64,000 nucleotides of DNA, taken from assembly GCF_009184905.1 (NCBI RefSeq), contig NZ_WESC01000010.1:1-64000 (forward strand), in the 5' to 3' direction. Origin of the DNA: Parvibaculum sedimenti. GTDB taxonomy: Bacteria; Pseudomonadota; Alphaproteobacteria; Parvibaculales; Parvibaculaceae. Within the stretch, counting starts at the first letter, position 1, and every line of letters starts with the position of its first letter. A program made the position numbers and the translations under genes. The notes beneath the pieces are model-generated. The model ran no database searches. It saw only the letters and a program-made list of their open reading frames with translations, and was not told the origin of the DNA. Shown one piece after another: positions 1-64,000 of the stretch.

Positions 1-2
1 GT

Positions 3-335
3 TGCTCAACCCGCCCGAGAGGGCATAATCATGCCAAGGCTCTAATCCCCCGTGGGGGAAACTTCAGTGGCACGTCAATGGCCGTCGCGGAAGCGCAGGC
101 GTCAGGCGTCGGCGTCTGCATCGCCAACATCCGTCCTGATCTCAGGGACTATCTGGGCGATGCAGGCTACCTCTTCGACAGTATCGACGAGGTGCGCAAG
201 ATCGTAAGCCAACCCGTGCCGGACGGGATCCGCGAACGCGGTTTCGAGCAGGCCCGCAAATCGGACATCCGCGTTCACAAGAAGCTGCTGACAGACCTTT
301 GGGAAAACGCTTTCCGCAAAGCTGCGGCCGCCTGA
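3..335 (+). CDS. glycosyltransferase, C-terminal fragment
   Basis: C-terminal part of a glycosyltransferase cut by the window start. The frame is open from base 3 to the TGA. The segment around residues 20-45 reads GTSMAVAEAQASGVGVC followed by NIRPDLRDYLGDAGYLF, which resembles the nucleotide-sugar-binding E-x(7)-E-type region of GT-B (GT4-like) enzymes, where an acidic residue contacts the sugar-nucleotide donor. An internal ATG at 78 is not a likely start because the conserved motif begins upstream of it. The next gene, on the other strand, is a second glycosyltransferase, so this is probably the edge of a polysaccharide locus. The first 20 bases could belong to another frame, so a frameshift near the edge cannot be excluded. 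Confidence 0.6.
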   Translation, partial: CSTRPRGHNHAKALIPRGGNFSGTSMAVAEAQASGVGVCIANIRPDLRDYLGDAGYLFDSIDEVRKIVSQPVPDGIRERGFEQARKSDIRVHKKLLTDLWENAFRKAAAA

Positions 336-342
336 TCGTCGA

Positions 343-1266
343 TTACCTTCCTATGATGTGACGATACTCGTTAACACTGATGCCGATGGAGCCCGCCATG
401 AGCCCCGCGCCCTTCACCGATTTGAGGAAATAGCGCAGCGACGTGTTGGGCGCAGGCAGATTGCGGGCTGCGAGCATCGCATACCAGGGAACCCAGAGGA
501 GGCCCTTGCCGAAATAGTAGGCCCGGCCGCGTCCCTTGAGGCGCATTGCGGCTTCCGTGTTTCCGACGCGGAAGCTCCGGCGCAGGAGCCATGACATCTT
601 CTGCTTCGCCGCGTCGCAGAACTCCGTCGCGAAAGTCTCCGACGTATGAATGATTTTTGCGCCGCGTCCCCAGGCGCGGGAGAAGAAATCAACGTCGGTG
701 CCACCCGTGAGCGGGAACTCTTCGTTGAAGCGGAGACCCCATTCATCCCAAAGACGCCGGCCGATCAGCACGCCGTTGGTCGGCACGAGGAAAGACGAAT
801 ATTGCCAGCGCAGCGGCTCCGGCTCCGACGGCGGGTGGTAGAAGAATTCCTTGAAGCGCTGCGGCGCCTCGAACTCCCAGCGCACTTCGCATTTCACTGC
901 GTCGCAGGCTTCTTCTTCCTGCACCCGGCAGAGGGTCAGCGCCCAGTTCGGCGCGGCCGTCTGGTCGTCGTCGAGAAAGATGACCGCATCGGCCCCTACC
1001 TCATCGGCAAAGTCGAAGGCCCTGTTTCGCGCGAAGGGAATGCCTAGCCTCGACTCATGGACCAGCGACGGCGCAAGGGCGGCGAGTCCATCCGGCGCTT
1101 CATCGAGCACCTGCCGTGAACTCGTGGGGCGCGCACTGTTGTCAATGACGAGGAGCCGCAGCGAAATGTCGGGGGCCTGTTCGAGCGCAGCCAGAGCTCT
1201 CAGGCACCGGCCAAGGAAAAGAGGCCTGTCACGCGTACAAACGGCGACCACACATATGCGCCCCAT
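343..1266 (-). CDS. glycosyltransferase family 2
   Basis: Predicted GT-A fold glycosyltransferase of 307 residues. The N-terminus (VVAVCTRDRPLFLGRCLRAL) is the usual nucleotide-binding start of family 2, and IFLDDDQ near residue 95 supplies the DxD-type metal site. GGTDVDFFSRAWGRG further on matches the ED/TD region that contacts the acceptor. A hydrophobic stretch near the C-terminus (LLWVPWYAML) suggests membrane association but no clear helix bundle. It converges on the glycosyltransferase fragment at the window start, with stops 7 bases apart. The acceptor and sugar cannot be predicted; a role in extracellular or cell-envelope polysaccharide is inferred from context only. Confidence 0.85.
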   Translation of the reverse strand: MGRICVVAVCTRDRPLFLGRCLRALAALEQAPDISLRLLVIDNSARPTSSRQVLDEAPDGLAALAPSLVHESRLGIPFARNRAFDFADEVGADAVIFLDDDQTAAPNWALTLCRVQEEEACDAVKCEVRWEFEAPQRFKEFFYHPPSEPEPLRWQYSSFLVPTNGVLIGRRLWDEWGLRFNEEFPLTGGTDVDFFSRAWGRGAKIIHTSETFATEFCDAAKQKMSWLLRRSFRVGNTEAAMRLKGRGRAYYFGKGLLWVPWYAMLAARNLPAPNTSLRYFLKSVKGAGLMAGSIGISVNEYRHIIGR

Positions 1267-1714
1267 GATTGCCAGCCCCTCAACCTCTTCATTAAATAAA
1301 ATTTAGCACGAAATTATCTGTCCTGCAGCGATGTACTGATCCACTTCACTGTAAAAACCCAAATAAAAACCGCCGTTTCAATCAGTCATTCAAGAACACA
1401 GCAGTCCATAAGCACACATTTTCAGTGCGGGTATTGTGTGCGTAGACGTGGTTACTCACAGCATGATTCATCCACAGCAGATCGCCTTCTGGACATTCAA
1501 CACATGCCACGGACATGTTATGCAGTCGGTGCCGTCTCCTTGAGGCGGCTGAAAGCGGGCGCCGCCCTTGCGGGTTACCTGCTGCGACATCGCGCCCCGC
1601 CTTCGCGATTGCAACAAAATCCCCCTTGATTTCTTATTGGAATGCCTCTAACTAGCAACTACTAGTTTGGAGCAATTCCAAAGTTCTCTCTTTTCCAGGT
1701 CTCAGGAGCCAGTC
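1267..1714. other. intergenic region upstream of the peroxiredoxin gene
   Basis: Divergent spacer of about 450 bases. Bases 1290-1430 are clearly AT-rich and probably carry the promoter of the leftward glycosyltransferase. A 63-codon frame at 1438-1629 has no recognisable features and is not called. The right part, 1637-1681, holds nested inverted repeats listed separately. No RNA gene is visible. Confidence 0.6.
1637..1681. promoter_or_regulatory. nested inverted repeats before peroxiredoxin gene
   Basis: Outer arms TTGGAAT (1637-1643) and ATTCCAA (1675-1681) and inner arms AACTAG (1650-1655) and CTAGTT (1662-1667) share nearly the same centre, about 1659. The element lies 34-78 bases before the start codon, so it could be a dyad operator for a dimeric or tetrameric regulator, or an RNA hairpin in the leader. 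It does not match the ATAG-N7-CTAT layout of OxyR. Confidence 0.4.
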
Positions 1715-2320
1715 ATGAGCGTACTCGTCGGTAAACCCGCCCCCGATTTCACGGCAGCAGCCGTTCTCGCCGATGGTGAAATCGTCGAAGATTTCAATCT
1801 GAAGGCGCATCTCAAGGGCTCCTATGGCCTCGTCTTCTTCTACCCGCTCGACTTCACCTTCGTCTGCCCCTCCGAAATCCTCGCCTATTCGAACCGCGTT
1901 CCGCAGTTCGAAGCGCGCAACGTGAAGGTTGTGGCGGTCAGTGTCGACAGCCAGTTCACGCATAACGCCTGGCGCAACACGGCGCCGAAGGATGGCGGCC
2001 TTGGTCCGGTGAAGTTCCCGATGGTTGCCGACATCACGAAGTCGATCGCGCGCGACTATGACGTGCTGATCGAGGACGCCGGCGTCGCGCTGCGCGGCAC
2101 CTTCCTCATCGACAAGGAAGGCGTCGTCCGCCACCAGCTCGTCAACGACCTGCCGCTCGGCCGCAATGCCGACGAAGCGCTCCGCATGGTCGATGCGCTC
2201 CAGTTCCACGAGGAAAACGGCGAAGTCTGCCCCGCTGGCTGGCAGAAGGGCGAGGAAGGCATGGTCGCCGACCCCAAGGGCGTCGCCAAGTATCTCGGCT
2301 CCCACGCCGAAGCCCTCTAA
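1715..2320 (+). CDS. 2-Cys peroxiredoxin (AhpC/TSA family)
   Basis: Thiol peroxidase of 201 residues that reduces hydrogen peroxide and organic hydroperoxides in the cytoplasm. The peroxidatic cysteine is Cys51 in FVCPSE, after the typical FFYPLDFTF strand, and the resolving cysteine is Cys172 in GEVCPAGW, so this is a typical 2-Cys (Prx1/AhpC) enzyme. The ATG at 1715 is chosen over an in-frame ATG 48 bases upstream because AGGAG sits just before it and the protein then begins MSVLVGKPAPDF as in the family. The thioredoxin reductase gene follows in the same direction, which suggests a thioredoxin-type electron supply. There is no ahpF here. Confidence 0.92.
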   Translation: MSVLVGKPAPDFTAAAVLADGEIVEDFNLKAHLKGSYGLVFFYPLDFTFVCPSEILAYSNRVPQFEARNVKVVAVSVDSQFTHNAWRNTAPKDGGLGPVKFPMVADITKSIARDYDVLIEDAGVALRGTFLIDKEGVVRHQLVNDLPLGRNADEALRMVDALQFHEENGEVCPAGWQKGEEGMVADPKGVAKYLGSHAEAL

Positions 2321-2377
2321 GCTCAACTGAGCCGACTTTTGGCCGGGCCGCTTCATCCCTATATGATGGGGCGGCCC
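2321..2377 (+). terminator. possible hairpins between peroxiredoxin and trxB
   Basis: GCTCA-AC-TGAGC directly after the stop, followed by CGACTTTT, is a small terminator-like hairpin. A second dyad, GGGCCGC (2345-2351) with GCGGCCC (2371-2377) and inner CATC/GATG, lies before trxB. The first lacks a long U-run, so partial read-through into trxB is likely. Confidence 0.35.
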
Positions 2378-2428
2378 GCCCTACCCTTCAGAAACACCCC
2401 CCGAAGCCGCGAGCCAACGGTACCCATC

Positions 2429-3394
2429 ATGTCCGAGACGAAGCATTCCAAGGTCCTGATCATCGGCGGCGGCGCTGCCGGCTACACCGCTGCGATCTAC
2501 GCCGCCCGCGCCATGCTGGAGCCGACCCTCATTCAGGGCATCCAGCCGGGCGGCCAGCTCACCATCACGACGGAAGTTGAAAACTATCCGGGCTTCGCCG
2601 AGGCGATTCAGGGCCCCTGGCTGATGGAGCAGATGGAAGCGCAGGCGCGCCACATGGGCGCCAACATGGTCGGCGACACGATCGTGAAGGCCGAACTCTC
2701 GCAGCGCCCGTTCCGCTTCACCGGCGACAGCGGCACCATCTACACGGCCGACGCCGTCATCATCGCGACGGGCGCGCAGGCAAAGTGGCTCGGCATTCCC
2801 TCCGAGCAGAAGTTCCAGGGCTTCGGTGTCTCGGCCTGCGCCACTTGCGACGGCTTCTTCTATCGCGGCAAGGAAGTGATCGTGGTTGGCGGCGGCAACT
2901 CGGCCGTCGAGGAAGCGCTGTTCCTGACCAATTTCGCGACCAAGGTCACGGTCATCCATCGCCGCAACTCCTTCCGCGCCGAAAAGGTGATGCAGGAGCG
3001 CCTGTTCAAGCATCCGAAGATCGAAGTGATCTGGGATTCGGCCATTGATGAGATCGTCGGCACCGAGGAACCGCTCGGCGTCACGGGCGCCAGGATCGTC
3101 AACGTCAAGACGGGCGAAACGCGCATCATTCCCGCCCATGGCGTTTTCGTTGCCATCGGACATGCGCCGCAGACGGAGCTTTTCGCCGGCCAGCTCGACA
3201 TGAAGCCGGGCAACTATCTCAAGGTTGTTCCGGGCACGACCTCGACCAATATTGCCGGTGTCTTCGCCGCAGGCGACGTTACCGACGATACCTATCGTCA
3301 GGCCATCACGGCGGCGGGCATGGGCTGCATGGCGGCGCTCGAAGCCGAGCGCTTCATCGCCACCGAGGAAGCCCAGGCGCAGGCCGCGGAATAA
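2429..3394 (+). CDS. trxB: thioredoxin reductase
   Basis: NADPH-dependent flavoenzyme of 321 residues that reduces thioredoxin. The FAD-binding GGGAAGYTAA motif is at residues 13-22, the redox-active CATC pair at Cys137 and Cys140 followed by DGFFYRGKE, and the NADPH-binding GGGNSAVEEA begins near residue 154. The C-terminal AAGDVTDDTYRQAITAAGMGC is the conserved FAD-contacting end. The ATG at 2429 gives MSETKHSKVLIIGGG; a longer frame upstream would prepend 30 unconserved residues. It follows a 2-Cys peroxiredoxin gene, so the two probably serve the same peroxide-reduction chain. It converges with the HAD gene, the two stops being one base apart. Confidence 0.96.
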   Translation: MSETKHSKVLIIGGGAAGYTAAIYAARAMLEPTLIQGIQPGGQLTITTEVENYPGFAEAIQGPWLMEQMEAQARHMGANMVGDTIVKAELSQRPFRFTGDSGTIYTADAVIIATGAQAKWLGIPSEQKFQGFGVSACATCDGFFYRGKEVIVVGGGNSAVEEALFLTNFATKVTVIHRRNSFRAEKVMQERLFKHPKIEVIWDSAIDEIVGTEEPLGVTGARIVNVKTGETRIIPAHGVFVAIGHAPQTELFAGQLDMKPGNYLKVVPGTTSTNIAGVFAAGDVTDDTYRQAITAAGMGCMAALEAERFIATEEAQAQAAE

Positions 3395-3395
3395 A

Positions 3396-4061
3396 CTAGA
3401 GCCCTATCAGACCCGGCAAGGCGCTCATGTCGTAAAAGACATGGGCGCCTTCTCTTTTGAGCGCCGCCGCGTCCGTGTGCGGGTCGCCCGCATAACCGAG
3501 CACCGGCATGCCCGCCGCGACCGCCGCCTGCACGCCGGGCACGCTGTCCTCGATGACGACGCATCTCTCCGGCGCATGGCCCATCTCGCGGGCAGCATGA
3601 AGAAAGAGATCCGGCGCGGGCTTGCCCCGCCCCACCTGCTCGGCGCTGAAAAGAACATTTTCGACCAGCGGCAACAGCCCCGTCGCGCCCAGCGTGTAGC
3701 GCATCTTCTCGAACTTGCCGGATGAGGCGACGCAGTAAGGCAGGCCTCGCGCAGCGAGGTCCAGCAGCACAGGCTCGATGCCCTCGACGGGGGAGAGCCC
3801 CTCGGCAAACGTCTTCAAAGTTTCATCGCGAATGTAGGCCGGCCAATGATCGCCGAGCGGGCGGCCTATTGCCGCCTCCACATGGCTTCTCACGGCTTCG
3901 AGTGTGCGCCCGACAAAGAGCCTGCGGCATTCCTCATAGGAAACATCGAAGCCATCTTCGGCAAGAACCCGCACAAGCAGACGGTTCGCGGCCGGCTCGC
4001 TGTCGACCAGAACGCCATCGCAATCGAAGATGACAAGGGAGGGGGAAAAAGGAAACGCCAT
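3396..4061 (-). CDS. HAD-superfamily phosphatase/phosphoglucomutase-like hydrolase
   Basis: HAD hydrolase of about 221 residues. The nucleophile motif DCDGVLVDSEP lies near residue 13 and is followed by a helical cap, the ASSGKFEK motif II with its Ser, the Lys region GRGKPAPDLFLHAA, and the acidic VIEDSVPGVQAA motif. This set is typical of the beta-phosphoglucomutase/phosphoglycolate phosphatase subgroup with a C1 cap, and it acts on a small phosphorylated metabolite that cannot be named. The start at 4061 is preferred because AAGGG precedes it; an ATG 7 codons upstream is the alternative. Confidence 0.85.
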   Translation of the reverse strand: MAFPFSPSLVIFDCDGVLVDSEPAANRLLVRVLAEDGFDVSYEECRRLFVGRTLEAVRSHVEAAIGRPLGDHWPAYIRDETLKTFAEGLSPVEGIEPVLLDLAARGLPYCVASSGKFEKMRYTLGATGLLPLVENVLFSAEQVGRGKPAPDLFLHAAREMGHAPERCVVIEDSVPGVQAAVAAGMPVLGYAGDPHTDAAALKREGAHVFYDMSALPGLIGL

Positions 4062-4119
4062 GACGCCCTTATCGGATGTCATGGCGTTCCGCGCAATTCA
4101 CGTTTGATGACGGGCCGTT

Positions 4120-4587
4120 TCAGCCGAGCATGGAGCGGAGCATCCACGCGGTCTTCTCGCTCGCTTCCATGCGCTGCGTGAGAAGGTCCGCCGTCGGCTC
4201 GTCATGCGCTTCATCGGCAAGCGGGAAGATGGCGCGCGCCGTGCGCGTCACGGTTTCGTGGCCCTTGATGAGGTTCTTGATCATGTCCTGCGCCTTGGGC
4301 ACACCATCATCTTCCTCGATCTTGGTGAGCTTCGCATAGGCCTTGTAGCCGCCGGGCGCGGGGAAGCCGAGCGAACGGATGCGTTCGGCCACGAGATCCA
4401 CCGCAAGCCAGAGTTCATTGTACTGCGTCTCGAACATCAGATGCAGCGTGTTGAACATCGGCCCCGTGACGTTCCAGTGGTAGTAGTGGGTCTTGTGATA
4501 AAGCGTGTAGGTGTCGGCGAGCAAACGCGACAGCCCGTCCGCAATTTTCTTGCGGTCCTTTTCGGTAATGCCGATGTCGATCTGCAT
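4120..4587 (-). CDS. dps: Dps-family DNA-protection ferritin
   Basis: Dps-type mini-ferritin of 155 residues that oxidises and stores iron and shields DNA in starved or peroxide-stressed cells. The sequence [13 protein letters not shown] followed by [12 protein letters not shown] and the [11 protein letters not shown] helix is the conserved intersubunit ferroxidase region (His, then Asp/Glu ligands). The start is MQIDIG at 4587, preceded by an ideal AAGGAGG. The longer in-frame extension of 19 residues is rejected. It lies with the peroxiredoxin/thioredoxin reductase genes but is transcribed alone; no regulator box was recognised. Confidence 0.93.
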
Positions 4588-4703
4588 GACAGGTCCTCCT
4601 TGCTGCGGGATTTGGAATCTAGAACCGTCTGGCGTAGGCCGCAAGTCAATTAGAATAATTCCAATGATCAGAGTGTCGCAGCCGGCGAGAGAACCGAAAA
4701 TGG

Positions 4704-4735
4704 AAAAAGGGCGACCCGATAATCCGGATCGCCCT
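4704..4735 (-). terminator. rho-independent terminator of aatA
   Basis: Read on the minus strand: GGGCGA stem, a pyrimidine/purine loop with extra CC/GG pairing, TCGCCC stem (arms at 4709-4714 and 4729-4734), then TTTTT (complement of 4704-4708). It lies about 30 bases after the aminotransferase stop codon. Confidence 0.75.
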
Positions 4736-4764
4736 CTTCTGTTCTGGTTCGATCGACGCGCGTT

Positions 4765-6117
<1,353 letters not shown>

Positions 6118-6732
6118 TCAGGCCTCGACCTTCCCCGCAGGCCATTCCACCGGCACGCCCGGAACCTGCGACACCGGAACGACGCCCGCCCAGACCGGAA
6201 GGTCCATGTCCTCGGCATCGTCATTGGGCCCGCCCTGCCTCACCTTGGCCGCGACCTCGATCAACGGCAGGCGCAGGATTTCGGTCGCCTTCAGTTCAAT
6301 GGCGTTCGCGGCCCGCGCCACCCTGGAGCGTCCTGCCTCCACACGCTCGGTGAAAAGATCGAGCGCGCGCGGCTTTTCCTCCACCGGAACCGGCGTAGCG
6401 CTCCCATGCGCCATAACCGAGCGGAAATTCATCGAGTGGTGAAAGGCCGAGCGTGCGAGCACCAGGCCGTCGATCAACGTCACCGTGAGGCAAAGCGGGG
6501 CGCCCGCCGCCAATGTCTTCATGAAGCGGCTGGTGCGCGAGCCATGCACCAGCACACTCTCGCCGTCGCGCACATAGAACATGGGCAGCGAAACGGGCCC
6601 GCCGGCGGCCATGAACCCGACATGTGCGACGAGACCCTCATCAAGGATCGCATGGACCGTCTCGCGGTCGTAATGGGCGCGACGCGCGACCTGGCGAACG
6701 CGGTGTTGTGGAGATGTCTGGTAGTCGCTCAC
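6118..6732 (-). CDS. pyridoxamine 5'-phosphate oxidase-like flavin-binding protein
   Basis: FMN-binding split-barrel protein of about 204 residues in the Pyridox_ox_2 group. The family is known for flavin or PLP-linked oxidoreductases; true PNP oxidase activity is not shown. Recognisable regions are LVAHVGFMAAGGPVSLPMFYVRDGESVLVHGSRTSRFM (strand pair with the FMN-phosphate Arg/Ser) and LARSAFHHSMNFRSVMAHG. A GTG start at 6732 is preferred to the TTG two codons upstream because AGAAGGA is 8 bases before the GTG but only 2 from the TTG. It is divergent from a MocR regulator with a dyad between them, so its expression probably responds to a pyridoxal-phosphate signal. Confidence 0.8.
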   Translation of the reverse strand: MSDYQTSPQHRVRQVARRAHYDRETVHAILDEGLVAHVGFMAAGGPVSLPMFYVRDGESVLVHGSRTSRFMKTLAAGAPLCLTVTLIDGLVLARSAFHHSMNFRSVMAHGSATPVPVEEKPRALDLFTERVEAGRSRVARAANAIELKATEILRLPLIEVAAKVRQGGPNDDAEDMDLPVWAGVVPVSQVPGVPVEWPAGKVEA

Positions 6733-6797
6733 GGGCAATATCCTTCTGGAGGTCGAGCTTGCGCTCCTTCCTGTCGAGCGGCGAAATTGTCAGAAAT

Positions 6798-6840
6798 TGG
6801 CCCTGTTAACAGGTCCATTTCTGTTCATATGATAGGGCCA
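6798..6840. promoter_or_regulatory. MocR operator and promoter between divergent genes
   Basis: The divergent spacer carries arms TGGCCCT (6798-6804) and AGGGCCA (6834-6840) around a perfect 12-bp palindrome CCTGTTAACAGG (6802-6813). A promoter for the MocR gene overlaps it: TTAACA at 6806-6811, 16 bases, then TATGAT at 6828-6833, giving a leader of roughly 20 bases. Overlap of operator and promoter predicts autoregulation by the MocR protein and control of the PNPOx-like gene. Confidence 0.6.
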
Positions 6841-6860
6841 CAACAAAGCCGAGCTTGCCC

Positions 6861-8360
6861 ATGCTGCGCACTCCACTTTCCCTCGACCTGCTGGCCGTCG
6901 ACCCGCAAGCCGATACGCCGCTCTACCGCCAGCTCTATGACGCGCTTCGCGGTGCGATCCTCGAGGGCCGCCTGACGGCGGGTGGGCGCCTCCCCTCCTC
7001 GCGCCGCCTCGCAGCCGATCTCGGCGTCGGCCGCAACACGGTCCTCTCGGCCTATGAGCAGCTCGCCGCCGAGGGCTATCTCGAGGGCCAGATCGGCGCG
7101 GGAACGCGGATTGCTTCATCCCTGCCTGACAATCTTCTCGAAGTCGGCGGCAGCGCCGCGCGCGGACCGGACCAGACAGCCCCCGCGAACCCCAATCGCC
7201 TCTCCCGGCGCGGCGAAACCGTCGCGGCCATCAGGCGCCCCGGCATCGGATATGAACGCGGTCAGGCCCGCGCCTTTCAGCACGGGCTCCCCGCTGTCGA
7301 CCAGTTTCCGGCGGCGCTGTGGAGCCGCCTCCTTGGACGGCGGACGCGCGACCCGCGCAATGGTCTTTTCGGCTACGAGACCGGCGCAGGCTACGCGCCT
7401 CTGCGCGAGGCGATTGCCGCCCATGCCGGCGCGGCGCGCGGGGTCATCTGCACACCGGATCAGGTGATCGTGACAACGGGCGCGCAAGCCGCGCTGGATC
7501 TCGCCTCGCGGATGCTCATCGATCCGGAAGATGCCGTCTGGATCGAGGAGCCCGGCTATCTCGGCGCGCGCGCGGCGTTGCTCGGCGCTGGCGCACGGTT
7601 GATGCCCGTGCCCGTCGATGGCGAGGGGCTCGACGTCGCCGCCGGCATCGCGCTGGAGCCCGCACCGAGGCTCATCTATGTCACGCCGTCACATCAATAT
7701 CCGCTCGGCGTCACGCTTTCGCTGCCGCGCAGGCTGGCTCTGCTCGACTTCGCGCGCCGCGCCGACGCCTGGGTCATCGAGGACGATTACGATTCCGAAT
7801 ATCGCTACGCCGGACGGCCGCTCGCCTCGCTGCAGGGGCTCGATCGCGCCACCCGCGTCCTCTATATGGGCACATTCTCGAAGACGCTCTTCCCCGGCCT
7901 CAAGGTCGGCTATCTGATCGTGCCCGACGCACTGGTCGACGCCTTCCGCGCGGCCATCCGCCTTACCGGCCATGTGCCCGCGCCCATCATTCAGGCGGCG
8001 CTCGCGGAGTTCATAGGCGAAGGACATTTCGGCGCTCATGTCCGCCGCATGCGTACCATCTACGCGGCAAGGCGCGCGGCGCTCATCGACGCAGCGGAAC
8101 GCGAGCTTGTCGCGTTTCTGGAACTCACGCCTTGCGATGGCGGAATGCAACTCGTCGGTTGTCTGAGAGACGGTCTGGATGACCGCCACGCCTCGGCCCT
8201 TGCCGCCGCGGCCAACATTCATGTTGCTCCGCTTGCCCCCTATTATCTCGGCAAACCCAGCCTCAGCGGCTTGCATATGGGCTTCGCCGGAATCCCCGAA
8301 GCGCAGATCGCCAGATCGGCGAAGCGGCTCGCCGTCGCCCTGGCCGAAATGGCACCCTGA
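6861..8360 (+). CDS. MocR/PdxR-type regulator (GntR HTH + aminotransferase domain)
   Basis: Regulator of 499 residues. The N-terminal winged helix (about residues 15-80) has DTPLYRQLYDALRGAILEGRL and LPSSRRLAADLGVGRNTVLSAYEQL, which are GntR-family signatures. The rest is a fold-type I aminotransferase: TTGAQAALDLASRML, PGYLGARA, the DDYDSEYRY cofactor-ring Asp, and the PLP lysine in GTFSKTLFPGLKVGY. MocR proteins bind PLP or aldimines and control vitamin B6 or amino-compound genes. The ATG at 6861 is used instead of a TTG two codons upstream. It is divergent from a PNPOx-like gene, the expected PdxR-type arrangement, and its stop codon shares a 6-bp hairpin (CCCTGA/TCAGGG) with the convergent GGDEF gene. 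Confidence 0.9.
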   Translation: MLRTPLSLDLLAVDPQADTPLYRQLYDALRGAILEGRLTAGGRLPSSRRLAADLGVGRNTVLSAYEQLAAEGYLEGQIGAGTRIASSLPDNLLEVGGSAARGPDQTAPANPNRLSRRGETVAAIRRPGIGYERGQARAFQHGLPAVDQFPAALWSRLLGRRTRDPRNGLFGYETGAGYAPLREAIAAHAGAARGVICTPDQVIVTTGAQAALDLASRMLIDPEDAVWIEEPGYLGARAALLGAGARLMPVPVDGEGLDVAAGIALEPAPRLIYVTPSHQYPLGVTLSLPRRLALLDFARRADAWVIEDDYDSEYRYAGRPLASLQGLDRATRVLYMGTFSKTLFPGLKVGYLIVPDALVDAFRAAIRLTGHVPAPIIQAALAEFIGEGHFGAHVRRMRTIYAARRAALIDAAERELVAFLELTPCDGGMQLVGCLRDGLDDRHASALAAAANIHVAPLAPYYLGKPSLSGLHMGFAGIPEAQIARSAKRLAVALAEMAP

Positions 8361-8364
8361 TCCA

Positions 8365-10062
8365 TCAGGGCGTGTCGCGAAACTCATATGCGGCGGCAAC
8401 ACGATTTCGCCCTTCGCTCTTGGCGCGTTGCAGCGCCTCGTCGGCGGCCTTGAGCACCTTTTCCGGCGTGTCGCCATGTTCCGGATAGGTCGCCGCGCCG
8501 AACGACATGGTCACCGCCGCGATAGTCGTTCCGTCGCACGACACAGACAAATCCCGAATGAGCTCACCCAGCCGCTCGGCCCGCTCGACCGCACTCTCCA
8601 GAGGAGCATCGGGCAACAGAAGCGTGAATTCCTCGCCACCATAGCGGCAGGCCGTATCCCCCTTGCGAATATGCGTATTGAGTATCCGGGCGATGGCCTG
8701 CAGAACCTTGTCGCCGCAGTCATGCCCGTAGGTGTCGTTGACGTTCTTGAAGTGATCGATATCCGTCATCACCACCGATACGGTCTTGCCGGAGCGGGCG
8801 GCGCGCGAGAACTCGCGTTCCAGCGCCTGATCCAGATAGCGCCGGTTGTAAAGCGACGTGAGCGGATCATGCAAAGCCTCGGCCTGAAGCACGTCACGCA
8901 GGGCTTGCTCGGCGCGATTGCGCACCGTCACATCATTGAAGACCCAGTAGACGAGGTTCTCCTCGACGGTGATCACGACCTCCATGTCCCGCACGATACT
9001 GTCACCGCATGAGACCTGCACCTCCCGCACGGGCGAGGCGTCCATTTCGCCGGAGCGCAAAAGTTCAATGTCCCTGACATGCTGAGCCATGACCTCCGCA
9101 CGGTACTTCGTGTCGGGGTAAACGAGTGCGCTCCAGGTCTCGAGGTTCTCCATCCGCTCCGCCGGATAGTGGAGCAGTTCCTCAAACCGCCGGTTGGTGA
9201 AGGTAATAGCATCGTGCTCATCGGTCAGGAGCACCCCGAACGGAGCGTTCTCGACCATGCGCCGAAATCGCTCTTCGCTATGGCGCAAAGCCTGCTCAGC
9301 GCGCTTTCGCGCGGTGACGTCCCAGTACACGCCGATGATGCCGCCGACACTTCCATCGCCCTTGTTGAAGGTCGCCTTATGAAAGATCACATTGCGATTC
9401 GATCCATCGGCCGCGCGCATGAACGCCTCATAGACCTGAACGCCGCCCTTCTTCAGCAGTGCGTCGTCGGCGGAGCGATAGGTCCGGGCGAGTTCCATGG
9501 GCCAGACTTCGAACACCGTCTTGCCAATCACGTCCTGCCGCTTCAGGCCGCAAAATTCTTCAAAAGCGCGGTTGCACGCCAGATAAACTCCGTCCTTGTC
9601 CTTGACGAAGATCGGGCTCGGCACCGTCTCGATCAGTTGCTCTGAAAATTGAAGGTGATCCTTTAATTCCTGCTCGGCGCGCACCCTGTCGGTGACGTCC
9701 CAACCGACACCTACAATTCCGCCGGGGCTGCCGTCCTCCTGGAAAAAGGCGGCGCGATGAAGGATCACCTGATGGCGGCTGCCGTCGGCAAATATTGCCT
9801 CGGCGGCCTGGACATGCGGCCCCGGCTTTTCCAGCACTTCGATATCCCCGGCCTGATAGGTGTCGGCCAGGTCCTTGGGCCATATCTCATGGGCCGTCTT
9901 GCCGAGCAGAGCACCTCGACTTAACCCACAAGAGGCTTCGAACGCCGCATTGCATCCGAGGAAACGCCCTTCCGTGTCCACATAGTAGATCGGGCTGGGA
10001 ATCGCCTCGATAAGCTGCGCGACCAGCGTGGAGTCAGGCAGGCCTGTTTGCGTGTCAGCCAC
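8365..10062 (-). CDS. diguanylate cyclase with three PAS domains
   Basis: Putative c-di-GMP synthase of 565 residues with no membrane helix. PAS1 (LVAQLIEAIPSPIYYVDTEGRFLG) and PAS2 (LIETVPSPIFVKDKDGVYLA) are close duplicates, each ending in a PAC segment (GGIVGVGWDVTDR, GGIIGVYWDVTAR). A third PAS starts at MVENAPFGVLLTDEHDAI. The GGDEF domain has HDPLTSLYNRRYLDQAL, DIDHFKNVNDTYGHDCGD and the active-site loop YGGEEF, so catalysis is expected. The GTG start at 10062 has GAGGAGAGG before it. The input is presumably redox, light or a small ligand, but no heme or flavin-specific residues were identified. It is convergent with the MocR gene. Confidence 0.92.
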   Translation of the reverse strand: MADTQTGLPDSTLVAQLIEAIPSPIYYVDTEGRFLGCNAAFEASCGLSRGALLGKTAHEIWPKDLADTYQAGDIEVLEKPGPHVQAAEAIFADGSRHQVILHRAAFFQEDGSPGGIVGVGWDVTDRVRAEQELKDHLQFSEQLIETVPSPIFVKDKDGVYLACNRAFEEFCGLKRQDVIGKTVFEVWPMELARTYRSADDALLKKGGVQVYEAFMRAADGSNRNVIFHKATFNKGDGSVGGIIGVYWDVTARKRAEQALRHSEERFRRMVENAPFGVLLTDEHDAITFTNRRFEELLHYPAERMENLETWSALVYPDTKYRAEVMAQHVRDIELLRSGEMDASPVREVQVSCGDSIVRDMEVVITVEENLVYWVFNDVTVRNRAEQALRDVLQAEALHDPLTSLYNRRYLDQALEREFSRAARSGKTVSVVMTDIDHFKNVNDTYGHDCGDKVLQAIARILNTHIRKGDTACRYGGEEFTLLLPDAPLESAVERAERLGELIRDLSVSCDGTTIAAVTMSFGAATYPEHGDTPEKVLKAADEALQRAKSEGRNRVAAAYEFRDTP

Positions 10063-10551
10063 AGCCTCTCCTCAAGCATCGTTACGGCACCCTGTCCCGG
10101 GCTTTCATCAGCTTCAGCGTTCCGCCCCTACAAAGGCAACAAGAATTCATCCCTGTGTGAAAGGGATATAGGTTTGTGCACGGACAATGTTTCACTGCGG
10201 AAACCTGGGGAGATACCCCTCGTCGAAGGCAAGGGGACAGCTGGCTGACCTGAGCGCGTACCTCATTTACGCAAATAACCATGTCAGCAACATTGCCACA
10301 TAATAGGTGTATTCCCCCTAACCAAGCTGCCGGATTTGAAGACGAATACCTGTCGACAGCTACATCTACGTCAGAGGCCGCAAGAAAACTGATGCTTTCA
10401 CTTTGAGATACACCTAGGCGTATTCGTATTATTCCGTATTTTATAACCGTTATTTTATTTTACCATGTGAGCCAATCGAAGTTCCCGTGCGTATATGCCC
10501 ACGATGAGCAGAACATGCTTTGCCTGAAGGCAGAAAGGGACCGGTAAACAA
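10063..10551. other. intergenic region upstream of the TetR array
   Basis: About 490 bases without a supported gene. The part next to the GGDEF gene has no recognisable structure. From about 10300 the DNA becomes AT-rich and contains a TAGGTGTATTC half-site at 10304-10314, then the promoter with its palindrome at 10403-10432, and an AT-rich run to 10465. Short frames on both strands here look fortuitous. Confidence 0.6.
10403..10432 (+). promoter_or_regulatory. promoter with embedded operator for TetR array
   Basis: TTGAGA (10403-10408), an 18-base spacer and TATTAT (10427-10432) form a good sigma-70 promoter. The spacer contains the 16-bp near-palindrome ATACACCTAGGCGTAT (10408-10423, one mismatched pair). 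Its half TAGGTGTA recurs at 10304-10311 within TAGGTGTATTC, about 100 bases upstream. A repressor bound at the palindrome would cover the space between -35 and -10, so autoregulation by one or more of the following TetR proteins is the simplest reading. Confidence 0.6.
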
Positions 10552-11160
10552 TTGGGGCTCGAAGAATACCGCCGATCAGTAAGTGAAAATAAGCACGCCG
10601 CGATACTGAAGGCCGGCCGAAAGCACTTCCTCGAACACGGCTACAGTGGCGCAGCGGCGGCCGACATCGCGCGCGAAGCTGATGTGTCAACAGCCACGCT
10701 CTACAAACATTTTTCATCGAAGGAAGAGCTTTTCGTCGCCGTGGTGAAAGACGCCGACCACGAAGAGGAGATTCCTCCGTTTCCGGACAATGCGAGTCTC
10801 GAAGACACCATGGTAGCGGTCCTCAACAACTATCTCATCACACACTTCGAGAAGAATGCGACAGCACTTCTGCGTATTGTCATCGCGGAGGTGCCCGGCG
10901 CACCGGATCTGGCGCGCGACACCTTCAATGAATTCATCGTCTCCCGATACCAGAAATTGGCGGATATCGTGGACCAATTGATCGCACACGGAACGCTCAA
11001 GCCACATGACAGCCACTTCGGCGTGCGGCTCCTCATCGGCGCGATAAAAGAACATTATATCTGGCCCGCGCTCTTCGATAACAAAACCACGATGCCGGAA
11101 CATGCCGAGGACGTCATTCGACAGGTGGTGAAGGATTACCTCCGTCTCTACGGCACATGA
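10552..11160 (+). CDS. TetR-family regulator, tandem copy 1
   Basis: Dimeric DNA-binding repressor type, 202 residues. The HTH (residues 14-60) reads AAILKAGRKHFLEHGYSGAAAADIAREADVSTATLYKHF. The ligand domain is close in sequence to the three genes that follow, including LLRIVIAEVPGAPDLAR and LKPHDSHFGVRLLIGAIKEHYIWPALF. It starts with TTG at 10552, 11 bases after AGAAAGGGA, giving MGLEEYRRSVS, which aligns exactly with copies 2 and 3. It is the first gene after a promoter that contains a palindrome. The inducer is unknown. Confidence 0.9.
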   Translation: MGLEEYRRSVSENKHAAILKAGRKHFLEHGYSGAAAADIAREADVSTATLYKHFSSKEELFVAVVKDADHEEEIPPFPDNASLEDTMVAVLNNYLITHFEKNATALLRIVIAEVPGAPDLARDTFNEFIVSRYQKLADIVDQLIAHGTLKPHDSHFGVRLLIGAIKEHYIWPALFDNKTTMPEHAEDVIRQVVKDYLRLYGT

Positions 11161-11195
11161 GAGACAGAAGCGAAGCGCGACAGGGGTGAGAGAAA

Positions 11196-11822
11196 ATGGG
11201 GCTTGAAAACTACCGACGCAGCGTCAGCGCATCGAAGCACGCCTCCATCCTCAGAGCGGGCCGCGACGTATTTCTGCGCGACGGCTATTCGCGCGCTTCA
11301 GTGTCCGACATTGCGCGCGATGCCGAGGTTTCAACGGCGACGCTCTACAAGCACTTCAGATCGAAGGAGGAGCTTTTCGATGCCGTTCTGAAGGAAGCCT
11401 ATGTCACGATTGAATATGAGGACATGGCGGAAGACGAGAACGTCGAAGACGTCATCGTCGCCTATTGCATGCGTTCCTTGAGGACGCAGTTTGAGCGGCG
11501 CACCAGCGCGCTTCTACGTGTCGTCATTGCCGAAGTCGCGACCGCGCCCGAGCGGGCGCGCCATCTCTACGAGAACTTTATCACGCCACGCCACATCGCC
11601 AGTACGCAGGCGCTCGACGAACTCATTGCCCGCGGAAAGCTGAAGCCGCATGACACGCATTACGGCGCGTGCTTCCTCGGGGGCGTTATGAAGGAATATT
11701 TCATATGGCCTACCCTTTTTGAGGCTAATATGACGCTGCCTGACAATGCCGAAACCGTCGTAAGGCAAGCGGTCAAAGTCTATCTCGAACTCTACGGGAC
11801 ATGCCCCTCCGACAAGAACTAA
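11196..11822 (+). CDS. TetR-family regulator, tandem copy 2
   Basis: Paralogue of the preceding gene, 208 residues, starting MGLENYRRSVSASKHASIL at an ATG. The recognition helix region VSTATLYKHFRSKEELF is the same as in the other copies except for one variable residue after HF. The C-terminal domain keeps LLRVVIAEVATAPERAR and LKPHDTHYGACFLGGVMKEYFIWPTLF. It lies 35 bases after copy 1 and 9 bases before copy 3, so an operon is likely. It has a short extra C-terminal tail (CPSDKN). Near-identical recognition helices suggest the copies bind the same or overlapping operators and may form heterodimers. Confidence 0.9.
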   Translation: MGLENYRRSVSASKHASILRAGRDVFLRDGYSRASVSDIARDAEVSTATLYKHFRSKEELFDAVLKEAYVTIEYEDMAEDENVEDVIVAYCMRSLRTQFERRTSALLRVVIAEVATAPERARHLYENFITPRHIASTQALDELIARGKLKPHDTHYGACFLGGVMKEYFIWPTLFEANMTLPDNAETVVRQAVKVYLELYGTCPSDKN

Positions 11823-11831
11823 GAGGAAATC

Positions 11832-12446
11832 TTGGGACTCGAAGACTACAGACGCAATGTCAGTGAAGCCAAGCACGCTTCCATCCTGCAGGCCGGGCGC
11901 GCCGTGTTCCTGCGCGACGGCTTTTCGCGCGCGGCGGTCGCCGAGATCGCGCGCGACGCGGACGTCTCCACCGCCACGCTCTACAAGCACTTCGCGTCGA
12001 AGGAAGACCTGTTCGCAGCCATCATCATGGATGCAATAACGCAGGTCGAAGACCTTTCCGATCTGGAAGGAACGGAGACGGCGCTCGCCGACATTCTGCT
12101 GACGATCGGCCGAACCTACCTCACGAACCAGTTCGAGCGCGGCGCCAACGACCTGATGCGCATCGTGATCGCGGAAACGACGACCAGCCCGGCCCTCGCC
12201 GCCGAAACCCTTCATCTGCTGACCGAGCGCCGGCGGCAACGTCTGGTGGCGCTGTTCGACCGGTGCGTCGAACGCGGGATCATGAAGCCGAACAACACGG
12301 ACCTCAGCGCCCAGCTTCTTTCCGGCATGATCAAGGAACTCTTCGTCTGGCCTGCGATCTTCGACACGAGTTTCACGCTGCCTTCCGACACGGAAGACAA
12401 GATTCGCACAATCATTCAGGTTTTCCTCGCGCGCTACGCCGCATGA
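11832..12446 (+). CDS. TetR-family regulator, tandem copy 3
   Basis: Third paralogue, 204 residues, beginning MGLEDYRRNVSEAKHASILQAGR at a TTG codon with AGAGGA upstream. Its HTH again contains VSTATLYKHF. The ligand domain has drifted more than copies 1 and 2: LMRIVIAETTTSPALAA replaces LLR-IAEV-AP-LAR, and MKPNNTDLSAQLLSGMIKELFVWPAIF replaces the KPHDT segment. This pattern, a fixed DNA-binding head and a diverging sensor, suggests duplication followed by specialisation for a different ligand. Confidence 0.9.
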   Translation: MGLEDYRRNVSEAKHASILQAGRAVFLRDGFSRAAVAEIARDADVSTATLYKHFASKEDLFAAIIMDAITQVEDLSDLEGTETALADILLTIGRTYLTNQFERGANDLMRIVIAETTTSPALAAETLHLLTERRRQRLVALFDRCVERGIMKPNNTDLSAQLLSGMIKELFVWPAIFDTSFTLPSDTEDKIRTIIQVFLARYAA

Positions 12447-12484
12447 TCGCGACGCCAGAGGATCAGGCCCTTCACGAGGACAAG

Positions 12485-13099
12485 ATGACGTTCGACCCCC
12501 AAAAGCAGACCGCCAGCGACCCCAAGCGCGACGGCATTATCAAAGCGGCGCAGGCCCTGTTTCTGCGCGACGGCTTTTCCAAAGCCATAATGGCGGACGT
12601 CGCGCGGGACGCGGATGTCTCGACGGCCACGCTCTACAAGCATTTCGAGTCGAAGGAAGAACTGTTCGCCGCCGTGGTGAGGCACACCGCGGCTTCGGTG
12701 CAGGACGATTTCGGGACAATGGCGCCCGCAACCACCGCGCGCGAATTCTTCTTCCAGGCGCTGTCCAGCGCCCATTCCGTCCATCAGCAGGCCCAGGTCA
12801 CCGCGCTCCTGCGCGTTGCCATCGCGGAGGTATCGGCCGCGCCCGAGCTGGCGCGCTACGTCTTCGACACCGTGGTCGTCGGCCGCTATGCGCGCCTGCA
12901 GGCGGCCCTCGACGAAATGGTCCGGCGCGGACTGCTGAAGCCTCACGACACCGCCTTCGGCGCGCGCATCGGCATCGGCATGATCAAGGAGCTTTTCGTC
13001 TGGCCCGCCCTCTTCGTCGCGGATTTCGAGCTTCCCGTCGATGCGCTCGACCGGGCCGACGAAGCGATCAATATCTATCTGGCCGCCTACGGGGCCTGA
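12485..13099 (+). CDS. TetR-family regulator, tandem copy 4
   Basis: Fourth paralogue, 204 residues with the ATG at 12485, which has GAGGA 7 bases upstream. An in-frame ATG at 12443 overlaps the stop of copy 3 (ATGA) and would add 14 residues. It lacks the MGLE-YRR leader and begins MTFDPQKQTASDPKRDGI, but the HTH (ADVARDADVSTATLYKHFESKEELF) and C-terminal blocks LLRVAIAEVSAAPELAR and LKPHDTAFGARIGIGMIKELFVWPALF are clearly related. It is probably cotranscribed with copies 1-3. No structural target gene follows in the same direction, so targets are elsewhere or only the array itself. Confidence 0.88.
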   Translation: MTFDPQKQTASDPKRDGIIKAAQALFLRDGFSKAIMADVARDADVSTATLYKHFESKEELFAAVVRHTAASVQDDFGTMAPATTAREFFFQALSSAHSVHQQAQVTALLRVAIAEVSAAPELARYVFDTVVVGRYARLQAALDEMVRRGLLKPHDTAFGARIGIGMIKELFVWPALFVADFELPVDALDRADEAINIYLAAYGA

Positions 13100-13120
13100 G
13101 CGGCTCGTCCTCGCGGCGCA

Positions 13121-13663
13121 TCACCGCAGTTTAGCGGACACAGGCGCGTGAGCCGGCGTGACCGCAAGCGCGTGAGCGAGCGCGTCGGGCCGATCGAGGT
13201 CGGCAATCAGCACACGCTCCCCCGACAGCATTTTGATCTCAAGCGCACCGCCGCCGAAGAGCCGCTGCGGCAGCGAACGGCGGATCCTGATCGACGCAAT
13301 CTCCCGCGCGCCGACGCGCAACGAGCGCGGCCGGGCAAAGCCGTCGCGCAGCACCAGTTCGCGCTCCGCCGCCGCCTGTGTGCCTTCCCGGCCCCTGGGC
13401 CATATCTCGACCGACAGAAGCCGCGCGCGCAGCGCAGCCGCGAAAGCGAGCACCGGCGTCCCGAGCGCCACCACGGCGAGCGCCAGAGCGCGCAGCCCCG
13501 CAAGCGGCGGCTCGTGAAGTGCCGCCCAGGCGAAGACGGCCAGCCAGACCAGCGCCACGACCAGCGCGGGAAAATAAATGGTCCAGTGGGCGCCCGCGCT
13601 GGCGAGCGGCCCGGAAGCGCCGGATGGAGGGAGATCGGGAGCGGACGGCCTGTTCATGTGCAT
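13121..13663 (-). CDS. membrane protein with bacterial PH-like domain
   Basis: Protein of 180 residues with two predicted membrane helices (about residues 28-50 and 55-80, WTIYFPALVVALVWLAVFAW and LRALALAVVALGTPVLAFAA) followed by a cytoplasmic beta-rich domain: LLSVEIWPRGREG, LVLRDGF, REIASIRIRRSLPQRLFGGGALEIKMLSGERVLI. That layout resembles small bPH2/DUF304-type or DUF2244-like proteins, whose function is unknown. It stands alone, convergent with the last TetR gene. The start could be either of two ATG codons two residues apart. Confidence 0.6.
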   Translation of the reverse strand: MHMNRPSAPDLPPSGASGPLASAGAHWTIYFPALVVALVWLAVFAWAALHEPPLAGLRALALAVVALGTPVLAFAAALRARLLSVEIWPRGREGTQAAAERELVLRDGFARPRSLRVGAREIASIRIRRSLPQRLFGGGALEIKMLSGERVLIADLDRPDALAHALAVTPAHAPVSAKLR

Positions 13664-13833
13664 CAGGATCGCAGACCCCGCCCCGCTTGTTAAGCCGGGG
13701 CATGAGTCATAAACTCTTCCGGTAACGAGTGTTCGGGGTGTCTGCCCCGTGAGGCGCTCCGACCGTCCCGCTTCACCGCGCGATCCGCGCCGAGGCGGGA
13801 GCAGTTTCCCTCCACGGGGAACGGGAGGAGCCT

Positions 13834-14001
13834 ATGTCCGCTCGGTTTCACAACAGCGACAACGTGCGCGGCGGCGTGACGGGACATGGCGTGCGCTATG
13901 TGCTCGCCTTCTCTCTGTTTGCGGCCTGGGCGATCCTGAGCCTGCTCGTGATTTCCTCGGCCACGGATCTCGCCTCGACGCTGAACGTCATTACCGGCTA
14001 G
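13834..14001 (+). CDS. small single-pass membrane protein, 55 aa
   Basis: A 55-residue reading frame with ATG at 13834 and a strong GGGAGGAG Shine-Dalgarno. It encodes a polar N-terminus (MSARFHNSDNVRGGVTGHGV) and one hydrophobic helix (VLAFSLFAAWAILSLLVIS), then a short outer tail. I recognise no family. The 44-residue membrane protein that follows 82 bases later has the same character, so the two may be subunits or modulators of one membrane complex. The strong ribosome-binding site supports a real gene. Confidence 0.6.
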   Translation: MSARFHNSDNVRGGVTGHGVRYVLAFSLFAAWAILSLLVISSATDLASTLNVITG

Positions 14002-14083
14002 GGCAAACGGCGAAAGCCCCCAGCCGCTCCGATTTCACCAAAACGCCCGCGCGGGACGCCGCCCGCCGGGCAAGGAGGCAGAG

Positions 14084-14218
14084 ATGACCATTCTTCCGCA
14101 GCACGACGAGATCGAGAAGACGCCCCAGAGCCTCAAGGAAGAATATGGACCGCAGATCATCGGCGGCGCCGTCGCACTGGCGATCTTCGCCCTGATCTTC
14201 CTCGCCTTCATGCGCTGA
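14084..14218 (+). CDS. small single-pass membrane protein, 44 aa
   Basis: A 44-residue frame, ATG at 14084 with CAAGGAGGCA just before it. The charged N-terminal half (MTILPQHDEIEKTPQSLKEEYG) is followed by one membrane helix (IIGGAVALAIFALIFLAF) ending in MR. The size and layout recall the tiny aa3-type cytochrome oxidase subunit IV, but no oxidase genes are near and the similarity is only structural. It is followed by a palindromic repeat. Confidence 0.58.
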   Translation: MTILPQHDEIEKTPQSLKEEYGPQIIGGAVALAIFALIFLAFMR

Positions 14219-14304
14219 GAGCGAGCGGCTTGCGGTTTTCAAATCGCCGCGAGAACCTGCTCGTCGATCCCGCCATCGCCGCTCTCGCCGGTGATTTCCC
14301 ATTT

Positions 14305-14336
14305 CGTCATGGCCCGGCTTGACCGGGCCATCCACG
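14305..14336 (+). repeat. palindromic repeat, left copy of 32-bp inverted pair
   Basis: Contains ATGGCCCGG-cttga-CCGGGCCAT (14309-14331) flanked by CGTC and CCACG. The whole 32 bases recur as an exact reverse complement at 16305-16336. It belongs to the dispersed palindromes seen elsewhere in the window. Confidence 0.8.
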
Positions 14337-14365
14337 CCTGCCCCGGCGAATGCCGGGGTCTTGCT

Positions 14366-15955
14366 TCAAAGCAACTTGCCCTGCGTGTCCTTCGTTTCCC
14401 GCTTCGCCTTCTTGAATACGGTTGGGTCGATCCACGGCATTTCCGGCCGGCGCCCCTCGAACAATTGCTCGATGGTGAGAATCTGAATCTTCGGATATTC
14501 GCCATACTCGGTGTGGTACCGCCCTGCCGACGCGGCCTCCTTGATCATCGGCCCGGTCGGCGGCGCAAGCGTGATGAAGACGCCCATCTTCGCCTTCTCG
14601 CGGTCCACCGTCGCGATCAAGTCTTTCACCATCGTCACGCCGACATTCTGTCCGCCCTTGACGGAGACGACGGCCTTCTCCGTCACCTTGCCATCGGGCT
14701 TGAAATAGATGTAGCCATCGATGCCGCCGTCAGAGCCCTTCTTCTTCCCGCCGAAGGGCACGGCATCGACCAGCGACACGGCCCACCACTGAAACTGATA
14801 TTTGTCCTGCTCGGCGAGTGCCTGCGCACCGCCGAGATCCTTCGGCACGCCATGCACGTCGATAGAAATGGGGCCGAAGGCATCGCGCAATCGCTTCTGG
14901 ATCAGCGAAATGGCGAGATGCGTCACGTCGATACCGATCCACTGGCGATTGAGCTTCTGTGCGGCGTGAACGGTTGTGCCGCAACCGCAAAAGGGATCGA
15001 GGACAACGTCGCCTTCATTAGATGAGGCGTTAAGAATGCGTTCGAGAAGGCTCAACGGCTTCTGCGTGGGATAGCCAAGACGCTCCTGTGCTTGAGCTTG
15101 TACTGGCATTACATCCAGCCAGACGTCATCAACAGGATTACCTTCCTGTTCATCCAAATACCTCTTTAGAACCGGCACTTGTCCGGGTTTACCTTGAACA
15201 ACCAGCCCGTCTTCGTAGGCCTTTTGCATACGCTCACGTGTCCACCGCCAGACACGAGTGACGCCTAAAAATTCATACGTCAGATTTGGTCTATTCTTAT
15301 TTGGATTCGTCAAATCCGCGAGTCGATAAACCCGCCCATCCTCGTCTTTATATTTGTAAAATTGGCGCAGATATTCCGGGTCATGCTCTGTATACTGACC
15401 GTTCCATATCCACTCGTCCGACTTTGTGTACCTCAATATGATATCGTGATTTCTTGCGAAGCGTGTAAATGCCAATCCCTTTGCATTTTGCCTCTTCCAA
15501 ACAATTTCGTTGCCGAAGTTTGTTGGCCCAAAAATCGCATCCAACAAAATCTTCAAGTAGTGACTCGCCGTCGGATCGCAGTGGAGATATAGCGAGCCCG
15601 TCTGTTTCAGCACACGGTGCAATTCGAGAAGGCGCACGGCCATCATGGTGAGATAAGCCATCATATCGTTCTCCTTGAGAAACGACCGCATGGCGCGCAG
15701 CATCTCGGCGGCATCTGAATTGCCAGAGCGCATCACTTCGTCGAAGGCACGCTCGGCGGAATCGGTCCAATGCCAGGTATCGTCGAAAGCTTCCATCTGT
15801 GCATGGGAGTCATGCCCATCCGGCGCCTTGAAGAGGACGTTGTAGGACGCGTTCGAATTGAAGGGCGGATCGAGATAGACGAGGTCGACGCTTTCGTCGC
15901 GGATGTGCTCGCGCAGAATGTCGAGATTGTCCCCGTAATAAAGCCTGTTGGTCAT
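14366..15955 (-). CDS. beta-class DNA adenine/cytosine-N4 methyltransferase fused to Mrr-like nuclease domain
   Basis: Protein of 529 residues. Residues 1-360 are an SAM-dependent DNA methyltransferase with catalytic motif IV DPPF at 29-32 placed before the SAM-binding motif I DPFCGCGTT at 320-328, the beta-class order. The target base (adenine N6 or cytosine N4) is not certain; D-PPF favours adenine. Residues 385-500 look like a PD-(D/E)xK restriction domain of the Mrr group: QWWAVSLVDAV, GSDGGIDGY (Asp413) and VVSVKGGQN (Lys433), with Ser431 where Mrr has Gln or Glu. The start is MTNRLYYGDN at 15955 with GAGGGG upstream; a 60-residue longer frame would run into the opposite gene. No separate endonuclease or specificity gene is present. 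Confidence 0.85.
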   Translation of the reverse strand: MTNRLYYGDNLDILREHIRDESVDLVYLDPPFNSNASYNVLFKAPDGHDSHAQMEAFDDTWHWTDSAERAFDEVMRSGNSDAAEMLRAMRSFLKENDMMAYLTMMAVRLLELHRVLKQTGSLYLHCDPTASHYLKILLDAIFGPTNFGNEIVWKRQNAKGLAFTRFARNHDIILRYTKSDEWIWNGQYTEHDPEYLRQFYKYKDEDGRVYRLADLTNPNKNRPNLTYEFLGVTRVWRWTRERMQKAYEDGLVVQGKPGQVPVLKRYLDEQEGNPVDDVWLDVMPVQAQAQERLGYPTQKPLSLLERILNASSNEGDVVLDPFCGCGTTVHAAQKLNRQWIGIDVTHLAISLIQKRLRDAFGPISIDVHGVPKDLGGAQALAEQDKYQFQWWAVSLVDAVPFGGKKKGSDGGIDGYIYFKPDGKVTEKAVVSVKGGQNVGVTMVKDLIATVDREKAKMGVFITLAPPTGPMIKEAASAGRYHTEYGEYPKIQILTIEQLFEGRRPEMPWIDPTVFKKAKRETKDTQGKLL

Positions 15956-16064
15956 GTCCCCTCGCCGTCCGAATCGTAACAAGTCTGGGAGCTTAGCCCA
16001 GCCTTGCCATTGGCCCCGACTCGGAATATGTTCTTGCTTCGTTCCAAATGCAAGGAGAGAGGCA

Positions 16065-16238
16065 ATGGCCACAAATCCTCCGAAGGGCGACGGGCACCGC
16101 AATGGCGCTGTGAAGGGCCGGTCGCAGGTCTTCAATCCGCAGAATGAGCGCTATGTGAAGCGCGACACCTCGACGGGCCGGTTCATGGATCAGAAGGCCG
16201 ACCACAAGCCTTTCAAGGGCGTCCGCAAGGAAGACTGA
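16065..16238 (+). CDS. conserved small basic protein next to methyltransferase, 57 aa
   Basis: Frame of 57 residues starting MATNPPKGDGHRNGAVKGRSQ at 16065 with AAGGAGAG upstream. It is rich in Lys, Arg, Asn and Gly, without a hydrophobic core, and includes the repeated-looking FNPQNERYVKRDTSTGRFMDQKADHKPFKGVRKE. I know similar short proteins from many bacteria but no function. It is divergent from the methyltransferase-nuclease gene, 109 bases away, and both lie inside the 32-bp inverted repeats. A nucleic-acid-binding role is possible from its charge. Confidence 0.75.
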   Translation: MATNPPKGDGHRNGAVKGRSQVFNPQNERYVKRDTSTGRFMDQKADHKPFKGVRKED

Positions 16239-16304
16239 CGCCGATCCAGCGTAAATCTTTCCGTTAGCGGATCGATTTTCGCGCGCCACCACGCCCGGGA
16301 AAGA

Positions 16305-16336
16305 CGTGGATGGCCCGGTCAAGCCGGGCCATGACG
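16305..16336 (-). repeat. palindromic repeat, right copy of 32-bp inverted pair
   Basis: Exact reverse complement of 14305-14336, with ATGGCCCGG-tcaag-CCGGGCCAT at 16310-16332. Together the two copies bracket the methyltransferase-nuclease and the 57-residue protein. Confidence 0.8.
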
Positions 16337-16481
16337 GCGCAGGGCATGCGCTGCAAGGTCGCGATCTCAACCGCTGGACTACTCGTGCGCAGCGTCATTT
16401 CCTCATCGCTCTGTCATCCATCTGTGGCAGGATCGTCTGCGCCGCCGGGCTGGGCGGCGGCGGCCGCAGGGGGCTTTCGCG

Positions 16482-17018
16482 ATGGATATCGGTTCACTTC
16501 TCTTTTCATTCCGGGGCCGCGCCAATCGGCGGGCCTATTGGGGCGTTGGCCTGCTCGCCAGCGTGGTGGGGCTCGGCATGCTCTATCTGATGCTGCAGGG
16601 TGTGATGGCGGCGGGCATCACGCCCGGCATGAACGAAGAGGAGTTCATGCGCACTATGACCGGCATCAATCAGGGCTGGTACACTATCGCTCAGCTCGCA
16701 ATGTTGTGGCCGACGCTCGCCATCTCGGTGAAGCGTTGCCACGATCGCGGGCGCAGCGGCTGGTTCCTGCTGCTTCTCATCGTGCCGTTGGTGCAGCTCT
16801 GGCCGCTCATCGAGATTTCATTTCTGCGCGGGACCAGCGGCGACAATCGCTTCGGCCCCGACCCGCTGGCCGGCGCGCCGCAGGACAGCTGGAAGAGCTG
16901 GCTTATCTTCGTGGGCTTTCTCATCGTGTCCGGGGCGCAGTTCAGCCTGGGCCGCGAATTCATGACCTACATGATGACGCATATGCCCAACCTTTCGCAG
17001 ACGCGCACGCCTATCTAG
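16482..17018 (+). CDS. DUF805 membrane protein
   Basis: Inner-membrane protein of 178 residues. The N-terminus MDIGSLLFSFRGRANRRAYWGVGLL and the block AISVKRCHDRGRSGWFLLLLIVPL are the two diagnostic DUF805 motifs, and NRFGPDPL the conserved loop after the third helix. Four membrane segments are visible. The family is of unknown function, often found near stress or phage-related genes. It is a single-gene unit ending in a strong nested hairpin. An overlapping longer frame in another phase is a shadow. Confidence 0.85.
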   Translation: MDIGSLLFSFRGRANRRAYWGVGLLASVVGLGMLYLMLQGVMAAGITPGMNEEEFMRTMTGINQGWYTIAQLAMLWPTLAISVKRCHDRGRSGWFLLLLIVPLVQLWPLIEISFLRGTSGDNRFGPDPLAGAPQDSWKSWLIFVGFLIVSGAQFSLGREFMTYMMTHMPNLSQTRTPI

Positions 17019-17069
17019 GGCTGGAACAAGCGTAGCGGGCGGGGCATATTCGCCGCCCGTTCCCAGCCC
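17018..17069 (+). terminator. nested hairpin terminator after DUF805 gene
   Basis: Outer arms GGGCTGG (17018-17024) and CCAGCCC (17063-17069) and inner arms GGGCGG (17037-17042) and CCGCCC (17053-17058). It begins at the last base of the stop codon. There is no U-run, so it may act as an mRNA 3' stabiliser instead. Confidence 0.5.
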
Positions 17070-17080
17070 CCGCCATTTCA

Positions 17081-17956
17081 ATGACCCGCCTTCGCGCCGA
17101 CCTGTTGCTGCTTCTCGCCTCGCTCATCTGGGGCGGCGCTTTTGTGGGCCAGTCGACGGCCATGGCGCATATGGGGCCGTTCAGCTTCATCGGCGCGCGC
17201 TTCGTGCTGGCCTCGCTGGCGCTCCTGCCCTTCGCGCTGGCCGAGGCGCGCAATGCCCCCAATCCCCTGCCCTTGTCGCGCGTGCCGGCATTGATCGGCA
17301 TTGGCGCCATCTTCTTCGGCGGCGTGGCGTTTCAACAGGTTGGCCTGCTGCTGACCAGCGTCACCCATGCCGGTTTCCTCACCGCGCTTTACGTCGTCAT
17401 GGTGCCCGCCATTGGTGCCGTGTTCCTGCGCCACAAATTGCCTGCCGCGATCTGGCCGGCGGCGGCGCTGTCGCTTTTCGGCACCTTTCTTCTCGGCGGC
17501 GGCCGGATCGACGGGCTCGGATGGGGCGACGGGCTCCTCGTTATCGGCGCGCTCTTCTGGGCGGCGCAGATCATTGCCCTTGGGCGTCTCGCCTATGACC
17601 TTCGCCGGCCGGTGATGATTACGTTGATGCAGTTCGCGGTGGCGGCCGCGCTCGGACTCGGCATCGGCTTTGCCGTCGAAAGCCCGAGCCTCGATGCGGC
17701 GCTCCTCAGCTGGCGCGAACTCGCCTATACGGGCTTCATCTCGGGCGGCATCGCCTTCACGCTGCAAAGCATCGCGCAGACGCATACGCCGCCCGCCGAC
17801 AGCGCAATCCTGCTTTCACTGGAAAGCCTCTTCGCCGCCGCCTTTGGCGCGCTTCTCCTCGGCGAGCGTCTGACGCCTGCCGGCTGGACGGGCGGCGCGA
17901 TGGTTCTCGCAGCCGCCATCCTCGTTCAGGTCATGCCGTTGATGAAGCGGGCCTGA
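17081..17956 (+). CDS. DMT-superfamily (EamA) transporter
   Basis: Inner-membrane permease of 291 residues with about ten helices in two EamA repeats, about 5-135 and 145-285. Repeat landmarks are LLLLASLIWGGAFVGQSTAMAHMGPFSFIGARF and, at the end of repeat two, DSAILLSLESLFAAAFGALLLGERLTPAGWTGGAMVLAAAILVQ. Members export amino acids, metabolites or drugs; the substrate cannot be told. It is a lone gene, convergent with the large polysaccharide protein, 6 bases between stops. Confidence 0.9.
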   Translation: MTRLRADLLLLLASLIWGGAFVGQSTAMAHMGPFSFIGARFVLASLALLPFALAEARNAPNPLPLSRVPALIGIGAIFFGGVAFQQVGLLLTSVTHAGFLTALYVVMVPAIGAVFLRHKLPAAIWPAAALSLFGTFLLGGGRIDGLGWGDGLLVIGALFWAAQIIALGRLAYDLRRPVMITLMQFAVAAALGLGIGFAVESPSLDAALLSWRELAYTGFISGGIAFTLQSIAQTHTPPADSAILLSLESLFAAAFGALLLGERLTPAGWTGGAMVLAAAILVQVMPLMKRA

Positions 17957-17962
17957 GCCCGG

Positions 17963-20900
17963 TCAGCGCGCCTTGCTCCTGTCCAGCGCGACCGTGCCCA
18001 TGCGTTCGAGCTTGCCCCAGCCCACGAAAGGCCCGCGCAGCGCCGTCACCAGCGAGCGGATGACCACATAATACATGAGCTGGCGATAACCGAAGCGTTG
18101 CAACACCAGCCACCAGAGCAGGCTCCACTGTTCGCGCCGTTCCATCAGGAAGCCGAAGATCGCGGCGGCCAGATCGACCACGACGAAGACGCAGTAATAG
18201 ATGCCGATGAGCTTCAGGTCGTTGGTCTGGAATTCCGCGCCGTGCTGCGCCCAGGAAATCCATTGCCCGACGAGCTGCCAGACAAGAAGCACGTCCGCGA
18301 GCGGCGCGAGGGCGGTGAGCAAAATCTGGAAGAGCCAGACCTGCGGCAACGCAATCATGCCGAGCGCGCCGTAACGCGGGCGGAAGGTGATGGCGCGATA
18401 TTTCCACAGGCATTGCAGCGTGCCATAGGACCAGCGGAAGCGCTGCTTTGAAAGCCCGCTGAAAGTCGCGGGCGCTTCGGTCCAGGCAAGCGCCGAACTG
18501 TCGAAGACGACGCGGTAGCCCGCCTGCTGCAGATGGATGGTGAGGTCCTGATCCTCCGCCAGCGTGTCGGCCGGGAAGCCACCCAGTTCGGCCAGAACCG
18601 AACGGCGCCATGCGCCCACCGCGCCCGGCACCACCGTGAGAGTGCCGAGCGCGGCGAGCGCGCGCCGCTCCAGATTCTGGGCGGCGATATATTCAAGCGC
18701 CTGCCAGCGCGTGATCATGTTGATGCGGTTGCCGACCTTGGCGTTGCCCGCGACCGCGCCGATCGAGGGGTCGGCGAACCAGCGCACCAGGCGCGAGATC
18801 GTGTCGTGCTCGAACTGCGTGTCGGCGTCGAGCGCCACCACCACTTCGCCCGTCGCCCGGGCGATGCCGACATTCAGCGCATTGGCCTTGCCGCCATTCG
18901 GGATCGAGACGATCTCGACGCGCGGCATATCGCGGAAGTTTTCGTTAAGCACCGCGAGCGTGCCGTCCTTCGAGCCGTCATCGATGACGATGACCTCGAT
19001 GTTCTTGTAGTCGCCGCCGAGAATGCCCTTCACCGTATTGACGATGACATTCTCCTCATTATAGGCGGGGATCAGCACCGAGACGCGGCGGCCTTCAGTC
19101 TCGATCGGTGGCTCGACGCCGGTGAGTTCCTTATGCCTCCGCCAGAGGCTCAACCCGACGAGGAAGATGAGCCGCCCGATGCCGAGCCAGATGGCGGTGA
19201 CGAACGACCAGTAGAGCACATGGCCCGCCGTGCTCAGCGTCAGGAACACCGCCCGGTCCGTGAGCAGGCTCACCGTCAGCGGCAGTTTCGGCATGGTCTG
19301 TTCGCGCGTCAGCGGGATCAGCGACGAGACCGGCACGAATTCATAGCCCTCGGCGCGCAAGCGGTTGATGATCTCCGGCAGCGCTTCGACCGTCTCCTCG
19401 CGGTCGCCGCCTGCATCGTGGAGCAGCACGATGTTGTGCGGCATGTCGGGCGTCGACTCGTGCACCTGCTTGATCGTCTCGTCGATGATCTTCTGCGTGC
19501 CGGGCCGGGTCCAGTCGAGCGGATCGACATGCAGACCGACGGTGAGATAGCCCATATCCTGCGCGATCTTCACCGGCACGATCTCTTCATAGTCGGTCGG
19601 CTCGGAATCGCCGAGATAGGGCGGACGGAAAAGCCGGAGCGAGCGCCCCGTCAGCGCCTGGAAAAGGCGCTGCGTCGCATTGAGCTCCAGAACCGTCGCC
19701 TCATTGGTCGTCACCGAGAGATTGGGATGCGTGAAGGTGTGGCTGCCGACTTCGTGCCCTTCCGCGATCATGCGCTGGATGAGATCCGGATTCGATTCCG
19801 CATTGGCGCCGATGACGAAGAAGGTCGCCGGCACATGCTCCTCTTTCAGGATGTTGAGGATCTGCGGCGTCCACTCGGGGTCCGGCCCGTCATCGAAGGT
19901 CAGCGCGATTTTCTTCGGCGCGCCGCCATATTGCTTGATGACATAGGTGGTCGGCAGCTTCGTATAGGTCTCGTCGTCGATGTCGCCGGTCTTCGCATCG
20001 ACCTCGAACTTGCGCGCGCCCGTTGTCGGCTCGGCCGCAACGCTCAGGAATTCGCCGCGTCCTTCAAAGTCGATGTCGTCGATGATCGGAATTGTGCCCA
20101 TGGTCCCGGGCGCCGCCGCGTCATAGGGCCTGCCCATGACGTTCCAGATGGTCGGATCTTCGCCGCCGAGGCGCCATACCGCATAGCCCGCAGGCTGATA
20201 GGGGTCTGCCGCATGGATCTGGTTATAGGCCGTCACGCCATCAAGGAACCAGATGTCGTGCCGCACATTATCGTCTTCGATATAGGAGAAATGCGGGTTG
20301 TCGCTTGCGGCGTCGAAGTCGATGTCCGCACCGGAGTCATGCGCGGCGATCACAGCGTCCTCGAACGAGAGGTTGTCGACATCGCCGCCATTCCAGTCAT
20401 AGGCGTAGGCGCCGAGCGCGACGATGGTCCGCGCCGGATCGAGCGTCTTCATGCGCCTGTCGAGAATATCCTCGAACCAGCTCTGGCCCGCGATGGGGCC
20501 GGCCGTGCCTGAACCCCAATGCTCGTCATAAATCATCAGCATGGTGTAATCGACAGCCTTCGCCATGTCCGCGAAAGGCCATGTGTCGTCGCCCACCGGC
20601 GTCGCGATGGCGACCACCCAGCCCTGCGGCGCAAAAGCGTCGTGCAGTTCCTTGAGAAATGTCTTGAGGTTCTTGCGGGCCGGAACCGGCAGATCCTCGA
20701 AGTCGACCACGACGCCCTGCAAATGGTGCTGGCCGACGAAGCCCGCGACATTGGCCACCAGCGCGCGGCGGCGCGCTTCATCGCCAAGCAGCTTGCCGAG
20801 GCCCGGCCCGTCCCATTTGCCCTCCCAGGCATTCTGCAGCGTCGGCAGAATGGCAACGCCAGGCTTCGTCACCCGGATGTAGTCGTTGACGTGCTGGTCG

Positions 20901-21397
20901 AAGGACTGGTTCAGGGTGAGCTGTGGACCTGCCAGATTGAGCCAGGTCGGAACCACCCAGTCGAGATTTGGCAACGCGCGCTGCAGCGAGGCGAAATTGG
21001 TGCTGCCCCAGGTCGGGTAAAAGGCGATCGAAAGCGGACGGCCCTGCTGCGGCTCCAGGATCGCGGACATGGCGCCGTTATGCTGGGCGCGTTCGAGCCG
21101 GCGTTGTTTTTCGCGGACACGCTTATCACGCAGAGCCCGCGCCTTGTCGCCGAGATGGGTGGCGGAGCGCAACAGCTCCGGCGACCGCGCCTGCTTTTCG
21201 AGCTGAGCTGAAGGCACGGCGCTAAGCTGGCCCGGCAGTTTCAGCGAGGCAAAATGCGGCACCGCGACGATGCTGGCCAGAAAGGCGAGGCCGACCAGCG
21301 TACTCAGCACGGCGGCTATCCAGCCGATGATGGAAATATGGGCGGCCCTTCGACCGCTGGCGTCAAAGAAAATGGGTTTGTGAGGCTTATGCTGCAT
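17963..21397 (-). CDS. trimodular GH18-like / polysaccharide deacetylase / GT2 membrane protein
   Basis: Giant envelope protein of 1144 residues. A signal-anchor helix (about 21-46) leads to a periplasmic GH18-like glycosidase region (about 120-440; PLSIAFYPTWGS, then GVVVDFEDLP at 228-237 with candidate acid Glu234). A NodB-type polysaccharide deacetylase follows (about 495-700; TFDDGPDP at 500-507, HTFTHP at 563-568). After two helices (about 710-760) comes a cytoplasmic processive GT2 domain (780-1000; IDDGS, DAD at 857-859, EDQD at 948-951, QRFRW at 985-989) and C-terminal helices. One chain could thus synthesise, deacetylate and trim a beta-linked amino sugar polymer, like a fused PgaC/PgaB pair. 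No c-di-GMP PilZ domain is seen. Confidence 0.9.
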   Translation of the reverse strand: MQHKPHKPIFFDASGRRAAHISIIGWIAAVLSTLVGLAFLASIVAVPHFASLKLPGQLSAVPSAQLEKQARSPELLRSATHLGDKARALRDKRVREKQRRLERAQHNGAMSAILEPQQGRPLSIAFYPTWGSTNFASLQRALPNLDWVVPTWLNLAGPQLTLNQSFDQHVNDYIRVTKPGVAILPTLQNAWEGKWDGPGLGKLLGDEARRRALVANVAGFVGQHHLQGVVVDFEDLPVPARKNLKTFLKELHDAFAPQGWVVAIATPVGDDTWPFADMAKAVDYTMLMIYDEHWGSGTAGPIAGQSWFEDILDRRMKTLDPARTIVALGAYAYDWNGGDVDNLSFEDAVIAAHDSGADIDFDAASDNPHFSYIEDDNVRHDIWFLDGVTAYNQIHAADPYQPAGYAVWRLGGEDPTIWNVMGRPYDAAAPGTMGTIPIIDDIDFEGRGEFLSVAAEPTTGARKFEVDAKTGDIDDETYTKLPTTYVIKQYGGAPKKIALTFDDGPDPEWTPQILNILKEEHVPATFFVIGANAESNPDLIQRMIAEGHEVGSHTFTHPNLSVTTNEATVLELNATQRLFQALTGRSLRLFRPPYLGDSEPTDYEEIVPVKIAQDMGYLTVGLHVDPLDWTRPGTQKIIDETIKQVHESTPDMPHNIVLLHDAGGDREETVEALPEIINRLRAEGYEFVPVSSLIPLTREQTMPKLPLTVSLLTDRAVFLTLSTAGHVLYWSFVTAIWLGIGRLIFLVGLSLWRRHKELTGVEPPIETEGRRVSVLIPAYNEENVIVNTVKGILGGDYKNIEVIVIDDGSKDGTLAVLNENFRDMPRVEIVSIPNGGKANALNVGIARATGEVVVALDADTQFEHDTISRLVRWFADPSIGAVAGNAKVGNRINMITRWQALEYIAAQNLERRALAALGTLTVVPGAVGAWRRSVLAELGGFPADTLAEDQDLTIHLQQAGYRVVFDSSALAWTEAPATFSGLSKQRFRWSYGTLQCLWKYRAITFRPRYGALGMIALPQVWLFQILLTALAPLADVLLVWQLVGQWISWAQHGAEFQTNDLKLIGIYYCVFVVVDLAAAIFGFLMERREQWSLLWWLVLQRFGYRQLMYYVVIRSLVTALRGPFVGWGKLERMGTVALDRSKAR

Positions 21398-21599
21398 GAT
21401 CTCTAATCCGGCGCTCTTTCTCGCCGCTGCTGGCGCCCTGGGCCAGGCCGGTAATATGTCCGGCGGGCCGCGCGCAGCCGGAAGTCTGTCGCATGCCGGC
21501 GCGTTCCCGTCACCTGAAGCTTATGTAACATCCAGCGCCATTCCCCTTTTGAGCCTAATGGCTCTGGCGTAACCGGGAACGGCACTTATATTGGGTTTC

Positions 21600-23939
<2,340 letters not shown>

Positions 23940-23943
23940 GCGT

Positions 23944-24834
23944 TCAGCGCGACGGCCTTCCGCCTACGATCGACACGCGCTCGCCCTGCCGCGAATAGGG
24001 GTAGTAGTCCCACACGGCATGGTGCTGCGTGCAGCGATTGTCCCAGAAGACGAGCGTGTTCGGCTGCCAGCGCACGCGGCACTGGAAAACCGGCGTGCTT
24101 TCGAGATGCCGCCAGAGCATTTCGAGAAGCCCCGCGCTTTCCGACGGCGACAGCCCGTCGATATGCGTGGTGAAGCCGCGATTGACGTAAAGCAGCTTGC
24201 GGCCCGTCTCCGGGTGACGCGCGATCACCGGATGCTTGTTCTTCGGCCAGCCGCCTTCCGGCGCCGCCTTGCCATAGCCGCCCGTATAGGGCTTGGCGCC
24301 GTCATGCACCGCGTCGAGCCCTTCGAGGAAATTCTTCATCATGGGCGACAGCGTTTCATAGGCCTCATAGGCGCTGAGGAAACAGGTGTCGCCGCCGCAG
24401 CCGATCTCGGGGATCTGCGTGATGTAGAGCATCGAGCCGAAAGGCGGCTCCTCGTCGCAGGTCACGTCGGCGTGCCAGCCCTCGCCCGCCACATAGCGCG
24501 AATTCTGGTCGGCCTTGATCGGCAGGATTTCGGGATCGGACTTGGGCTCCCCCTCCTTCGTCGCCGAATGATAGGGGTGCGTGTGCAGCGTGCCGAAGTA
24601 GCGCCCGAAGCGCTTGTGGTCCTCGCGCGTCAACGCCTGATCGCGGAAGACGAGCACGAGATGGTCGGCGAAAGCCTGTTTCACTTCCGCAAGCTGCGCC
24701 TCGTCGAGCGGCTTCGACAGGTCGACGCCCTCGATCTCCGCGCCGATCACCGGCGTCAGCGGCGCGACGCCGATGGTCTTGTACTCCCGCTTCTCGTCGG
24801 TGCGCGCGACGCGCACATTGGGTCGGCTGGTCAT
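23944..24834 (-). CDS. TauD/TfdA-family 2-oxoglutarate dioxygenase
   Basis: Fe(II)/2-oxoglutarate-dependent oxygenase of 296 residues. The iron ligands are His111 and Asp113 in GEGWHADVTCDEEPP and a distal His in TQHHAVWDYYPYS; RQGERVSIVGG carries the 2-oxoglutarate-binding Arg. The N-terminus VAPLTPVIGAEIEGVDLSKPL is typical of the family. TauD members release sulfite from taurine or cleave aryloxyacetates and similar ethers; the substrate here is open. The start is MTSRPNVRVART at 24834 after GGGAGGAGGA. It is divergent from an IclR regulator that probably controls it. Confidence 0.9.
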   Translation of the reverse strand: MTSRPNVRVARTDEKREYKTIGVAPLTPVIGAEIEGVDLSKPLDEAQLAEVKQAFADHLVLVFRDQALTREDHKRFGRYFGTLHTHPYHSATKEGEPKSDPEILPIKADQNSRYVAGEGWHADVTCDEEPPFGSMLYITQIPEIGCGGDTCFLSAYEAYETLSPMMKNFLEGLDAVHDGAKPYTGGYGKAAPEGGWPKNKHPVIARHPETGRKLLYVNRGFTTHIDGLSPSESAGLLEMLWRHLESTPVFQCRVRWQPNTLVFWDNRCTQHHAVWDYYPYSRQGERVSIVGGRPSR

Positions 24835-24930
24835 GCTGTCCTCCTCCCGGGTGTTCGGCGGCCCTCCCGCCGCCATTTGTCAGAAGCCTAGTCCCATGGG
24901 GCTGGCATCCGTCACCGGAAAGTCTCACTA

Positions 24931-24945
24931 TTCCGTTGAACGGAA
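24931..24945. promoter_or_regulatory. 15-bp palindrome, probable IclR operator
   Basis: TTCCGTT-G-AACGGAA is a perfect palindrome in the spacer between the divergent dioxygenase and IclR genes, 11 bases before the regulator's ATG. Its length and symmetry match IclR-family sites. Binding there would block translation-proximal transcription of iclR and could reach the dioxygenase promoter. Confidence 0.55.
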
Positions 24946-24956
24946 CGGACGGAAAC

Positions 24957-25775
24957 ATGGCCGACACATCGAGAATGCCCATAGCCCGTGCACTGGCGCT
25001 GCTGGAAGCCTTTAGCGGCGCCCCGGCCATGCAGGTGCGCGAGCTGGCGGCCGCGACCGGCCTGCCCAAATCCTCCGTGGTCCGGCTTCTCGCCCAGCTT
25101 GCAGAGGCGGGCTATGTCGAACAGCTTTCGCGGGCCGCGGGCTGGCGCGCGACCTCCCGTGTGCTGAAACTCGCCTCGGGTTTCCGCGAAAGCGACCTCA
25201 TCGTCGAAGCGGCGATGGAGCCGATGCGCGCCTTCACGCGCAAGCATCGCTGGGCCGTCTTCCTCGGCATTCCGCAAGGCGGCGAGATGATCGTGCGCTT
25301 CGGCACGGCGGCGGAAAGCCCCGTCGCGCTCGATCCCGTCATCTACAATGTGCCGACGCCGTTTCTCCTGAGCGCACTCGGACAGGCCTATATCGCCTTC
25401 TGCCCGGCGGCGGAACGCGAGGAGCTGATCGCCCGCCTCGCCCAGTCCCGCCGCTCCAGCGACCGCCTCGCCCGCGACCGCGCCGATCTCGACCCAATGC
25501 TCGCTGGCGTGAGAAAGCGCGGCTATTCGATCACGGATGAAGCCACGCGCCGCATCACCTGGAAAGTCTCACGCCGCGCCCTGGAAGGCCGCAAACGCGT
25601 CACCGGTCTGGGCGTTCCGATCCTCGCGGGCGAGCGGGTGCTTGGGGCGTTGTCGCTGCGCTATTTCCGGTCGAGCCTGAGTGACGCGGAAGCGGCACGA
25701 CTTTATCTGGCGCCGTTGAGGGAGCTGGCCCACCATATCTCAATTGGCACAACGCCGAAAACAGACACCCTCTGA
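24957..25775 (+). CDS. IclR-family transcriptional regulator
   Basis: Regulator of 272 residues with the ATG at 24957 (a TTG 7 codons upstream is the alternative). The N-terminal winged helix reads ARALALLEAFSGAPAMQVRELAAATGLPKSSVVRLLAQLAEAGYVEQ. The C-terminal GAF-like effector domain includes RWAVFLGIPQGGEMIVR, FLLSALGQAYIAF and VTGLGVPILAGERVLGALSLRYF. It is divergent from the dioxygenase gene with a palindrome between. The family controls catabolic genes in response to small acids, which fits a substrate-specific dioxygenase. Confidence 0.9.
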   Translation: MADTSRMPIARALALLEAFSGAPAMQVRELAAATGLPKSSVVRLLAQLAEAGYVEQLSRAAGWRATSRVLKLASGFRESDLIVEAAMEPMRAFTRKHRWAVFLGIPQGGEMIVRFGTAAESPVALDPVIYNVPTPFLLSALGQAYIAFCPAAEREELIARLAQSRRSSDRLARDRADLDPMLAGVRKRGYSITDEATRRITWKVSRRALEGRKRVTGLGVPILAGERVLGALSLRYFRSSLSDAEAARLYLAPLRELAHHISIGTTPKTDTL

Positions 25776-25902
25776 CAGAAAAGCTTGGACGCACCGTGCT
25801 TAATTCACTGTCGAGAAAACCCATGCCATTCAAACCGTCGCCATGCGGCAGATTAGAGATTCAATAGGTTACGTGAGGATTCCAATATCTCCCGAGTCAC
25901 GA
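25776..25902. other. spacer between iclR and DUF2971 gene
   Basis: Convergent spacer. Nothing beyond a drop in GC content is visible, marking the left edge of an AT-richer segment that runs to about 26600. Confidence 0.4.
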
Positions 25903-26565
25903 CTACCAAAGCCTTCTATCGAGCTGCTTAACAACATCAAACGATCTGAAGGCCAAACGCGCTCTGAATATGTCGATCTCTGGCACCAAATCCCCCAGAG
26001 CCAGAGAGATTTCATCCCGAGAGATTTCCGACAGCGCCCCAACAATAACTTCTTTCAGAACAATCCCCTCAGAAAACCGGAAAAAGAAATGGCCAGCCTC
26101 ACGATCACGATCCGAGAGCCCCACAAACATCCGCGCCTCCTGTTCGTAACGCCAATGACTAAACTTTGTCGAAAGAACCTCTTTCAACGGTTCGTCCAGA
26201 CAACTCTCATCCGAACCGCTGAATATTTCAGAATTTATCGTCAATCGCCTTTGCTGATATCTAACGCGAAGCAATGATGCCTCGTTTTGAACATCAAATC
26301 CCAAGCATATGCCGCGGTGACCATCAGCATAGTGGCTCCACTGAACCGGATTCCGTCGCCCAAGACTGAAACATAAGATTCCGCAGTGCTGTGACATTCT
26401 GGACTTCCAGTCCAAAAACGATCGTCGAAAAACAGAATCCTTTGTACTTGGGCCTAGAAGCTCGAAGGGATCATTCAGTTCATTGATAATTGAAATCTTG
26501 AGCCTACGTCGTTGGAGATCCTCTAGCCCGTACTTCTGGTTTAGAAAATGGTACACGCGAGTCAT
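25903..26565 (-). CDS. DUF2971-family protein
   Basis: Protein of 220 residues with an AGGAGGTG ribosome site. The block VQWSHYADGHRGICLGFD is the hallmark of DUF2971, preceded by VYHFLNQKYGLEDLQRRRLKISIINELNDPFELLG, the family's N-terminal motif, and followed by FSHWRYEQEARMFVG. The function is unknown; members are scattered in accessory DNA and sometimes sit with defence genes. The codon usage and base composition are visibly AT-richer than in both neighbours, so recent transfer is likely. No partner gene is present, so it may be a solitary cargo gene. Confidence 0.85.
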   Translation of the reverse strand: MTRVYHFLNQKYGLEDLQRRRLKISIINELNDPFELLGPSTKDSVFRRSFLDWKSRMSQHCGILCFSLGRRNPVQWSHYADGHRGICLGFDVQNEASLLRVRYQQRRLTINSEIFSGSDESCLDEPLKEVLSTKFSHWRYEQEARMFVGLSDRDREAGHFFFRFSEGIVLKEVIVGALSEISRDEISLALGDLVPEIDIFRARLAFRSFDVVKQLDRRLW

Positions 26566-26624
26566 CGCAGTTCACCTCCTAAATGCGCTTTTTTCGATCC
26601 TCTCGATACGAGAGGCCCACGTCA

Positions 26625-27176
26625 ATGACTACCCTCCTCATCGGCGCCACTGGCATGTTGAAGACCGCTGCGGCGCATGCGGTCGCGCGGGCGAAGAAGG
26701 CCGTGGTTCTTTCCCGGCATGCGAAGGACTTCTCGCTCGGGAGCGACACGCTCGACGTGAAGCTCACGCGCATATCCCAAAGCTATGAGAACGGCGCGGC
26801 GTTTATCGACGCGGTGGCGCGATATGCGCCTTACGATCTCGCGCTGACATGGATCAGGCCGCAGGCGGAGATACTTCGTGCGGCGATTGACGGGATGATT
26901 GTACCGGGCGGGCGACTCGTCGAAGTGATGGGGAGCCGGTCGATCCTGCTGGGGGAGAATGGCGAGGCGTCGATTGCGGAGCGGCGGGCGCAGGCGCTGG
27001 CCTTGCAGCCGGACATAACCTATTCGCAGGTCATCCTCGGCTTCGTGCTGGAAGGCGACGGCTCGCGCTGGCTTACCCATGAAGAGATTTCAGCGGCCGC
27101 CATCGCGCAGATGGAAAAGCCGCAAGCCCGCCTCATCGCGGGTGTACTGGAGCCCTGGGAGCGGCGGCCGCAGTAA
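26625..27176 (+). CDS. short Rossmann-fold NAD(P)-binding protein
   Basis: Protein of 183 residues starting MTTLLIGATGMLKTAAAHAVARAK at 26625. The TLLIGATGML strand-turn-helix is a dinucleotide-binding start, but no YxxxK active site follows, so this is a truncated or atypical short-chain dehydrogenase-like protein. SYENGAAFIDAVARYAPYDLALTWIRPQAEI and LVEVMGSRS form further strands. Related short proteins in other bacteria are annotated only as Rossmann-like. The function is unknown. It borders the palindrome-rich accessory stretch. Confidence 0.75.
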   Translation: MTTLLIGATGMLKTAAAHAVARAKKAVVLSRHAKDFSLGSDTLDVKLTRISQSYENGAAFIDAVARYAPYDLALTWIRPQAEILRAAIDGMIVPGGRLVEVMGSRSILLGENGEASIAERRAQALALQPDITYSQVILGFVLEGDGSRWLTHEEISAAAIAQMEKPQARLIAGVLEPWERRPQ

Positions 27177-27200
27177 CATCGGCGGAATGCGTGGCGCTGG

Positions 27201-27223
27201 ATGCCCGGGTCAAGCCCGGGCAT
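27201..27223. repeat. dispersed palindrome
   Basis: ATGCCCGGG-tcaag-CCCGGGCAT, 9-bp perfect arms with the same 5-base loop as the copies near 14.3 and 16.3 kb, followed by GACG. Confidence 0.75.
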
Positions 27224-27258
27224 GACGATGAGTAGTTGGCATCATTTTCTTTTCGTCA

Positions 27259-27281
27259 TTGCCGGGCTTGACCCGGCAATC
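27259..27281. repeat. dispersed palindrome
   Basis: ATTGCCGGG-cttga-CCCGGCAAT, 9-bp perfect arms, opposite loop orientation to the copy 58 bases upstream. It lies 20 bases before the GIY-YIG gene. Confidence 0.75.
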
Positions 27282-27301
27282 CAGAGCGGCACACTCCGCG
27301 C

Positions 27302-27593
27302 ATGCGCCAATTCTATGTCTACATCCTTGCCAGCGGTCGAAACGGAACGATCTATACCGGCGTTACAAACGACATTCTGCGCCGCATCTACGAACACAAG
27401 ACGGAAGCGATGCGCGGCTTTAACGAGCCGCTATGGTGTGAAGCGCCTTGTCTGGTTCGAGGTGCATCCGAGCATCAGCCACACAATTCAGCGCGAAAAG
27501 AACCTGAAGCGTTGGTCCCGGGCATGGAAGCTCGCCTTGATCGAAGAGGCCAATCCGGGCTGGCGCGATCTTTATGAAGACCTCATGCGATGA
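27302..27593 (+). pseudogene. GIY-YIG nuclease-domain protein, frameshifted
   Basis: Remnant of a UPF0213-type single-domain GIY-YIG protein of about 96 residues. The first frame encodes MRQFYVYILASGRNGTIYTGVTNDILRRIYEHKTEAMRGF, with the variant VYI/YTG pair and conserved Arg. After GGC-TTT at 27416-27421 one extra A (27422 or 27423) shifts the phase; the +2 frame continues TSRYGVKRLVWFE, then REKNLKRWSRAWKLALIEEANPGWRDLYEDL, the usual C-terminus. Removing one A restores a full gene. The site is also a small hairpin (GCGGCT/AGCCGC). It is embedded among three palindromic repeats. A sequencing error is the alternative. Confidence 0.75.
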
Positions 27594-27600
27594 CGCTGGG

Positions 27601-27623
27601 TTGCCGCGTCAAGCCCGGCGATG
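27601..27623. repeat. dispersed palindrome, degenerate
   Basis: TTGCCGCG-tcaag-CCCGGCGAT followed by GACG. It has the same loop and an imperfect stem. It closes the repeat-bounded segment carrying the broken GIY-YIG gene. Confidence 0.55.
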
Positions 27624-27632
27624 ACGAAAGAA

Positions 27633-28064
27633 TTACCTCTTCCCCCTCAGCCTTTTCCGCTTTTCCAGAAAATACATGACCTCGAGCTTCAACCCGTCGG
27701 GGTCGAGGAAATAGACGGCGCGGTAGCCTTCGCCATAGTCGGGATAGTCGGCGGGCGCGTCGATGATGGTTGCGCCCATCTCGACGAGGAGCGCATGCAC
27801 CTTGTCGACATCGCCAGGCCGCGAGACTTCGAAGGCGTAATGATGGAAGCCGACATCGCCGGTGCGGTGCTTGTGCTGCTTGCCTTTCCGGTCGGCCTCG
27901 GTGATCCAGTACATGGTGCGGCCATTGTCCCAGCCGAGCGTCTGGCCGAACTCCCATTCGAGTTCGAAGCCCATGAAGCCGAGCAACCTGTCGTAGAACT
28001 CTTTCGAGCGCTTGAGATTGCTGACGCGGATCGCGAGGTGGTCGATGCCGAGGACGCGGACCAT
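27633..28064 (-). CDS. VOC/glyoxalase-fold protein
   Basis: Protein of 143 residues in the vicinal-oxygen-chelate superfamily. IDHLAIRVSNLKRSKEFYDRLLGFMGFELEW is the first beta-alpha-beta-beta-beta module with its metal His; GFHHYAFEVSRPGDVDKVHALLVEMGATI and YFLDPDGLKLEVMYF give the second module with the Glu ligand. The two-module size matches lactoylglutathione-lyase-like and dioxygenase-like members; the substrate is unknown. The start is MVRVLGIDHLAIR at 28064 after GAAGGAG. It is probably expressed with the acetyltransferase gene 70 bases upstream on the same strand. Confidence 0.85.
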   Translation of the reverse strand: MVRVLGIDHLAIRVSNLKRSKEFYDRLLGFMGFELEWEFGQTLGWDNGRTMYWITEADRKGKQHKHRTGDVGFHHYAFEVSRPGDVDKVHALLVEMGATIIDAPADYPDYGEGYRAVYFLDPDGLKLEVMYFLEKRKRLRGKR

Positions 28065-28133
28065 GATGTGCTCCTTCGCCGGTCTGGACCGCCCGATGCT
28101 CGCGCAGGGCGGGCCACGGCGCAAGCGCGGCGC

Positions 28134-29390
28134 TTACTTCCCGACGAGGCGCGTGCGCGCGGAGCGGAGCCAGCCCATCAGCCGCTCATTGGTCTTGATG
28201 GCGCGGCGAACACCACGGCGCGCATTCAGCACCGTGGACGCGCCGAGGCCCCAGGGTGTCGCCGCCTCGATCAGCGTGTAGAGCGGCATGGGCGTGTCGC
28301 AGAAGCTTTCCTTGTAGGGCGCATGGCCGACGGAGAGATCGTAGACCTTGTGCTTCGCCCCGATGCTGGCGCGCATGAGCCGCAGCAGATGAAGGCGGCC
28401 CGGCGAGATCTTCGCATGTTGCGGATCGTAGACATGCACCATCAGCGTGGCGCGGTCGTGCCAGACATGGGCGATGGAGCCGGAAATCATTTTGCCGTCG
28501 AGCGTCAGCGCTGCGACCTGCAGATGCATCAGCCCGTCCTCGCGCGGCAGCGAGGCGAGTTCGAGATAGGCGGCGCGATGGGCCTCATCCGCGAAGATCG
28601 AAACGATGCCCTGATGGCGAAGCTGCGCGGCCTTGGCGTCGAGGATTTCGCGGGCAAGCGCGCGGGCCTCTGTCGGCGTCTGGGCGATGCGGAAGGCAAC
28701 CTCGCCTTTCGAGGCGAGCTTGCGCTCCTTCACCCGGTCGTTGCGCCGCGTTTCGGGCCGGAAGATCAGCGACAGGTCTTCCGCGTCGGTCGGCAGCGTG
28801 AAGGCATAGGCGGCGTCCGGCGCAAGCTCTCCGCCCAGCGCGACGAAGGGATTGGCGAGAGCGCCGAGACGCGCGGGCTGGTTTTCCAGCAGCACCACAT
28901 CATGTTTCGGAAGCGCCCTGTGGATCGCGGGCCAGAGCGCGGCAAAGCGGCCGACCGGCAGGCGCTCCGCGAAGTCGCGGGCGAGAAGCGGGCCCTTGTA
29001 ATCGGCGAGCTTGCCGCCAAGCCAGACCAGACAACGCGCGCCCATGCGGCGCTCGATGCCGAATGGCGCAAGCATCAGCGGCTTGCCGCCGAGCGAGATC
29101 ATGAGGATGGCGGGCGTGACACCTTCCGCGGTGCCGACGGCGGCATGCCAGGCGGCGAGCCAGTCATAACTCTGGAAGCCGGTGCCCACGGCTTCGGCCT
29201 CGAAGCGGCGCCAATGGGATTCAGCCTCGATGAAGCTCGTGAAAAGCGTGAAGCCAAGCGCGCGGCGGGCGGCAACGCGGCGTTCCACCCTGCCGGGCCA
29301 ATTGCGGGGCGTCACTGCGCGGGGGGCGTGGGGGCGCGGCGCTTCCACCGTCTCTCTCATGCTCGCACCTTCGCCCACACTCTCGATCAT
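28134..29390 (-). CDS. CelD/BcsL-family GNAT acetyltransferase
   Basis: Predicted cytoplasmic GNAT-like protein of about 418 residues in the CelD/BcsL (Acetyltransf_6) group. FTSFIEAESHWRRFEAEAVGTGFQSYDWLAAWHAAVG matches the family's N-terminal region, and KMISGSIAHVWHDRATLMVHVYDPQHAKISPGRLHLLRLM the acyl-CoA domain. The family is tied to cellulose or exopolysaccharide production and to FemAB-like transfer; here no polymer genes are adjacent. Start candidates are ATG 29390 (GGGAG six bases upstream) and ATG 29360. Confidence 0.8.
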   Translation of the reverse strand: MIESVGEGASMRETVEAPRPHAPRAVTPRNWPGRVERRVAARRALGFTLFTSFIEAESHWRRFEAEAVGTGFQSYDWLAAWHAAVGTAEGVTPAILMISLGGKPLMLAPFGIERRMGARCLVWLGGKLADYKGPLLARDFAERLPVGRFAALWPAIHRALPKHDVVLLENQPARLGALANPFVALGGELAPDAAYAFTLPTDAEDLSLIFRPETRRNDRVKERKLASKGEVAFRIAQTPTEARALAREILDAKAAQLRHQGIVSIFADEAHRAAYLELASLPREDGLMHLQVAALTLDGKMISGSIAHVWHDRATLMVHVYDPQHAKISPGRLHLLRLMRASIGAKHKVYDLSVGHAPYKESFCDTPMPLYTLIEAATPWGLGASTVLNARRGVRRAIKTNERLMGWLRSARTRLVGK

Positions 29391-29561
29391 ACCCGTCTCC
29401 CGCGCCGTTCCGGCACATTCGCCGTTCCGTTTCCGGACGACGCCTTGTCTTCTTCCCCTGAGGAGCAAGAGTCCGGCCAGACAGGCCCGGCGTTAACCAG
29501 ACGAGGACACGCCGACGCCGGGGCCCGTGTTAAGGTCATTCACCCGCCACCGGAGGACTCG

Positions 29562-29909
29562 ATGCCGAAACTGATCCCTGTCACCGCAACAACGGCGCCG
29601 GAGACCGGCGCGCCCGCCCCCGACCGCGTGATCGCGGGGCACCCGCAGAACCGGACATGGAATGCCTATGAGACCCCGGATGGCCGCTTCTTCTCAGGCA
29701 TTTGGGAATCCGACGCCGGCGCCTGGCGCATCGAATACACGGAAGCCGAGTTCTGCCACATCCTCGAAGGCGAGAGCCGCATCACAAGCGAGGATGGAAC
29801 CTCCATGACCGTGCGCGCAGGCGACGCCTTCGTGATCCCCACGGGCTTCAAGGGCACATGGGAAGTGGTGACGCGGACGCGCAAGCATTACGCGATCTAC
29901 CTGCCATGA
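29562..29909 (+). CDS. cupin-domain protein
   Basis: Single-domain cupin of 115 residues (DUF861/EutQ-like). The domain spans about residues 45-115: GRFFSGIWESDAGAWRIEYTEAEFCHILEGESRITSEDG (cupin motif 1, metal ligands partly replaced) and VRAGDAFVIPTGFKGTWEV (motif 2). The Shine-Dalgarno is CGGAGGA. Its physiological substrate is unknown; this group often acts in small-molecule binding. A cation exchanger gene follows 34 bases later. Confidence 0.8.
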   Translation: MPKLIPVTATTAPETGAPAPDRVIAGHPQNRTWNAYETPDGRFFSGIWESDAGAWRIEYTEAEFCHILEGESRITSEDGTSMTVRAGDAFVIPTGFKGTWEVVTRTRKHYAIYLP

Positions 29910-29943
29910 GCGCATGCTTCGCGGCGCAGGCGGGAGCGGCCCC

Positions 29944-30975
29944 ATGATGTATCTGTCGGTGCTGGGCGGCTTCGTGTTGCTGATGCTCTGCGGCGACCTG
30001 CTGGTGCGGGGCGCGGTGGCGCTCGCCGCCCGGTTCGGCGTCCCCTCGCTCGTCATCGCGCTCACCATCGTCGCGGTCGGCACCTCCATGCCGGAACTCG
30101 TGATCTCGGCGGATGCAGCACTTCAGGGCTCGTCCGACATCGCGCTCGGCAATGTGGTCGGCAGCAATATCGCCAATATCCTGCTGGTGCTCGGCCTGCC
30201 CGCGCTCATCTACCCCATGTCTTGCGCCGATGGCTCGCTCAAGCGAAACACGATGATCATGCTCGGCGCGAGCGTACTGCTGATCGCGCTCTGCTTGCTC
30301 GGGCCGCTCAATCGCGGCGAAGGGCTGCTGCTTCTCGTTCTGCTCGGCATCTACATCGCATGGTCGCTGCTCGAGGTTCAGACGCACAGGCTCGAAGCGC
30401 GCGCTCGCGCAGCGGAGGCGCGCGCCCTTGCCCTCGAAGTGAAGGAAACCGGCAAGGCCATGGAGGCAGCCGTCGAGCAGGTGATCGTCAGGGATGTGCC
30501 AACGGTGACCATGTCGTGGCTTGTCATCGCGGCCCTCATCCTCGTTGGCTGCGCCGGGCTCCCGGTCGGGGCGCACCTCGTCGTCGCCGGTGGCACGGCG
30601 ATCGCGCGCGCCTTCTCGGTTCCCGAAGCCACAATCGCGCTTTCGCTCGTCGCCATCGGCACATCGCTGCCCGAACTCTCGACCTCGCTGATGGCCGCCT
30701 GGCGGAAGGAGCACGATATCGCCATCGGCAATGTCATCGGCAGCAACATCGTCAATATTCTCGGCATTCTGGGCGTCAGCTCGCTCATTGCGCCGCTGCC
30801 TGTTGCGGCTACCTTTCTTCACGTCGATCTTTGGGTCATGCTCCTCGCCGCCTTCGCGATCGTGCCGACGGTCATGGCGCGTGGCAGCATCACATGGTGG
30901 AAGGGAGCGGCTTTCGTGCTGGCCTATGCGATCTACATTGTCTCGATCCTTCATCGCGGGAGCGCACTGATATGA
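29944..30975 (+). CDS. calcium/sodium antiporter (CaCA family)
   Basis: Inner-membrane cation exchanger of 343 residues with about ten helices in two inverted repeats. The alpha-repeats are visible as ALTIVAVGTSMPELVIS...GNVVGSNIANILLVLG and LSLVAIGTSLPELSTSL...GNVIGSNIVNILGILG, which bind Na+ and Ca2+. The loop between repeats (about residues 145-190) is long, Arg/Ala-rich and cytoplasmic. It resembles YrbG-type bacterial exchangers. The ATG at 29944 starts a hydrophobic helix; its stop overlaps the start of the next gene (ATGA), so the two are translated together. Confidence 0.92.
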   Translation: MMYLSVLGGFVLLMLCGDLLVRGAVALAARFGVPSLVIALTIVAVGTSMPELVISADAALQGSSDIALGNVVGSNIANILLVLGLPALIYPMSCADGSLKRNTMIMLGASVLLIALCLLGPLNRGEGLLLLVLLGIYIAWSLLEVQTHRLEARARAAEARALALEVKETGKAMEAAVEQVIVRDVPTVTMSWLVIAALILVGCAGLPVGAHLVVAGGTAIARAFSVPEATIALSLVAIGTSLPELSTSLMAAWRKEHDIAIGNVIGSNIVNILGILGVSSLIAPLPVAATFLHVDLWVMLLAAFAIVPTVMARGSITWWKGAAFVLAYAIYIVSILHRGSALI

Positions 30976-31724
30976 AGGCGGCCCTCATCACCGGCGCCGC
31001 GCGGCGCATCGGGCGCTCCATCGCGCTCGCGCTTGCCGAAGACGGATATGCCGTCGCCATCCATCATCACCAGTCCGATGAGGACGCGGCCGGCCTTGTG
31101 CGCGAGATCGACATGCGCGGCGGCAAGGCCGTGGCGCTCAAGGGCGACCTCGGCTACCGGCCCGACCTCGCGGCGCTCATTCCCGATGCGGTGAAGGCGC
31201 TCGGCCCGCTCACCCTTCTCGTCAACAATGCCTCGCTCTTCGAGCCAGATGAGGCGGCGACCATGACGGAAGCGAGCTGGGACGCGCATATGAGCACGAA
31301 CCTCAAGGCGCCCGCCTTTCTCTCGCAGGCCTTCGCCGCCCAACTTCCTGAAGGTGCCGCGGGCAACATCGTCAACATCATCGACCAGCGCGTCTGGCGG
31401 CCCAATCCGCGCTTTCTGAGCTATACGCTGTCGAAAATGGCGTTATGGGATCTTACGCGCCTTCTCGCTCAAGGCCTTGCTCCCCATATCCGCGTCAACG
31501 GCATCGGGCCGGGGCCAACGCTCGCCAATACGCGGCAGGCACCGGAAGATTTCGAACGGCAGTCCGCCGCGACTATTTTGCGCCGCGGCACTACGCCAGA
31601 GGAGATTTGCGCGGGACTTAGGTTTATTCTCGCCGCGCCCGCCATGACCGGACAGATGATCGCGCTCGACGGCGGCCAGCACCTTGCCTGGGAAACGCCC
31701 GACGTCGTCGGCATCCCGGAATGA
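30972..31724 (+). CDS. SDR oxidoreductase, FolM/pteridine reductase-like
   Basis: Short-chain dehydrogenase of 250 residues. The cofactor motif is TGAARRIG, the TGxxxRxG form characteristic of pteridine reductases, not the usual TGxxxGxG. NNAS follows, and the catalytic Tyr-Lys pair is in SYTLSKMAL. FolM-type enzymes reduce dihydrobiopterin-like or dihydromonapterin substrates. The gene overlaps the exchanger stop by four bases and is followed by folB, which supports a role in pterin or folate metabolism. Confidence 0.85.
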   Translation: MKAALITGAARRIGRSIALALAEDGYAVAIHHHQSDEDAAGLVREIDMRGGKAVALKGDLGYRPDLAALIPDAVKALGPLTLLVNNASLFEPDEAATMTEASWDAHMSTNLKAPAFLSQAFAAQLPEGAAGNIVNIIDQRVWRPNPRFLSYTLSKMALWDLTRLLAQGLAPHIRVNGIGPGPTLANTRQAPEDFERQSAATILRRGTTPEEICAGLRFILAAPAMTGQMIALDGGQHLAWETPDVVGIPE

Positions 31725-31752
31725 CTGGGCCGGGGCGATTGGGCAAGAATGA

Positions 31753-32172
31753 ATGAGTAACACCATGAGCCAGTCCGACAACGTCCGACCCTTCAAGATC
31801 GCCGACGCGGCACGCGCCATTCGCCACGTCTTCGTGCGGGACCTGCTGCTTGATGCCCATATCGGCGTTTACACCCATGAGCATGGCCGCACCCAGCCGA
31901 TCAGGGTCAATGTGGACCTCACGGTGAGCGAGGCGGCGCATGGCGACAAGCATGCCAATGTCGTCTGCTACGAAGAAGTGGTGAACAACATCAAGGCAAT
32001 GGTGGCGAGCGGGCATCTCAACCTCGTCGAAACCCTGGCCGAACGGGTCGCCGCCTCCTGCCTGGAGGATGAGCGCGTCATGGCCGCCCGCATCCGGATC
32101 GAGAAGCTCGCAGCCATCCCGGAAGCCGGCAGCGTGGGCGTCGAAATCGAGCGAACCAGGGCTTCGTCTTAA
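31753..32172 (+). CDS. folB: dihydroneopterin aldolase
   Basis: Folate-pathway enzyme of 139 residues that cleaves 7,8-dihydroneopterin to 6-hydroxymethyl-dihydropterin and glycolaldehyde. The core is FVRDLLLDAHIGVYTHEHGRTQPIRVNVDL, with the conserved Glu in the HEHG region, then YEEVVNNIKAMVASGHLNLVETLAERVA with the pterin-contacting Glu and the catalytic Lys-bearing IRIEKLAAIP. About 20 extra N-terminal residues precede the core. It sits right after a FolM-like reductase, 28 bases downstream. No folP or folK is visible in this window. Confidence 0.92.
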   Translation: MSNTMSQSDNVRPFKIADAARAIRHVFVRDLLLDAHIGVYTHEHGRTQPIRVNVDLTVSEAAHGDKHANVVCYEEVVNNIKAMVASGHLNLVETLAERVAASCLEDERVMAARIRIEKLAAIPEAGSVGVEIERTRASS

Positions 32173-32578
32173 CCCAAGTGAACCGCTCGGAATTGATTCC
32201 GGATACCCTCTCAAAAGCGGCAATGGAATCAAGCATTTGGGCCGGTCCGACGCCGGGTACGGAACAACTGTACACAGCAAAGAAATCGGCAGAACGCCTC
32301 GAATCTGCTTGACTCTATTTTCGGTCAGCGGCAGCCGCCCCTTTCGAAGGGTAAAAAATATTGTTAAAAATCAAAGGGTTAGCTTTGTCACATTTTGCAG
32401 CCCGACGTCACAAAAGCTAATTGTGGCAATAACTTGACTAGAGTACCCGGCAAAGAATCAACAAACTTATCCACAGCCGCCGCACATATGTTGAGAGGCC
32501 ATCTGGCATCGCCTTCAAAGACGCTACTATGGAAATCAATGGAATCCGGGACTTAAAGGCGGACTCTTCAAACAGGCC
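32173..32578. other. intergenic region between folB and uvrC
   Basis: About 400 bases with AT-rich stretches. It holds a small hairpin CCCTT-tcg-AAGGG (32339-32351) followed by TAAAAAATATTG, which could terminate folB transcripts, and a consensus DnaA box at 32467-32475. No gene is supported; a frame at 32069-32437 overlaps folB and is a shadow. Confidence 0.5.
32467..32475 (+). promoter_or_regulatory. DnaA box consensus
   Basis: TTATCCACA, an exact match to the consensus DnaA box, in the AT-rich spacer 104 bases upstream of uvrC. Only one copy was seen, so an origin is unlikely; regulation by DnaA or chance are the alternatives. Confidence 0.35.
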
Positions 32579-34558
32579 ATGAGCGAACAGGACCAAACCC
32601 CAAGCGAAGCGGCAGAGGGCGGCGTGGAGGCCGCTCCGCTGGGGGCTGCCTATATCGCGGAAAAGGTGAAACAGCTGCCCGACAGCCCGGGCGTCTATCG
32701 CATGTATGACGGCCAGGGCGAGCTTCTCTATGTCGGCAAGGCCCGGAGCCTCAAGAGGCGCGTCTACAACTACACGAAGCTCGCCGGCCATTCGAACCGC
32801 ATCGCCAGGATGATCGCCTCCACGGTTTCGATGGAGTTCATCACGACGGCGACGGAGACCGACGCCCTTCTCCTCGAAGCAAACCTCATCAAGCGGCTGA
32901 AGCCCCGCTACAACGTGCTGATGCGGGACGACAAGTCGTTCCCCTACATCCTGCTGACCGGCGATCACGAGTTCCCGCAGGTGGTCAAGCATCGCGGCAG
33001 CCGCTCGCGCAAGGGCGACTATTTCGGCCCCTTCGCCAATGCAGGTGCGGTCAATGCAACGCTCAACGCATTGCAGAAGGCGTTCCTGCTGCGCTCCTGC
33101 TCCGACAGCGTTTTTGAAAGCCGAACGCGGCCCTGCCTTCTCCACCAGATCAAGCGTTGCAGCGCGCCCTGCACCGGCGTGATCGACAAGGCGGCCTATG
33201 CGGAACTCGTCGCCGAGGCACGGGACTTTCTGCGCGGGCGTTCGCGCAAGACGCAGAAGGAACTCGCCGCGCATATGGAAGAGGCGGCCACTGCGCTCGA
33301 CTTCGAACGCGCCGCGATTTATCGCGACCGCATCCGCGCGCTGACGCAAGTACAGCAACATCAGGGCATCAATCCGCAAACGGTGACCGAGGCCGATGTC
33401 TTCGCCGCCTGGCAGGAGGGCGGACAAACCTGTGTGCAGGTGTTCTTCTTCCGCGCGGGGCAGAACTGGGGCAACCGCGCCTATTTCCCGCGCCACGACC
33501 GCGAACTCGACACGACGGAAGTGCTCGACGCCTTCCTCGCCCAGTTCTACGAAGACCGGCATCCGCCGCGCATGGTGCTGCTGAGCCATGACGTGCCGGG
33601 CAAGGCGCTTCTCGCGGAGGCGCTTTCGATCATTGCCGGCCGCAAGGTCGCTGTCGGCATGCCGCAGCGCGGCGAGAAGCGCGAACTCGTCGATCATGCA
33701 CTCACCAATGCACGGGAAGCGCTGGGGCGCAGGCTCGCGGAAAGCTCGACACAGCGAAAACTCCTCGAAGGCGTGGCGGAAGCCTTCGGCCTCGATCAGG
33801 CGCCCGAACGCATCGAGGTTTACGACAACAGCCATATCTCCGGCTCGAAGCCAGTGGGCGGAATGGTCGTTGCCGGGCCCGAAGGCTTCATGAAGACGCA
33901 ATACCGCAAGTTCAACATCAAGAGCGACATCGAGCCGGGCGACGATTACGCGATGATGCGCGAAGTGCTGACGCGCCGCTTCACGCGGCTGCTGAAGGAA
34001 TCCGGCGAGGCGACGGGCGAAGAGGAGCCGCGCCCCGAGGACGGAGCGAGCGAAGAGGAAGCAAATGCGCGGGGAAAGGAATTTCCCGACTGGCCGGACC
34101 TCATCCTGATCGACGGCGGCGCGGGGCAGATGAAGATCGCCTGCGAGGTTCTGGCCGAACTCGGCATAGACAGTGTCGCCATTGTCGGCGTCGCCAAGGG
34201 ACCAGAGCGCGATGCGGGGCGCGAGCGCTTCTTCATGCCCGGCCGCAATCCTTTCATGATGGAGCCGCGAAATCCCGTCCTCTACTACCTGCAACGCCTT
34301 CGCGACGAGGCGCATCGTTACGCCATCGGCAGCCATCGGGCGCGGCGCTCCAAGGCCATCGGCGTCAATCCGCTGGACGATGTGCCGGGCGTCGGTCCGG
34401 GCCGCAAACGCGCCCTGCTCCGCCATTTCGGCTCGGCACGGGCGGTGGCGCGGGCGGGGCTTTCAGATCTGGAAGCGGTCGACGGGATCAGCGCGAAGGT
34501 CGCGCAGACCATCTACGATTTCTTCCATGGAAATCCGGACCAGCCGTCAAATAACTGA
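32579..34558 (+). CDS. uvrC: UvrABC system protein C
   Basis: Dual-incision nuclease of 659 residues. The N-terminal GIY-YIG-like domain begins [29 protein letters not shown] and makes the 3' cut. A UvrB-interacting UVR motif follows (about 225-260, [24 protein letters not shown]). The C-terminal RNase H-like domain with [17 protein letters not shown] and [11 protein letters not shown] supplies the 5' cut, and two helix-hairpin-helix motifs ([19 protein letters not shown]) end the protein. UvrB is encoded 9 kb away. The ATG at 32579 is the natural N-terminus. Confidence 0.97.
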
Positions 34559-34663
34559 CGCCAAATAGTTGGCGCCAAACAGCGTCGCTACGCTGACAGG
34601 CGGCGCAACTTTGCTATGCTGGCACGTCACGGGGCGCGGCCTGCCCCCTAATATGAGGCGAGG

Positions 34664-35251
34664 ATGCCGACCAATCTGCCCAATCTGCTCACCTATGCCC
34701 GCATCGTCATGGTGCCGGCCGTTGTCGCCTGTTTCTATTTCGAAGGCGACGAGCCGCGCTGGTGGGCGCTCGGCATATTCGTCCTCGCCGCCGTCACCGA
34801 CTTCTTCGACGGCTATCTCGCCCGCGCCTGGGCGCAGCAATCCAATCTCGGCCGCATGCTCGACCCGATCGCCGACAAGCTGCTGGTTGCTGCCGTTCTG
34901 CTGGTGCTGACGCGGGACGGCACGATCGCGGGCTATTCGCTCTGGGCGGCGCTGGTCATTCTCTGCCGCGAGATCCTCGTCTCGGGTCTGCGTGAATTCC
35001 TCGCCGAGGTTCGCGTCAGCGTTCCCGTCTCGCAGCTCGCAAAGTGGAAGACGACGATCCAGATGGTTGCCCTTTCCTTCCTGCTTGCGGGCCCCGCCGG
35101 CGACAAGCTGGTGTCAGGGATCACCACCACCGGGCTGGGGCTCCTCTGGGCGGCAGCGATCCTGACGCTCTACACGGGCTATGATTATTTCAAGGCGGGT
35201 ATCGTGCATCTGACGGCCCCGGCTCCCTCGGGCCAGGACGGACATCCGTGA
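34664..35251 (+). CDS. pgsA: CDP-diacylglycerol-glycerol-3-phosphate 3-phosphatidyltransferase
   Basis: Membrane enzyme of 195 residues making phosphatidylglycerol phosphate. The CDP-alcohol phosphotransferase motif is FFDGYLARAWAQQSNLGRMLDPIADK, with the D-G-x-A-R-x(8)-G-x(3)-D-x(3)-D pattern, and NLPNLLTYARIVMVPAVVACFYF is the N-terminal helix. The protein has about five helices. The downstream moaD start (GTG) overlaps its stop codon, so pgsA, moaD and moaE form an operon, an arrangement known from several alphaproteobacteria. A dyad CGCCAA/TTGGCG after uvrC separates it from that gene. Confidence 0.94.
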   Translation: MPTNLPNLLTYARIVMVPAVVACFYFEGDEPRWWALGIFVLAAVTDFFDGYLARAWAQQSNLGRMLDPIADKLLVAAVLLVLTRDGTIAGYSLWAALVILCREILVSGLREFLAEVRVSVPVSQLAKWKTTIQMVALSFLLAGPAGDKLVSGITTTGLGLLWAAAILTLYTGYDYFKAGIVHLTAPAPSGQDGHP

Positions 35252-35499
35252 GAATCCTCTATTTTTCCTGGGTGCGCCAAAAGGTCGGCACCGCCGAGGA
35301 AGCGGTGACGCTCCCGACCGGCATCGCGACCGTCTCCGCGCTGATCGACTGGCTGAAATCGCGCGGGCCCGGCTATGAGGCCGCCTTCGAAAATCTCAAG
35401 CTCATCCGCGCCGCCATCGACCAGACCCATGCCGATCTCGACGCGAGCATTGCAGGCGCGGATGAGATCGCGTTCTTCCCGCCGGTCACCGGCGGCTAG
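35248..35499 (+). CDS. moaD: molybdopterin synthase sulfur carrier subunit
   Basis: Ubiquitin-like protein of 83 residues whose C-terminal Gly-Gly (PPVTGG) is thiocarboxylated and passes sulfur to the pterin precursor. The sequence FSWVRQKVGTAEEAVTLP and ADEIAFFPPVTGG are typical. A GTG start at 35248 lies inside the pgsA stop (GTGA), giving translational coupling. moaE follows after three bases. Together they convert cyclic pyranopterin phosphate to molybdopterin. Confidence 0.93.
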   Translation: MRILYFSWVRQKVGTAEEAVTLPTGIATVSALIDWLKSRGPGYEAAFENLKLIRAAIDQTHADLDASIAGADEIAFFPPVTGG

Positions 35500-35502
35500 A
35501 CC

Positions 35503-35961
35503 ATGATCCGCGTCCAGACGCAGGATTTCGACATCGGCGCGGAGATCGCGGCGCTGACGCATGGGCGCGCGGATATCGGTGCCGTGGTGACTTTCACCGG
35601 CCTCGTGCGTGACGTGACGGGCGGCGCTTCTGTCTCCTCGATGGAGCTCGAACATTATCCCGGCATGACGGAGCGCGAACTTGCGCGCATCGAGGAAGAG
35701 GCCAATACGCGCTGGCGCTTGCAGGCGAGCCTCATCATCCATCGCGTCGGCAAGCTCGCGCCGAGCGACAATATCGTCCTCGTCGTAACCGCATCAGCGC
35801 ACCGCGAGGATGCGTTCAAGGCCGCCGAGTTCCTTATGGACTATCTCAAGACCCGCGCCCCCTTCTGGAAGCGCGAAGCAGGATCCGAGGGCGACCGCTG
35901 GGTCGAAGCGCGAGAAAGCGACGACGAAGCCGCGAAGCGGTGGGACGAAAAAGGCGGCTGA
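35503..35961 (+). CDS. moaE: molybdopterin synthase catalytic subunit
   Basis: Large subunit of molybdopterin synthase, 152 residues. Recognisable blocks are IGAVVTFTGLVRD, LELEHYPGM with the E-HYPGMT stretch, HRVGKLAPSDNIVLVV and AHREDAFKAAEFLMDYLKTRAPFWKRE, which contains the catalytic Lys residues (KTRAPFWK). It is followed by a rho-independent terminator that overlaps its stop codon, so the pgsA-moaD-moaE unit ends here. Confidence 0.95.
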   Translation: MIRVQTQDFDIGAEIAALTHGRADIGAVVTFTGLVRDVTGGASVSSMELEHYPGMTERELARIEEEANTRWRLQASLIIHRVGKLAPSDNIVLVVTASAHREDAFKAAEFLMDYLKTRAPFWKREAGSEGDRWVEARESDDEAAKRWDEKGG

Positions 35962-35980
35962 GTTTCCTCAGCCGCCTTTT
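35953..35980 (+). terminator. terminator of pgsA-moaD-moaE operon
   Basis: Perfect 10-bp stem GGCGGCTGAG-tttc-CTCAGCCGCC (35953-35962 and 35967-35976) followed by TTTT and preceded by AAAA. The TGA of moaE lies within the ascending arm. The flanking A and T runs make it potentially bidirectional, serving the convergent ilvE as well. Confidence 0.85.
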
Positions 35981-35991
35981 CTCTTATCGTC

Positions 35992-36014
35992 ATTGCCGGA
36001 TCAAGTCCGGGCAT
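35992..36014. repeat. dispersed palindrome, degenerate
   Basis: ATTGCCGGA-tcaag-TCCGGGCAT, with the same loop as the other copies in the window and two mismatched stem positions. It lies in the spacer between convergent moaE and ilvE. Confidence 0.6.
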
Positions 36015-36027
36015 AACAGCTTTTTAT

Positions 36028-36924
36028 TCAAGCGCTCGCGTGGACGCGGATTTCGCGGCGAACTTCCGCCATGTAGTCATCATAGAGCGCCGCAGAGATC
36101 GCGCCGGGCGTGTACTTGTGCGGGCCGATCTCACCGACCGGTGTCACTTCCGCCGCCGTGCCGACGATGAAGCACTCTTCGAAGGTCGACAGCTCCTCGG
36201 GAAGAATATGCCGCTCGATGAGCTGGAAGCCGCGCTGTTCCGCCAGCGTGATCACCGTCTTGCGGGTGATGCCGTTGAGGAAGCAATCGGCGACCGGCGT
36301 ATGGATCACGCCGTCCTTCACGAAGAAGATATTCGCGCCTGTGGCTTCGGCGACATAGCCGCGATAGTCGAGCATCATCGCGTCGGCATAGCCCTTGTCC
36401 TCGGCGGCATGCTTCGAGATCGTGCAGATCATGTAGAGGCCGGAAGCCTTGGCATGGGACGGCGCGGTCTCGGGCGACGGGCGGCGATATTTCGCCATGT
36501 CGAGGCGAATGCCCCTCTTGCGCTGCTCGGGATCGAAATAGGACGGCCACTCCCACGCAGCGACCGCGAGATTGATCTTGTTCTTCTGCGCGGAGACGCC
36601 GAGGCCCTCGCTGCCACGCCACGCAACCGGACGCAGATAACCGTCGGTGAGGCCCTGCGCCTTCAGCTCCGCGCGGCAAGCGTCATCAATCTCTTCGACC
36701 GAATAGGGAATCTTGAAGCCGAGAATGTCGGCCGAGTTGACCAGACGCTCCGTGTGCTCGCGCAGCTTGAAGATCTCGCCGTTATACGCCCTGCATCCCT
36801 CGAATACGCAGCTCGCATAGTGGAGCCCGTGAGTCAGCAAATGGATCTTGGCGTCGGCCCACGGAATGAGCTCGCCATTGAACCAGATGAAACCGTCGCG
36901 TTGATCGAAAGGAATGTCAGCCAT
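36028..36924 (-). CDS. ilvE: branched-chain amino acid aminotransferase
   Basis: Fold-type IV PLP transaminase of 298 residues for the last step of valine, leucine and isoleucine synthesis and the first of their breakdown. Landmarks are LLTHGLHYASCVFEGCRAYNG, YLRPVAWRGSEGLGV, the PLP lysine region KASGLYMICTISKHAAE, GYADAMMLDYRGYVAEATGANIFFV and the cofactor-phosphate block FIVGTAAEVTPVGEIG. The start MADIPFDQRDG at 36924 aligns with known enzymes; a longer frame is unconserved. It is divergent from the MarR-type gene; its start region shares 14 bases with that gene's operator. Confidence 0.94.
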   Translation of the reverse strand: MADIPFDQRDGFIWFNGELIPWADAKIHLLTHGLHYASCVFEGCRAYNGEIFKLREHTERLVNSADILGFKIPYSVEEIDDACRAELKAQGLTDGYLRPVAWRGSEGLGVSAQKNKINLAVAAWEWPSYFDPEQRKRGIRLDMAKYRRPSPETAPSHAKASGLYMICTISKHAAEDKGYADAMMLDYRGYVAEATGANIFFVKDGVIHTPVADCFLNGITRKTVITLAEQRGFQLIERHILPEELSTFEECFIVGTAAEVTPVGEIGPHKYTPGAISAALYDDYMAEVRREIRVHASA

Positions 36925-37091
36925 GTTATTGTTCCTGTTTCGCCGTTCCCGCCGTCGCCTTGAGCTTTTTGGGAAGGCCACTTTGCCCCCGTTAAAGCCT
37001 CGCGAAAACATATAGAATTAAGAGAATCGACCGGGCCCGATTAGTCCGGCCTTCCGGGCGGCTGAAGGGACGCTAGCATGACCGGAAAAAA

Positions 37092-37112
37092 TATGTCAAC
37101 ATGGCTGACATA
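37092..37112. promoter_or_regulatory. palindrome before MarR-type petP-like gene
   Basis: TATGTCA-(7 bases)-TGACATA with perfect 7-bp arms, ending 5 bases before the ATG at 37118. The length and position suit autorepression by the MarR protein. There is no Shine-Dalgarno between it and that ATG, so either the mRNA is nearly leaderless or translation begins at an ATG 21 codons inside. Confidence 0.6.
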
Positions 37113-37117
37113 AATTT

Positions 37118-37726
37118 ATGAGCGACATTAAGACACTGGGAAAGACGCGGCCTGCCGACGGGAACTCCCTGGGAAAAGACATGCAACCACCGGGAAAACG
37201 GCTTGAATCGGCGGAAAAAGGGGCGTCCCCCCTCGCCTCCGTGGCGCGTCCCCGCGTGCCCACGTCCGAGGAAGAGCGCCTGATCGAGGCGATCGAGCTC
37301 CTGTTTTTCAGCTATCGCGACTTCACCAGCGACCCTGACACCATCCTCGAAGAAATCGGATTTGGCCGCGCCCACCACCGCGTCGTCCACTTCGTCGGCC
37401 GCAATCCCGGCATCACCGTCGCGTCCCTTCTCGATATTCTGCGTATCACCAAGCAGAGCCTCGCCCGCGTCCTGCGCGAAGTCATCGAGCGCGGCTATCT
37501 CGTCCAGCAAACCGGCGAGAAGGACCGCCGCCAGCGCCGCCTCTATCTGACGGAAGCTGGCGCGGAACTCTGGGAGCGTCTGGTTGCGCCGCAGCGCGAA
37601 CGTGTGCGCGAGGCGTTGGCTGCTTCCGGCCCCGGCGGCGAAACGGCCTGGCGCGAAGTCATGTTCTCGCTGCTTGACGAGGCGCAGAGACCGGACGTCG
37701 AAAAGATCATCATCAAGGAGCCGTGA
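37118..37726 (+). CDS. petP: MarR-family regulator, PetP-like
   Basis: Winged-helix regulator of up to 202 residues. The core ILEEIGFGRAHHRVVHFVGRNPGITVASLLDILRITKQSLARVLREVIERGYLVQQTGEKDRRQRRLYLTEAGAEL is MarR-like and matches the PetP group, which is paired with response regulator PetR in Rhodobacter and other alphaproteobacteria; there PetR is needed for cytochrome bc1 expression. The first 50 residues are low in conservation. The ATG at 37118 has no ribosome site; ATG 37181 after GGGAAAAG is a serious alternative start. The petR-like gene begins 4 bases after its stop, with its Shine-Dalgarno inside this gene. Confidence 0.8.
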   Translation: MSDIKTLGKTRPADGNSLGKDMQPPGKRLESAEKGASPLASVARPRVPTSEEERLIEAIELLFFSYRDFTSDPDTILEEIGFGRAHHRVVHFVGRNPGITVASLLDILRITKQSLARVLREVIERGYLVQQTGEKDRRQRRLYLTEAGAELWERLVAPQRERVREALAASGPGGETAWREVMFSLLDEAQRPDVEKIIIKEP

Positions 37727-37730
37727 GACA

Positions 37731-38465
37731 ATGACGGGCACGGCAACCGGCAGCGATCCGCAAGAGCCCCGCGAAGCGGGACGGCCCGTGCCTGACGAGG
37801 ACGCACAGCATATTCTCGTCATTGACGACGACCGGCGCATCCGTGAATTGCTGAAGCGATATCTCGCCGATCATGGCTATCGCGTCACCACCGCCGAAAA
37901 CGCCGCCGATGCCCGCGCTAAGCTCGCAGGCCTCTCCTTCGATCTTCTCGTCGTCGATGTGATGATGCCGGGCGAAAGCGGGATCGAGTTCACCTCGTCG
38001 CTCCGCCGCTCCTCCTCAGTGCCGATCCTGATGCTGACGGCGCGCGGCGAAACCGAAGACCGGATTGAAGGTCTCGAAAGCGGCGCCGACGACTATCTGC
38101 CCAAGCCCTTCGAGCCGCGCGAGCTGCTGCTTCGCATCGGCACCATTCTCCGGCGTTCCAAGGGCCCCGGCGGACGCAACGAGGATGTCCCGCTCGGCGA
38201 TTGCCGCTTCAACATCACCCGCGGCGAACTCCGGCGCGGCGACGAACTGATCCGCCTCACCACGCGCGAGGTGCAGCTCATGCGCATCTTTGCCGCCCAC
38301 CCGGGTCAGCCTCTTTCGCGCCTCGACCTCTGCGACGACGAGGCCGCCGAACGCTCCATCGATGTGCAGATCAACCGCCTGCGCCGCAAGATCGAAATCG
38401 ATCCACGCAATCCGACCTATCTTCAGACTGTGCGCGGCGAAGGCTATGTCCTGATGCCGGACTGA
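37731..38465 (+). CDS. petR: OmpR-family response regulator, PetR-like
   Basis: Response regulator of 244 residues. The receiver domain has the acidic pocket IDDDRR, the phospho-acceptor Asp76 in LLVVDVMMPGESG, the Thr/Lys pair in LMLTARGET and LPKPFEPREL. The C-terminal winged helix has TTREVQLMRIFAAHPGQPLSR and SIDVQINRLRRKIEIDPRNPTYLQTVRGEGYVL. It starts at ATG 37731, 4 bases after the MarR gene, and is followed 75 bases later by a sensor kinase. The pairing with a MarR gene is the PetP-PetR signature, so a role in respiratory-chain gene control is inferred. Confidence 0.88.
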   Translation: MTGTATGSDPQEPREAGRPVPDEDAQHILVIDDDRRIRELLKRYLADHGYRVTTAENAADARAKLAGLSFDLLVVDVMMPGESGIEFTSSLRRSSSVPILMLTARGETEDRIEGLESGADDYLPKPFEPRELLLRIGTILRRSKGPGGRNEDVPLGDCRFNITRGELRRGDELIRLTTREVQLMRIFAAHPGQPLSRLDLCDDEAAERSIDVQINRLRRKIEIDPRNPTYLQTVRGEGYVLMPD

Positions 38466-38540
38466 CCGAATGCGGAACTGACAGGCGGACAAGGAAACCC
38501 CATATTAGCGGCGGGCAATCCCGCCCGGAGGCGGATATTG

Positions 38541-39866
38541 ATGCGGTTTCGGCCATTCACGATGATGAAGCGACTGATGCCGACCGGGCTCTATACCCGT
38601 TCGCTCATCATCATCGTCGCGCCGATGGTAATCCTTCAGGCCTTTGTCACCTATGTCTTCATGGAACGACACTGGCAGATGGTGACGGAGCGTCTGTCCC
38701 AGAAGACGGTCGCGGACATCGCTCTGCTGCTTTCCGAATATGAAACGAACCCGACGCCTCAGACGGCAACGCAGCTTTCGGGGCGGGCGAACAGGTTCCT
38801 GTCCCTATCGATCGCCTTTCTGCCGGATGACCAGTTGCCATCGACGCCTTCGACCTCGTATGGGCTGCTCGACCGCTCGCTCTCGGATGAAATCCGGACG
38901 CGGATCAACAAGCCCTTCTGGATCAATACCGAGCAATATAGCGACTACGTCGATATCCGCATTCTCTATCCCGGCGGAGTCATGCGAGTGCTGGCGCTGC
39001 GCAGCCACGTCTACGCAGCGAACTCACATATCTTCATCGCCTGGATGGTCGGCGCTTCGCTGGTTCTGCTGACGGTCGCGATCCTCTTCCTGCGCAACCA
39101 GATCCGACCTATCGAGCGCCTGGCTCAGGCGGCGGAAGATTTCGGCATGGGCCGCGACGTGCCGAGCTTCAAGCCGCAAGGCGCCTCGGAAGTGCGCCGC
39201 GCGGCGGCCGCCTTCCTCGAAATGCGCGAGCGCATCCGTCGCCAGATCGAGCAGCGCACCGCCATGCTCACCGGCGTGAGCCACGATCTGCGAACGCCCC
39301 TCACACGCTTCAAGCTGCAACTCGCCATGCTGCCCGACACGCCGGAGACGGAAGATCTGCGCGCCGATGTGCGCGAGATGGAGCGCATGCTCGAGGACTA
39401 TCTCGAATTCGCCCGCGGCCATCAGCGCGAAGCGACGGCGTTGACCGATCTCGGTGAACTGCTCGCGGAAATCCAGAACGACGCCCAGCGCAACGGGCAC
39501 AGCGTGGCCTTGCAGGTTCACGGCGACCTCGACCTGCCGCTCCGGCGCAACGCCTTCAAGCGCTGCCTCACCAACGTCATCGACAATGCAGGGAAATATG
39601 CCGCGCATGTCTGGGTGACGGCGGTGCGCGACGAAGACGACATCGCGGTTGTGGTCGACGATGACGGCGCGGGTATTCCCGAGGACCAGCTTGAAGAAGT
39701 CTTCCGACCCTTCTATCGGCTCGACGCCGCGCGCAATCTCGATGCCGGCGGAACCGGGCTCGGCCTTGCCATCGCCCGCGATATCGCGCGGGGACATGGC
39801 GGCGACGTGCAGCTTTCGCGCAGCCCCATGGGCGGCCTGCGCGCCGTCATTCATGTGCCGGTATAA
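38541..39866 (+). CDS. EnvZ-type sensor histidine kinase
   Basis: Inner-membrane kinase of 441 residues, partner of the preceding response regulator. Two helices (about 21-41 and 164-184) bound a periplasmic loop of some 120 residues. A HAMP segment is followed by the phospho-acceptor His248 in LTGVSHDLRTPLTR. The ATP-binding domain has the N box NVIDNAGKYA, the G1 box DDDGAGIPED, the F box FRPFYR and the G2 box GTGLGLAI. ATG 38541 follows GGAGGCGGA. The layout matches EnvZ-like kinases that accompany PetR or OmpR. The signal sensed by the loop is unknown. Confidence 0.9.
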   Translation: MRFRPFTMMKRLMPTGLYTRSLIIIVAPMVILQAFVTYVFMERHWQMVTERLSQKTVADIALLLSEYETNPTPQTATQLSGRANRFLSLSIAFLPDDQLPSTPSTSYGLLDRSLSDEIRTRINKPFWINTEQYSDYVDIRILYPGGVMRVLALRSHVYAANSHIFIAWMVGASLVLLTVAILFLRNQIRPIERLAQAAEDFGMGRDVPSFKPQGASEVRRAAAAFLEMRERIRRQIEQRTAMLTGVSHDLRTPLTRFKLQLAMLPDTPETEDLRADVREMERMLEDYLEFARGHQREATALTDLGELLAEIQNDAQRNGHSVALQVHGDLDLPLRRNAFKRCLTNVIDNAGKYAAHVWVTAVRDEDDIAVVVDDDGAGIPEDQLEEVFRPFYRLDAARNLDAGGTGLGLAIARDIARGHGGDVQLSRSPMGGLRAVIHVPV

Positions 39867-39878
39867 CAAAAGCCCGGT

Positions 39879-40487
39879 TCACGCGGCGGCATCGTCCGTC
39901 TTGCGTGTGCGCAGCCGCGAGAGTGCGTCCTTCCACTCTTCCGCCTGCCGCAAACGCTTGTCGAGTTCGGCCATGGTCCTGGCCTGATCCTCGCCATCAT
40001 TGAGCCAGACGCGGAAGGCCGCCGCCCAGACAAGCGCGAGGCCGCGCACACGGATCGCGCCGCGCAGGCCCGACGAATCGATGCCCGCCGCTTCCAGCAT
40101 CCAGCCAAGCGATTGCAGCGCCGGCCGGATGAGCGACAGCGCACCCATCGGGTCACCCGCAAGGTCGAGCGCGATACGCTTCAATGCGGGCTTCCGGGGC
40201 CCGAGCGCGTCGAAGCGCAGCATCAGCACATCGAAGAGACGATCGCGCGGGCTTTCACTCTCGATCCCCTCCGTCTCGGCAGCGGCAAGCACTTCGGCAT
40301 CGATGCGGCGCTCGAATGCGGCAAGGATATCCGCCTTCGAATGGAAGATATGCGCGAGTTCCGGCAGGCCGATCTTCGCCTCGGCGGCGATGTCGGCCAA
40401 CGCCAGATCGCGCCAGCCCTGCGCCAGCGCAAGCTTCAGCGCGGCGTCGATGATCTTGTCTTCAGGCGATGCTTTCTTGCGGGCCAT
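39879..40487 (-). CDS. TetR/COQ9-like protein
   Basis: Protein of 202 residues. The N-terminal segment DAALKLALAQGWRDLALADIAAEAKIGLPELAHIFHSKADILAAF is a TetR-type helix-turn-helix; the C-terminal part (FDVLMLRFDALGPRKPALKRIALDLAGDP and ALVWAAAFRVWLNDG) resembles COQ9, the lipid-binding ubiquinone-biosynthesis factor that evolved from this fold. It may therefore be a regulator or a lipid-binding accessory protein. It is convergent with the sensor kinase and upstream of two leftward genes of the proC group. Confidence 0.75.
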   Translation of the reverse strand: MARKKASPEDKIIDAALKLALAQGWRDLALADIAAEAKIGLPELAHIFHSKADILAAFERRIDAEVLAAAETEGIESESPRDRLFDVLMLRFDALGPRKPALKRIALDLAGDPMGALSLIRPALQSLGWMLEAAGIDSSGLRGAIRVRGLALVWAAAFRVWLNDGEDQARTMAELDKRLRQAEEWKDALSRLRTRKTDDAAA

Positions 40488-40521
40488 GTCTCTGTCTCCT
40501 CTGGCCAATGAGGATAGGCAT

Positions 40522-40749
40522 TCAGGCGGGAAGACGCCACCAGCGCCTGAGCGCGACGACCGACCAGATCGCCTCGACCGCACCGAAGGGCCAGGCCCCT
40601 TGCAGAAAGCCGTAGATCGAGCCGAGCGCACAGGCGCCCGCGAAGCCCAGCACGAACCACAAGCTCCGCTCCTCCAGCGCATAGCAGACAAGCATCATGG
40701 AAACGGCGAAGAGGCCGAACAGCGAAAGCGGATCGAGAAACGCTTCCAA
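40522..40749 (-). CDS. small membrane protein, 75 aa
   Basis: Hydrophobic 75-residue protein with two or three helices: LFGLFAVSMMLVCYALEERSLWFVLGFAGACALGSIYGFLQGAWPFGAVEAIWSVVALRRWW. The pattern YALEERS-WFVLGFA and a C-terminal EAIW-VVALRRWW recur in alphaproteobacterial proteins of unknown function. The start is a TTG at 40749, 5 bases after the proC stop, so it is coupled to proC. Confidence 0.7.
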   Translation of the reverse strand: MEAFLDPLSLFGLFAVSMMLVCYALEERSLWFVLGFAGACALGSIYGFLQGAWPFGAVEAIWSVVALRRWWRLPA

Positions 40750-40754
40750 GCCGC

Positions 40755-41582
40755 CTATTGCCCGAGTTCGCGGGAACGGTCGCGCGCCGCATGCGCGGCA
40801 TGGCGCATCAGTGTCGACATTCCATTCTCGCCCATCAGCACATCGAGCGCCGCCGCCGTGGTGCCCCCCGGCGAAGTCACGTTCTTGCGCAGCGTCGAGG
40901 GCGTGTCGTCAAGCTGGTGAAGCATCTCGCCCGCGCCGGAAACCGTCGCCCGTGCAAGCCTGAGCGCAAGCCCCGCTTCGAGGCCCAGCGACTCGCCCGC
41001 CGCCGCGAGGCATTCGGTGAGGTAGAAGACATAGGCCGGGCCCGAACCCGAGATCGCCGTCACCGCGTCGATGAGGCCCTCGTTCTCGACCCAGTCCGCC
41101 TCGCCCACCGCGCCGAGAAGCGCCGTCGCAAGCTCGCGCTGCCCAAGGGTCACCAGCGCATTGGCGCAGGCAACCGTGATGCCGCGCCCCACGGAGGCCG
41201 GCGTGTTCGGCATGGCGCGAACGACATGCGCGCCTGCACCCAGCAATTCGCCGAGCCTGTGCAGCCCCATGCCCGCGGCGATGGAGATGAAGAGCGTTTC
41301 CGGCGCAACCAGCGGCGCGAGATCCGGCAGCACCTGATCCATCATCTGCGGCTTCACGGCGAGTAGCACGACGGAGGGCCTGCGCGCGGCGAGATCGGGG
41401 ATCGAGAAATTCAGCGGAATGCCGCGCTCGGCGACGAGTTGCGCGATCTCCGCCGGCGGATTGGGGTCGCGGAGATAGACGTCGCGCGGGTTCAGGCCCT
41501 GGCCAAGCCACCCGGACAGAAGAGCGCCCCCCATCTTGCCTGCGCCGACAAGAACGAGCGGACCTTGCAAAGTCAGTGTCAT
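40755..41582 (-). CDS. proC: pyrroline-5-carboxylate reductase
   Basis: Enzyme of 275 residues for the last step of proline synthesis, reducing P5C with NADPH. The Rossmann start LVLVGAGKMGGALLSGWL is followed by LLAVKPQMMDQVL, VVRAMPNTPASVGRGITV and the proC signature region VTAISGSGPAYVFYLTECL, and the C-terminal VTSPGGTTAAALDVL is the substrate-binding loop. A small membrane-protein gene follows 5 bases downstream, and the YbjN gene lies 36 bases upstream on the same strand. Amino-acid supply and the neighbouring sensor locus seem unrelated. Confidence 0.95.
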   Translation of the reverse strand: MTLTLQGPLVLVGAGKMGGALLSGWLGQGLNPRDVYLRDPNPPAEIAQLVAERGIPLNFSIPDLAARRPSVVLLAVKPQMMDQVLPDLAPLVAPETLFISIAAGMGLHRLGELLGAGAHVVRAMPNTPASVGRGITVACANALVTLGQRELATALLGAVGEADWVENEGLIDAVTAISGSGPAYVFYLTECLAAAGESLGLEAGLALRLARATVSGAGEMLHQLDDTPSTLRKNVTSPGGTTAAALDVLMGENGMSTLMRHAAHAARDRSRELGQ

Positions 41583-41618
41583 TTCAGAAACCGTCTCATG
41601 TACCGACGCGGGGAGAAC

Positions 41619-42122
41619 TCAGGCATTGCCCCGCGTCTCGAACATCGCAGCAGCGATCGCTTCTTCGGCGGACTTGCCCGCCCAGAGCACGAACTGGATC
41701 GCCGGGTAATAGCGCTCGCAAGCCTCGACCGCCAGTCTCAGCAGCGCCTCGCATTGCTCGGGTGTCGCCGTGGCGCCGCCGCAAAGCAGCAGGCTGTTGC
41801 GATAAAGGAGCACGCCGTCTTCCGACCAGAGGTCGAAATGGCCCGACCAGAGCTGTTCGTTGATGAGCGTCAGCAGATGCCGGATGGGCGGCCGCTTGTC
41901 CGACGGCACCCGGATATCGAGCGTGGTCGCGACGTGAAGGCCGGAGAGATCGTTCCGCCAGTTGAGCGAGATGTGATGATCGCGCCACTCCCCGGCGACA
42001 CAGATCGTCAGTTCGTCTTCGTGGCTGCGCTCGAAAATCCAGTCACGGATAGAGGCAACCTGCTCAAGCAGGTCGAGGGGATTTGGATCGAACTCGTCAG
42101 CTTCAACAAGAGAAGCAGTCAT
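41619..42122 (-). CDS. YbjN-domain protein
   Basis: Cytoplasmic protein of 167 residues. NPLDLLEQVASIRDWIFERSHEDELTICVAGEWRDHHISLNWRNDLSGLHVATTLDIRVP and HLLTLINEQLWSGHFDLWSEDGVLLYRNSLLL match the YbjN (DUF1790) family, related in fold to type III secretion chaperones and linked to stress responses. The function is not known. It probably heads the proC transcript. Confidence 0.88.
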   Translation of the reverse strand: MTASLVEADEFDPNPLDLLEQVASIRDWIFERSHEDELTICVAGEWRDHHISLNWRNDLSGLHVATTLDIRVPSDKRPPIRHLLTLINEQLWSGHFDLWSEDGVLLYRNSLLLCGGATATPEQCEALLRLAVEACERYYPAIQFVLWAGKSAEEAIAAAMFETRGNA

Positions 42123-42298
42123 TCTTCACCCCGACTCGGCAGCTTCCCGGCAGGGCCCGACGCTACATCTTGTAGGTCCAGGGCCCGCGCCCCACCAAAC
42201 CAACGTGACGCATGCGTTGAGTCGACGCAACCCTTGGGGGTGTGCGGGTTTATGAAAAGCTGGGGATAGTCGAGGAAAGTCTGGGGATATTCCGAGAC

Positions 42299-42613
42299 TT
42301 ATTCGCCGTCGTTGGCGCCGTCCGGCACTTCTTCGGAGGGCTTGGCCTTCCCCTTCGCCGCCTTGCGGGCAAGCTGGGCCTCCAGCGCCTCTATACGGAG
42401 CTTCAGGGCCTCGTTCTCCTCGCGGGCGAGCGCCGCCATGGCGCGCACGACCTCGAATTCCTCGCGGGGAACCAGATCGAGATCGGCAACCAGCCGCTCC
42501 GCCTGGGACCGCATGAGGGTCTCCACCTCCTGACGAACGCCCTGCGCGGCGCCGGCAGCATTGGTGAACAGCCGGGCGATCTCGTCGAGAACACGGTTTT
42601 GCGTCTGGGTCAT
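42299..42613 (-). CDS. ubiK: UbiK-family accessory factor
   Basis: Small helical protein of 104 residues; TQNRVLDEIARLFTNAAGAAQGVRQEVETLMRSQAERLVADLDLVPREEFEVVRAMAALAREENEALKLRIEALEAQL is the BMFP/UbiK pattern, with a C-terminal trimeric coiled coil. In proteobacteria UbiK helps aerobic ubiquinone synthesis by interacting with UbiJ and is membrane-fusogenic. The C-terminal tail is low-complexity. It stands alone between the YbjN gene and the divergent ferric-reductase-like locus. Confidence 0.88.
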   Translation of the reverse strand: MTQTQNRVLDEIARLFTNAAGAAQGVRQEVETLMRSQAERLVADLDLVPREEFEVVRAMAALAREENEALKLRIEALEAQLARKAAKGKAKPSEEVPDGANDGE

Positions 42614-42790
42614 TTCGCTCTCCTACTCCGAAGCTGGCCGACCATACCCCCTCAGGCGCAAAAAATCGAACGGGTCAATTTGCCTCGCGGGGGCGCAGGC
42701 AATCGCTTTCCCCGGTTGATGCAGATCAAGACGATGTGCGGCCGGAGGGCATAACAATGAAACCCGTAGCGGACAGTACGTGGGGTCATC

Positions 42791-44145
42791 ATGCGGAACA
42801 TCAAACTCGTCTTCTGGGGCCTGCTCGCCCTGTTGAGCCTTTTGTGGTTCGCCGCCGATCCGAGCGCCCTCGCACAGAGCGGCTTTTTCGCCATTCGCGG
42901 AATCATGGTGCAATACACCGGCATCCTCGGCATGGGCTGCATGAGCGTGGCCATGATCCTCGCATTGCGTCCGCGATGGCCGGAGCATTGGCTCGGTGGG
43001 CTCGACAAGATGTATCGCCTGCACAAGTGTGGCTCGGCATCGGCGGGCTCGTGCTTTCCATCACGCATTGGCTCTGGGCGAAGGGCCCGAAATGGGCCGT
43101 AGGCTTCGGCTGGCTGGAGCGTCCAGTGCGAGGTCCGCGTCCTGCTATCGGGAATCCCGTCGAACAACTCTTCTCCGGTTTCCGCGACCCAGCCGAAGGC
43201 TTGGGCGAATGGGCTTTCTATGCGGCGGTGCTGCTGATCGCGGTGGCGCTGATCCAGCGCATTCCCTACCACCTCTTCTACAAGACGCACCGGCTCATCG
43301 CCCTAGCCTATCTGGTGCTGGCCTTTCACACGATCGTGCTGATGCAGTTCGGCTACTGGGCCTCGCCGCTCGGCATTCTGATGGCGGTGCTGGTGCTCAA
43401 CGGCACGACGGCCGCCATCGTCGTTCTGTTCAGACGCGTTGGCACCGGTCGGCAGGCCGAAGGCTCGATCGTCGAACTCAACTATTATCCAACCCTGCGC
43501 GTCCTTGAAGGTCAGGTCGCCCTTCCGCGCGGATGGCCGGGACACAAGGCCGGACAATTCGCCTTCGTGACCTCCGACGCCTCGGAAGGCGCACATCCCT
43601 ACACCATCGCCTCAGCCTGGGATCAGGCTCAGCGCCGCATGACCTTCATCACCAAGGAACTGGGCGACCACACCAGAACGCTTCGCGAGCGCCTGCGCGT
43701 CGGCCAGAAGGTGAAGGTCGAGGGGCCCTATGGCTGCTTCACCTTCGATGACGGCTTTCCCCGCCAGATCTGGGTCGGCGCGGGCATCGGCATAACGCCT
43801 TTCGTCGCCCGGCTGAAGCAGATCGCCATGGAGCGGCAAGCCGCACCCAACCGGCGCCCCCAGATCGTCGACCTCTTCCACTCGACCGCGGACTGGAGCG
43901 ACGAGGCCATCGCCAAGTTGACAGGCGATGCCGAGGCCGCTGGCGTTCGCCTCCATGTGCTTCATGACGCGCGCGATGGACGGCTGAATGGCGACCGCAT
44001 CCGGGAAGCGGTGCCGGAATGGCGCGAGGCGAGCCTCTGGTTCTGCGGGCCCATCGGCTTCGGTGCGGCGCTGCGGCAGGACTTCGCCGGCCATGGAATG
44101 GACGTGACGCATCGCTTCCATCAGGAACTCTTTGCGATGCGTTGA
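42791..44145 (+). pseudogene. ferric-reductase-like flavocytochrome, frameshifted
   Basis: Gene for a transmembrane heme/FAD/NAD reductase of about 450 residues broken by a two-base insertion. The first frame starts at ATG 42791 (MRNIKLVFWGLLALLSLLWF) and runs through the helix LGMGCMSVAMILAL to MYRLHK. The second frame resumes with WLGIGGLVLSITHWLWA, whose His residues are the expected heme ligands, then gives further helices, the FAD-binding block GHKAGQFAFVTSDASEGAHPYTIAS, and the NAD block QIWVGAGIGITPFVARL. The tandem TGTG at 43028-43031 looks like a duplication of TG; deleting two bases joins the frames. It is a genuine pseudogene or a sequencing error; otherwise the protein is complete. 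Confidence 0.75.
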
Positions 44146-44225
44146 CGAGCAGGCCCAAGCGCGGCTTGACACTCGACCGGCGGCGGTGACACTGGCGCAG
44201 CATCCCTTCGCCACATCGAGGCCCT

Positions 44226-45074
44226 ATGACCGGCATCCCATTCCCCAATATCGATCCGGTGCTCATTCACATCGGGCCGCTCGCGATCCGCTGGTATGCG
44301 CTCGCCTATATCGCCGGGCTCGTCCTCGGCTGGCGTTACATTCTCGTCATGATCGACACGCCGAAGCTCTGGCGGGGCTCTGCCCCCATCAGCAAGCTCG
44401 AAGTGGACGACGCTCTGCTCTGGGCGGCGCTCGGCGTCATTCTCGGCGGACGCATCGGCTATGTGTTCGTCTATAATTTCAGCTACTACATGGAGCATCC
44501 GAACGAGATCTTCACCGTCTGGCATGGCGGCATGAGCTTCCACGGCGGGGCACTGGGCGTTCTCGTCGCGCTTCTCATCTTCTCGCGCCGTCGCAACATT
44601 CCGGCGCTGACGCTCATGGACCTCGTCTGTGCCGCGCAACCCATCGGCCAGTTCTTCGGACGCATCGCAAACTTCATCAATGGCGAACTCTGGGGCCGCC
44701 CCACCGATGTGCCATGGGCGATGGTCTTTCCGACCGGCGGCCCGATCCCGCGTCATCCGAGCCAGCTTTACGAAGCCGCGCTCGAAGGCATTGTTCTCTT
44801 CATCATCCTGCGCCTGCTGACGCATCGCTATGGCGCGCTGAAACGGCCCGGCACCGTGATGGGCATCTTCATCATGGGCTATGGCGTGTCGCGCGTGATC
44901 GTCGAGTTCTTCCGCGAGCCTGATGCGCAGGTTGGCTATCTCTATGGCGATTGGCTCACCATGGGCATGCTTCTGTCGGTGCCGATGATCCTCGCCGGCG
45001 CACTTCTCGCCTGGAAGGCGCCGGTGGTTGCCGAATGGCTCGCGCCGCAGCGCTCCGCCACCAAGCGGACGTAA
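44226..45074 (+). CDS. lgt: prolipoprotein diacylglyceryl transferase
   Basis: Inner-membrane enzyme of 282 residues that attaches diacylglycerol to the lipobox Cys of prolipoproteins. The family signature [25 protein letters not shown] is present, with [13 protein letters not shown] upstream (essential His) and RHPSQLYEA downstream. Seven helices are expected. It is followed 4 bases later by the midA-like gene. A lipoprotein gene lies 2 kb downstream. Confidence 0.95.
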
Positions 45075-45078
45075 AACC

Positions 45079-46161
45079 ATGACCGCGCTTGCGCGCCATA
45101 TCGCGCGCATGATCGAAGCAGCGGGACCGATCCCGATTTCGCATTACATGGCGCTGGCGCTCGGCCATCCCGAGCACGGCTATTACATGACGCGCGATCC
45201 GCTCGGCGCGCGGGGCGACTTCACCACCGCGCCGGAAGTGAGCCAGATGTTCGGCGAACTCGTCGGGCTCTGGATCGCGGACGCCTGGATTGCGCAAGGA
45301 CGGCCTTCGCCCTTCATCCTTGCCGAACTCGGACCCGGACGCGGCACGCTGATGGCCGACGCGCTGCGCGCGCTCCGCGCCGTGCCGGGTGTGCTCGATG
45401 CGGCGCGTGTGCATTTCGTCGAAACGAGCCCTGTTCTCCGCGCGGCGCAAGCGCGCCTCGTCCCCCGCGCAACATGGCATGAGCGTTTCGATCAGCTGCC
45501 GCCGGACCCGCTCTTTCTCGTCGCCAATGAGTTCTTCGATGCGCTTCCCATTGCGCAATATGTGAAGACGGAACGCGGCTGGTGCGAGCGGCATGTCGCG
45601 CTCGCGGATGGCACCACCGAAGAGAACCCGCGCTTCGTGCCCGTTCTCGCCCCCGTCGCGACGCCCGCCACCGTGCTTCCGCCCGCGATGCGCAACGCAG
45701 ACCTTGGCAGCATCGGCGAAATCTCGCCCGCCTCCACTGGCATTGCCGAAGCCATTGCCCGGCGCATCGCAGGGCTTGGCGGCGCGGCGCTCATTATCGA
45801 TTACGGCCATCCGAAAAGTGCCGCAGGCGATACGCTGCAGGCGCTGAAGGCGCATCAATATGTCGATGTCTTCGACACGCCCGGCGAAGCGGACATAACC
45901 GCCCATGTCGATTTCGAAGCGCTGGCGGACGCCGCCATGCGCGGCGGTGCAAAGCCTTACGGCCCCGTGGAGCAAGGCGCATTCCTCAGGGCACTCGGCA
46001 TCGAGGCGCGCTCACATGCGCTGAAGGCCCGCGCGACGCCTGCGCAAGCCGAAGCCATCGATAGTGCATTGGCGCGATTGACGGCAGCCGACCAGATGGG
46101 CAGCCTCTTCAAGGTATTGGGCCTGACCGCGCCATCCGCGCCGGTGCCCGCCGGATTCTGA
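45079..46161 (+). CDS. MidA/NDUFAF7-family SAM-dependent methyltransferase
   Basis: Class I methyltransferase of 360 residues of the DUF185 group. ISHYMALALGHPEHGYYMTRDPLGARGDFTTAPEVSQMFGELVGLWI is the conserved N-terminal motif, FILAELGPGRGTLMAD the SAM-binding loop and NEFFDALPIAQYV the acidic-aromatic motif. The eukaryotic homologue NDUFAF7 methylates an Arg of complex I subunit NDUFS2; the bacterial role is likely similar. The ATG at 45079 comes 5 bases after lgt, and pgeF follows 13 bases later, so all three are cotranscribed. Confidence 0.9.
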   Translation: MTALARHIARMIEAAGPIPISHYMALALGHPEHGYYMTRDPLGARGDFTTAPEVSQMFGELVGLWIADAWIAQGRPSPFILAELGPGRGTLMADALRALRAVPGVLDAARVHFVETSPVLRAAQARLVPRATWHERFDQLPPDPLFLVANEFFDALPIAQYVKTERGWCERHVALADGTTEENPRFVPVLAPVATPATVLPPAMRNADLGSIGEISPASTGIAEAIARRIAGLGGAALIIDYGHPKSAAGDTLQALKAHQYVDVFDTPGEADITAHVDFEALADAAMRGGAKPYGPVEQGAFLRALGIEARSHALKARATPAQAEAIDSALARLTAADQMGSLFKVLGLTAPSAPVPAGF

Positions 46162-46174
46162 CAGGAACTCCCAT

Positions 46175-46948
46175 ATGCTTACCGCCAAGCCGCTCGACCA
46201 GCTGACGCATATACGCCATGGCTTCTTCACGCGCGAAGGCGGCGTGTCCGAGGGCATCCATGCGTCGCTGAACTGCGGCTATGGCTCCGATGACGACAAG
46301 GCGGCGGTGCGCGAGAACCGTGCCCGCGTCGCCCGTGCGCTGAGCGCCGAGCCCGAACATCTCGTCACCGTTCATCAGATCCACAGTCCCAATGTCGTGC
46401 GCGTCACCGAAACATGGGAACCGGCCCATGCGCCGCAAGCCGACGCCATGGTGACGGACCGCCCGTCGATCACGCTCGGCATTCTCACCGCCGATTGCGC
46501 GCCGGTGCTTTTCGCCGACGGCAAGGCCCGCATCATCGGTGCAGCGCATGCAGGCTGGAAAGGCGCCTTCAGCGGCGTGCTCGATGCGACCGTCGAAGCT
46601 ATGATCAAACTCGGCGCGAGGCGCGAGGACATCGTCGCCATCATCGGCCCCTGCATTTCGCGCGACGCCTATGAAGTGGGGCCGGAATTTCGCACCCGCT
46701 TTGTCGAGGCGAAGGCGGATGACGAGCACTTCTTCGCGCCCTCACCGCGTGGGCAACACTTCATGTTCGATCTGCCCGGCTACGCCACCGCGCGTCTCGA
46801 GGCGGCGGGCATCGGCGCGGTCGGCTCGCTCGGTCTCTGCACCTATGCCGACGAGCGCCGCTTCTTCTCCTACCGCCGCACCACGCATCGCAGCGAGCCT
46901 GATTACGGGCGGCAGATTTCCGCGATCATGCTCGCGCCGCAAGACTGA
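46175..46948 (+). CDS. pgeF: peptidoglycan editing factor (laccase-domain, YfiH)
   Basis: Protein of 257 residues in the YfiH/laccase-domain family. The metal site residues lie in VHQIHSPNVVRV, TADCAPVLFADG, GAAHAGWKGAFSGVL and the C-terminal GPCISRDAYEVG. PgeF hydrolyses misincorporated L-Ser from UDP-MurNAc peptides; the family also includes purine nucleosidase-type activity in other species. The ATG follows a GACAGGAACTCC ribosome site. It is the third gene of the lgt-midA-pgeF unit. Confidence 0.92.
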   Translation: MLTAKPLDQLTHIRHGFFTREGGVSEGIHASLNCGYGSDDDKAAVRENRARVARALSAEPEHLVTVHQIHSPNVVRVTETWEPAHAPQADAMVTDRPSITLGILTADCAPVLFADGKARIIGAAHAGWKGAFSGVLDATVEAMIKLGARREDIVAIIGPCISRDAYEVGPEFRTRFVEAKADDEHFFAPSPRGQHFMFDLPGYATARLEAAGIGAVGSLGLCTYADERRFFSYRRTTHRSEPDYGRQISAIMLAPQD

Positions 46949-47044
46949 AACGGTAGCCAAAGACTTCGGCTCCAGCGTCCGAAGCGGTACCCTTGTCACG
47001 GACGAATCGCTCTCTCGCGCATTCGATCCGGCAGCGAGGCGTGA

Positions 47045-48055
47045 GTGCAGGGCGTAACGAAGGCAGATCATTGGCGGCGGGCACGCAGGCACTTCGGAAG
47101 AAGGCTGCGAGTCGCGACCGCCATTGTGATTCTCGGTCTCGCCGGCTGCACGGACGAGACGGCCCCAGCGAGGACCGCAGCTTCCGCAACAGCCATCAAG
47201 GTGAAGCTCGATTCCGCGGGCAATATGCGCCCATCGGAGGCAGCGATCCTCGCCTCGCTCATTGAGGAGCAGGCGATGCAACCCGGCATGCCCTTCGCCA
47301 CAGCCGACGCGCAGCACAAATATTCGATCGCAGGCGCGGTCGACGCCGGGCCCACACCCAAAGGCACCTACCTCGTCGCCGTGCTCGACATTCGCTCGCC
47401 CAATGGCGTGGCGCTTCACCGCATCGTCGAGGAAGACCTGATTGCGAAAGGAAACGGCGCCGGCCTTACCCGGTCCGATCTGACTCAGGTAGCGAGCGGC
47501 GCTGTGGCGAAGCTTGCGGCCTGGCACATCGCCTCGCTCGCCGCTGGCCGGGCAATGGCGGGGCGCGAGCCGGGCGACATGGGCCCCGACGCCACGGGCC
47601 CCGACGCAATGGGCCCCGACGCCATGATCGCGGCCGGGCCGGACGACGACATCACCACGGGCAGCATCTCCCACGGCACCCAGGCGGTGAGCCCCGGCTC
47701 GCGGCTTCGCTTCGATATCGACATGGGCCCGGCCCCCGGCGATGGCCGCGAGGCGCTGGCCGCCGCCCTTGGCGATGCGCTCAGGCGCCGCGCGCCGACG
47801 CCCCAATGGAATGCGGGACACTATATTGTGCGAGGCGAGGTGGCGCTTTCTTCCACGGCAGACGCGGAGCCCTCTCTTGCGATTCAATGGCAAGTCATGA
47901 CCGATGACGGGCGCCTCGTCGGCACCGTCATTCAGGCCAATGCCGTGAATCCGGCGCGTGTCGCCACGCGCTGGGGCACTCTCGCAGGCCAGGCCGGGGA
48001 AGCAGCGGCCAGCGGCGTGCTTTCCCTGCTCACACAACCCGCCAAAGGTGCCTGA
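47045..48055 (+). CDS. predicted lipoprotein of unknown function
   Basis: Protein of 336 residues starting with GTG at 47045. Basic residues, then VATAIVILGLAGC, form a lipoprotein signal with the lipobox Cys near residue 35, so it should be lipidated by Lgt, encoded just upstream. The exported part has a short repeat of GPDA-MGPDA type (about residues 178-193) inside a low-complexity linker dividing two beta-rich halves (about 45-170 and 215-335). I recognise no family. It lies between pgeF and prs and may be the last gene of the lgt operon. Confidence 0.7.
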   Translation: MQGVTKADHWRRARRHFGRRLRVATAIVILGLAGCTDETAPARTAASATAIKVKLDSAGNMRPSEAAILASLIEEQAMQPGMPFATADAQHKYSIAGAVDAGPTPKGTYLVAVLDIRSPNGVALHRIVEEDLIAKGNGAGLTRSDLTQVASGAVAKLAAWHIASLAAGRAMAGREPGDMGPDATGPDAMGPDAMIAAGPDDDITTGSISHGTQAVSPGSRLRFDIDMGPAPGDGREALAAALGDALRRRAPTPQWNAGHYIVRGEVALSSTADAEPSLAIQWQVMTDDGRLVGTVIQANAVNPARVATRWGTLAGQAGEAAASGVLSLLTQPAKGA

Positions 48056-48191
48056 AAGTAACATCTGGCCCATAGTTTTCGCAGGAGCGAAGGAGCCGGT
48101 GTTTACAAGCGCCCCGCCGCCTTGTTAAAACCCGCTCGCGCCGTCGCGCCGGCGTCATAATGAGCGCGGCATTCCCCGGGGGTCCAAGGCC

Positions 48192-49124
48192 ATGAAACTC
48201 GTCGCAGGCAACTCAAACCGTGCGCTTGCCGAAGCCATAGCCGCCTATCTCAACCTTCCCCTCACAAAATCCGTCGTCCGCCGCTTCGCGGACATGGAAG
48301 TCTTCGTCGAGATCCAGGAAAACGTCCGCGGCGAGGACGTCTTCGTGATCCAGTCGACCTCCTACCCGGCCAACGACCATTTGATGGAACTACTCATCAT
48401 CGTCGATGCGCTGAAGCGCGCCTCCGCGCGCCGCATCACGGCGGTGCTGCCCTATTTCGGCTATGCCCGTCAGGACCGCAAGCCCGGCCCGCGCGCGCCC
48501 ATCTCGGCGAAGCTCGTCGCGAACCTCATCACCACCGCTGGCGTCGACCGCGTTCTGACGCTCGACCTTCATGCCGGGCAGATCCAGGGCTTCTTCGACA
48601 TCCCAACCGACAATCTCTTCGCCGCGCCAGTTCTGACGCGCGACATCGAGCAGCATTACGATAACGGCAAGACCATGATCGTCTCGCCGGACGTGGGCGG
48701 CGTAGTCCGCGCCCGCGCCATTGCCAAGCGCATCAATGCCGACCTCGCCATCGTCGACAAGCGCCGTGAGCGCGCCGGCGAGTCCGAAGTCATGAACATC
48801 ATCGGCGACGTGAAGGGCCGTTCCTGCATCCTGGTCGACGATATCGTCGACTCGGCCGGCACCCTCTGCAACGCAGCCGAGGCGCTGCTGAAGCAGGGCG
48901 CGACGGACGTTTCGGCCTATGTGACCCACGGCGTCCTGTCGGGCGGCGCGGTCGCCCGCGTCTCGGCCTCGCACCTCAAGGAACTGGTCATCACGGACTC
49001 GATCCAGGCGACGGAAGCCGTGCGCGTCGCGCACAATATCCGCACCGTCACCATCGCCCCGCTGATCGGCGAAGCGATGCGCCGGACGGCGGAAGAACGC
49101 TCGGTGTCGAGCCTCTTCGACTGA
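48192..49124 (+). CDS. prs: ribose-phosphate pyrophosphokinase
   Basis: Enzyme of 310 residues that makes PRPP from ribose 5-phosphate and ATP for nucleotide, His and Trp synthesis. It contains [25 protein letters not shown], the ATP region [26 protein letters not shown], the flexible [22 protein letters not shown], and the PRPP loop [14 protein letters not shown]. The class I length is normal. It is a housekeeping gene with a long GC-rich leader and no visible operator. apt, a user of PRPP, is at the other end of the window. Confidence 0.96.
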
Positions 49125-49216
49125 GGCTGGGATCGACAAATGGCCATTTATCACACTCACCGCCCTTGATTCTGGTTACATCCAAGAGCAACTATTGTGC
49201 TCTCAAAAGGTGGATC

Positions 49217-49417
49217 ATGAGCACGAAGAAGAAAACGAACATCACTAAGACATCCGGTGCCCATATCGGTCGCAACGCCGCGACTGGTCGGCTTTCTACG
49301 TGCAAGGCTGCCGTCAAGAATCAAAAAACCTCTGCCTTTGGGGTAATGCGCGGCACCATGGTCATTAAGGGCGATGTCGTTAGTCCGCTGTACGGACGAA
49401 ATAGTTCAAAATCCTGA
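49217..49417 (+). CDS. candidate antitoxin of PIN-toxin pair, 66 aa
   Basis: Small protein of 66 residues, ATG 49217 after AAAGGTGG. The N-terminal half is Lys/Thr/Asn-rich and lacks a Phd, AbrB or RHH fold; the C-terminal half, FGVMRGTMVIKGDVVSPLY, looks like the toxin-neutralising tail of type II antitoxins (F-G-x-x-x-G-x-x-x-x-x-x-D). The PIN-domain gene begins 22 bases later. I infer that it is an unusual antitoxin with a disordered or DNA-binding N-terminus. A frame from 49166 would extend it upstream but lacks a ribosome site. Confidence 0.6.
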   Translation: MSTKKKTNITKTSGAHIGRNAATGRLSTCKAAVKNQKTSAFGVMRGTMVIKGDVVSPLYGRNSSKS

Positions 49418-49438
49418 TCTATCCCGCAATTGCCGCCT

Positions 49439-49873
49439 ATGGCCACTCCGTCTCCACTGCTTCTCGATACGCATGCTTGGCTTTGGTATTCATTGGGAGA
49501 GAGGTCCCTAGGGAGCAACGCCAGAAAGGCAATCGACGCGGCGCAAGCGAACGCGAAGCTCTACGTGTCTGTCGCTTCATGTTGGGAAATTGGGCAACTC
49601 GTCGCGAAAAAAAGGCTTTCGCTGTCCCTTCCAATTCGCTCTTGGATGCATCGCTCCATCCAGTCTATGGAACTCAAGGTGATCGACCTGCGGCGACGCC
49701 AAGTGATGGATGCTGTCGACATGATCGGTCAGATCGAATCTAAAGATCCATTCGACTCGTTCATTCTTGCTGCAGCGGCACATGCACGCGCAGATTTGGT
49801 TTCTGCAGACGGGCACATGAAAAACTATGCGAAATCGTCGGGCTATCTTGGCATAGTTGACGCTAGAAAGTGA
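49439..49873 (+). CDS. PIN-domain toxin (VapC-like ribonuclease)
   Basis: PIN nuclease of 144 residues, ATG at 49439. The acidic residues expected for metal binding are Asp10 in LLLDTHAWLW, Glu50 in SVASCWEIGQLVAKKR, Asp106 in DPFDSFILAAAAHARADL and Asp124 in VSADGH. The subfamily (short type II PIN toxins) cuts specific RNAs such as tRNA or rRNA stem-loops. It follows a small gene that is the likely antitoxin, 22 bases away. The base composition is AT-richer than in the neighbouring prs and rplY, a sign of acquisition. Confidence 0.85.
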   Translation: MATPSPLLLDTHAWLWYSLGERSLGSNARKAIDAAQANAKLYVSVASCWEIGQLVAKKRLSLSLPIRSWMHRSIQSMELKVIDLRRRQVMDAVDMIGQIESKDPFDSFILAAAAHARADLVSADGHMKNYAKSSGYLGIVDARK

Positions 49874-49916
49874 CGTCCGCAGGCTCTGACAGCCTCCCCT
49901 AAACCCTTTCCACGGG

Positions 49917-49945
49917 TTGAGTTTTCCCCTTTCGGGCGCTATAAC
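49917..49945 (+). promoter_or_regulatory. sigma-70 promoter of rplY
   Basis: TTGAGT at 49917-49922, a 17-base spacer, and TATAAC at 49940-49945. Transcription from about 49951 would give a leader of about 90 bases that contains the hairpins below. Confidence 0.65.
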
Positions 49946-49955
49946 GCGCCCCAAC

Positions 49956-50024
49956 CGGCGTCCACACCCCTGGAGGAAACGCCGCGAGCCACCGGCGGGC
50001 AGCCCGTCCCCGGGGCTATTTTTG
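49956..50024 (+). ncRNA. structured 5' leader of rplY, candidate ribosomal-protein leader
   Basis: Two hairpins: CGGCGT (49956-49961) with ACGCCG (49979-49984), and AGCCC (50001-50005) with GGGCT (50013-50017) followed by ATTTTTG. The second has attenuator-like features and ends just before TTGGAG, the ribosome site of rplY. Autoregulatory L25 leaders are known in Gammaproteobacteria; this would be a different alphaproteobacterial form, if it functions. Confidence 0.45.
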
Positions 50025-50040
50025 TTGGAGAATCAATGCC

Positions 50041-50718
50041 ATGGCTGAGACCCTGACGCTCAAGGCCGAGGCGCGTACGAAGAGCAGCAAGGGGGCTGTT
50101 CGCTCGCTTCGCCTCGCAGGCCGCGTCCCCGCCGTCATTTACGGCGACAAGCAGACCCCTGAACTGATTTCGGTGAACTACAAGGACGTGAACTCCCTCT
50201 ACCAGACGGGCACGTTCACGAGCCACATCCTCGACATCGAAATCGACGGCCGCAAGGAGCGCGTCATTCCGCGCGACGTGCAGCGCGAGCCCGTTCGCGA
50301 CTTCCTCATCCATGTGGATTTCCTGCGCGTCGGCAAGAACGCCAGCATCACGGTCGAAGTTCCGGTTCACTTCGTGAACCATGAAGCCTCGCCGGGCATG
50401 AAGGCCGGCGGCGTGCTGAACATCGTCAGCCACGAAATCGAACTCTCCTGCCCGGCGGACTCGATCCCCGAGGCGATCGAGATCGACCTCACCGGCTACG
50501 AGATGGGTTCGTCGATCCACATCTCTTCCGTCAAGCTTCCCGCCGGCGTGAAGCCAACCACGACCGATCGCGACTTCACCGTTGCGACCATCGCCGCGCC
50601 CGCGGCTGTCGTCTCGGCCGAAGCTTCGGCGCCTGCCGCCGCCGCTGCGGCCCCGGCTGCCGCGAAGGGCGCTGCGGCTCCCGCCGCTGCCGCCAAGGCG
50701 CCCGCGGCGAAGAAGTAA
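50041..50718 (+). CDS. rplY: 50S ribosomal protein L25, long form
   Basis: 5S rRNA-binding protein of 225 residues, the long TL5/CTC type. The N-terminal L25 domain begins LKAEARTKSSKGAVRSLRLAGRVPAVIYGDKQTPELIS; a beta-rich C-terminal domain (RVGKNASITVEVPVHFVNHEASPGMKAGGVLNIVSHEIELSCPADSIPEAIEID) follows; the last 40 residues are almost only Ala, Pro and Lys, as usual for alphaproteobacterial forms. The ATG follows TTGGAG. It is the first gene before pth, 24 bases away. Confidence 0.95.
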   Translation: MAETLTLKAEARTKSSKGAVRSLRLAGRVPAVIYGDKQTPELISVNYKDVNSLYQTGTFTSHILDIEIDGRKERVIPRDVQREPVRDFLIHVDFLRVGKNASITVEVPVHFVNHEASPGMKAGGVLNIVSHEIELSCPADSIPEAIEIDLTGYEMGSSIHISSVKLPAGVKPTTTDRDFTVATIAAPAAVVSAEASAPAAAAAAPAAAKGAAAPAAAAKAPAAKK

Positions 50719-50742
50719 TCTGGTTAGCCGGAGGCCGGCGCG

Positions 50743-51372
50743 ATGCTGCTTCTCGTCGGCCTCGGCAATCCGGGTCCCAAATACGCCTTCAACAGGCACA
50801 ATATCGGCTTCATGGCGGTGGATGCGATCATCCGCCGCCATTCCTTTTCGCCGGAGCGCCAGCGCTTTCAGGGCCTCGTCTGCGAAGGCACGCTTGGCGG
50901 CGACAAGGTCATTGCACTGAAGCCGATGACCTATATGAATGAATCCGGCCGCTCGGTCGGCGAGGCCATGCGCTTCTACAAGCTCACGCCCGATCAGGTC
51001 GTCGTTCTTCACGACGAGCTCGACCTGCCGGAAGGCAAGCTCCGCATCAAGACGGGCGGCGGGCATGGCGGCCATAACGGGCTGCGTTCGATCGATGCCC
51101 ATATCGGGCAGAACTACCGCCGTGTGCGCCTCGGCATCGGCCATCCCGGCGACAAGGACCGCGTGCTCGGCCATGTGCTGGGCGATTTCTCGAAGGCCGA
51201 CATGAAGTGGCTGGAGCCCTTCCTCGACGCCATCGTGGATGCGTCACCTCTTCTTGGCGAAGGCCATTTCAACAGCTTCGCCAACCGGGTGCATCTCGCG
51301 CTCAATCCGGAGCCGGAAAAGAAAAAGCCGGCGCCGAAGGATCAGAAGACCAAAGAAAACGGAGATAAGTAG
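50743..51372 (+). CDS. pth: peptidyl-tRNA hydrolase
   Basis: Enzyme of 209 residues that recycles peptidyl-tRNA. The motifs are [18 protein letters not shown] (catalytic His), [13 protein letters not shown] and [30 protein letters not shown]. The C-terminal 20 residues are Lys/Pro-rich. It is located between rplY and ychF with 2-24 base gaps, forming a translation-linked operon. Confidence 0.95.
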
Positions 51373-51374
51373 TC

Positions 51375-52484
51375 ATGGGTTTCAAGTGCGGCATCGTCGG
51401 ATTGCCCAATGTCGGCAAGTCGACCCTTTTCAATGCGCTGACCCAGACGGCGGCGGCACAGGCCGCGAACTATCCGTTCTGCACCATCGAGCCGAATGTC
51501 GGCGAAGTGGCCGTGCCCGACCCGCGCCTTGAAACGCTTTCGGTGGCTGCGAAGAGCAAGGAAATCATTCCGACGCGCCTCACCTTCGTCGACATTGCGG
51601 GCCTCGTGAAAGGCGCCTCGCAGGGTGAAGGCCTCGGCAACCAGTTTCTCGCCAATATCCGCGAAGTCGATGCGGTGGCCTATGTGCTGCGCTGCTTCGA
51701 GGATGGCGACATCGTGCATGTCGCCGGCAAGATCGACCCGCTGGCCGATGCCGAAATCGTCGAGACGGAACTGATGCTCGCCGATCTCGACAGCCTCGAA
51801 AAGCGCGTCGCCGCCGCCGAGAAGAAGGCCAAGGGCGGCGACAAGGAAGCCAAGCAACTCGTCGAGCTGATGAATATCGCGCTCGAACTGCTGCGCGACG
51901 GCAAGCCCGCGCGCATCGCGGTCAGGCAGGGCAAGATTTCCGACGAGGACATGAAGGCGTGGAAGGGGCTCAACCTCCTCACCTCGAAGCCCGTTCTTTA
52001 CGTCTGCAACGTCGATGAAGGCTCCGCTGCGACCGGCAACGACTTCTCGAAACAGGTCGAGACCCGCGCCGCCGCCGAAGGCGCCGAAGCGGTCGTCATC
52101 TCCGCGCGCATCGAGGAAGAGATCGCGCAGCTTCCGACTGAAGAGCGCACCGAGTTCCTCGAAACGCTCGGCCTCGAAGAGCCCGGCCTCAACCGCCTCA
52201 TCCATGCGGGCTACAAGCTCCTTCACCTCATCACCTATTTCACGGTGGGCCCGAAGGAAACGCGCGCCTGGACGATCACGGTCGGCACGCGCGCTCCGGC
52301 CGCGGCAGGTGTCATCCATACGGATTTCGAGAAGGGTTTCATTCGCGCCGAAACCATCGCCTATGAGGACTACGTCAAGCTCGGCGGCGAACAGGGCGCA
52401 AAAGACGCCGGCAAGATGCGGCTCGAAGGCAAGGAATACGTGGTGCAGGACGGCGACGTCATGCACTTCCGCTTCGCGAACTGA
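51375..52484 (+). CDS. ychF: YchF/OLA1-family ATPase
   Basis: OBG-like P-loop protein of 369 residues that prefers ATP. GIVGLPNVGKSTLFNALTQTAA is the G1 motif, with the hydrophobic Gln-free G3 region DIAGLVKGASQGEGLGNQFL; the G4-equivalent is YVCNVDE. A coiled-coil insertion (about 120-190) and the C-terminal TGS domain (YFTVGPKETRAWTITVGTRAPAAAGVIHTDFEKGFIRAE) complete the protein. It binds the ribosome and is involved in stress responses. It is the last gene of the rplY-pth-ychF unit and is followed by a hairpin. Confidence 0.96.
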   Translation: MGFKCGIVGLPNVGKSTLFNALTQTAAAQAANYPFCTIEPNVGEVAVPDPRLETLSVAAKSKEIIPTRLTFVDIAGLVKGASQGEGLGNQFLANIREVDAVAYVLRCFEDGDIVHVAGKIDPLADAEIVETELMLADLDSLEKRVAAAEKKAKGGDKEAKQLVELMNIALELLRDGKPARIAVRQGKISDEDMKAWKGLNLLTSKPVLYVCNVDEGSAATGNDFSKQVETRAAAEGAEAVVISARIEEEIAQLPTEERTEFLETLGLEEPGLNRLIHAGYKLLHLITYFTVGPKETRAWTITVGTRAPAAAGVIHTDFEKGFIRAETIAYEDYVKLGGEQGAKDAGKMRLEGKEYVVQDGDVMHFRFAN

Positions 52485-52488
52485 CGTC

Positions 52489-52509
52489 AGGGGGAGCATT
52501 GCTCCCCCT
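52489..52509 (+). terminator. hairpin after ychF
   Basis: AGGGGGAGC-att-GCTCCCCCT, a perfect 9-bp stem five bases after the stop codon. No U-run follows, so termination efficiency is uncertain. Confidence 0.55.
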
Positions 52510-52558
52510 ACTGCTATCTGGTTAGGCTGCAACAGTTCCGGGCGGAGAAAGACCAGGG

Positions 52559-52578
52559 TGGCCAGACAGATCTGGCCA
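52559..52578. promoter_or_regulatory. 20-bp inverted repeat before MaoC operon
   Basis: TGGCCAGA-caga-TCTGGCCA, perfect 8-bp arms, 33 bases before the first hydratase gene. It is a candidate operator for an unlinked regulator, or a hairpin in the leader. Confidence 0.45.
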
Positions 52579-52611
52579 GGTATCAGAGTGTCTGAGTGAG
52601 TGGTGAGCGAA

Positions 52612-53079
52612 ATGCCCAAATATTACTGGGAAGATTTCAAGGTCGGCGACACGCTCGAATTCGGCACGAAGCACGTAACCCGCGAAGAGATTCTCGAGTT
52701 CGCGAGCGAATTCGATCCCCAGCCATTCCACCTCGACGAAGAAGCTGCAAAGAAGTCCATCCTCGGCGGGCTCTGCGCCAGCGGCTGGCACACCAGCGCG
52801 ATGCTGAAGCGCATGATATGCGACGCATTCGTTCTGGAGTCCGCCTCCGTCGGCATACCCAGCATCGAGGAGATACGCTGGAAAAAACCCGTCTATGTCG
52901 ACGACGTGCTTTCCGTCAAACGCACTTGCATCGAGCGGCGCACGTCCAAACGCCAGCCGGGAATGGGGCTGACCCGCTTCGCCTACGAGGTCTTCAACCA
53001 GAAGCGGGAAGTCGTGATGACAATGGTGGGCTGGGTCAAGTATGGCCGCCGCCACGCCGACGAAGCGGTGGAGGCCTGA
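52612..53079 (+). CDS. MaoC-family hot-dog dehydratase 1
   Basis: Hot-dog fold protein of 155 residues. YYWEDFKVGDTLEFGTKHVTREEILEFASEFDPQPFHLDEEAAKKSILGGLCASGWHTSAMLKRM has the MaoC core with FDPQPFHLD in place of the N-P-[LIV]-H motif. Such proteins act as (R)-enoyl-CoA or beta-hydroxyacyl hydratases. ATG 52612 is used; GTG codons lie at 52600 and 52603. Its stop overlaps the start of a second hydratase gene (TGATG), so the two may form a heterodimer. Confidence 0.85.
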   Translation: MPKYYWEDFKVGDTLEFGTKHVTREEILEFASEFDPQPFHLDEEAAKKSILGGLCASGWHTSAMLKRMICDAFVLESASVGIPSIEEIRWKKPVYVDDVLSVKRTCIERRTSKRQPGMGLTRFAYEVFNQKREVVMTMVGWVKYGRRHADEAVEA

Positions 53080-53567
53080 TGCCCTGGTTCGAGGATATTG
53101 AGCTCAACGTCAAAACGGAGCTCGGCAGCCATACGTTCACCGAAGAGGAGATCATCCGCTTCGCGCGCAAATACGATCCGACGCCCTTCCATGCCGATCC
53201 GGAAGCGGGGAAAGACAGTCCCTTCGGAGGCCTCATAGCAAGCCGGTGGCACACGGCGGCGACATGGATGAAACTCATGGTACCGCATGTTCGGGGGCGC
53301 GTTGAGCAGCCGGACGAAACGGGCCGCACACCTTCGGCAGGGCCCTCGCCGGGCGTTCTCGACCTTCAATGGCCAAACCCCGTTCGACCCGGCGACACGA
53401 TCAGCTACTCGACGATGCCCGTCGAAAAGGTGGAGATGCGCTCGCGTCCGGAATGGGGCATCCTCAGGAGCCGCAACGAGGGCGTGAACCAGAGAGGAGA
53501 GCTTGTCCTGCACTTCATCGGGCAGGCTCTCATCGAACGAAAACCAAAGACCGGGGAGACGAAGTGA
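53079..53567 (+). CDS. MaoC-family hot-dog dehydratase 2
   Basis: Protein of 162 residues. ELGSHTFTEEEIIRFARKYDPTPFHADPEAGKDSPFGGLIASRWHTAATWMKLMV follows the same plan as its neighbour; a longer middle segment (QPDETGRTPSAGPSPGVLDLQWPNPVRPGDTISYSTM) follows. Tandem overlapping MaoC genes are known to encode heterodimeric enoyl-CoA hydratases, for example for CoA-linked steroid or fatty acid breakdown. It shares one base with the previous stop codon and one with the next start, showing tight coupling. Confidence 0.82.
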   Translation: MPWFEDIELNVKTELGSHTFTEEEIIRFARKYDPTPFHADPEAGKDSPFGGLIASRWHTAATWMKLMVPHVRGRVEQPDETGRTPSAGPSPGVLDLQWPNPVRPGDTISYSTMPVEKVEMRSRPEWGILRSRNEGVNQRGELVLHFIGQALIERKPKTGETK

Positions 53568-54244
53568 TGTCGCACAAGGGCAAGATGATCACGCTGAAGA
53601 GCGGCGACGGCGCCGATATTCTCGCCTATCACGTGAATGCCGAAGGCACGCGCAAGGGCGGCCTCGTCCTCATCATGGAAATTTTCGGCGTCACCGATCA
53701 CATCAAGGACCTTTGCGACGGCTATGCCGCGCGCGGCTATGACGTTGTCTCGCCTCAGCTTTACGACCGGCAGGTAAAGGACTTCAAGGCGACCTATGCC
53801 CAGGAAGACATCCAGAAGTCGCTTGAGTATCGCGCGAAGAACCCGATCGAGAATACCGTCATGGACGTGCAGGCGAGCGTGGACAAGCTCCGTGCCGACG
53901 GCAACAAGAAGGTCTTCATCACGGGCTATTGCTATGGCGGCACGGTCGCCTGGGTTGCGGCCTGCCGCGTGAAGGGCCTCGATGCCGCCGCCTGTTATTA
54001 CGGCGGCGCGATCAAGGACTTCCTCGACGAAACGCCGAAGTGCCCGACCATCAATCATTTCGGCGAGAAGGATCATTCGATCCCGATGGACGTCGTCGAG
54101 AAAATCAAGGCCGCGCACCCGGAAGTGCCGTCCTATGTCTATGACGCCGACCACGGCTTCAACTCCGACCGCCGCAACAATTACGACAAGGCGGCGGCCG
54201 AACTCGCGCTGAAGCGCACACTGGAGCTGTTCGAGAAGGCCTGA
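53567..54244 (+). CDS. dienelactone hydrolase-family protein
   Basis: Alpha/beta hydrolase of 225 residues. The nucleophile is Cys122 in GYCYGGTVAWV, as in dienelactone hydrolases, with LIMEIFGVTDHIKDLCDGYAARGYDVVSPQLYDR upstream and the Asp/His pair in HFGEKDHSIPMD and YDADHGFNSDRR. ATG 53567 overlaps the stop of the second hydratase gene (TGATG). Position in an operon with two hydratases suggests hydrolysis of a lactone or ester in a catabolic route, but the substrate is unknown. Confidence 0.85.
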   Translation: MSHKGKMITLKSGDGADILAYHVNAEGTRKGGLVLIMEIFGVTDHIKDLCDGYAARGYDVVSPQLYDRQVKDFKATYAQEDIQKSLEYRAKNPIENTVMDVQASVDKLRADGNKKVFITGYCYGGTVAWVAACRVKGLDAAACYYGGAIKDFLDETPKCPTINHFGEKDHSIPMDVVEKIKAAHPEVPSYVYDADHGFNSDRRNNYDKAAAELALKRTLELFEKA

Positions 54245-54331
54245 GACTGCTCCAATTCCGGTTATTCACAATTTCATTGCGTCATCGCCAATTCGCGCCA
54301 TATTGATTGGCGCCTGACGCGAGCGACGCCC

Positions 54332-54769
54332 ATGAAAAAACATGCCGATCCCCTGCTTCTCGAAAATCAGCTCTGCTTCGCGCTTTACTCCGCGTCGCTG
54401 CAGATGACGAAGCTCTACAAGCCGCTCCTGGCGGAGATCGGTCTCACCTATCCTCAATATCTCGCCATGCTGGCGCTGTGGGAGGAAGACGGCGTGACGG
54501 TCGGCGCGCTCGGCGAGCGGCTTTTCCTCGATTCCGGCACACTGACGCCGCTGCTGAAGCGGCTCGAGGCGGCGAAGCTCGTGAAGCGGACCCGCAACGA
54601 GGCCGATGAGCGGCAGGTTCTCATCCAGCTCACGGACAAGGGCCGGGCCCTGAAAAAGGTCGCGTCCGGTATCCCGGCGCAAGCCGCCTGCGCGGCCGGA
54701 CTTCCCATTGATGAACTCTCCAACATCAAGAAGAAGCTCGAGAAGCTTCGTGGAAATCTTGCGGGCTAA
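54332..54769 (+). CDS. ohrR: OhrR-type MarR regulator of peroxide response
   Basis: Organic-hydroperoxide sensor of 145 residues. LLLENQLCFALYSASLQMTKLYKPLLAEIGLTYPQYLAMLALWEEDGVTVGALGERLFLDSGTLTPLLKRLEAAKLVKRTRNEADERQVLIQLTDKG is a standard OhrR. The reactive Cys is Cys15 (QLCFALYS), and a second cysteine at 120 (AACAAG) suits the two-cysteine type found in Xanthomonas. The downstream gene is a glutathione peroxidase whose promoter has an OhrR-like box. No ohr gene is visible nearby. Confidence 0.92.
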   Translation: MKKHADPLLLENQLCFALYSASLQMTKLYKPLLAEIGLTYPQYLAMLALWEEDGVTVGALGERLFLDSGTLTPLLKRLEAAKLVKRTRNEADERQVLIQLTDKGRALKKVASGIPAQAACAAGLPIDELSNIKKKLEKLRGNLAG

Positions 54770-54805
54770 CCCCCCGAGGCCAAAGGCGGGAAAAGGCTTG
54801 CTATT

Positions 54806-54823
54806 TATATTGTGTACAATATA
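54806..54823. promoter_or_regulatory. OhrR-like operator before glutathione peroxidase gene
   Basis: TATATTGT-GT-ACAATATA, with 8-bp arms that contain the ATTGT/ACAAT half-sites typical of OhrR boxes. A second dyad, TAACA-ATA-TGTTA (54829-54841), lies 5 bases further. Both are between ohrR and the peroxidase gene start at 54857. Confidence 0.65.
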
Positions 54824-54856
54824 TTTGCTAACAATATGTTATCACGGGAACCGACC

Positions 54857-55345
54857 ATGACCGACAAGACCGCCTTCGATTTCGAATTCAGGAGCCTCAG
54901 AGGCCAGCCCCTTCGCCTCAATGCCTTCAAGGGGCATCCGCTGCTCATCGTCAACACAGCCTCGAAATGCGGCTTCACACCGCAATACAAGGGGCTTGAA
55001 GCCGTATGGCAGAAGTACAAGGACGAAGGGCTGGTCGTGCTTGGTGTGCCGTCGAACGACTTCGCCAATCAGGAGCCGGGCGGCGCGGACGAGATCGCCA
55101 CGTTCTGCGAAATGAATTTCGGCGTCGACTTCCCGCTCACGGCGAAGGTCAGCGTCAAGGGGCCCGACGCGCATCCTCTTTTCAAATGGATCGGCGCGCA
55201 GGGCGGTTTTCTCTCGAAGCCACGCTGGAACTTCTACAAGTATCTGATCGGGCGCGACGGCAAGCTCAAGACATGGTTTGCCAGCACCACGACGCCGGAC
55301 TCGGCGAAGTTCGAGAAGGCGATTTCGGAGCTGGTGAAGGGCTAA
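54857..55345 (+). CDS. glutathione peroxidase
   Basis: Thiol peroxidase of 162 residues. The active Cys38 lies in VNTASKCGFTPQYKGLEAVWQKYK; the partner Gln/Trp/Asn set is seen as SNDFANQEPG and PRWNFYKYLIG. A cysteine at this position instead of selenocysteine is usual in bacteria, and the electron donor may be thioredoxin or glutathione. Its promoter contains an OhrR-type box and the regulator gene is upstream, so induction by organic hydroperoxides is expected. Its stop overlaps the convergent FGE stop by four bases. Confidence 0.92.
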   Translation: MTDKTAFDFEFRSLRGQPLRLNAFKGHPLLIVNTASKCGFTPQYKGLEAVWQKYKDEGLVVLGVPSNDFANQEPGGADEIATFCEMNFGVDFPLTAKVSVKGPDAHPLFKWIGAQGGFLSKPRWNFYKYLIGRDGKLKTWFASTTTPDSAKFEKAISELVKG

Positions 55346-56331
55346 GGCGCCGGTGCTTCAAGAATGGTGCGGAAACCGAGATGGCTTGTCGCCAGATCGG
55401 CTTCCTGCCCCTGCCGCGCGCCTGCGCGATAGCGCATGCAGTAGTTCGGCGCGCAGAGATATGAACCGCCCTTGATGACGTGGCGCGGCGCCATGTCCTT
55501 GTTATCGTCGGAATAGATGTCCGACGTCCATTCCCAGACATTGCCGATCATATCGTACAGGCCGAAACCATTCGGCTTGTAACAACCAACTGGCGCAAGT
55601 CCGACGAAGCCATCTTCCGCCGTGTTGAGCACCGGAAAGATGCCCTGCCAGCTATTGGCCTCTTTCGGCTGCTCGTGCTCGTCGAGCGGATGGCCGGAGC
55701 CGCCTCGCGCCGCCCATTCCCATTGCGCCTCATTGGGGATCGCCCGCCCCTTCCAGCGTGCATAGGCTTCGATGTCTTCCATCGTGACGGCAACGACGGG
55801 ATATTGCTCGCGGCCATCAATGCCCGTATCCGGCCCGCCGGGATGGCGCCAGTTCGCACCCGGAATATATTGCCACCACTGGCTGATATCGCCCGTGCCG
55901 TCCACCTTGTTCGGCATGACGAAGACGACCGCGCCCGGCTTCATCATGTACGAAGGCAGGTCATCATGCTTCGTCCTGTCGACGGGACGCTCCGCGAGCG
56001 TGACATAACCCGTCGCGGCAACGAATGTGGCGAAGTCGGCATTCGTCACCTCGTGACGGTCGATCCAGAAGCCTTTGACCTCGACATCGTGGATCGGCCC
56101 CTCTTCCGGATAGACGGTATCGCCCATATGGAGGCGTCCGCCCGGAACCCAGACCATGCCTGGATGCGCGCCTGTCTCATCGACCGAGGCCGCAAGACAG
56201 CGAGCAGGTTCGGCGCTCGCATGCCTCTCCGCCTGCCGCCCGCCGACGATCCAGAGAGTCGCGATCGCGGCGGCCGCAAGGCCAGAGGCCAGCGCTGCCA
56301 CCGCGATCAAGCGTCTCCCCCTCGGAGTCAT
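55342..56331 (-). CDS. formylglycine-generating enzyme (sulfatase-modifying factor)
   Basis: Enzyme of 329 residues that converts the sulfatase active-site Cys to formylglycine. The N-terminus has a signal-anchor (LIAVAALASGLAAAAIATLWIV). The catalytic domain includes MVWVPGGRLHMGD, WQYIPGANWRHPGG, NEAQWEWAARGG and the diagnostic GGSYLCAPNYCMRYR with redox-copper Cys293 and Cys298. Two cysteines in this spacing mark a genuine FGE rather than an EgtB-like relative. Its ATG shares a base with the stop codon of the sulfatase (TGATG), so it is translationally coupled to its substrate. Confidence 0.92.
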   Translation of the reverse strand: MTPRGRRLIAVAALASGLAAAAIATLWIVGGRQAERHASAEPARCLAASVDETGAHPGMVWVPGGRLHMGDTVYPEEGPIHDVEVKGFWIDRHEVTNADFATFVAATGYVTLAERPVDRTKHDDLPSYMMKPGAVVFVMPNKVDGTGDISQWWQYIPGANWRHPGGPDTGIDGREQYPVVAVTMEDIEAYARWKGRAIPNEAQWEWAARGGSGHPLDEHEQPKEANSWQGIFPVLNTAEDGFVGLAPVGCYKPNGFGLYDMIGNVWEWTSDIYSDDNKDMAPRHVIKGGSYLCAPNYCMRYRAGARQGQEADLATSHLGFRTILEAPAP

Positions 56332-57986
56332 CAGTTCGCCCAATAGATATATTCGTCGTCCGGACTATCCGGCGAATGGGCAGGATGATCGATCGCAACG
56401 GGTGCTTCCGCAAGGGCCGGCCAGATCGGCTTGTGCTGCTGGCCGTCAATGCCTTGCAGGACGCCGAGTAGTTCCGTCACTTTCGCGGCGTCGGCATCCG
56501 CGAGGTTCTTCCGCTCCGTCGGATCGTCCTTCAGATTGAAGAGCCAGTTCTTCTTCGGCCGCTCCGAGACCTGCAGCTTCCAGTCACCCGCCAGCAGAAC
56601 CTTGTAGTCGCCCGAGCGCCAGAAAAGTGTCTCATGCGGGCGGCCTGGCTGTTTGCCTTCGAGGAAGGGCAACAGGTTCACGCCGTCCATCACGCGATCC
56701 GTCGGCATGGCCGCGCCGGCTGCACCCGCCGCCGTTGCAAAGATGTCGACATGCGCCACGGGCAGGCCATATTTCGCAGCCTTGGGCAACGCAGCAGGCC
56801 ACTTCATGAAATAGGGCACGTGAATGCCGCCCTCAAAGAAGGTCGCCTTCCAGCCGCGATAGGGCTTGTTGATGTCGGGAAGCCCAATGTAGTGCGCGCC
56901 GCCATTGTCGCTGGTGAAGATCACCAGCGTATTGTCGTCGAGACCCTGATCCTTAAGCGCCTGAAGCACACGACCGACATTGCGGTCGAGCGCGCGGATC
57001 ATGGCGGCATAGACCCGCATCTCATGGTCCTTGATCATCGGCAGTGCGTCATAGTCTTCCTGCGTCGCCTGAAGCGGCGTATGCGGAGCATTGAAAGCGA
57101 GATACATGAAGAACGGGCGGTTCCTGTTCGCCTTGATCGCGTCCACGGCCTGTTCACCGAGATAGTCGGTCATGTATTTGTCGGGCGTAAAGCGTGGGCC
57201 GCCATCCTTGCTCACGGCAAAGGGCAGCGCCGCCCACAGGAACTTGTCGATCGGATCCCAGTCCTGCTTGTTCTGCTGGATGCCCGGCGCGCCGTCCGGC
57301 GCGTAGAGCGAGGCACCGAACAGGAAGCCGAGCGACTCGTCGAAGCCCTGCGCCTGCGGACGCATCTCGGGCTTTTCGCCAAGATGCCACTTGCCGAACA
57401 TCAGCGTGTGATAGCCCTGCGCCTGAAGCAGCTTGCCGATGGTCACCTCGCCGCGCGGGATTCCCATGTCGGCGACGGGAATGTTGTCCTTTTCACGCTC
57501 AGGGAAATAGATCCCCTTGCGCGAACCGTACTGGAATTCGCCGATCATCTTTTCGAAAACGGGATGCGTCGGCGTGAATTCGAAACCGAAGCGCGTCGCA
57601 TAGCGCCCGGTCATGATCGCAGCGCGGGACGGCGCACAGGTCGCGTTACCCGCATAGCCCTGCGTGAGATCGACGCCATCAGCCGCAATCGAATTGATGT
57701 TGGGCGTCGGCACGACACCACCCGCTACGCCGCCGCCATTGAGCGTGATGTCGTTGTAGCCGAGGTCGTCGGCGAGGATCAGCACGATATTGGGCGGACG
57801 CTTGCCGGCAGGCGGCGTTTCCGGGCCCTGCTGCCAGACGACAGGATGGTTCGGGCCGACCGGGTCGCGCCAATTGTTAATGAGTTTCACCACCGCGAGA
57901 GGGTGCTGCTTCACATAGACCACACCGCCAACGGAGACGATTGCCAGCAGGCCGAGCACCGCCCCGCCCCATTTAAGGATTTTCAT
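56331..57986 (-). CDS. type I sulfatase (arylsulfatase family)
   Basis: Sulfatase of 551 residues with an N-terminal membrane anchor (WGGAVLGLLAIVSVGGVVYV) and a periplasmic catalytic domain. The maturation motif is Cys117-Ala-Pro-Ser-Arg in NATCAPSRAAIMTGRYATR; metal-binding residues are in NIVLILADDLGYND and VIFTSDNGG. The following FGE would convert Cys117 to formylglycine. Substrates of this group are sulfate esters on aryl or sugar compounds; the exact one is not predictable. The start at 57986 lies 47 bases from a 19-bp palindrome, which may control the pair. Confidence 0.93.
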   Translation of the reverse strand: MKILKWGGAVLGLLAIVSVGGVVYVKQHPLAVVKLINNWRDPVGPNHPVVWQQGPETPPAGKRPPNIVLILADDLGYNDITLNGGGVAGGVVPTPNINSIAADGVDLTQGYAGNATCAPSRAAIMTGRYATRFGFEFTPTHPVFEKMIGEFQYGSRKGIYFPEREKDNIPVADMGIPRGEVTIGKLLQAQGYHTLMFGKWHLGEKPEMRPQAQGFDESLGFLFGASLYAPDGAPGIQQNKQDWDPIDKFLWAALPFAVSKDGGPRFTPDKYMTDYLGEQAVDAIKANRNRPFFMYLAFNAPHTPLQATQEDYDALPMIKDHEMRVYAAMIRALDRNVGRVLQALKDQGLDDNTLVIFTSDNGGAHYIGLPDINKPYRGWKATFFEGGIHVPYFMKWPAALPKAAKYGLPVAHVDIFATAAGAAGAAMPTDRVMDGVNLLPFLEGKQPGRPHETLFWRSGDYKVLLAGDWKLQVSERPKKNWLFNLKDDPTERKNLADADAAKVTELLGVLQGIDGQQHKPIWPALAEAPVAIDHPAHSPDSPDDEYIYWAN

Positions 57987-58032
57987 GCAACTCCCTCCCC
58001 CATGCCTGGACGCCCAGCCACGCAGGACGTCA

Positions 58033-58051
58033 TTTAATGCTTTGCATTAAA
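58033..58051. promoter_or_regulatory. 19-bp palindrome upstream of sulfatase gene
   Basis: TTTAATGC-ttt-GCATTAAA, perfect 8-bp arms with a 3-base centre, 47 bases before the sulfatase ATG and 45 bases after the stop of the TetR gene on the same strand. Candidate operator for that TetR or another regulator. Confidence 0.6.
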
Positions 58052-58095
58052 CTAAAGCAGCGGGCAAGCATTGGCAATGGGCCTCGCGCAAAGGG

Positions 58096-58779
58096 CTATG
58101 GCTGCCGCCCGACCGGCCAAGTTTTCGCCAGGGGCCTGATGTGCAATTCCAGCGGCGGAATCTCCCGCCACGCCACCTTCGCCGCCTTGCGGGCGGGGAC
58201 CCCCAGCATCCGCAATTGCAGCTCCGCGACGCGCGACCCCAACTCCGGCCCGAATCTGCCGTTCAGTCGCCCGAACAGCGCACCCATCGCCATCGAGACG
58301 AAGGTGTCGATCACGACGTCGTCTATTTCTGTCGTGAAGACGCCTTGGCTCACGCCCCGCTGCAGATCGGCGCGAAGATAGCCGATCACGCTCTCACGAA
58401 GATCCTGAAAGGTCAGGACAGCCCGGAAAAGGGCACCGCCCCAATCCGGTTCGCTGCCGGCAAGGTCGATGAAGCGGCGCGTCGCCATGCTCGTGCGCTC
58501 CATGGCGTCGTCGATGTCTGTCATCGCCTCATCGAGCTGACGCACGACCTCCTGCGCAATGCCGAAGGCTACGGCGCCTGCAATCTCGTCCTTGTCGCGG
58601 AAATGCACATAGAAGGTGCCATTGGCTACCTCCGCGACCCTGGCGATTTCATTGACCGAGACCGCTTCGAAACCCTGCCTGGCAAAGAGTTGGGCGGCCG
58701 CGTCCATGAGCCGGGCGCGGGTGCGCGCGCTTTTGCCCAATAGCACAGCCTCGCTGACAAAAAGCCCCTTCGAACTCAC
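58096..58779 (-). CDS. TetR-family regulator
   Basis: Repressor of 227 residues starting with GTG at 58779. The HTH is RARLMDAAAQLFARQGFEAVSVNEIARVAEVANGTFYVHFRDKDEI. The ligand domain, TSMATRRFIDLAGSEPDWGGALFRAVLTFQDLRESVIGYLRADLQRGVSQG, is not similar to the array at 10.5-13 kb. It lies between the sulfatase-FGE pair (same strand, downstream) and the divergent PhlG-like gene, with palindromes on both sides, so it could control one or both. In pseudomonads TetR proteins PhlF and PhlH sit next to phlG. Confidence 0.88.
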   Translation of the reverse strand: MSSKGLFVSEAVLLGKSARTRARLMDAAAQLFARQGFEAVSVNEIARVAEVANGTFYVHFRDKDEIAGAVAFGIAQEVVRQLDEAMTDIDDAMERTSMATRRFIDLAGSEPDWGGALFRAVLTFQDLRESVIGYLRADLQRGVSQGVFTTEIDDVVIDTFVSMAMGALFGRLNGRFGPELGSRVAELQLRMLGVPARKAAKVAWREIPPLELHIRPLAKTWPVGRQP

Positions 58780-58822
58780 CCTCTACTCCCGCTGTTGAGC
58801 ACCCAGATTAGCCTGCACGACA

Positions 58823-58850
58823 ATATTTGACAAATATCCCATTTTTGGGA
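58823..58850. promoter_or_regulatory. overlapping palindromes between tetR and PhlG-like gene
   Basis: ATATTTG-A-CAAATAT (58823-58837, perfect, 15 bp) contains a consensus -35 TTGACA (58827-58832) for the rightward gene, and TCCCA-tttt-TGGGA follows at 58837-58850. No good -10 was found at standard spacing. A regulator bound here would block the -35 element. Confidence 0.55.
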
Positions 58851-58916
58851 ATTCTCTCATTTATTGGATTTGCGGTCGAACACGCCTTCGGCCGAGCAGG
58901 AGGAGGATGAGACGCC

Positions 58917-59759
58917 ATGCCGTCGATTGCCGAAAAGGAGCTTTATCTCGGCTACACGCCTGACGAGCTGGAAAGGAGCGCCTATGCCAGATTCTTCCGT
59001 CCGCAGATGGCGCCGCTGGCCGGTCATGTCCGCGAGGCATTGCTGACGGGCGCGATTGCCCACGAGCTCATGCCGCCGGTTTCACGCGCCGGCGACCTCC
59101 ATCACCCCGGCTATTGGGCCGCCGAAACTGGCTATTCGACCTGCTTGGACGGCTCCGCACGGGTTTTTGTGCTGACCCCTATGCCCGGCGTGACCCCTGC
59201 CATGTGGGACTGGTGGTTTGCATGGCATGGCAGCGAGGCACAGCGATACAAGCTCTGGCACCCGAGGGCCCATGTTCATGTGGGCTGGGCGGATGGCGAG
59301 GGCGATCTGGGCCGCTATGTCGGACGGATCTCGAATGTCGTCGAGTTCGTCGGCCCCGCCCGCATGAACCTGACCATACGCTTCGTCCGACCGTCGGAAG
59401 CCGGGCTCGATGAGAAGCGGCTGGTAGCCTCCGGGGAGGTGGCGATCTGCGCGCGAGGCGGCATCGCCGGAACGCCAATGGAGACCGGCTGGCTGATCCA
59501 TCATGTGCGCCCCGTCGAGGGCGGATCGGAGATGCGATCCCGGTTCTGGGTGGGAGGCGAAAACGTCCGTCCGCGGTCTATGCCGGGCGCTGTCGGCGGG
59601 GTGATCGGCAGCATCGCCAGCCGCCTCGTGCCGCTCAAAGCCATCCAGGCCTCCGAGCTCCTCGTCCATTGCGCTCAGGAAATGGCCCATCTCGCCGCCT
59701 TTCTGCCGGAGCTCTACGCCACCTTCGGCCCCGCACATCAGCAAGAAAATCGGGAATAG
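58917..59759 (+). CDS. PhlG-like (DAPG hydrolase family) protein
   Basis: Protein of 280 residues, ATG 58917 after a purine-rich AGGAGGAGGATGAGA. The blocks MWDWWFAWHGSEAQRYKLWHPRAHVHV and GWLIHHVRPVEGGSEMRSRFWVGG match the 2,4-diacetylphloroglucinol/phloretin hydrolase family, which cleaves a C-C bond next to a phenolic ring with Zn ligands from His and Glu. The HPRAHVH segment supplies candidate metal residues. The real substrate is unknown but a phloroglucinol-type ketone is the family precedent. An FAD oxidase follows 5 bases later; a TetR gene is divergent. Confidence 0.85.
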   Translation: MPSIAEKELYLGYTPDELERSAYARFFRPQMAPLAGHVREALLTGAIAHELMPPVSRAGDLHHPGYWAAETGYSTCLDGSARVFVLTPMPGVTPAMWDWWFAWHGSEAQRYKLWHPRAHVHVGWADGEGDLGRYVGRISNVVEFVGPARMNLTIRFVRPSEAGLDEKRLVASGEVAICARGGIAGTPMETGWLIHHVRPVEGGSEMRSRFWVGGENVRPRSMPGAVGGVIGSIASRLVPLKAIQASELLVHCAQEMAHLAAFLPELYATFGPAHQQENRE

Positions 59760-59764
59760 AGAAG

Positions 59765-61105
59765 ATGAAACCCTCGACCGGAAAAGGCATCACCCTCGAA
59801 CGCAGGACGCCCGGCTTCGACGGTGCCGTACTCGGCACAAGCTTCAACGCTCGCGACCCCGGACGCCGGCCTGACGTGGTCGTTCAGGCAAATGACGTAT
59901 TCGATGTGATCGCCGCGGTGCAGCGCGCGCGACGGGAAAATCTGAAGATCGGAATCTGCTCGGGCGGACACAGCTGGGCACAGAACCATATCCGCGACGG
60001 CGGAATGATGCTCGACCTGTCGCGCCTGAACCGCATCGAGATTGACGTCGCGTCAAAGACCGCGATTGTGGGGCCCGGTTGCCTGTGCGGCGACGTAGAC
60101 GCGGCTGTCGCGAAAGAGAATCTGTTCTTTCCCGTCGCCCACGCCTACACGGTCGGCATAGGCGGATTTCTGCTGCAAGGCGGCTTCGGCTGGAACAGCC
60201 GCATGCTCGGACTGGCCTGCCAAAGCGTGATCGGGCTCGACATCGTGCTGGCGGATGGAAGCCTCGTTCATGCCAGCGAGACGGAAAACGCCGATCTCTA
60301 CTGGGCCGCACGCGGTTCCGGGCCCGGCTTCTTTGGCGTCGTGGTTCGCTTTCATCTCAAACTGCATCCACGCCCCAAATTCATCGGGCTGAAGATTCAG
60401 GTCTTCCGCATGAAGCATCTGGAAGAGGTCTTCGCCTGGGCGGACCGCGTTGGCCCGCATGTATCGCAGAAGGTCGAGTTCCAGATGGTGCTCAACCGCA
60501 AGGCGATGGGCATCTTTGCCCCCGGCATCGAGGTCATTACCCCGGTCCTTGCCGACAGCTTCAAGGACGCTCGCGAAGCGGTCTCCTTCATGTCGAAAAG
60601 TGCAATCAGCTCGAAGGCCAGCTTCACGCTGCCGCTGCTACCCATGTCCTTGTCCATGATGATGAAGACGGGGGAGCGGACGCTCTTTTTGCCTAACACG
60701 CATTGGAACGCGGACAATATGTGGATGAACGGACCGATAGATCCGCTGTTGCCGCATCTCCGCCATATGGCCGACACCCAGCCACCGGCGCCGACCCATG
60801 TGCTGTGGCTCAACTGGAACCCGCCACAGCAAAGACCCGACATGGCCTTTTCCATGGAGGCGAGAACCTATCTCGCGCTCTATTGCGGCTTGCGCGACGG
60901 CGCCGACGCCGCGCGGCATGAAAGCTGGGCGACAGATAACATGCGTGCGATGGAACCTTATGGCGTCGGCATCCAGTTGGCGGACGAGAATCTCGCGCGC
61001 CGCCCCGCCCGCTTCGTATCGGACGCAAATCTCGTCAGGCTGGACGAAATCCGCGCCGTGCGCGATCCGGAAGGACGCTTCCATCCCTGGATGGGCAGGC
61101 CGTGA
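59765..61105 (+). CDS. FAD-linked oxidoreductase (berberine-bridge-type)
   Basis: VAO/BBE-family flavoenzyme of 446 residues. The FAD-binding PP-loop is VVVQANDVFDVIAAVQRARRENLKIGICSGGHSW, with the His of GGHSW as probable covalent flavin site; the second region is FFPVAHAYTVGIGGFLLQGGFGWNSRMLGLACQSVIGLDIVLADG. The Cys used for a second link in bicovalent members is replaced by an Ala-His sequence, so the flavin is at most singly linked. It is cotranscribed with the PhlG-like gene and likely oxidises a phenolic or alcohol substrate in that route. Confidence 0.88.
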   Translation: MKPSTGKGITLERRTPGFDGAVLGTSFNARDPGRRPDVVVQANDVFDVIAAVQRARRENLKIGICSGGHSWAQNHIRDGGMMLDLSRLNRIEIDVASKTAIVGPGCLCGDVDAAVAKENLFFPVAHAYTVGIGGFLLQGGFGWNSRMLGLACQSVIGLDIVLADGSLVHASETENADLYWAARGSGPGFFGVVVRFHLKLHPRPKFIGLKIQVFRMKHLEEVFAWADRVGPHVSQKVEFQMVLNRKAMGIFAPGIEVITPVLADSFKDAREAVSFMSKSAISSKASFTLPLLPMSLSMMMKTGERTLFLPNTHWNADNMWMNGPIDPLLPHLRHMADTQPPAPTHVLWLNWNPPQQRPDMAFSMEARTYLALYCGLRDGADAARHESWATDNMRAMEPYGVGIQLADENLARRPARFVSDANLVRLDEIRAVRDPEGRFHPWMGRP

Positions 61106-61111
61106 CGCCGC

Positions 61112-62203
61112 TCAGCGCCGTTCGGGATAAAGCGACAGCAGCCCCTCGCGGGTTGCCGCGGCGACGCCGCGCTCGGTGATAAGGCCAGTGACCAGGCGGG
61201 CGGGCGTGACGTCGAATCCGTAATTCGCGGCGGCGCTTCCAGGGGCGGATATTTCGACGGTGACGATCTCGCCCGCGTCGGTGCGGCCCGTAATATGCGT
61301 GACTTCGCGAGCCGAGCGCTGCTCAATGGGGATTTCCGCCACGCCGTCATCTAGCGTCCAGTCGATCGTCGTGTGCGGCAACGCGACATAGAAAGGAACG
61401 TCATTGTCAAAAGCGGCGAGCGCCTTGAGGTAGGTGCCGATCTTGTTCGCGACATCGCCCGTGGCCGTTGTGCGGTCGGTGCCCACGATGCAGAGATCGA
61501 CCTGCCCATGCTGCATCAGGTGACCGCCCGCATTGTCGGGAATGATCGTATGCGGAACACCGTGGCGGCCAAGCTCGAAGGCGGTGAGCGATGCGCCCTG
61601 ATTGCGCGGCCGTGTCTCGTCGACCCAGACATGCACGGGGATGCCCGCGTCATGCGCCATGTAGATCGGCGCGAGCGCGGTGCCCCAGTCGACACAGGCG
61701 AGCCAGCCCGCATTGCAATGCGTGAGGATGTTGACGGTCTTGCCCGGTTTCACCTCGGCATGGCCGCGAATGATCTTCAACCCGTTCTCGCCGATGCGAC
61801 GACAGATCTCGACGTCATCGTCGCAAATCTTCGAAGCGGCAGCGTAAGCCGCGTCGACGCGGACGCTGTGACCGTGAGGCTTCACCGCCTTCACCATCTC
61901 GTCCAGCGCCCATTTGAGATTGACGGCGGTGGGTCGCGTCGCCGCGAGCATTTGATAGGCTTCGTTCAGCGTGGCGTCTGACGCGTCGTCGCGCAGCGCA
62001 AGACAGAGGCCATAAGCGGCAGTGGCGCCGATCAGCGGCGCACCGCGCACCACCATGTCCTTGATCGCCCGGGCCGCATCATCCGCCGAGCGCAGGCGGA
62101 CCGTTTGAAAGGCATGGGGCAGCTTCGTCTGATCGATAACCTCGATGGACCAGCCGTCATCCGCGACCCAGATGGTGCGATAGTGAACGCCGTCGATCTT
62201 CAT
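61112..62203 (-). CDS. mtnA: S-methyl-5-thioribose-1-phosphate isomerase
   Basis: Methionine-salvage enzyme of 363 residues converting methylthioribose 1-phosphate to the ribulose form. Matches are [85 protein letters not shown] (catalytic Cys and Asp region) and [45 protein letters not shown]. It is convergent with the FAD oxidase, 6 bases between stops. The neighbouring leftward genes are the TerC-like protein and apt. Confidence 0.94.
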
Positions 62204-62215
62204 GCGCGCTTTCCC

Positions 62216-63763
62216 TCAATGACCGCCATTCGACTGCAGCGCCTCGATCTCGAGTTCGGCAATGCGGCGGCTATCCATCTTCGTCACAGTGAAAACGAGA
62301 TCGTCATGCTCAATGCGGTCTCCCGTCTCCGGCACACGCCCGAGATACCAGAGAACATATCCGGCCACTGTCGAATAATTATCGCCTTCCATCGAAAGAT
62401 CGCGGCCAATGGCAAAAGCGAGGCGGCGAATATCGGCCATGCCGTCAACCCGCCAATGGCCCTCGCCCAGCCTCTGCAGCCAGGGCGTTTCATCATGCGC
62501 ATCGGGGAACTCGCCCGCAATCGCCTCAAGCACATCGAAGGGCGTAACAAGGCCTTCGATACTGCCATATTCATCCGTCACCAGTGCGAGCTGAACATGC
62601 GAGCGACGGAACTGTTCCAGCAGTTGCAGAACGCCGAGCCCCTCATGGACGACGAGCGGCTTGCGGACACTCTTCGCCTCATTGATGGCGCCATGCGTGA
62701 GCAGGTCTTCCATCAGGTCTTGCGCCCTCGCATAGCCGACGAGTTCCTCATCCGATGAGCGGCAGACCGGATAGAGCCCATGCGGAGAACCGCGCAACAG
62801 GTTCAGCAGATCTTCGGCGCTGTCGGCAAGCTTCACCCAGACGATGTCCCGGCGCGGCGTCATGATGGAGCTTACCTGCCGCTCACCGAGCGTCAGCACG
62901 CCGCTCACCATGGTGCGCTCCTCCGCGCCGAAACCTTCCGGAACACCCTCTGTACCGGTCGCCTCCGCCCCCTCCTCCGCGGCAGCCGGGCCACCAAGCA
63001 GACGGAAGACCGTCTCGGCGGTGCGCTGGCGGAAGGGCCGAGCGGCGGCGTGGCGCACCCGGTTCCGCTGCGCCCATTGGTTGAAGCTCTCGATCAGAAT
63101 CGAGAAGCCGATTGCCGCGTAGAGATAACCCTTGGGGATATGGAAGCCGAAGCCTTCCGCGACGAGGCTGAAGCCGATCATCATCAGGAAGCCGAGGCAG
63201 AGAACCACGACGGTCGGATGCGCGTTGACGAATTTCGTCAATGGACCCGAGGCCAGCATCATCACGCCCATGGCGACGATCACGGCGGCCATCATCACCG
63301 GCAGATTGTCCACCATGCCGACGGCGGTGACGACGGAGTCGATCGAGAAGACCGCGTCGAGAATGATGATCTGCGCGACGACGATCCAGAATCTGGCATG
63401 CGCCTTCGCTGCCCCGCTCTCTTCGGACGCCGGCTCCAGCCGCTCGTGCAGCTCCATCGTCGCCTTGGTGAGGAGGAAGATGCCGCCACCCAGCATGATG
63501 AGATCGCGGCCCGCGAAGTCGATGCCGTAGATGATAAAAAGCGGCGTCGTCAGCGTCACCAGCCAGGAAATGCTAGCGAGCAGACCGAGGCGCATGAAGA
63601 GCGCGAAACCAAGGCCAGTGAGCCGCGCACGGTTGCGCTCGGAGACCGGAAGCTTGTCAGCCAGGATCGCGACGAAGACCAGATTGTCGATGCCGAGCAC
63701 GATCTCGAGCACGACAAGCGTTGCGAGACCCACCCAGATCGTCGGATCAGCGATCCATTCCAT
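62216..63763 (-). CDS. TerC-family membrane protein with CBS pair and CorC domain
   Basis: Protein of 515 residues. The N-terminal TerC domain (about 1-230, seven helices) has [23 protein letters not shown] and [20 protein letters not shown], two GIDN/SID-type motifs with acidic residues in the membrane. Two CBS domains (about 295-420; [44 protein letters not shown]) and a CorC_HlyC transporter-associated domain at the C-terminus follow. Such proteins take part in metal-ion (Mn2+, tellurite) tolerance. It begins 8 bases after the apt stop and its stop is 12 bases before mtnA, so the three genes probably form one transcript. Confidence 0.9.
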
Positions 63764-63771
63764 TGTTGCTG

Positions 63772-64000
63772 CTAATGCCCTTCATAGGCGCAAAGCGAAA
63801 GGACCTCGATGTCGAGGGCTTCGAGGCGCTGCCGTCCGCCGAGTTCCGACAGCTCGATCACGAAGCTCGCGGCCAGCACATTGCCGCCCGCGCGGGCGAA
63901 GAGCTTGACCGCCGCTTCCGCTGTGCCGCCCGTGGCGATCAGATCGTCGATGAGAAGGATGCGGTCGCCTGCGGAGATGGCGTCGGAGTGAATTTCGACG
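63772..64000 (-). CDS. apt: adenine phosphoribosyltransferase, C-terminal part
   Basis: C-terminal 75 residues of Apt, cut off by the window end. The PRPP-binding loop is visible as [18 protein letters not shown], after EIHSDAIS, with the C-terminal [30 protein letters not shown]. The enzyme turns adenine and PRPP into AMP; adenine is a product of methylthioadenosine breakdown, linking it to mtnA two genes downstream. Confidence 0.93.

What the first reader, a model, noticed from the sequence alone, without database searches (positions are those of the whole stretch)
10403..13099. Four tandem TetR paralogues behind a promoter with an operator-like palindrome
Four consecutive TetR genes of 202-208 residues share almost identical recognition helices (VSTATLYKHF-SKE-LF) but increasingly different ligand domains. 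The promoter before the first gene has a near-palindrome between -35 and -10, and a half-site lies 100 bases upstream. No structural gene follows. This suggests an expanded sensor array in which several ligand-binding repressors compete for one operator, possibly as heterodimers, a logic I do not know to be described. Established: TetR dimers commonly autoregulate. Inference: shared operator and heterodimers.
Basis: partly seen in the sequence, partly recalled or inferred. Interest (0 to 1): 0.75.

Follow-up and report, generated by a model that had tools for sequence, protein, structure and literature searches.

The report
Expanded TetR operon with conserved palindrome
A Parvibaculum-type bacterium carries four related TetR sensor-repressors in one operon, where its relatives carry one or two; they probably control their own promoter through a short palindrome that a related five-gene array also carries, but sharing of one DNA site by several TetR paralogues, even as mixed pairs, is already known elsewhere.

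Summary
Four intact TetR genes (AefR-like, PF14246) lie head to tail at 10552-13099 behind one sigma-70-like promoter with a 7-of-8-pair palindrome between -35 and -10. The palindrome alone is unremarkable (156 of 1000 shuffles equal it). Comparison makes it credible: a window-derived 14-bp pattern (up to 2 mismatches) occurs 7 times in the 4.4 Mb of related genome G015, and one site, a perfect 16-bp palindrome, lies 217-230 bp upstream of G015's five-gene TetR array. The array is a lineage-specific expansion of a TetR locus found in 38 of 40 family genomes: one or two copies in the others read, mostly behind a class GN sortase that the window's genome lacks. The DNA-binding domain is more conserved than the ligand domain, but between-genome homologues show the same ratio and the recognition helix is family-wide, so this is no special evidence for a shared operator. 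Copy 4 has a diverged N-terminal arm. Autoregulation is likely, sharing of the operator by several copies plausible, heterodimers untested. Shared sites and TetR heterodimers are in print (AvaR1/AvaR2, ScbR/ScbR2). An interesting variant, not a new kind.

The parts
10304..10314 (+). Upstream half-site TAGGTGTATTC. In the MAFFT alignment of three upstream regions it falls in the same block as TTATACCTAGGTATAA of G015 and TTATTAGGTATA of G020
10403..10432 (+). Sigma-70-like promoter TTGAGA - 18 bp - TATTAT (consensus match only)
   Evidence: 1 found, 1.2 expected
10408..10423 (.). Operator-like palindrome ATACACCTAGGCGTAT, 7 of 8 pairs; no other site with 2 or fewer mismatches to this 16-mer in the genome (the shorter, degenerate 14-mer TACRCCTAGGYGTA has 8 others at 2 mismatches)
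10552..11160 (+). TetR copy 1, 202 aa, TTG start; AlphaFold2 model pLDDT 90
11196..11822 (+). TetR copy 2, 208 aa
11832..12446 (+). TetR copy 3, 204 aa, TTG start
12443..13099 (+). TetR copy 4, 218 aa from 12443 (ATGA overlap with copy 3) or 204 aa from 12485; diverged N-terminal arm
8365..10062 (-). Divergent PAS-GGDEF gene sharing the 489-bp intergenic region; also in G020 (84% identity), absent from the G015 locus; possible but unproved second target

Best explanation
The feature is one operon of four AefR-like TetR repressors, made by tandem amplification (one copy to two, then to four or five) of a TetR locus found across the family. Shown: the genes, their order, the copy numbers in relatives, the tree, the palindrome and its counterpart at the G015 array. 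Inferred: the genes are one transcript, and the products repress their own promoter by binding the CCTAGG-centred palindrome between -35 and -10, so a ligand releases repression of the whole sensor set. At least copies 1-3, which keep the family's N-terminal arm and recognition helix, probably bind the same kind of site, while the fast-diverging ligand pockets sense different small hydrophobic or aromatic compounds. The regulated effector genes are elsewhere or, in this genome, possibly the divergent GGDEF gene. Heterodimers are possible but not needed.
For: One promoter-like site and gene gaps of 35, 9 and -4 (or 38) bp. A window-derived pattern TACRCCTAGGYGTA with up to 2 mismatches has 7 sites in G015's 4.4 Mb; one, a perfect 16-bp palindrome, lies 217-230 bp upstream of the five-gene array. 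Over 481,677 bp of the 40 fetched stretches it has a single hit, the same one. CCTAGG occurs 4 times in 10,584 bp upstream of the first TetR of 36 loci but only 16 times in 501,677 bp of all these stretches, about 0.3 expected; one of the four is the window's own, and intergenic DNA is not a fair sample of the whole. The G020 promoter keeps 5 of 6 outer pairs at the aligned place (ACACACCTTCGTGTAT). TAGGYRTATWC occurs 7 times in the genome, twice in this promoter. In the 15 two-copy promoters analysed (of 19 two-copy genomes) CGTA/TACG occurs 47 times against 17.4 expected, with a distal and a proximal CGTA 80-92 bp apart in 14 of 15. Copies 3 and 4 pair with G015 copies 3 and 4 on starred branches, so most of the array predates that split. 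Nearest solved structures after 3bhq are FrrA with flavonoids, MexL, AefR (3cdl) and NalC.
Against: The palindrome alone is ordinary (156 of 1000 shuffles). The promoter hexamers are at chance frequency. In G015 the -35/-10 palindrome is absent and the perfect palindrome sits in the upstream block instead. G020 has lost the CCTAGG core, and its array runs off the contig. The degenerate 14-mer has 8 other sites at 2 mismatches in the window's genome. The 15 sortase-type two-copy promoters carry CGTA elements but no such palindrome, and these genomes are related, so their counts are not independent. The G000 copy 4 branch is long, so its pairing in the tree is less sure. No binding, expression or ligand data exist.
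Confidence: 0.6

Rival explanations
1. Each paralogue has drifted to its own regulon elsewhere in the genome; the operon is only co-expressed, and only one copy (probably copy 1) binds the palindrome.
For: Copy 4 has lost the conserved N-terminal arm. Ligand domains are only 29-46% identical. The 16-bp palindrome has no second site within 2 mismatches, so other targets would need other sites.
Against: Residues 45-54 of the recognition helix are identical in all four copies.
Confidence: 0.25
2. The paralogues form heterodimers on one operator and integrate several ligands combinatorially.
For: Same operon and shared recognition helix; precedent in AvaR1/AvaR2 and ScbR/ScbR2.
Against: No direct evidence. 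The C-terminal helices that usually form the TetR dimer interface (a recalled generality) are 52% (a8) and 39% (a9) identical within the array, no more than the 55% and 39% seen between genomes.
Confidence: 0.15
3. The TetR locus regulates the neighbouring class GN sortase system; in genomes that lost the sortase the TetR genes are leftovers that drift and duplicate.
For: 29 of 40 family genomes have the sortase (TIGR03784), in all 29 within about 1.1 kb of a TetR of this family; the window's genome and G015 lack it.
Against: Other neighbours are also kept: of the 41 stretches, gene cluster 1 is found in 27, 2 (sortase target) in 27, 4 (sortase) in 24, 3 in 24, 5 in 22, 8 in 15. The sortase-target upstream regions show no shared CGTA or CCTAGG element by eye. 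Four intact genes here and five in G015 are not decaying leftovers.
Confidence: 0.12
4. The palindrome is a chance feature and the array is an unremarkable tandem duplication without autoregulation.
For: Palindrome P about 0.16 by shuffling; promoter hexamers at chance frequency; the palindrome's place in the promoter is not kept in G015.
Against: One of 7 pattern sites in G015's genome lies upstream of its array; two of 7 half-sites in the window's genome lie in this one promoter; CCTAGG is over-represented upstream of these TetR genes.
Confidence: 0.15

Closest known systems
AvaR1/AvaR2 (Streptomyces avermitilis) and ScbR/ScbR2 (Streptomyces coelicolor)
   Same: TetR paralogues that share DNA sites and form heterodimers (passages of PMC5744401 and of the review PMC6667686)
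   Different: Streptomyces autoregulator receptors with known targets; here four or five tandem copies in one operon, of the AefR-like C-terminal class, with no known target and no binding data
AefR (Pseudomonas; PF14246)
   Same: C-terminal domain family above cut-off in all four copies; best PDB sequence match of copy 2 is 3cdl
   Different: AefR of P. fluorescens is titled a flavonoid-sensing regulator that represses MexEF-OprN (title and start of abstract; a search of that text for four operator-related terms gave nothing). The fold match to 3cdl has 22-23% identity, and I saw no efflux operon beside the array
FrrA, MexL and NalC
   Same: Among the nearest folds after 3bhq, TM about 0.7-0.8; FrrA structures hold flavonoids
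   Different: Sequence identity 22-26%; no efflux operon seen beside the array

Membership tests
TetR/AcrR family | N-terminal TetR_N HTH (PF00440) and an all-helical C-terminal domain | tested here: met
   51.7-60.4 bits against cut-off 24; nine-helix model of copy 1, pLDDT 90, TetR folds as best matches
AefR-like subgroup (PF14246 TetR_C_7) | C-terminal domain above the Pfam gathering score | tested here: met
   61.1-77.3 bits against cut-off 22 (PF16859 also reaches its cut-off of 32 in copies 2 and 3, but scores much lower)
A named NCBIfam TetR equivalog (AcrR, RutR, BetI, ScbR and others) | Score above the family's curated cut-off | tested here: not met
   every listed hit of the four proteins is below its cut-off, e.g. 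ScbR_bind_reg 55.7 against 150
Shared-operator, heterodimerising TetR paralogues (AvaR1/AvaR2 type) | Paralogues bind one DNA site | not testable with these tools
   only indirect: identical recognition helix and one 16-bp palindrome in the genome
Shared-operator, heterodimerising TetR paralogues (AvaR1/AvaR2 type) | Heterodimer formation | not testable with these tools
   no complex prediction or binding assay available
Shared-operator, heterodimerising TetR paralogues (AvaR1/AvaR2 type) | Operator-like site conserved with the array | tested here: inconclusive
   same-core palindrome upstream of both complete expanded arrays, at different places in the promoter; most of the arms but not the core in G020

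The most novel reading that the evidence does not exclude
A single self-repressing promoter feeds four or five TetR sensors with different ligand pockets that compete for, or heterodimerise on, the same operator, so that the sensor pool works as a multi-input gate over scattered targets; the number of inputs changes between species by tandem duplication.
Probability: 0.15. Interest if true: 0.65.

Novelty: new variant of a known kind. Interest (0 to 1): 0.4.

Why it matters
If the paralogues do share one operator, the family offers a natural series with one, two, four and five copies in the same genomic slot, in which to test how duplicated repressors keep DNA specificity while their ligand pockets diverge, and whether paralogue interference is exploited or avoided. 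The two-copy promoters with paired CGTA elements 80-92 bp apart are a second testable lead.

Tried and rejected
Rejected: HTH/ligand-domain contrast as evidence for a shared operator, because between-genome pairs at matched ligand-domain identity show the same HTH identity. Rejected: recent duplication of the whole array, because copies 3 and 4 have counterparts in G015. Weak: the sortase operon as target through the same motif, since the sortase-target upstream regions printed show no common CGTA or CCTAGG element by eye. Open rather than rejected: a regulon marked by the palindrome. Of the 15 sites with at most 1 mismatch to TAYRCCTAGGYRTA in 40 genomes, two are the arrays of G000 and G015; of the other 13, eight fall inside an ORF picked by a mechanical script (some of these ORFs are doubtful) and five lie between ORFs or at an ORF's edge (L149, L158, L159, L162, L163; three of these are in G003); I did not follow them. 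Of the five other TAGGYRTATWC sites in the window's genome three were read: two are inside ORFs, one (L183) is intergenic; two were not read. Not useful: broad paper searches, mostly prefix matches to unrelated words. I saw no paper on a Parvibaculum TetR array among the titles and abstract starts listed (20 of 77), nor on tandem TetR arrays (20 of 107; 4 of 4; 8 of 8, including PMC7670052, which holds the words 'three TetR family' and was not opened); that is not proof of absence. One search (class GN sortase) listed 2 papers, not read; (FrrA) listed 8 of 37, not read. The genome-contig scan used STATLYKH as one of its two search words, so the recognition helix of those distant hits is biased and was not counted.
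Full report
OBSERVATION. The window lies in a 3.7 Mb genome (G000) of a Parvibaculum-type alphaproteobacterium. The name is inferred from titles of related records: of the 51 loci, 17 are titled Parvibaculum and 2 Parvibaculaceae. Four TetR genes lie head to tail at 10552-11160, 11196-11822, 11832-12446 and 12443/12485-13099. All four match TetR_N and TetR_C_7, the AefR-like C-terminal domain, above cut-off. The single sigma-70-like site found in 10060-13300 spans 10403-10432 (1.2 expected by chance), and the near-palindrome ATACACCTAGGCGTAT lies between its hexamers, sharing one base with the first. A second half-site lies at 10304-10314. The next gene is convergent. The genome has 42 TetR_N matches in all, and this is its only run of four.

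HTH VERSUS LIGAND DOMAIN. In the array HTH identity is 65-78% and ligand-domain identity 29-46%. The contrast is not special. Among 62 family proteins over 150 aa, 37 within-genome pairs average 72.3/39.2% and 1,854 between-genome pairs 71.7/41.2%; at matched ligand-domain identity the HTH means agree within 3 points in the five bands that hold both kinds (the number 62). Residues 45-54 are 100% identical in the array and 99% on average between genomes. So the recognition helix is a family trait, and a shared operator is plausible by descent, not by array-specific constraint. The N-terminal arm (MGLExYRRxVS) is kept in copies 1-3 but lost in copy 4 (15% identity to G015 copy 4 over residues 1-13, against 77-92% for copies 1-3).

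ORIGIN. In a search of 40 family genomes, 38 have a close member; G002 (83% complete) and G026 (93%) have only distant ones. In the fetched loci the copy number is five in G015, four here, two in 18 loci (in one, L073, the first gene is cut by the contig end), and one in 14 loci (L076 lies close to a contig end). G010 has two, split over two contigs, and G020 is cut off within its first gene. G004 has a further, unlinked copy (L092). The neighbourhood is syntenic: MocR-like gene, GST, sortase target (TIGR03788), class GN sortase (TIGR03784), TetR, methyltransferase, DUF2244-like gene, UvrB (the names MocR, GST, DUF2244 and UvrB are recalled from the sequences, not from a call). The sortase is present in 29 of 40 genomes, in all 29 within about 1.1 kb of the TetR. 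It is absent here, where a divergent PAS-GGDEF gene stands instead, as in G020. In the tree of 63 proteins G000 copies 1 and 2 group with G015 copies 1 and 2 and the G020 gene (100/98), G000 copy 3 with G015 copy 3 (99/99) and copy 4 with G015 copy 4 (98/94). G015 copy 5 is unplaced, copies 1 and 2 are not resolved one to one, and G000 copy 4 and G015 copy 5 are on long branches, which the tool flags. Same-position identities are 55-60%, while four flanking genes have 71.5-97%, so the TetR genes evolve fast but stay intact.

OPERATOR. The palindrome alone is not significant: 156 of 1000 dinucleotide shuffles of the 489-bp region reach 7 of 8 pairs; the perfect G015 one is reached in 8 of 1000 shuffles of its 300 bp. 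The 16-mer has no other site within 2 mismatches in the genome; sites at 3 mismatches are no commoner than for the reversed pattern. From the window's two half-sites I wrote TACRCCTAGGYGTA. With up to 2 mismatches it has 9 sites in G000, 7 in G015 and 4 in the 57%-complete G020; the reversed control has 65, 70 and 40, so the motif is rare by composition and this control is a poor yardstick. One of G015's 7 sites is TTATACCTAGGTATAA, a perfect 16-bp palindrome 217-230 bp upstream of its first TetR. My own arithmetic puts the chance of one of 7 sites falling in a given 490 bp of 4.4 Mb at about 0.0008. In 481,677 bp of the 40 fetched stretches the pattern has this one hit only. The bare hexamer CCTAGG occurs 16 times in 501,677 bp (these stretches plus 20 kb of the window) and 4 of these lie in 10,584 bp upstream of the first TetR of 36 loci: the window, G015, G030 (L072) and G039 (L097); about 0.3 would be expected, but the window's is the discovery site and coding DNA dominates the total. 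A wider pattern (TAYRCCTAGGYRTA, which already includes the G015 letters and so is partly circular) has 15 sites with at most 1 mismatch in 40 genomes; of three exact sites two are these arrays and one lies inside a doubtful ORF of G021. The alignment of G000, G015 and G020 puts the G015 palindrome in the same block as the window's upstream half-site, not in the -35/-10 block; in the latter G020 keeps 5 of 6 outer pairs and G015 has none. So the element is kept, its place is not.

TWO-COPY PROMOTERS. I analysed 15 promoters of the 19 two-copy genomes, leaving out three sortase-less loci (L059, L060, L077) and one cut at a contig edge (L073). They lack the CCTAGG palindrome, but CGTA/TACG occurs 47 times in 15 x 200 bp against 17.4 in shuffles, and 14 of 15 (not L074) have a CGTA at -138 to -162 and another at -57 to -70, 80-92 bp apart. 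These genomes are related, so counts are not independent. Upstream regions of the sortase target show no such element by eye.

STRUCTURE. The model of copy 1 (17-row alignment) has pLDDT 90.1. The nearest solved folds are 3bhq, FrrA with naringenin or genistein, MexL, AefR (3cdl) and NalC. This makes hydrophobic or aromatic ligands a reasonable guess, no more.

KNOWN LOGIC. AvaR1 and AvaR2 compete for the same sites and form heterodimers by competitive gel shift and pull-down (passages of PMC5744401). ScbR and ScbR2 are reported to share sites and to form a heterodimer with a target of its own (passages of PMC5744401 and PMC6667686; the original papers were not opened). What is less usual, as far as my searches go, is four or five tandem paralogues in one operon with no linked target, varying between species.

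VERDICT. A real, old, lineage-specific expansion; autoregulation through the palindrome likely (0.6); sharing by at least copies 1-3 plausible; heterodimers speculative (0.15).

Noticed in passing
L093:5886-6254 (G028), L094:5537-5929 (G030), L095:6224-6661 (G029): Short proteins (123-146 aa) with a TetR HTH but no recognised ligand domain in Pfam. That of L093 resembles the array HTH (63% over residues 2-66 of copy 2) and sits, by eye, among prophage-like genes; the other two lie in mobile-looking DNA. They could act as decoys or as phage-borne regulators of the same operator.
   Followed up: partly
Family-wide locus, e.g. L080 (TIGR03788 and TIGR03784 genes): A class GN sortase stands directly upstream of the TetR gene(s) in 29 of 40 Parvibaculaceae-type genomes and is missing from the window's genome.
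   Followed up: partly
upstream of tetR in 15 two-copy loci, e.g. L065, L078: Paired CGTA elements 80-92 bp apart in 14 of 15 promoters, a spacing that would suit looping or two operators.
   Followed up: partly
L058 and L096, upstream of the first TetR: GTCAG-N5-CTGAC inverted repeat just before the TAGGTATA element in G015 and G020, degenerate in the window.
   Followed up: no
L072 (G030) and L097 (G039), 191 and 34 bp upstream of the single TetR gene: CCTAGG cores (TTTTTACCTAGGATATTT and ATTTGCCCTAGGGGGCAT) upstream of single-copy homologues in other genera; they may be diverged relatives of the same operator.
   Followed up: no
L158, L162, L163 (G003), L159 (G010), L149 (G039): Near-palindromes of the TAYRCCTAGGYRTA type between ORFs or at an ORF's edge, far from the arrays; possible regulon members, not examined.
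   Followed up: no
first TetR gene of most loci: TTG is the likely start codon of the first TetR gene in 24 of 36 loci examined (2 of the 36 got no start codon), perhaps to keep repressor synthesis low; the starts were chosen by alignment, not by experiment.
   Followed up: no
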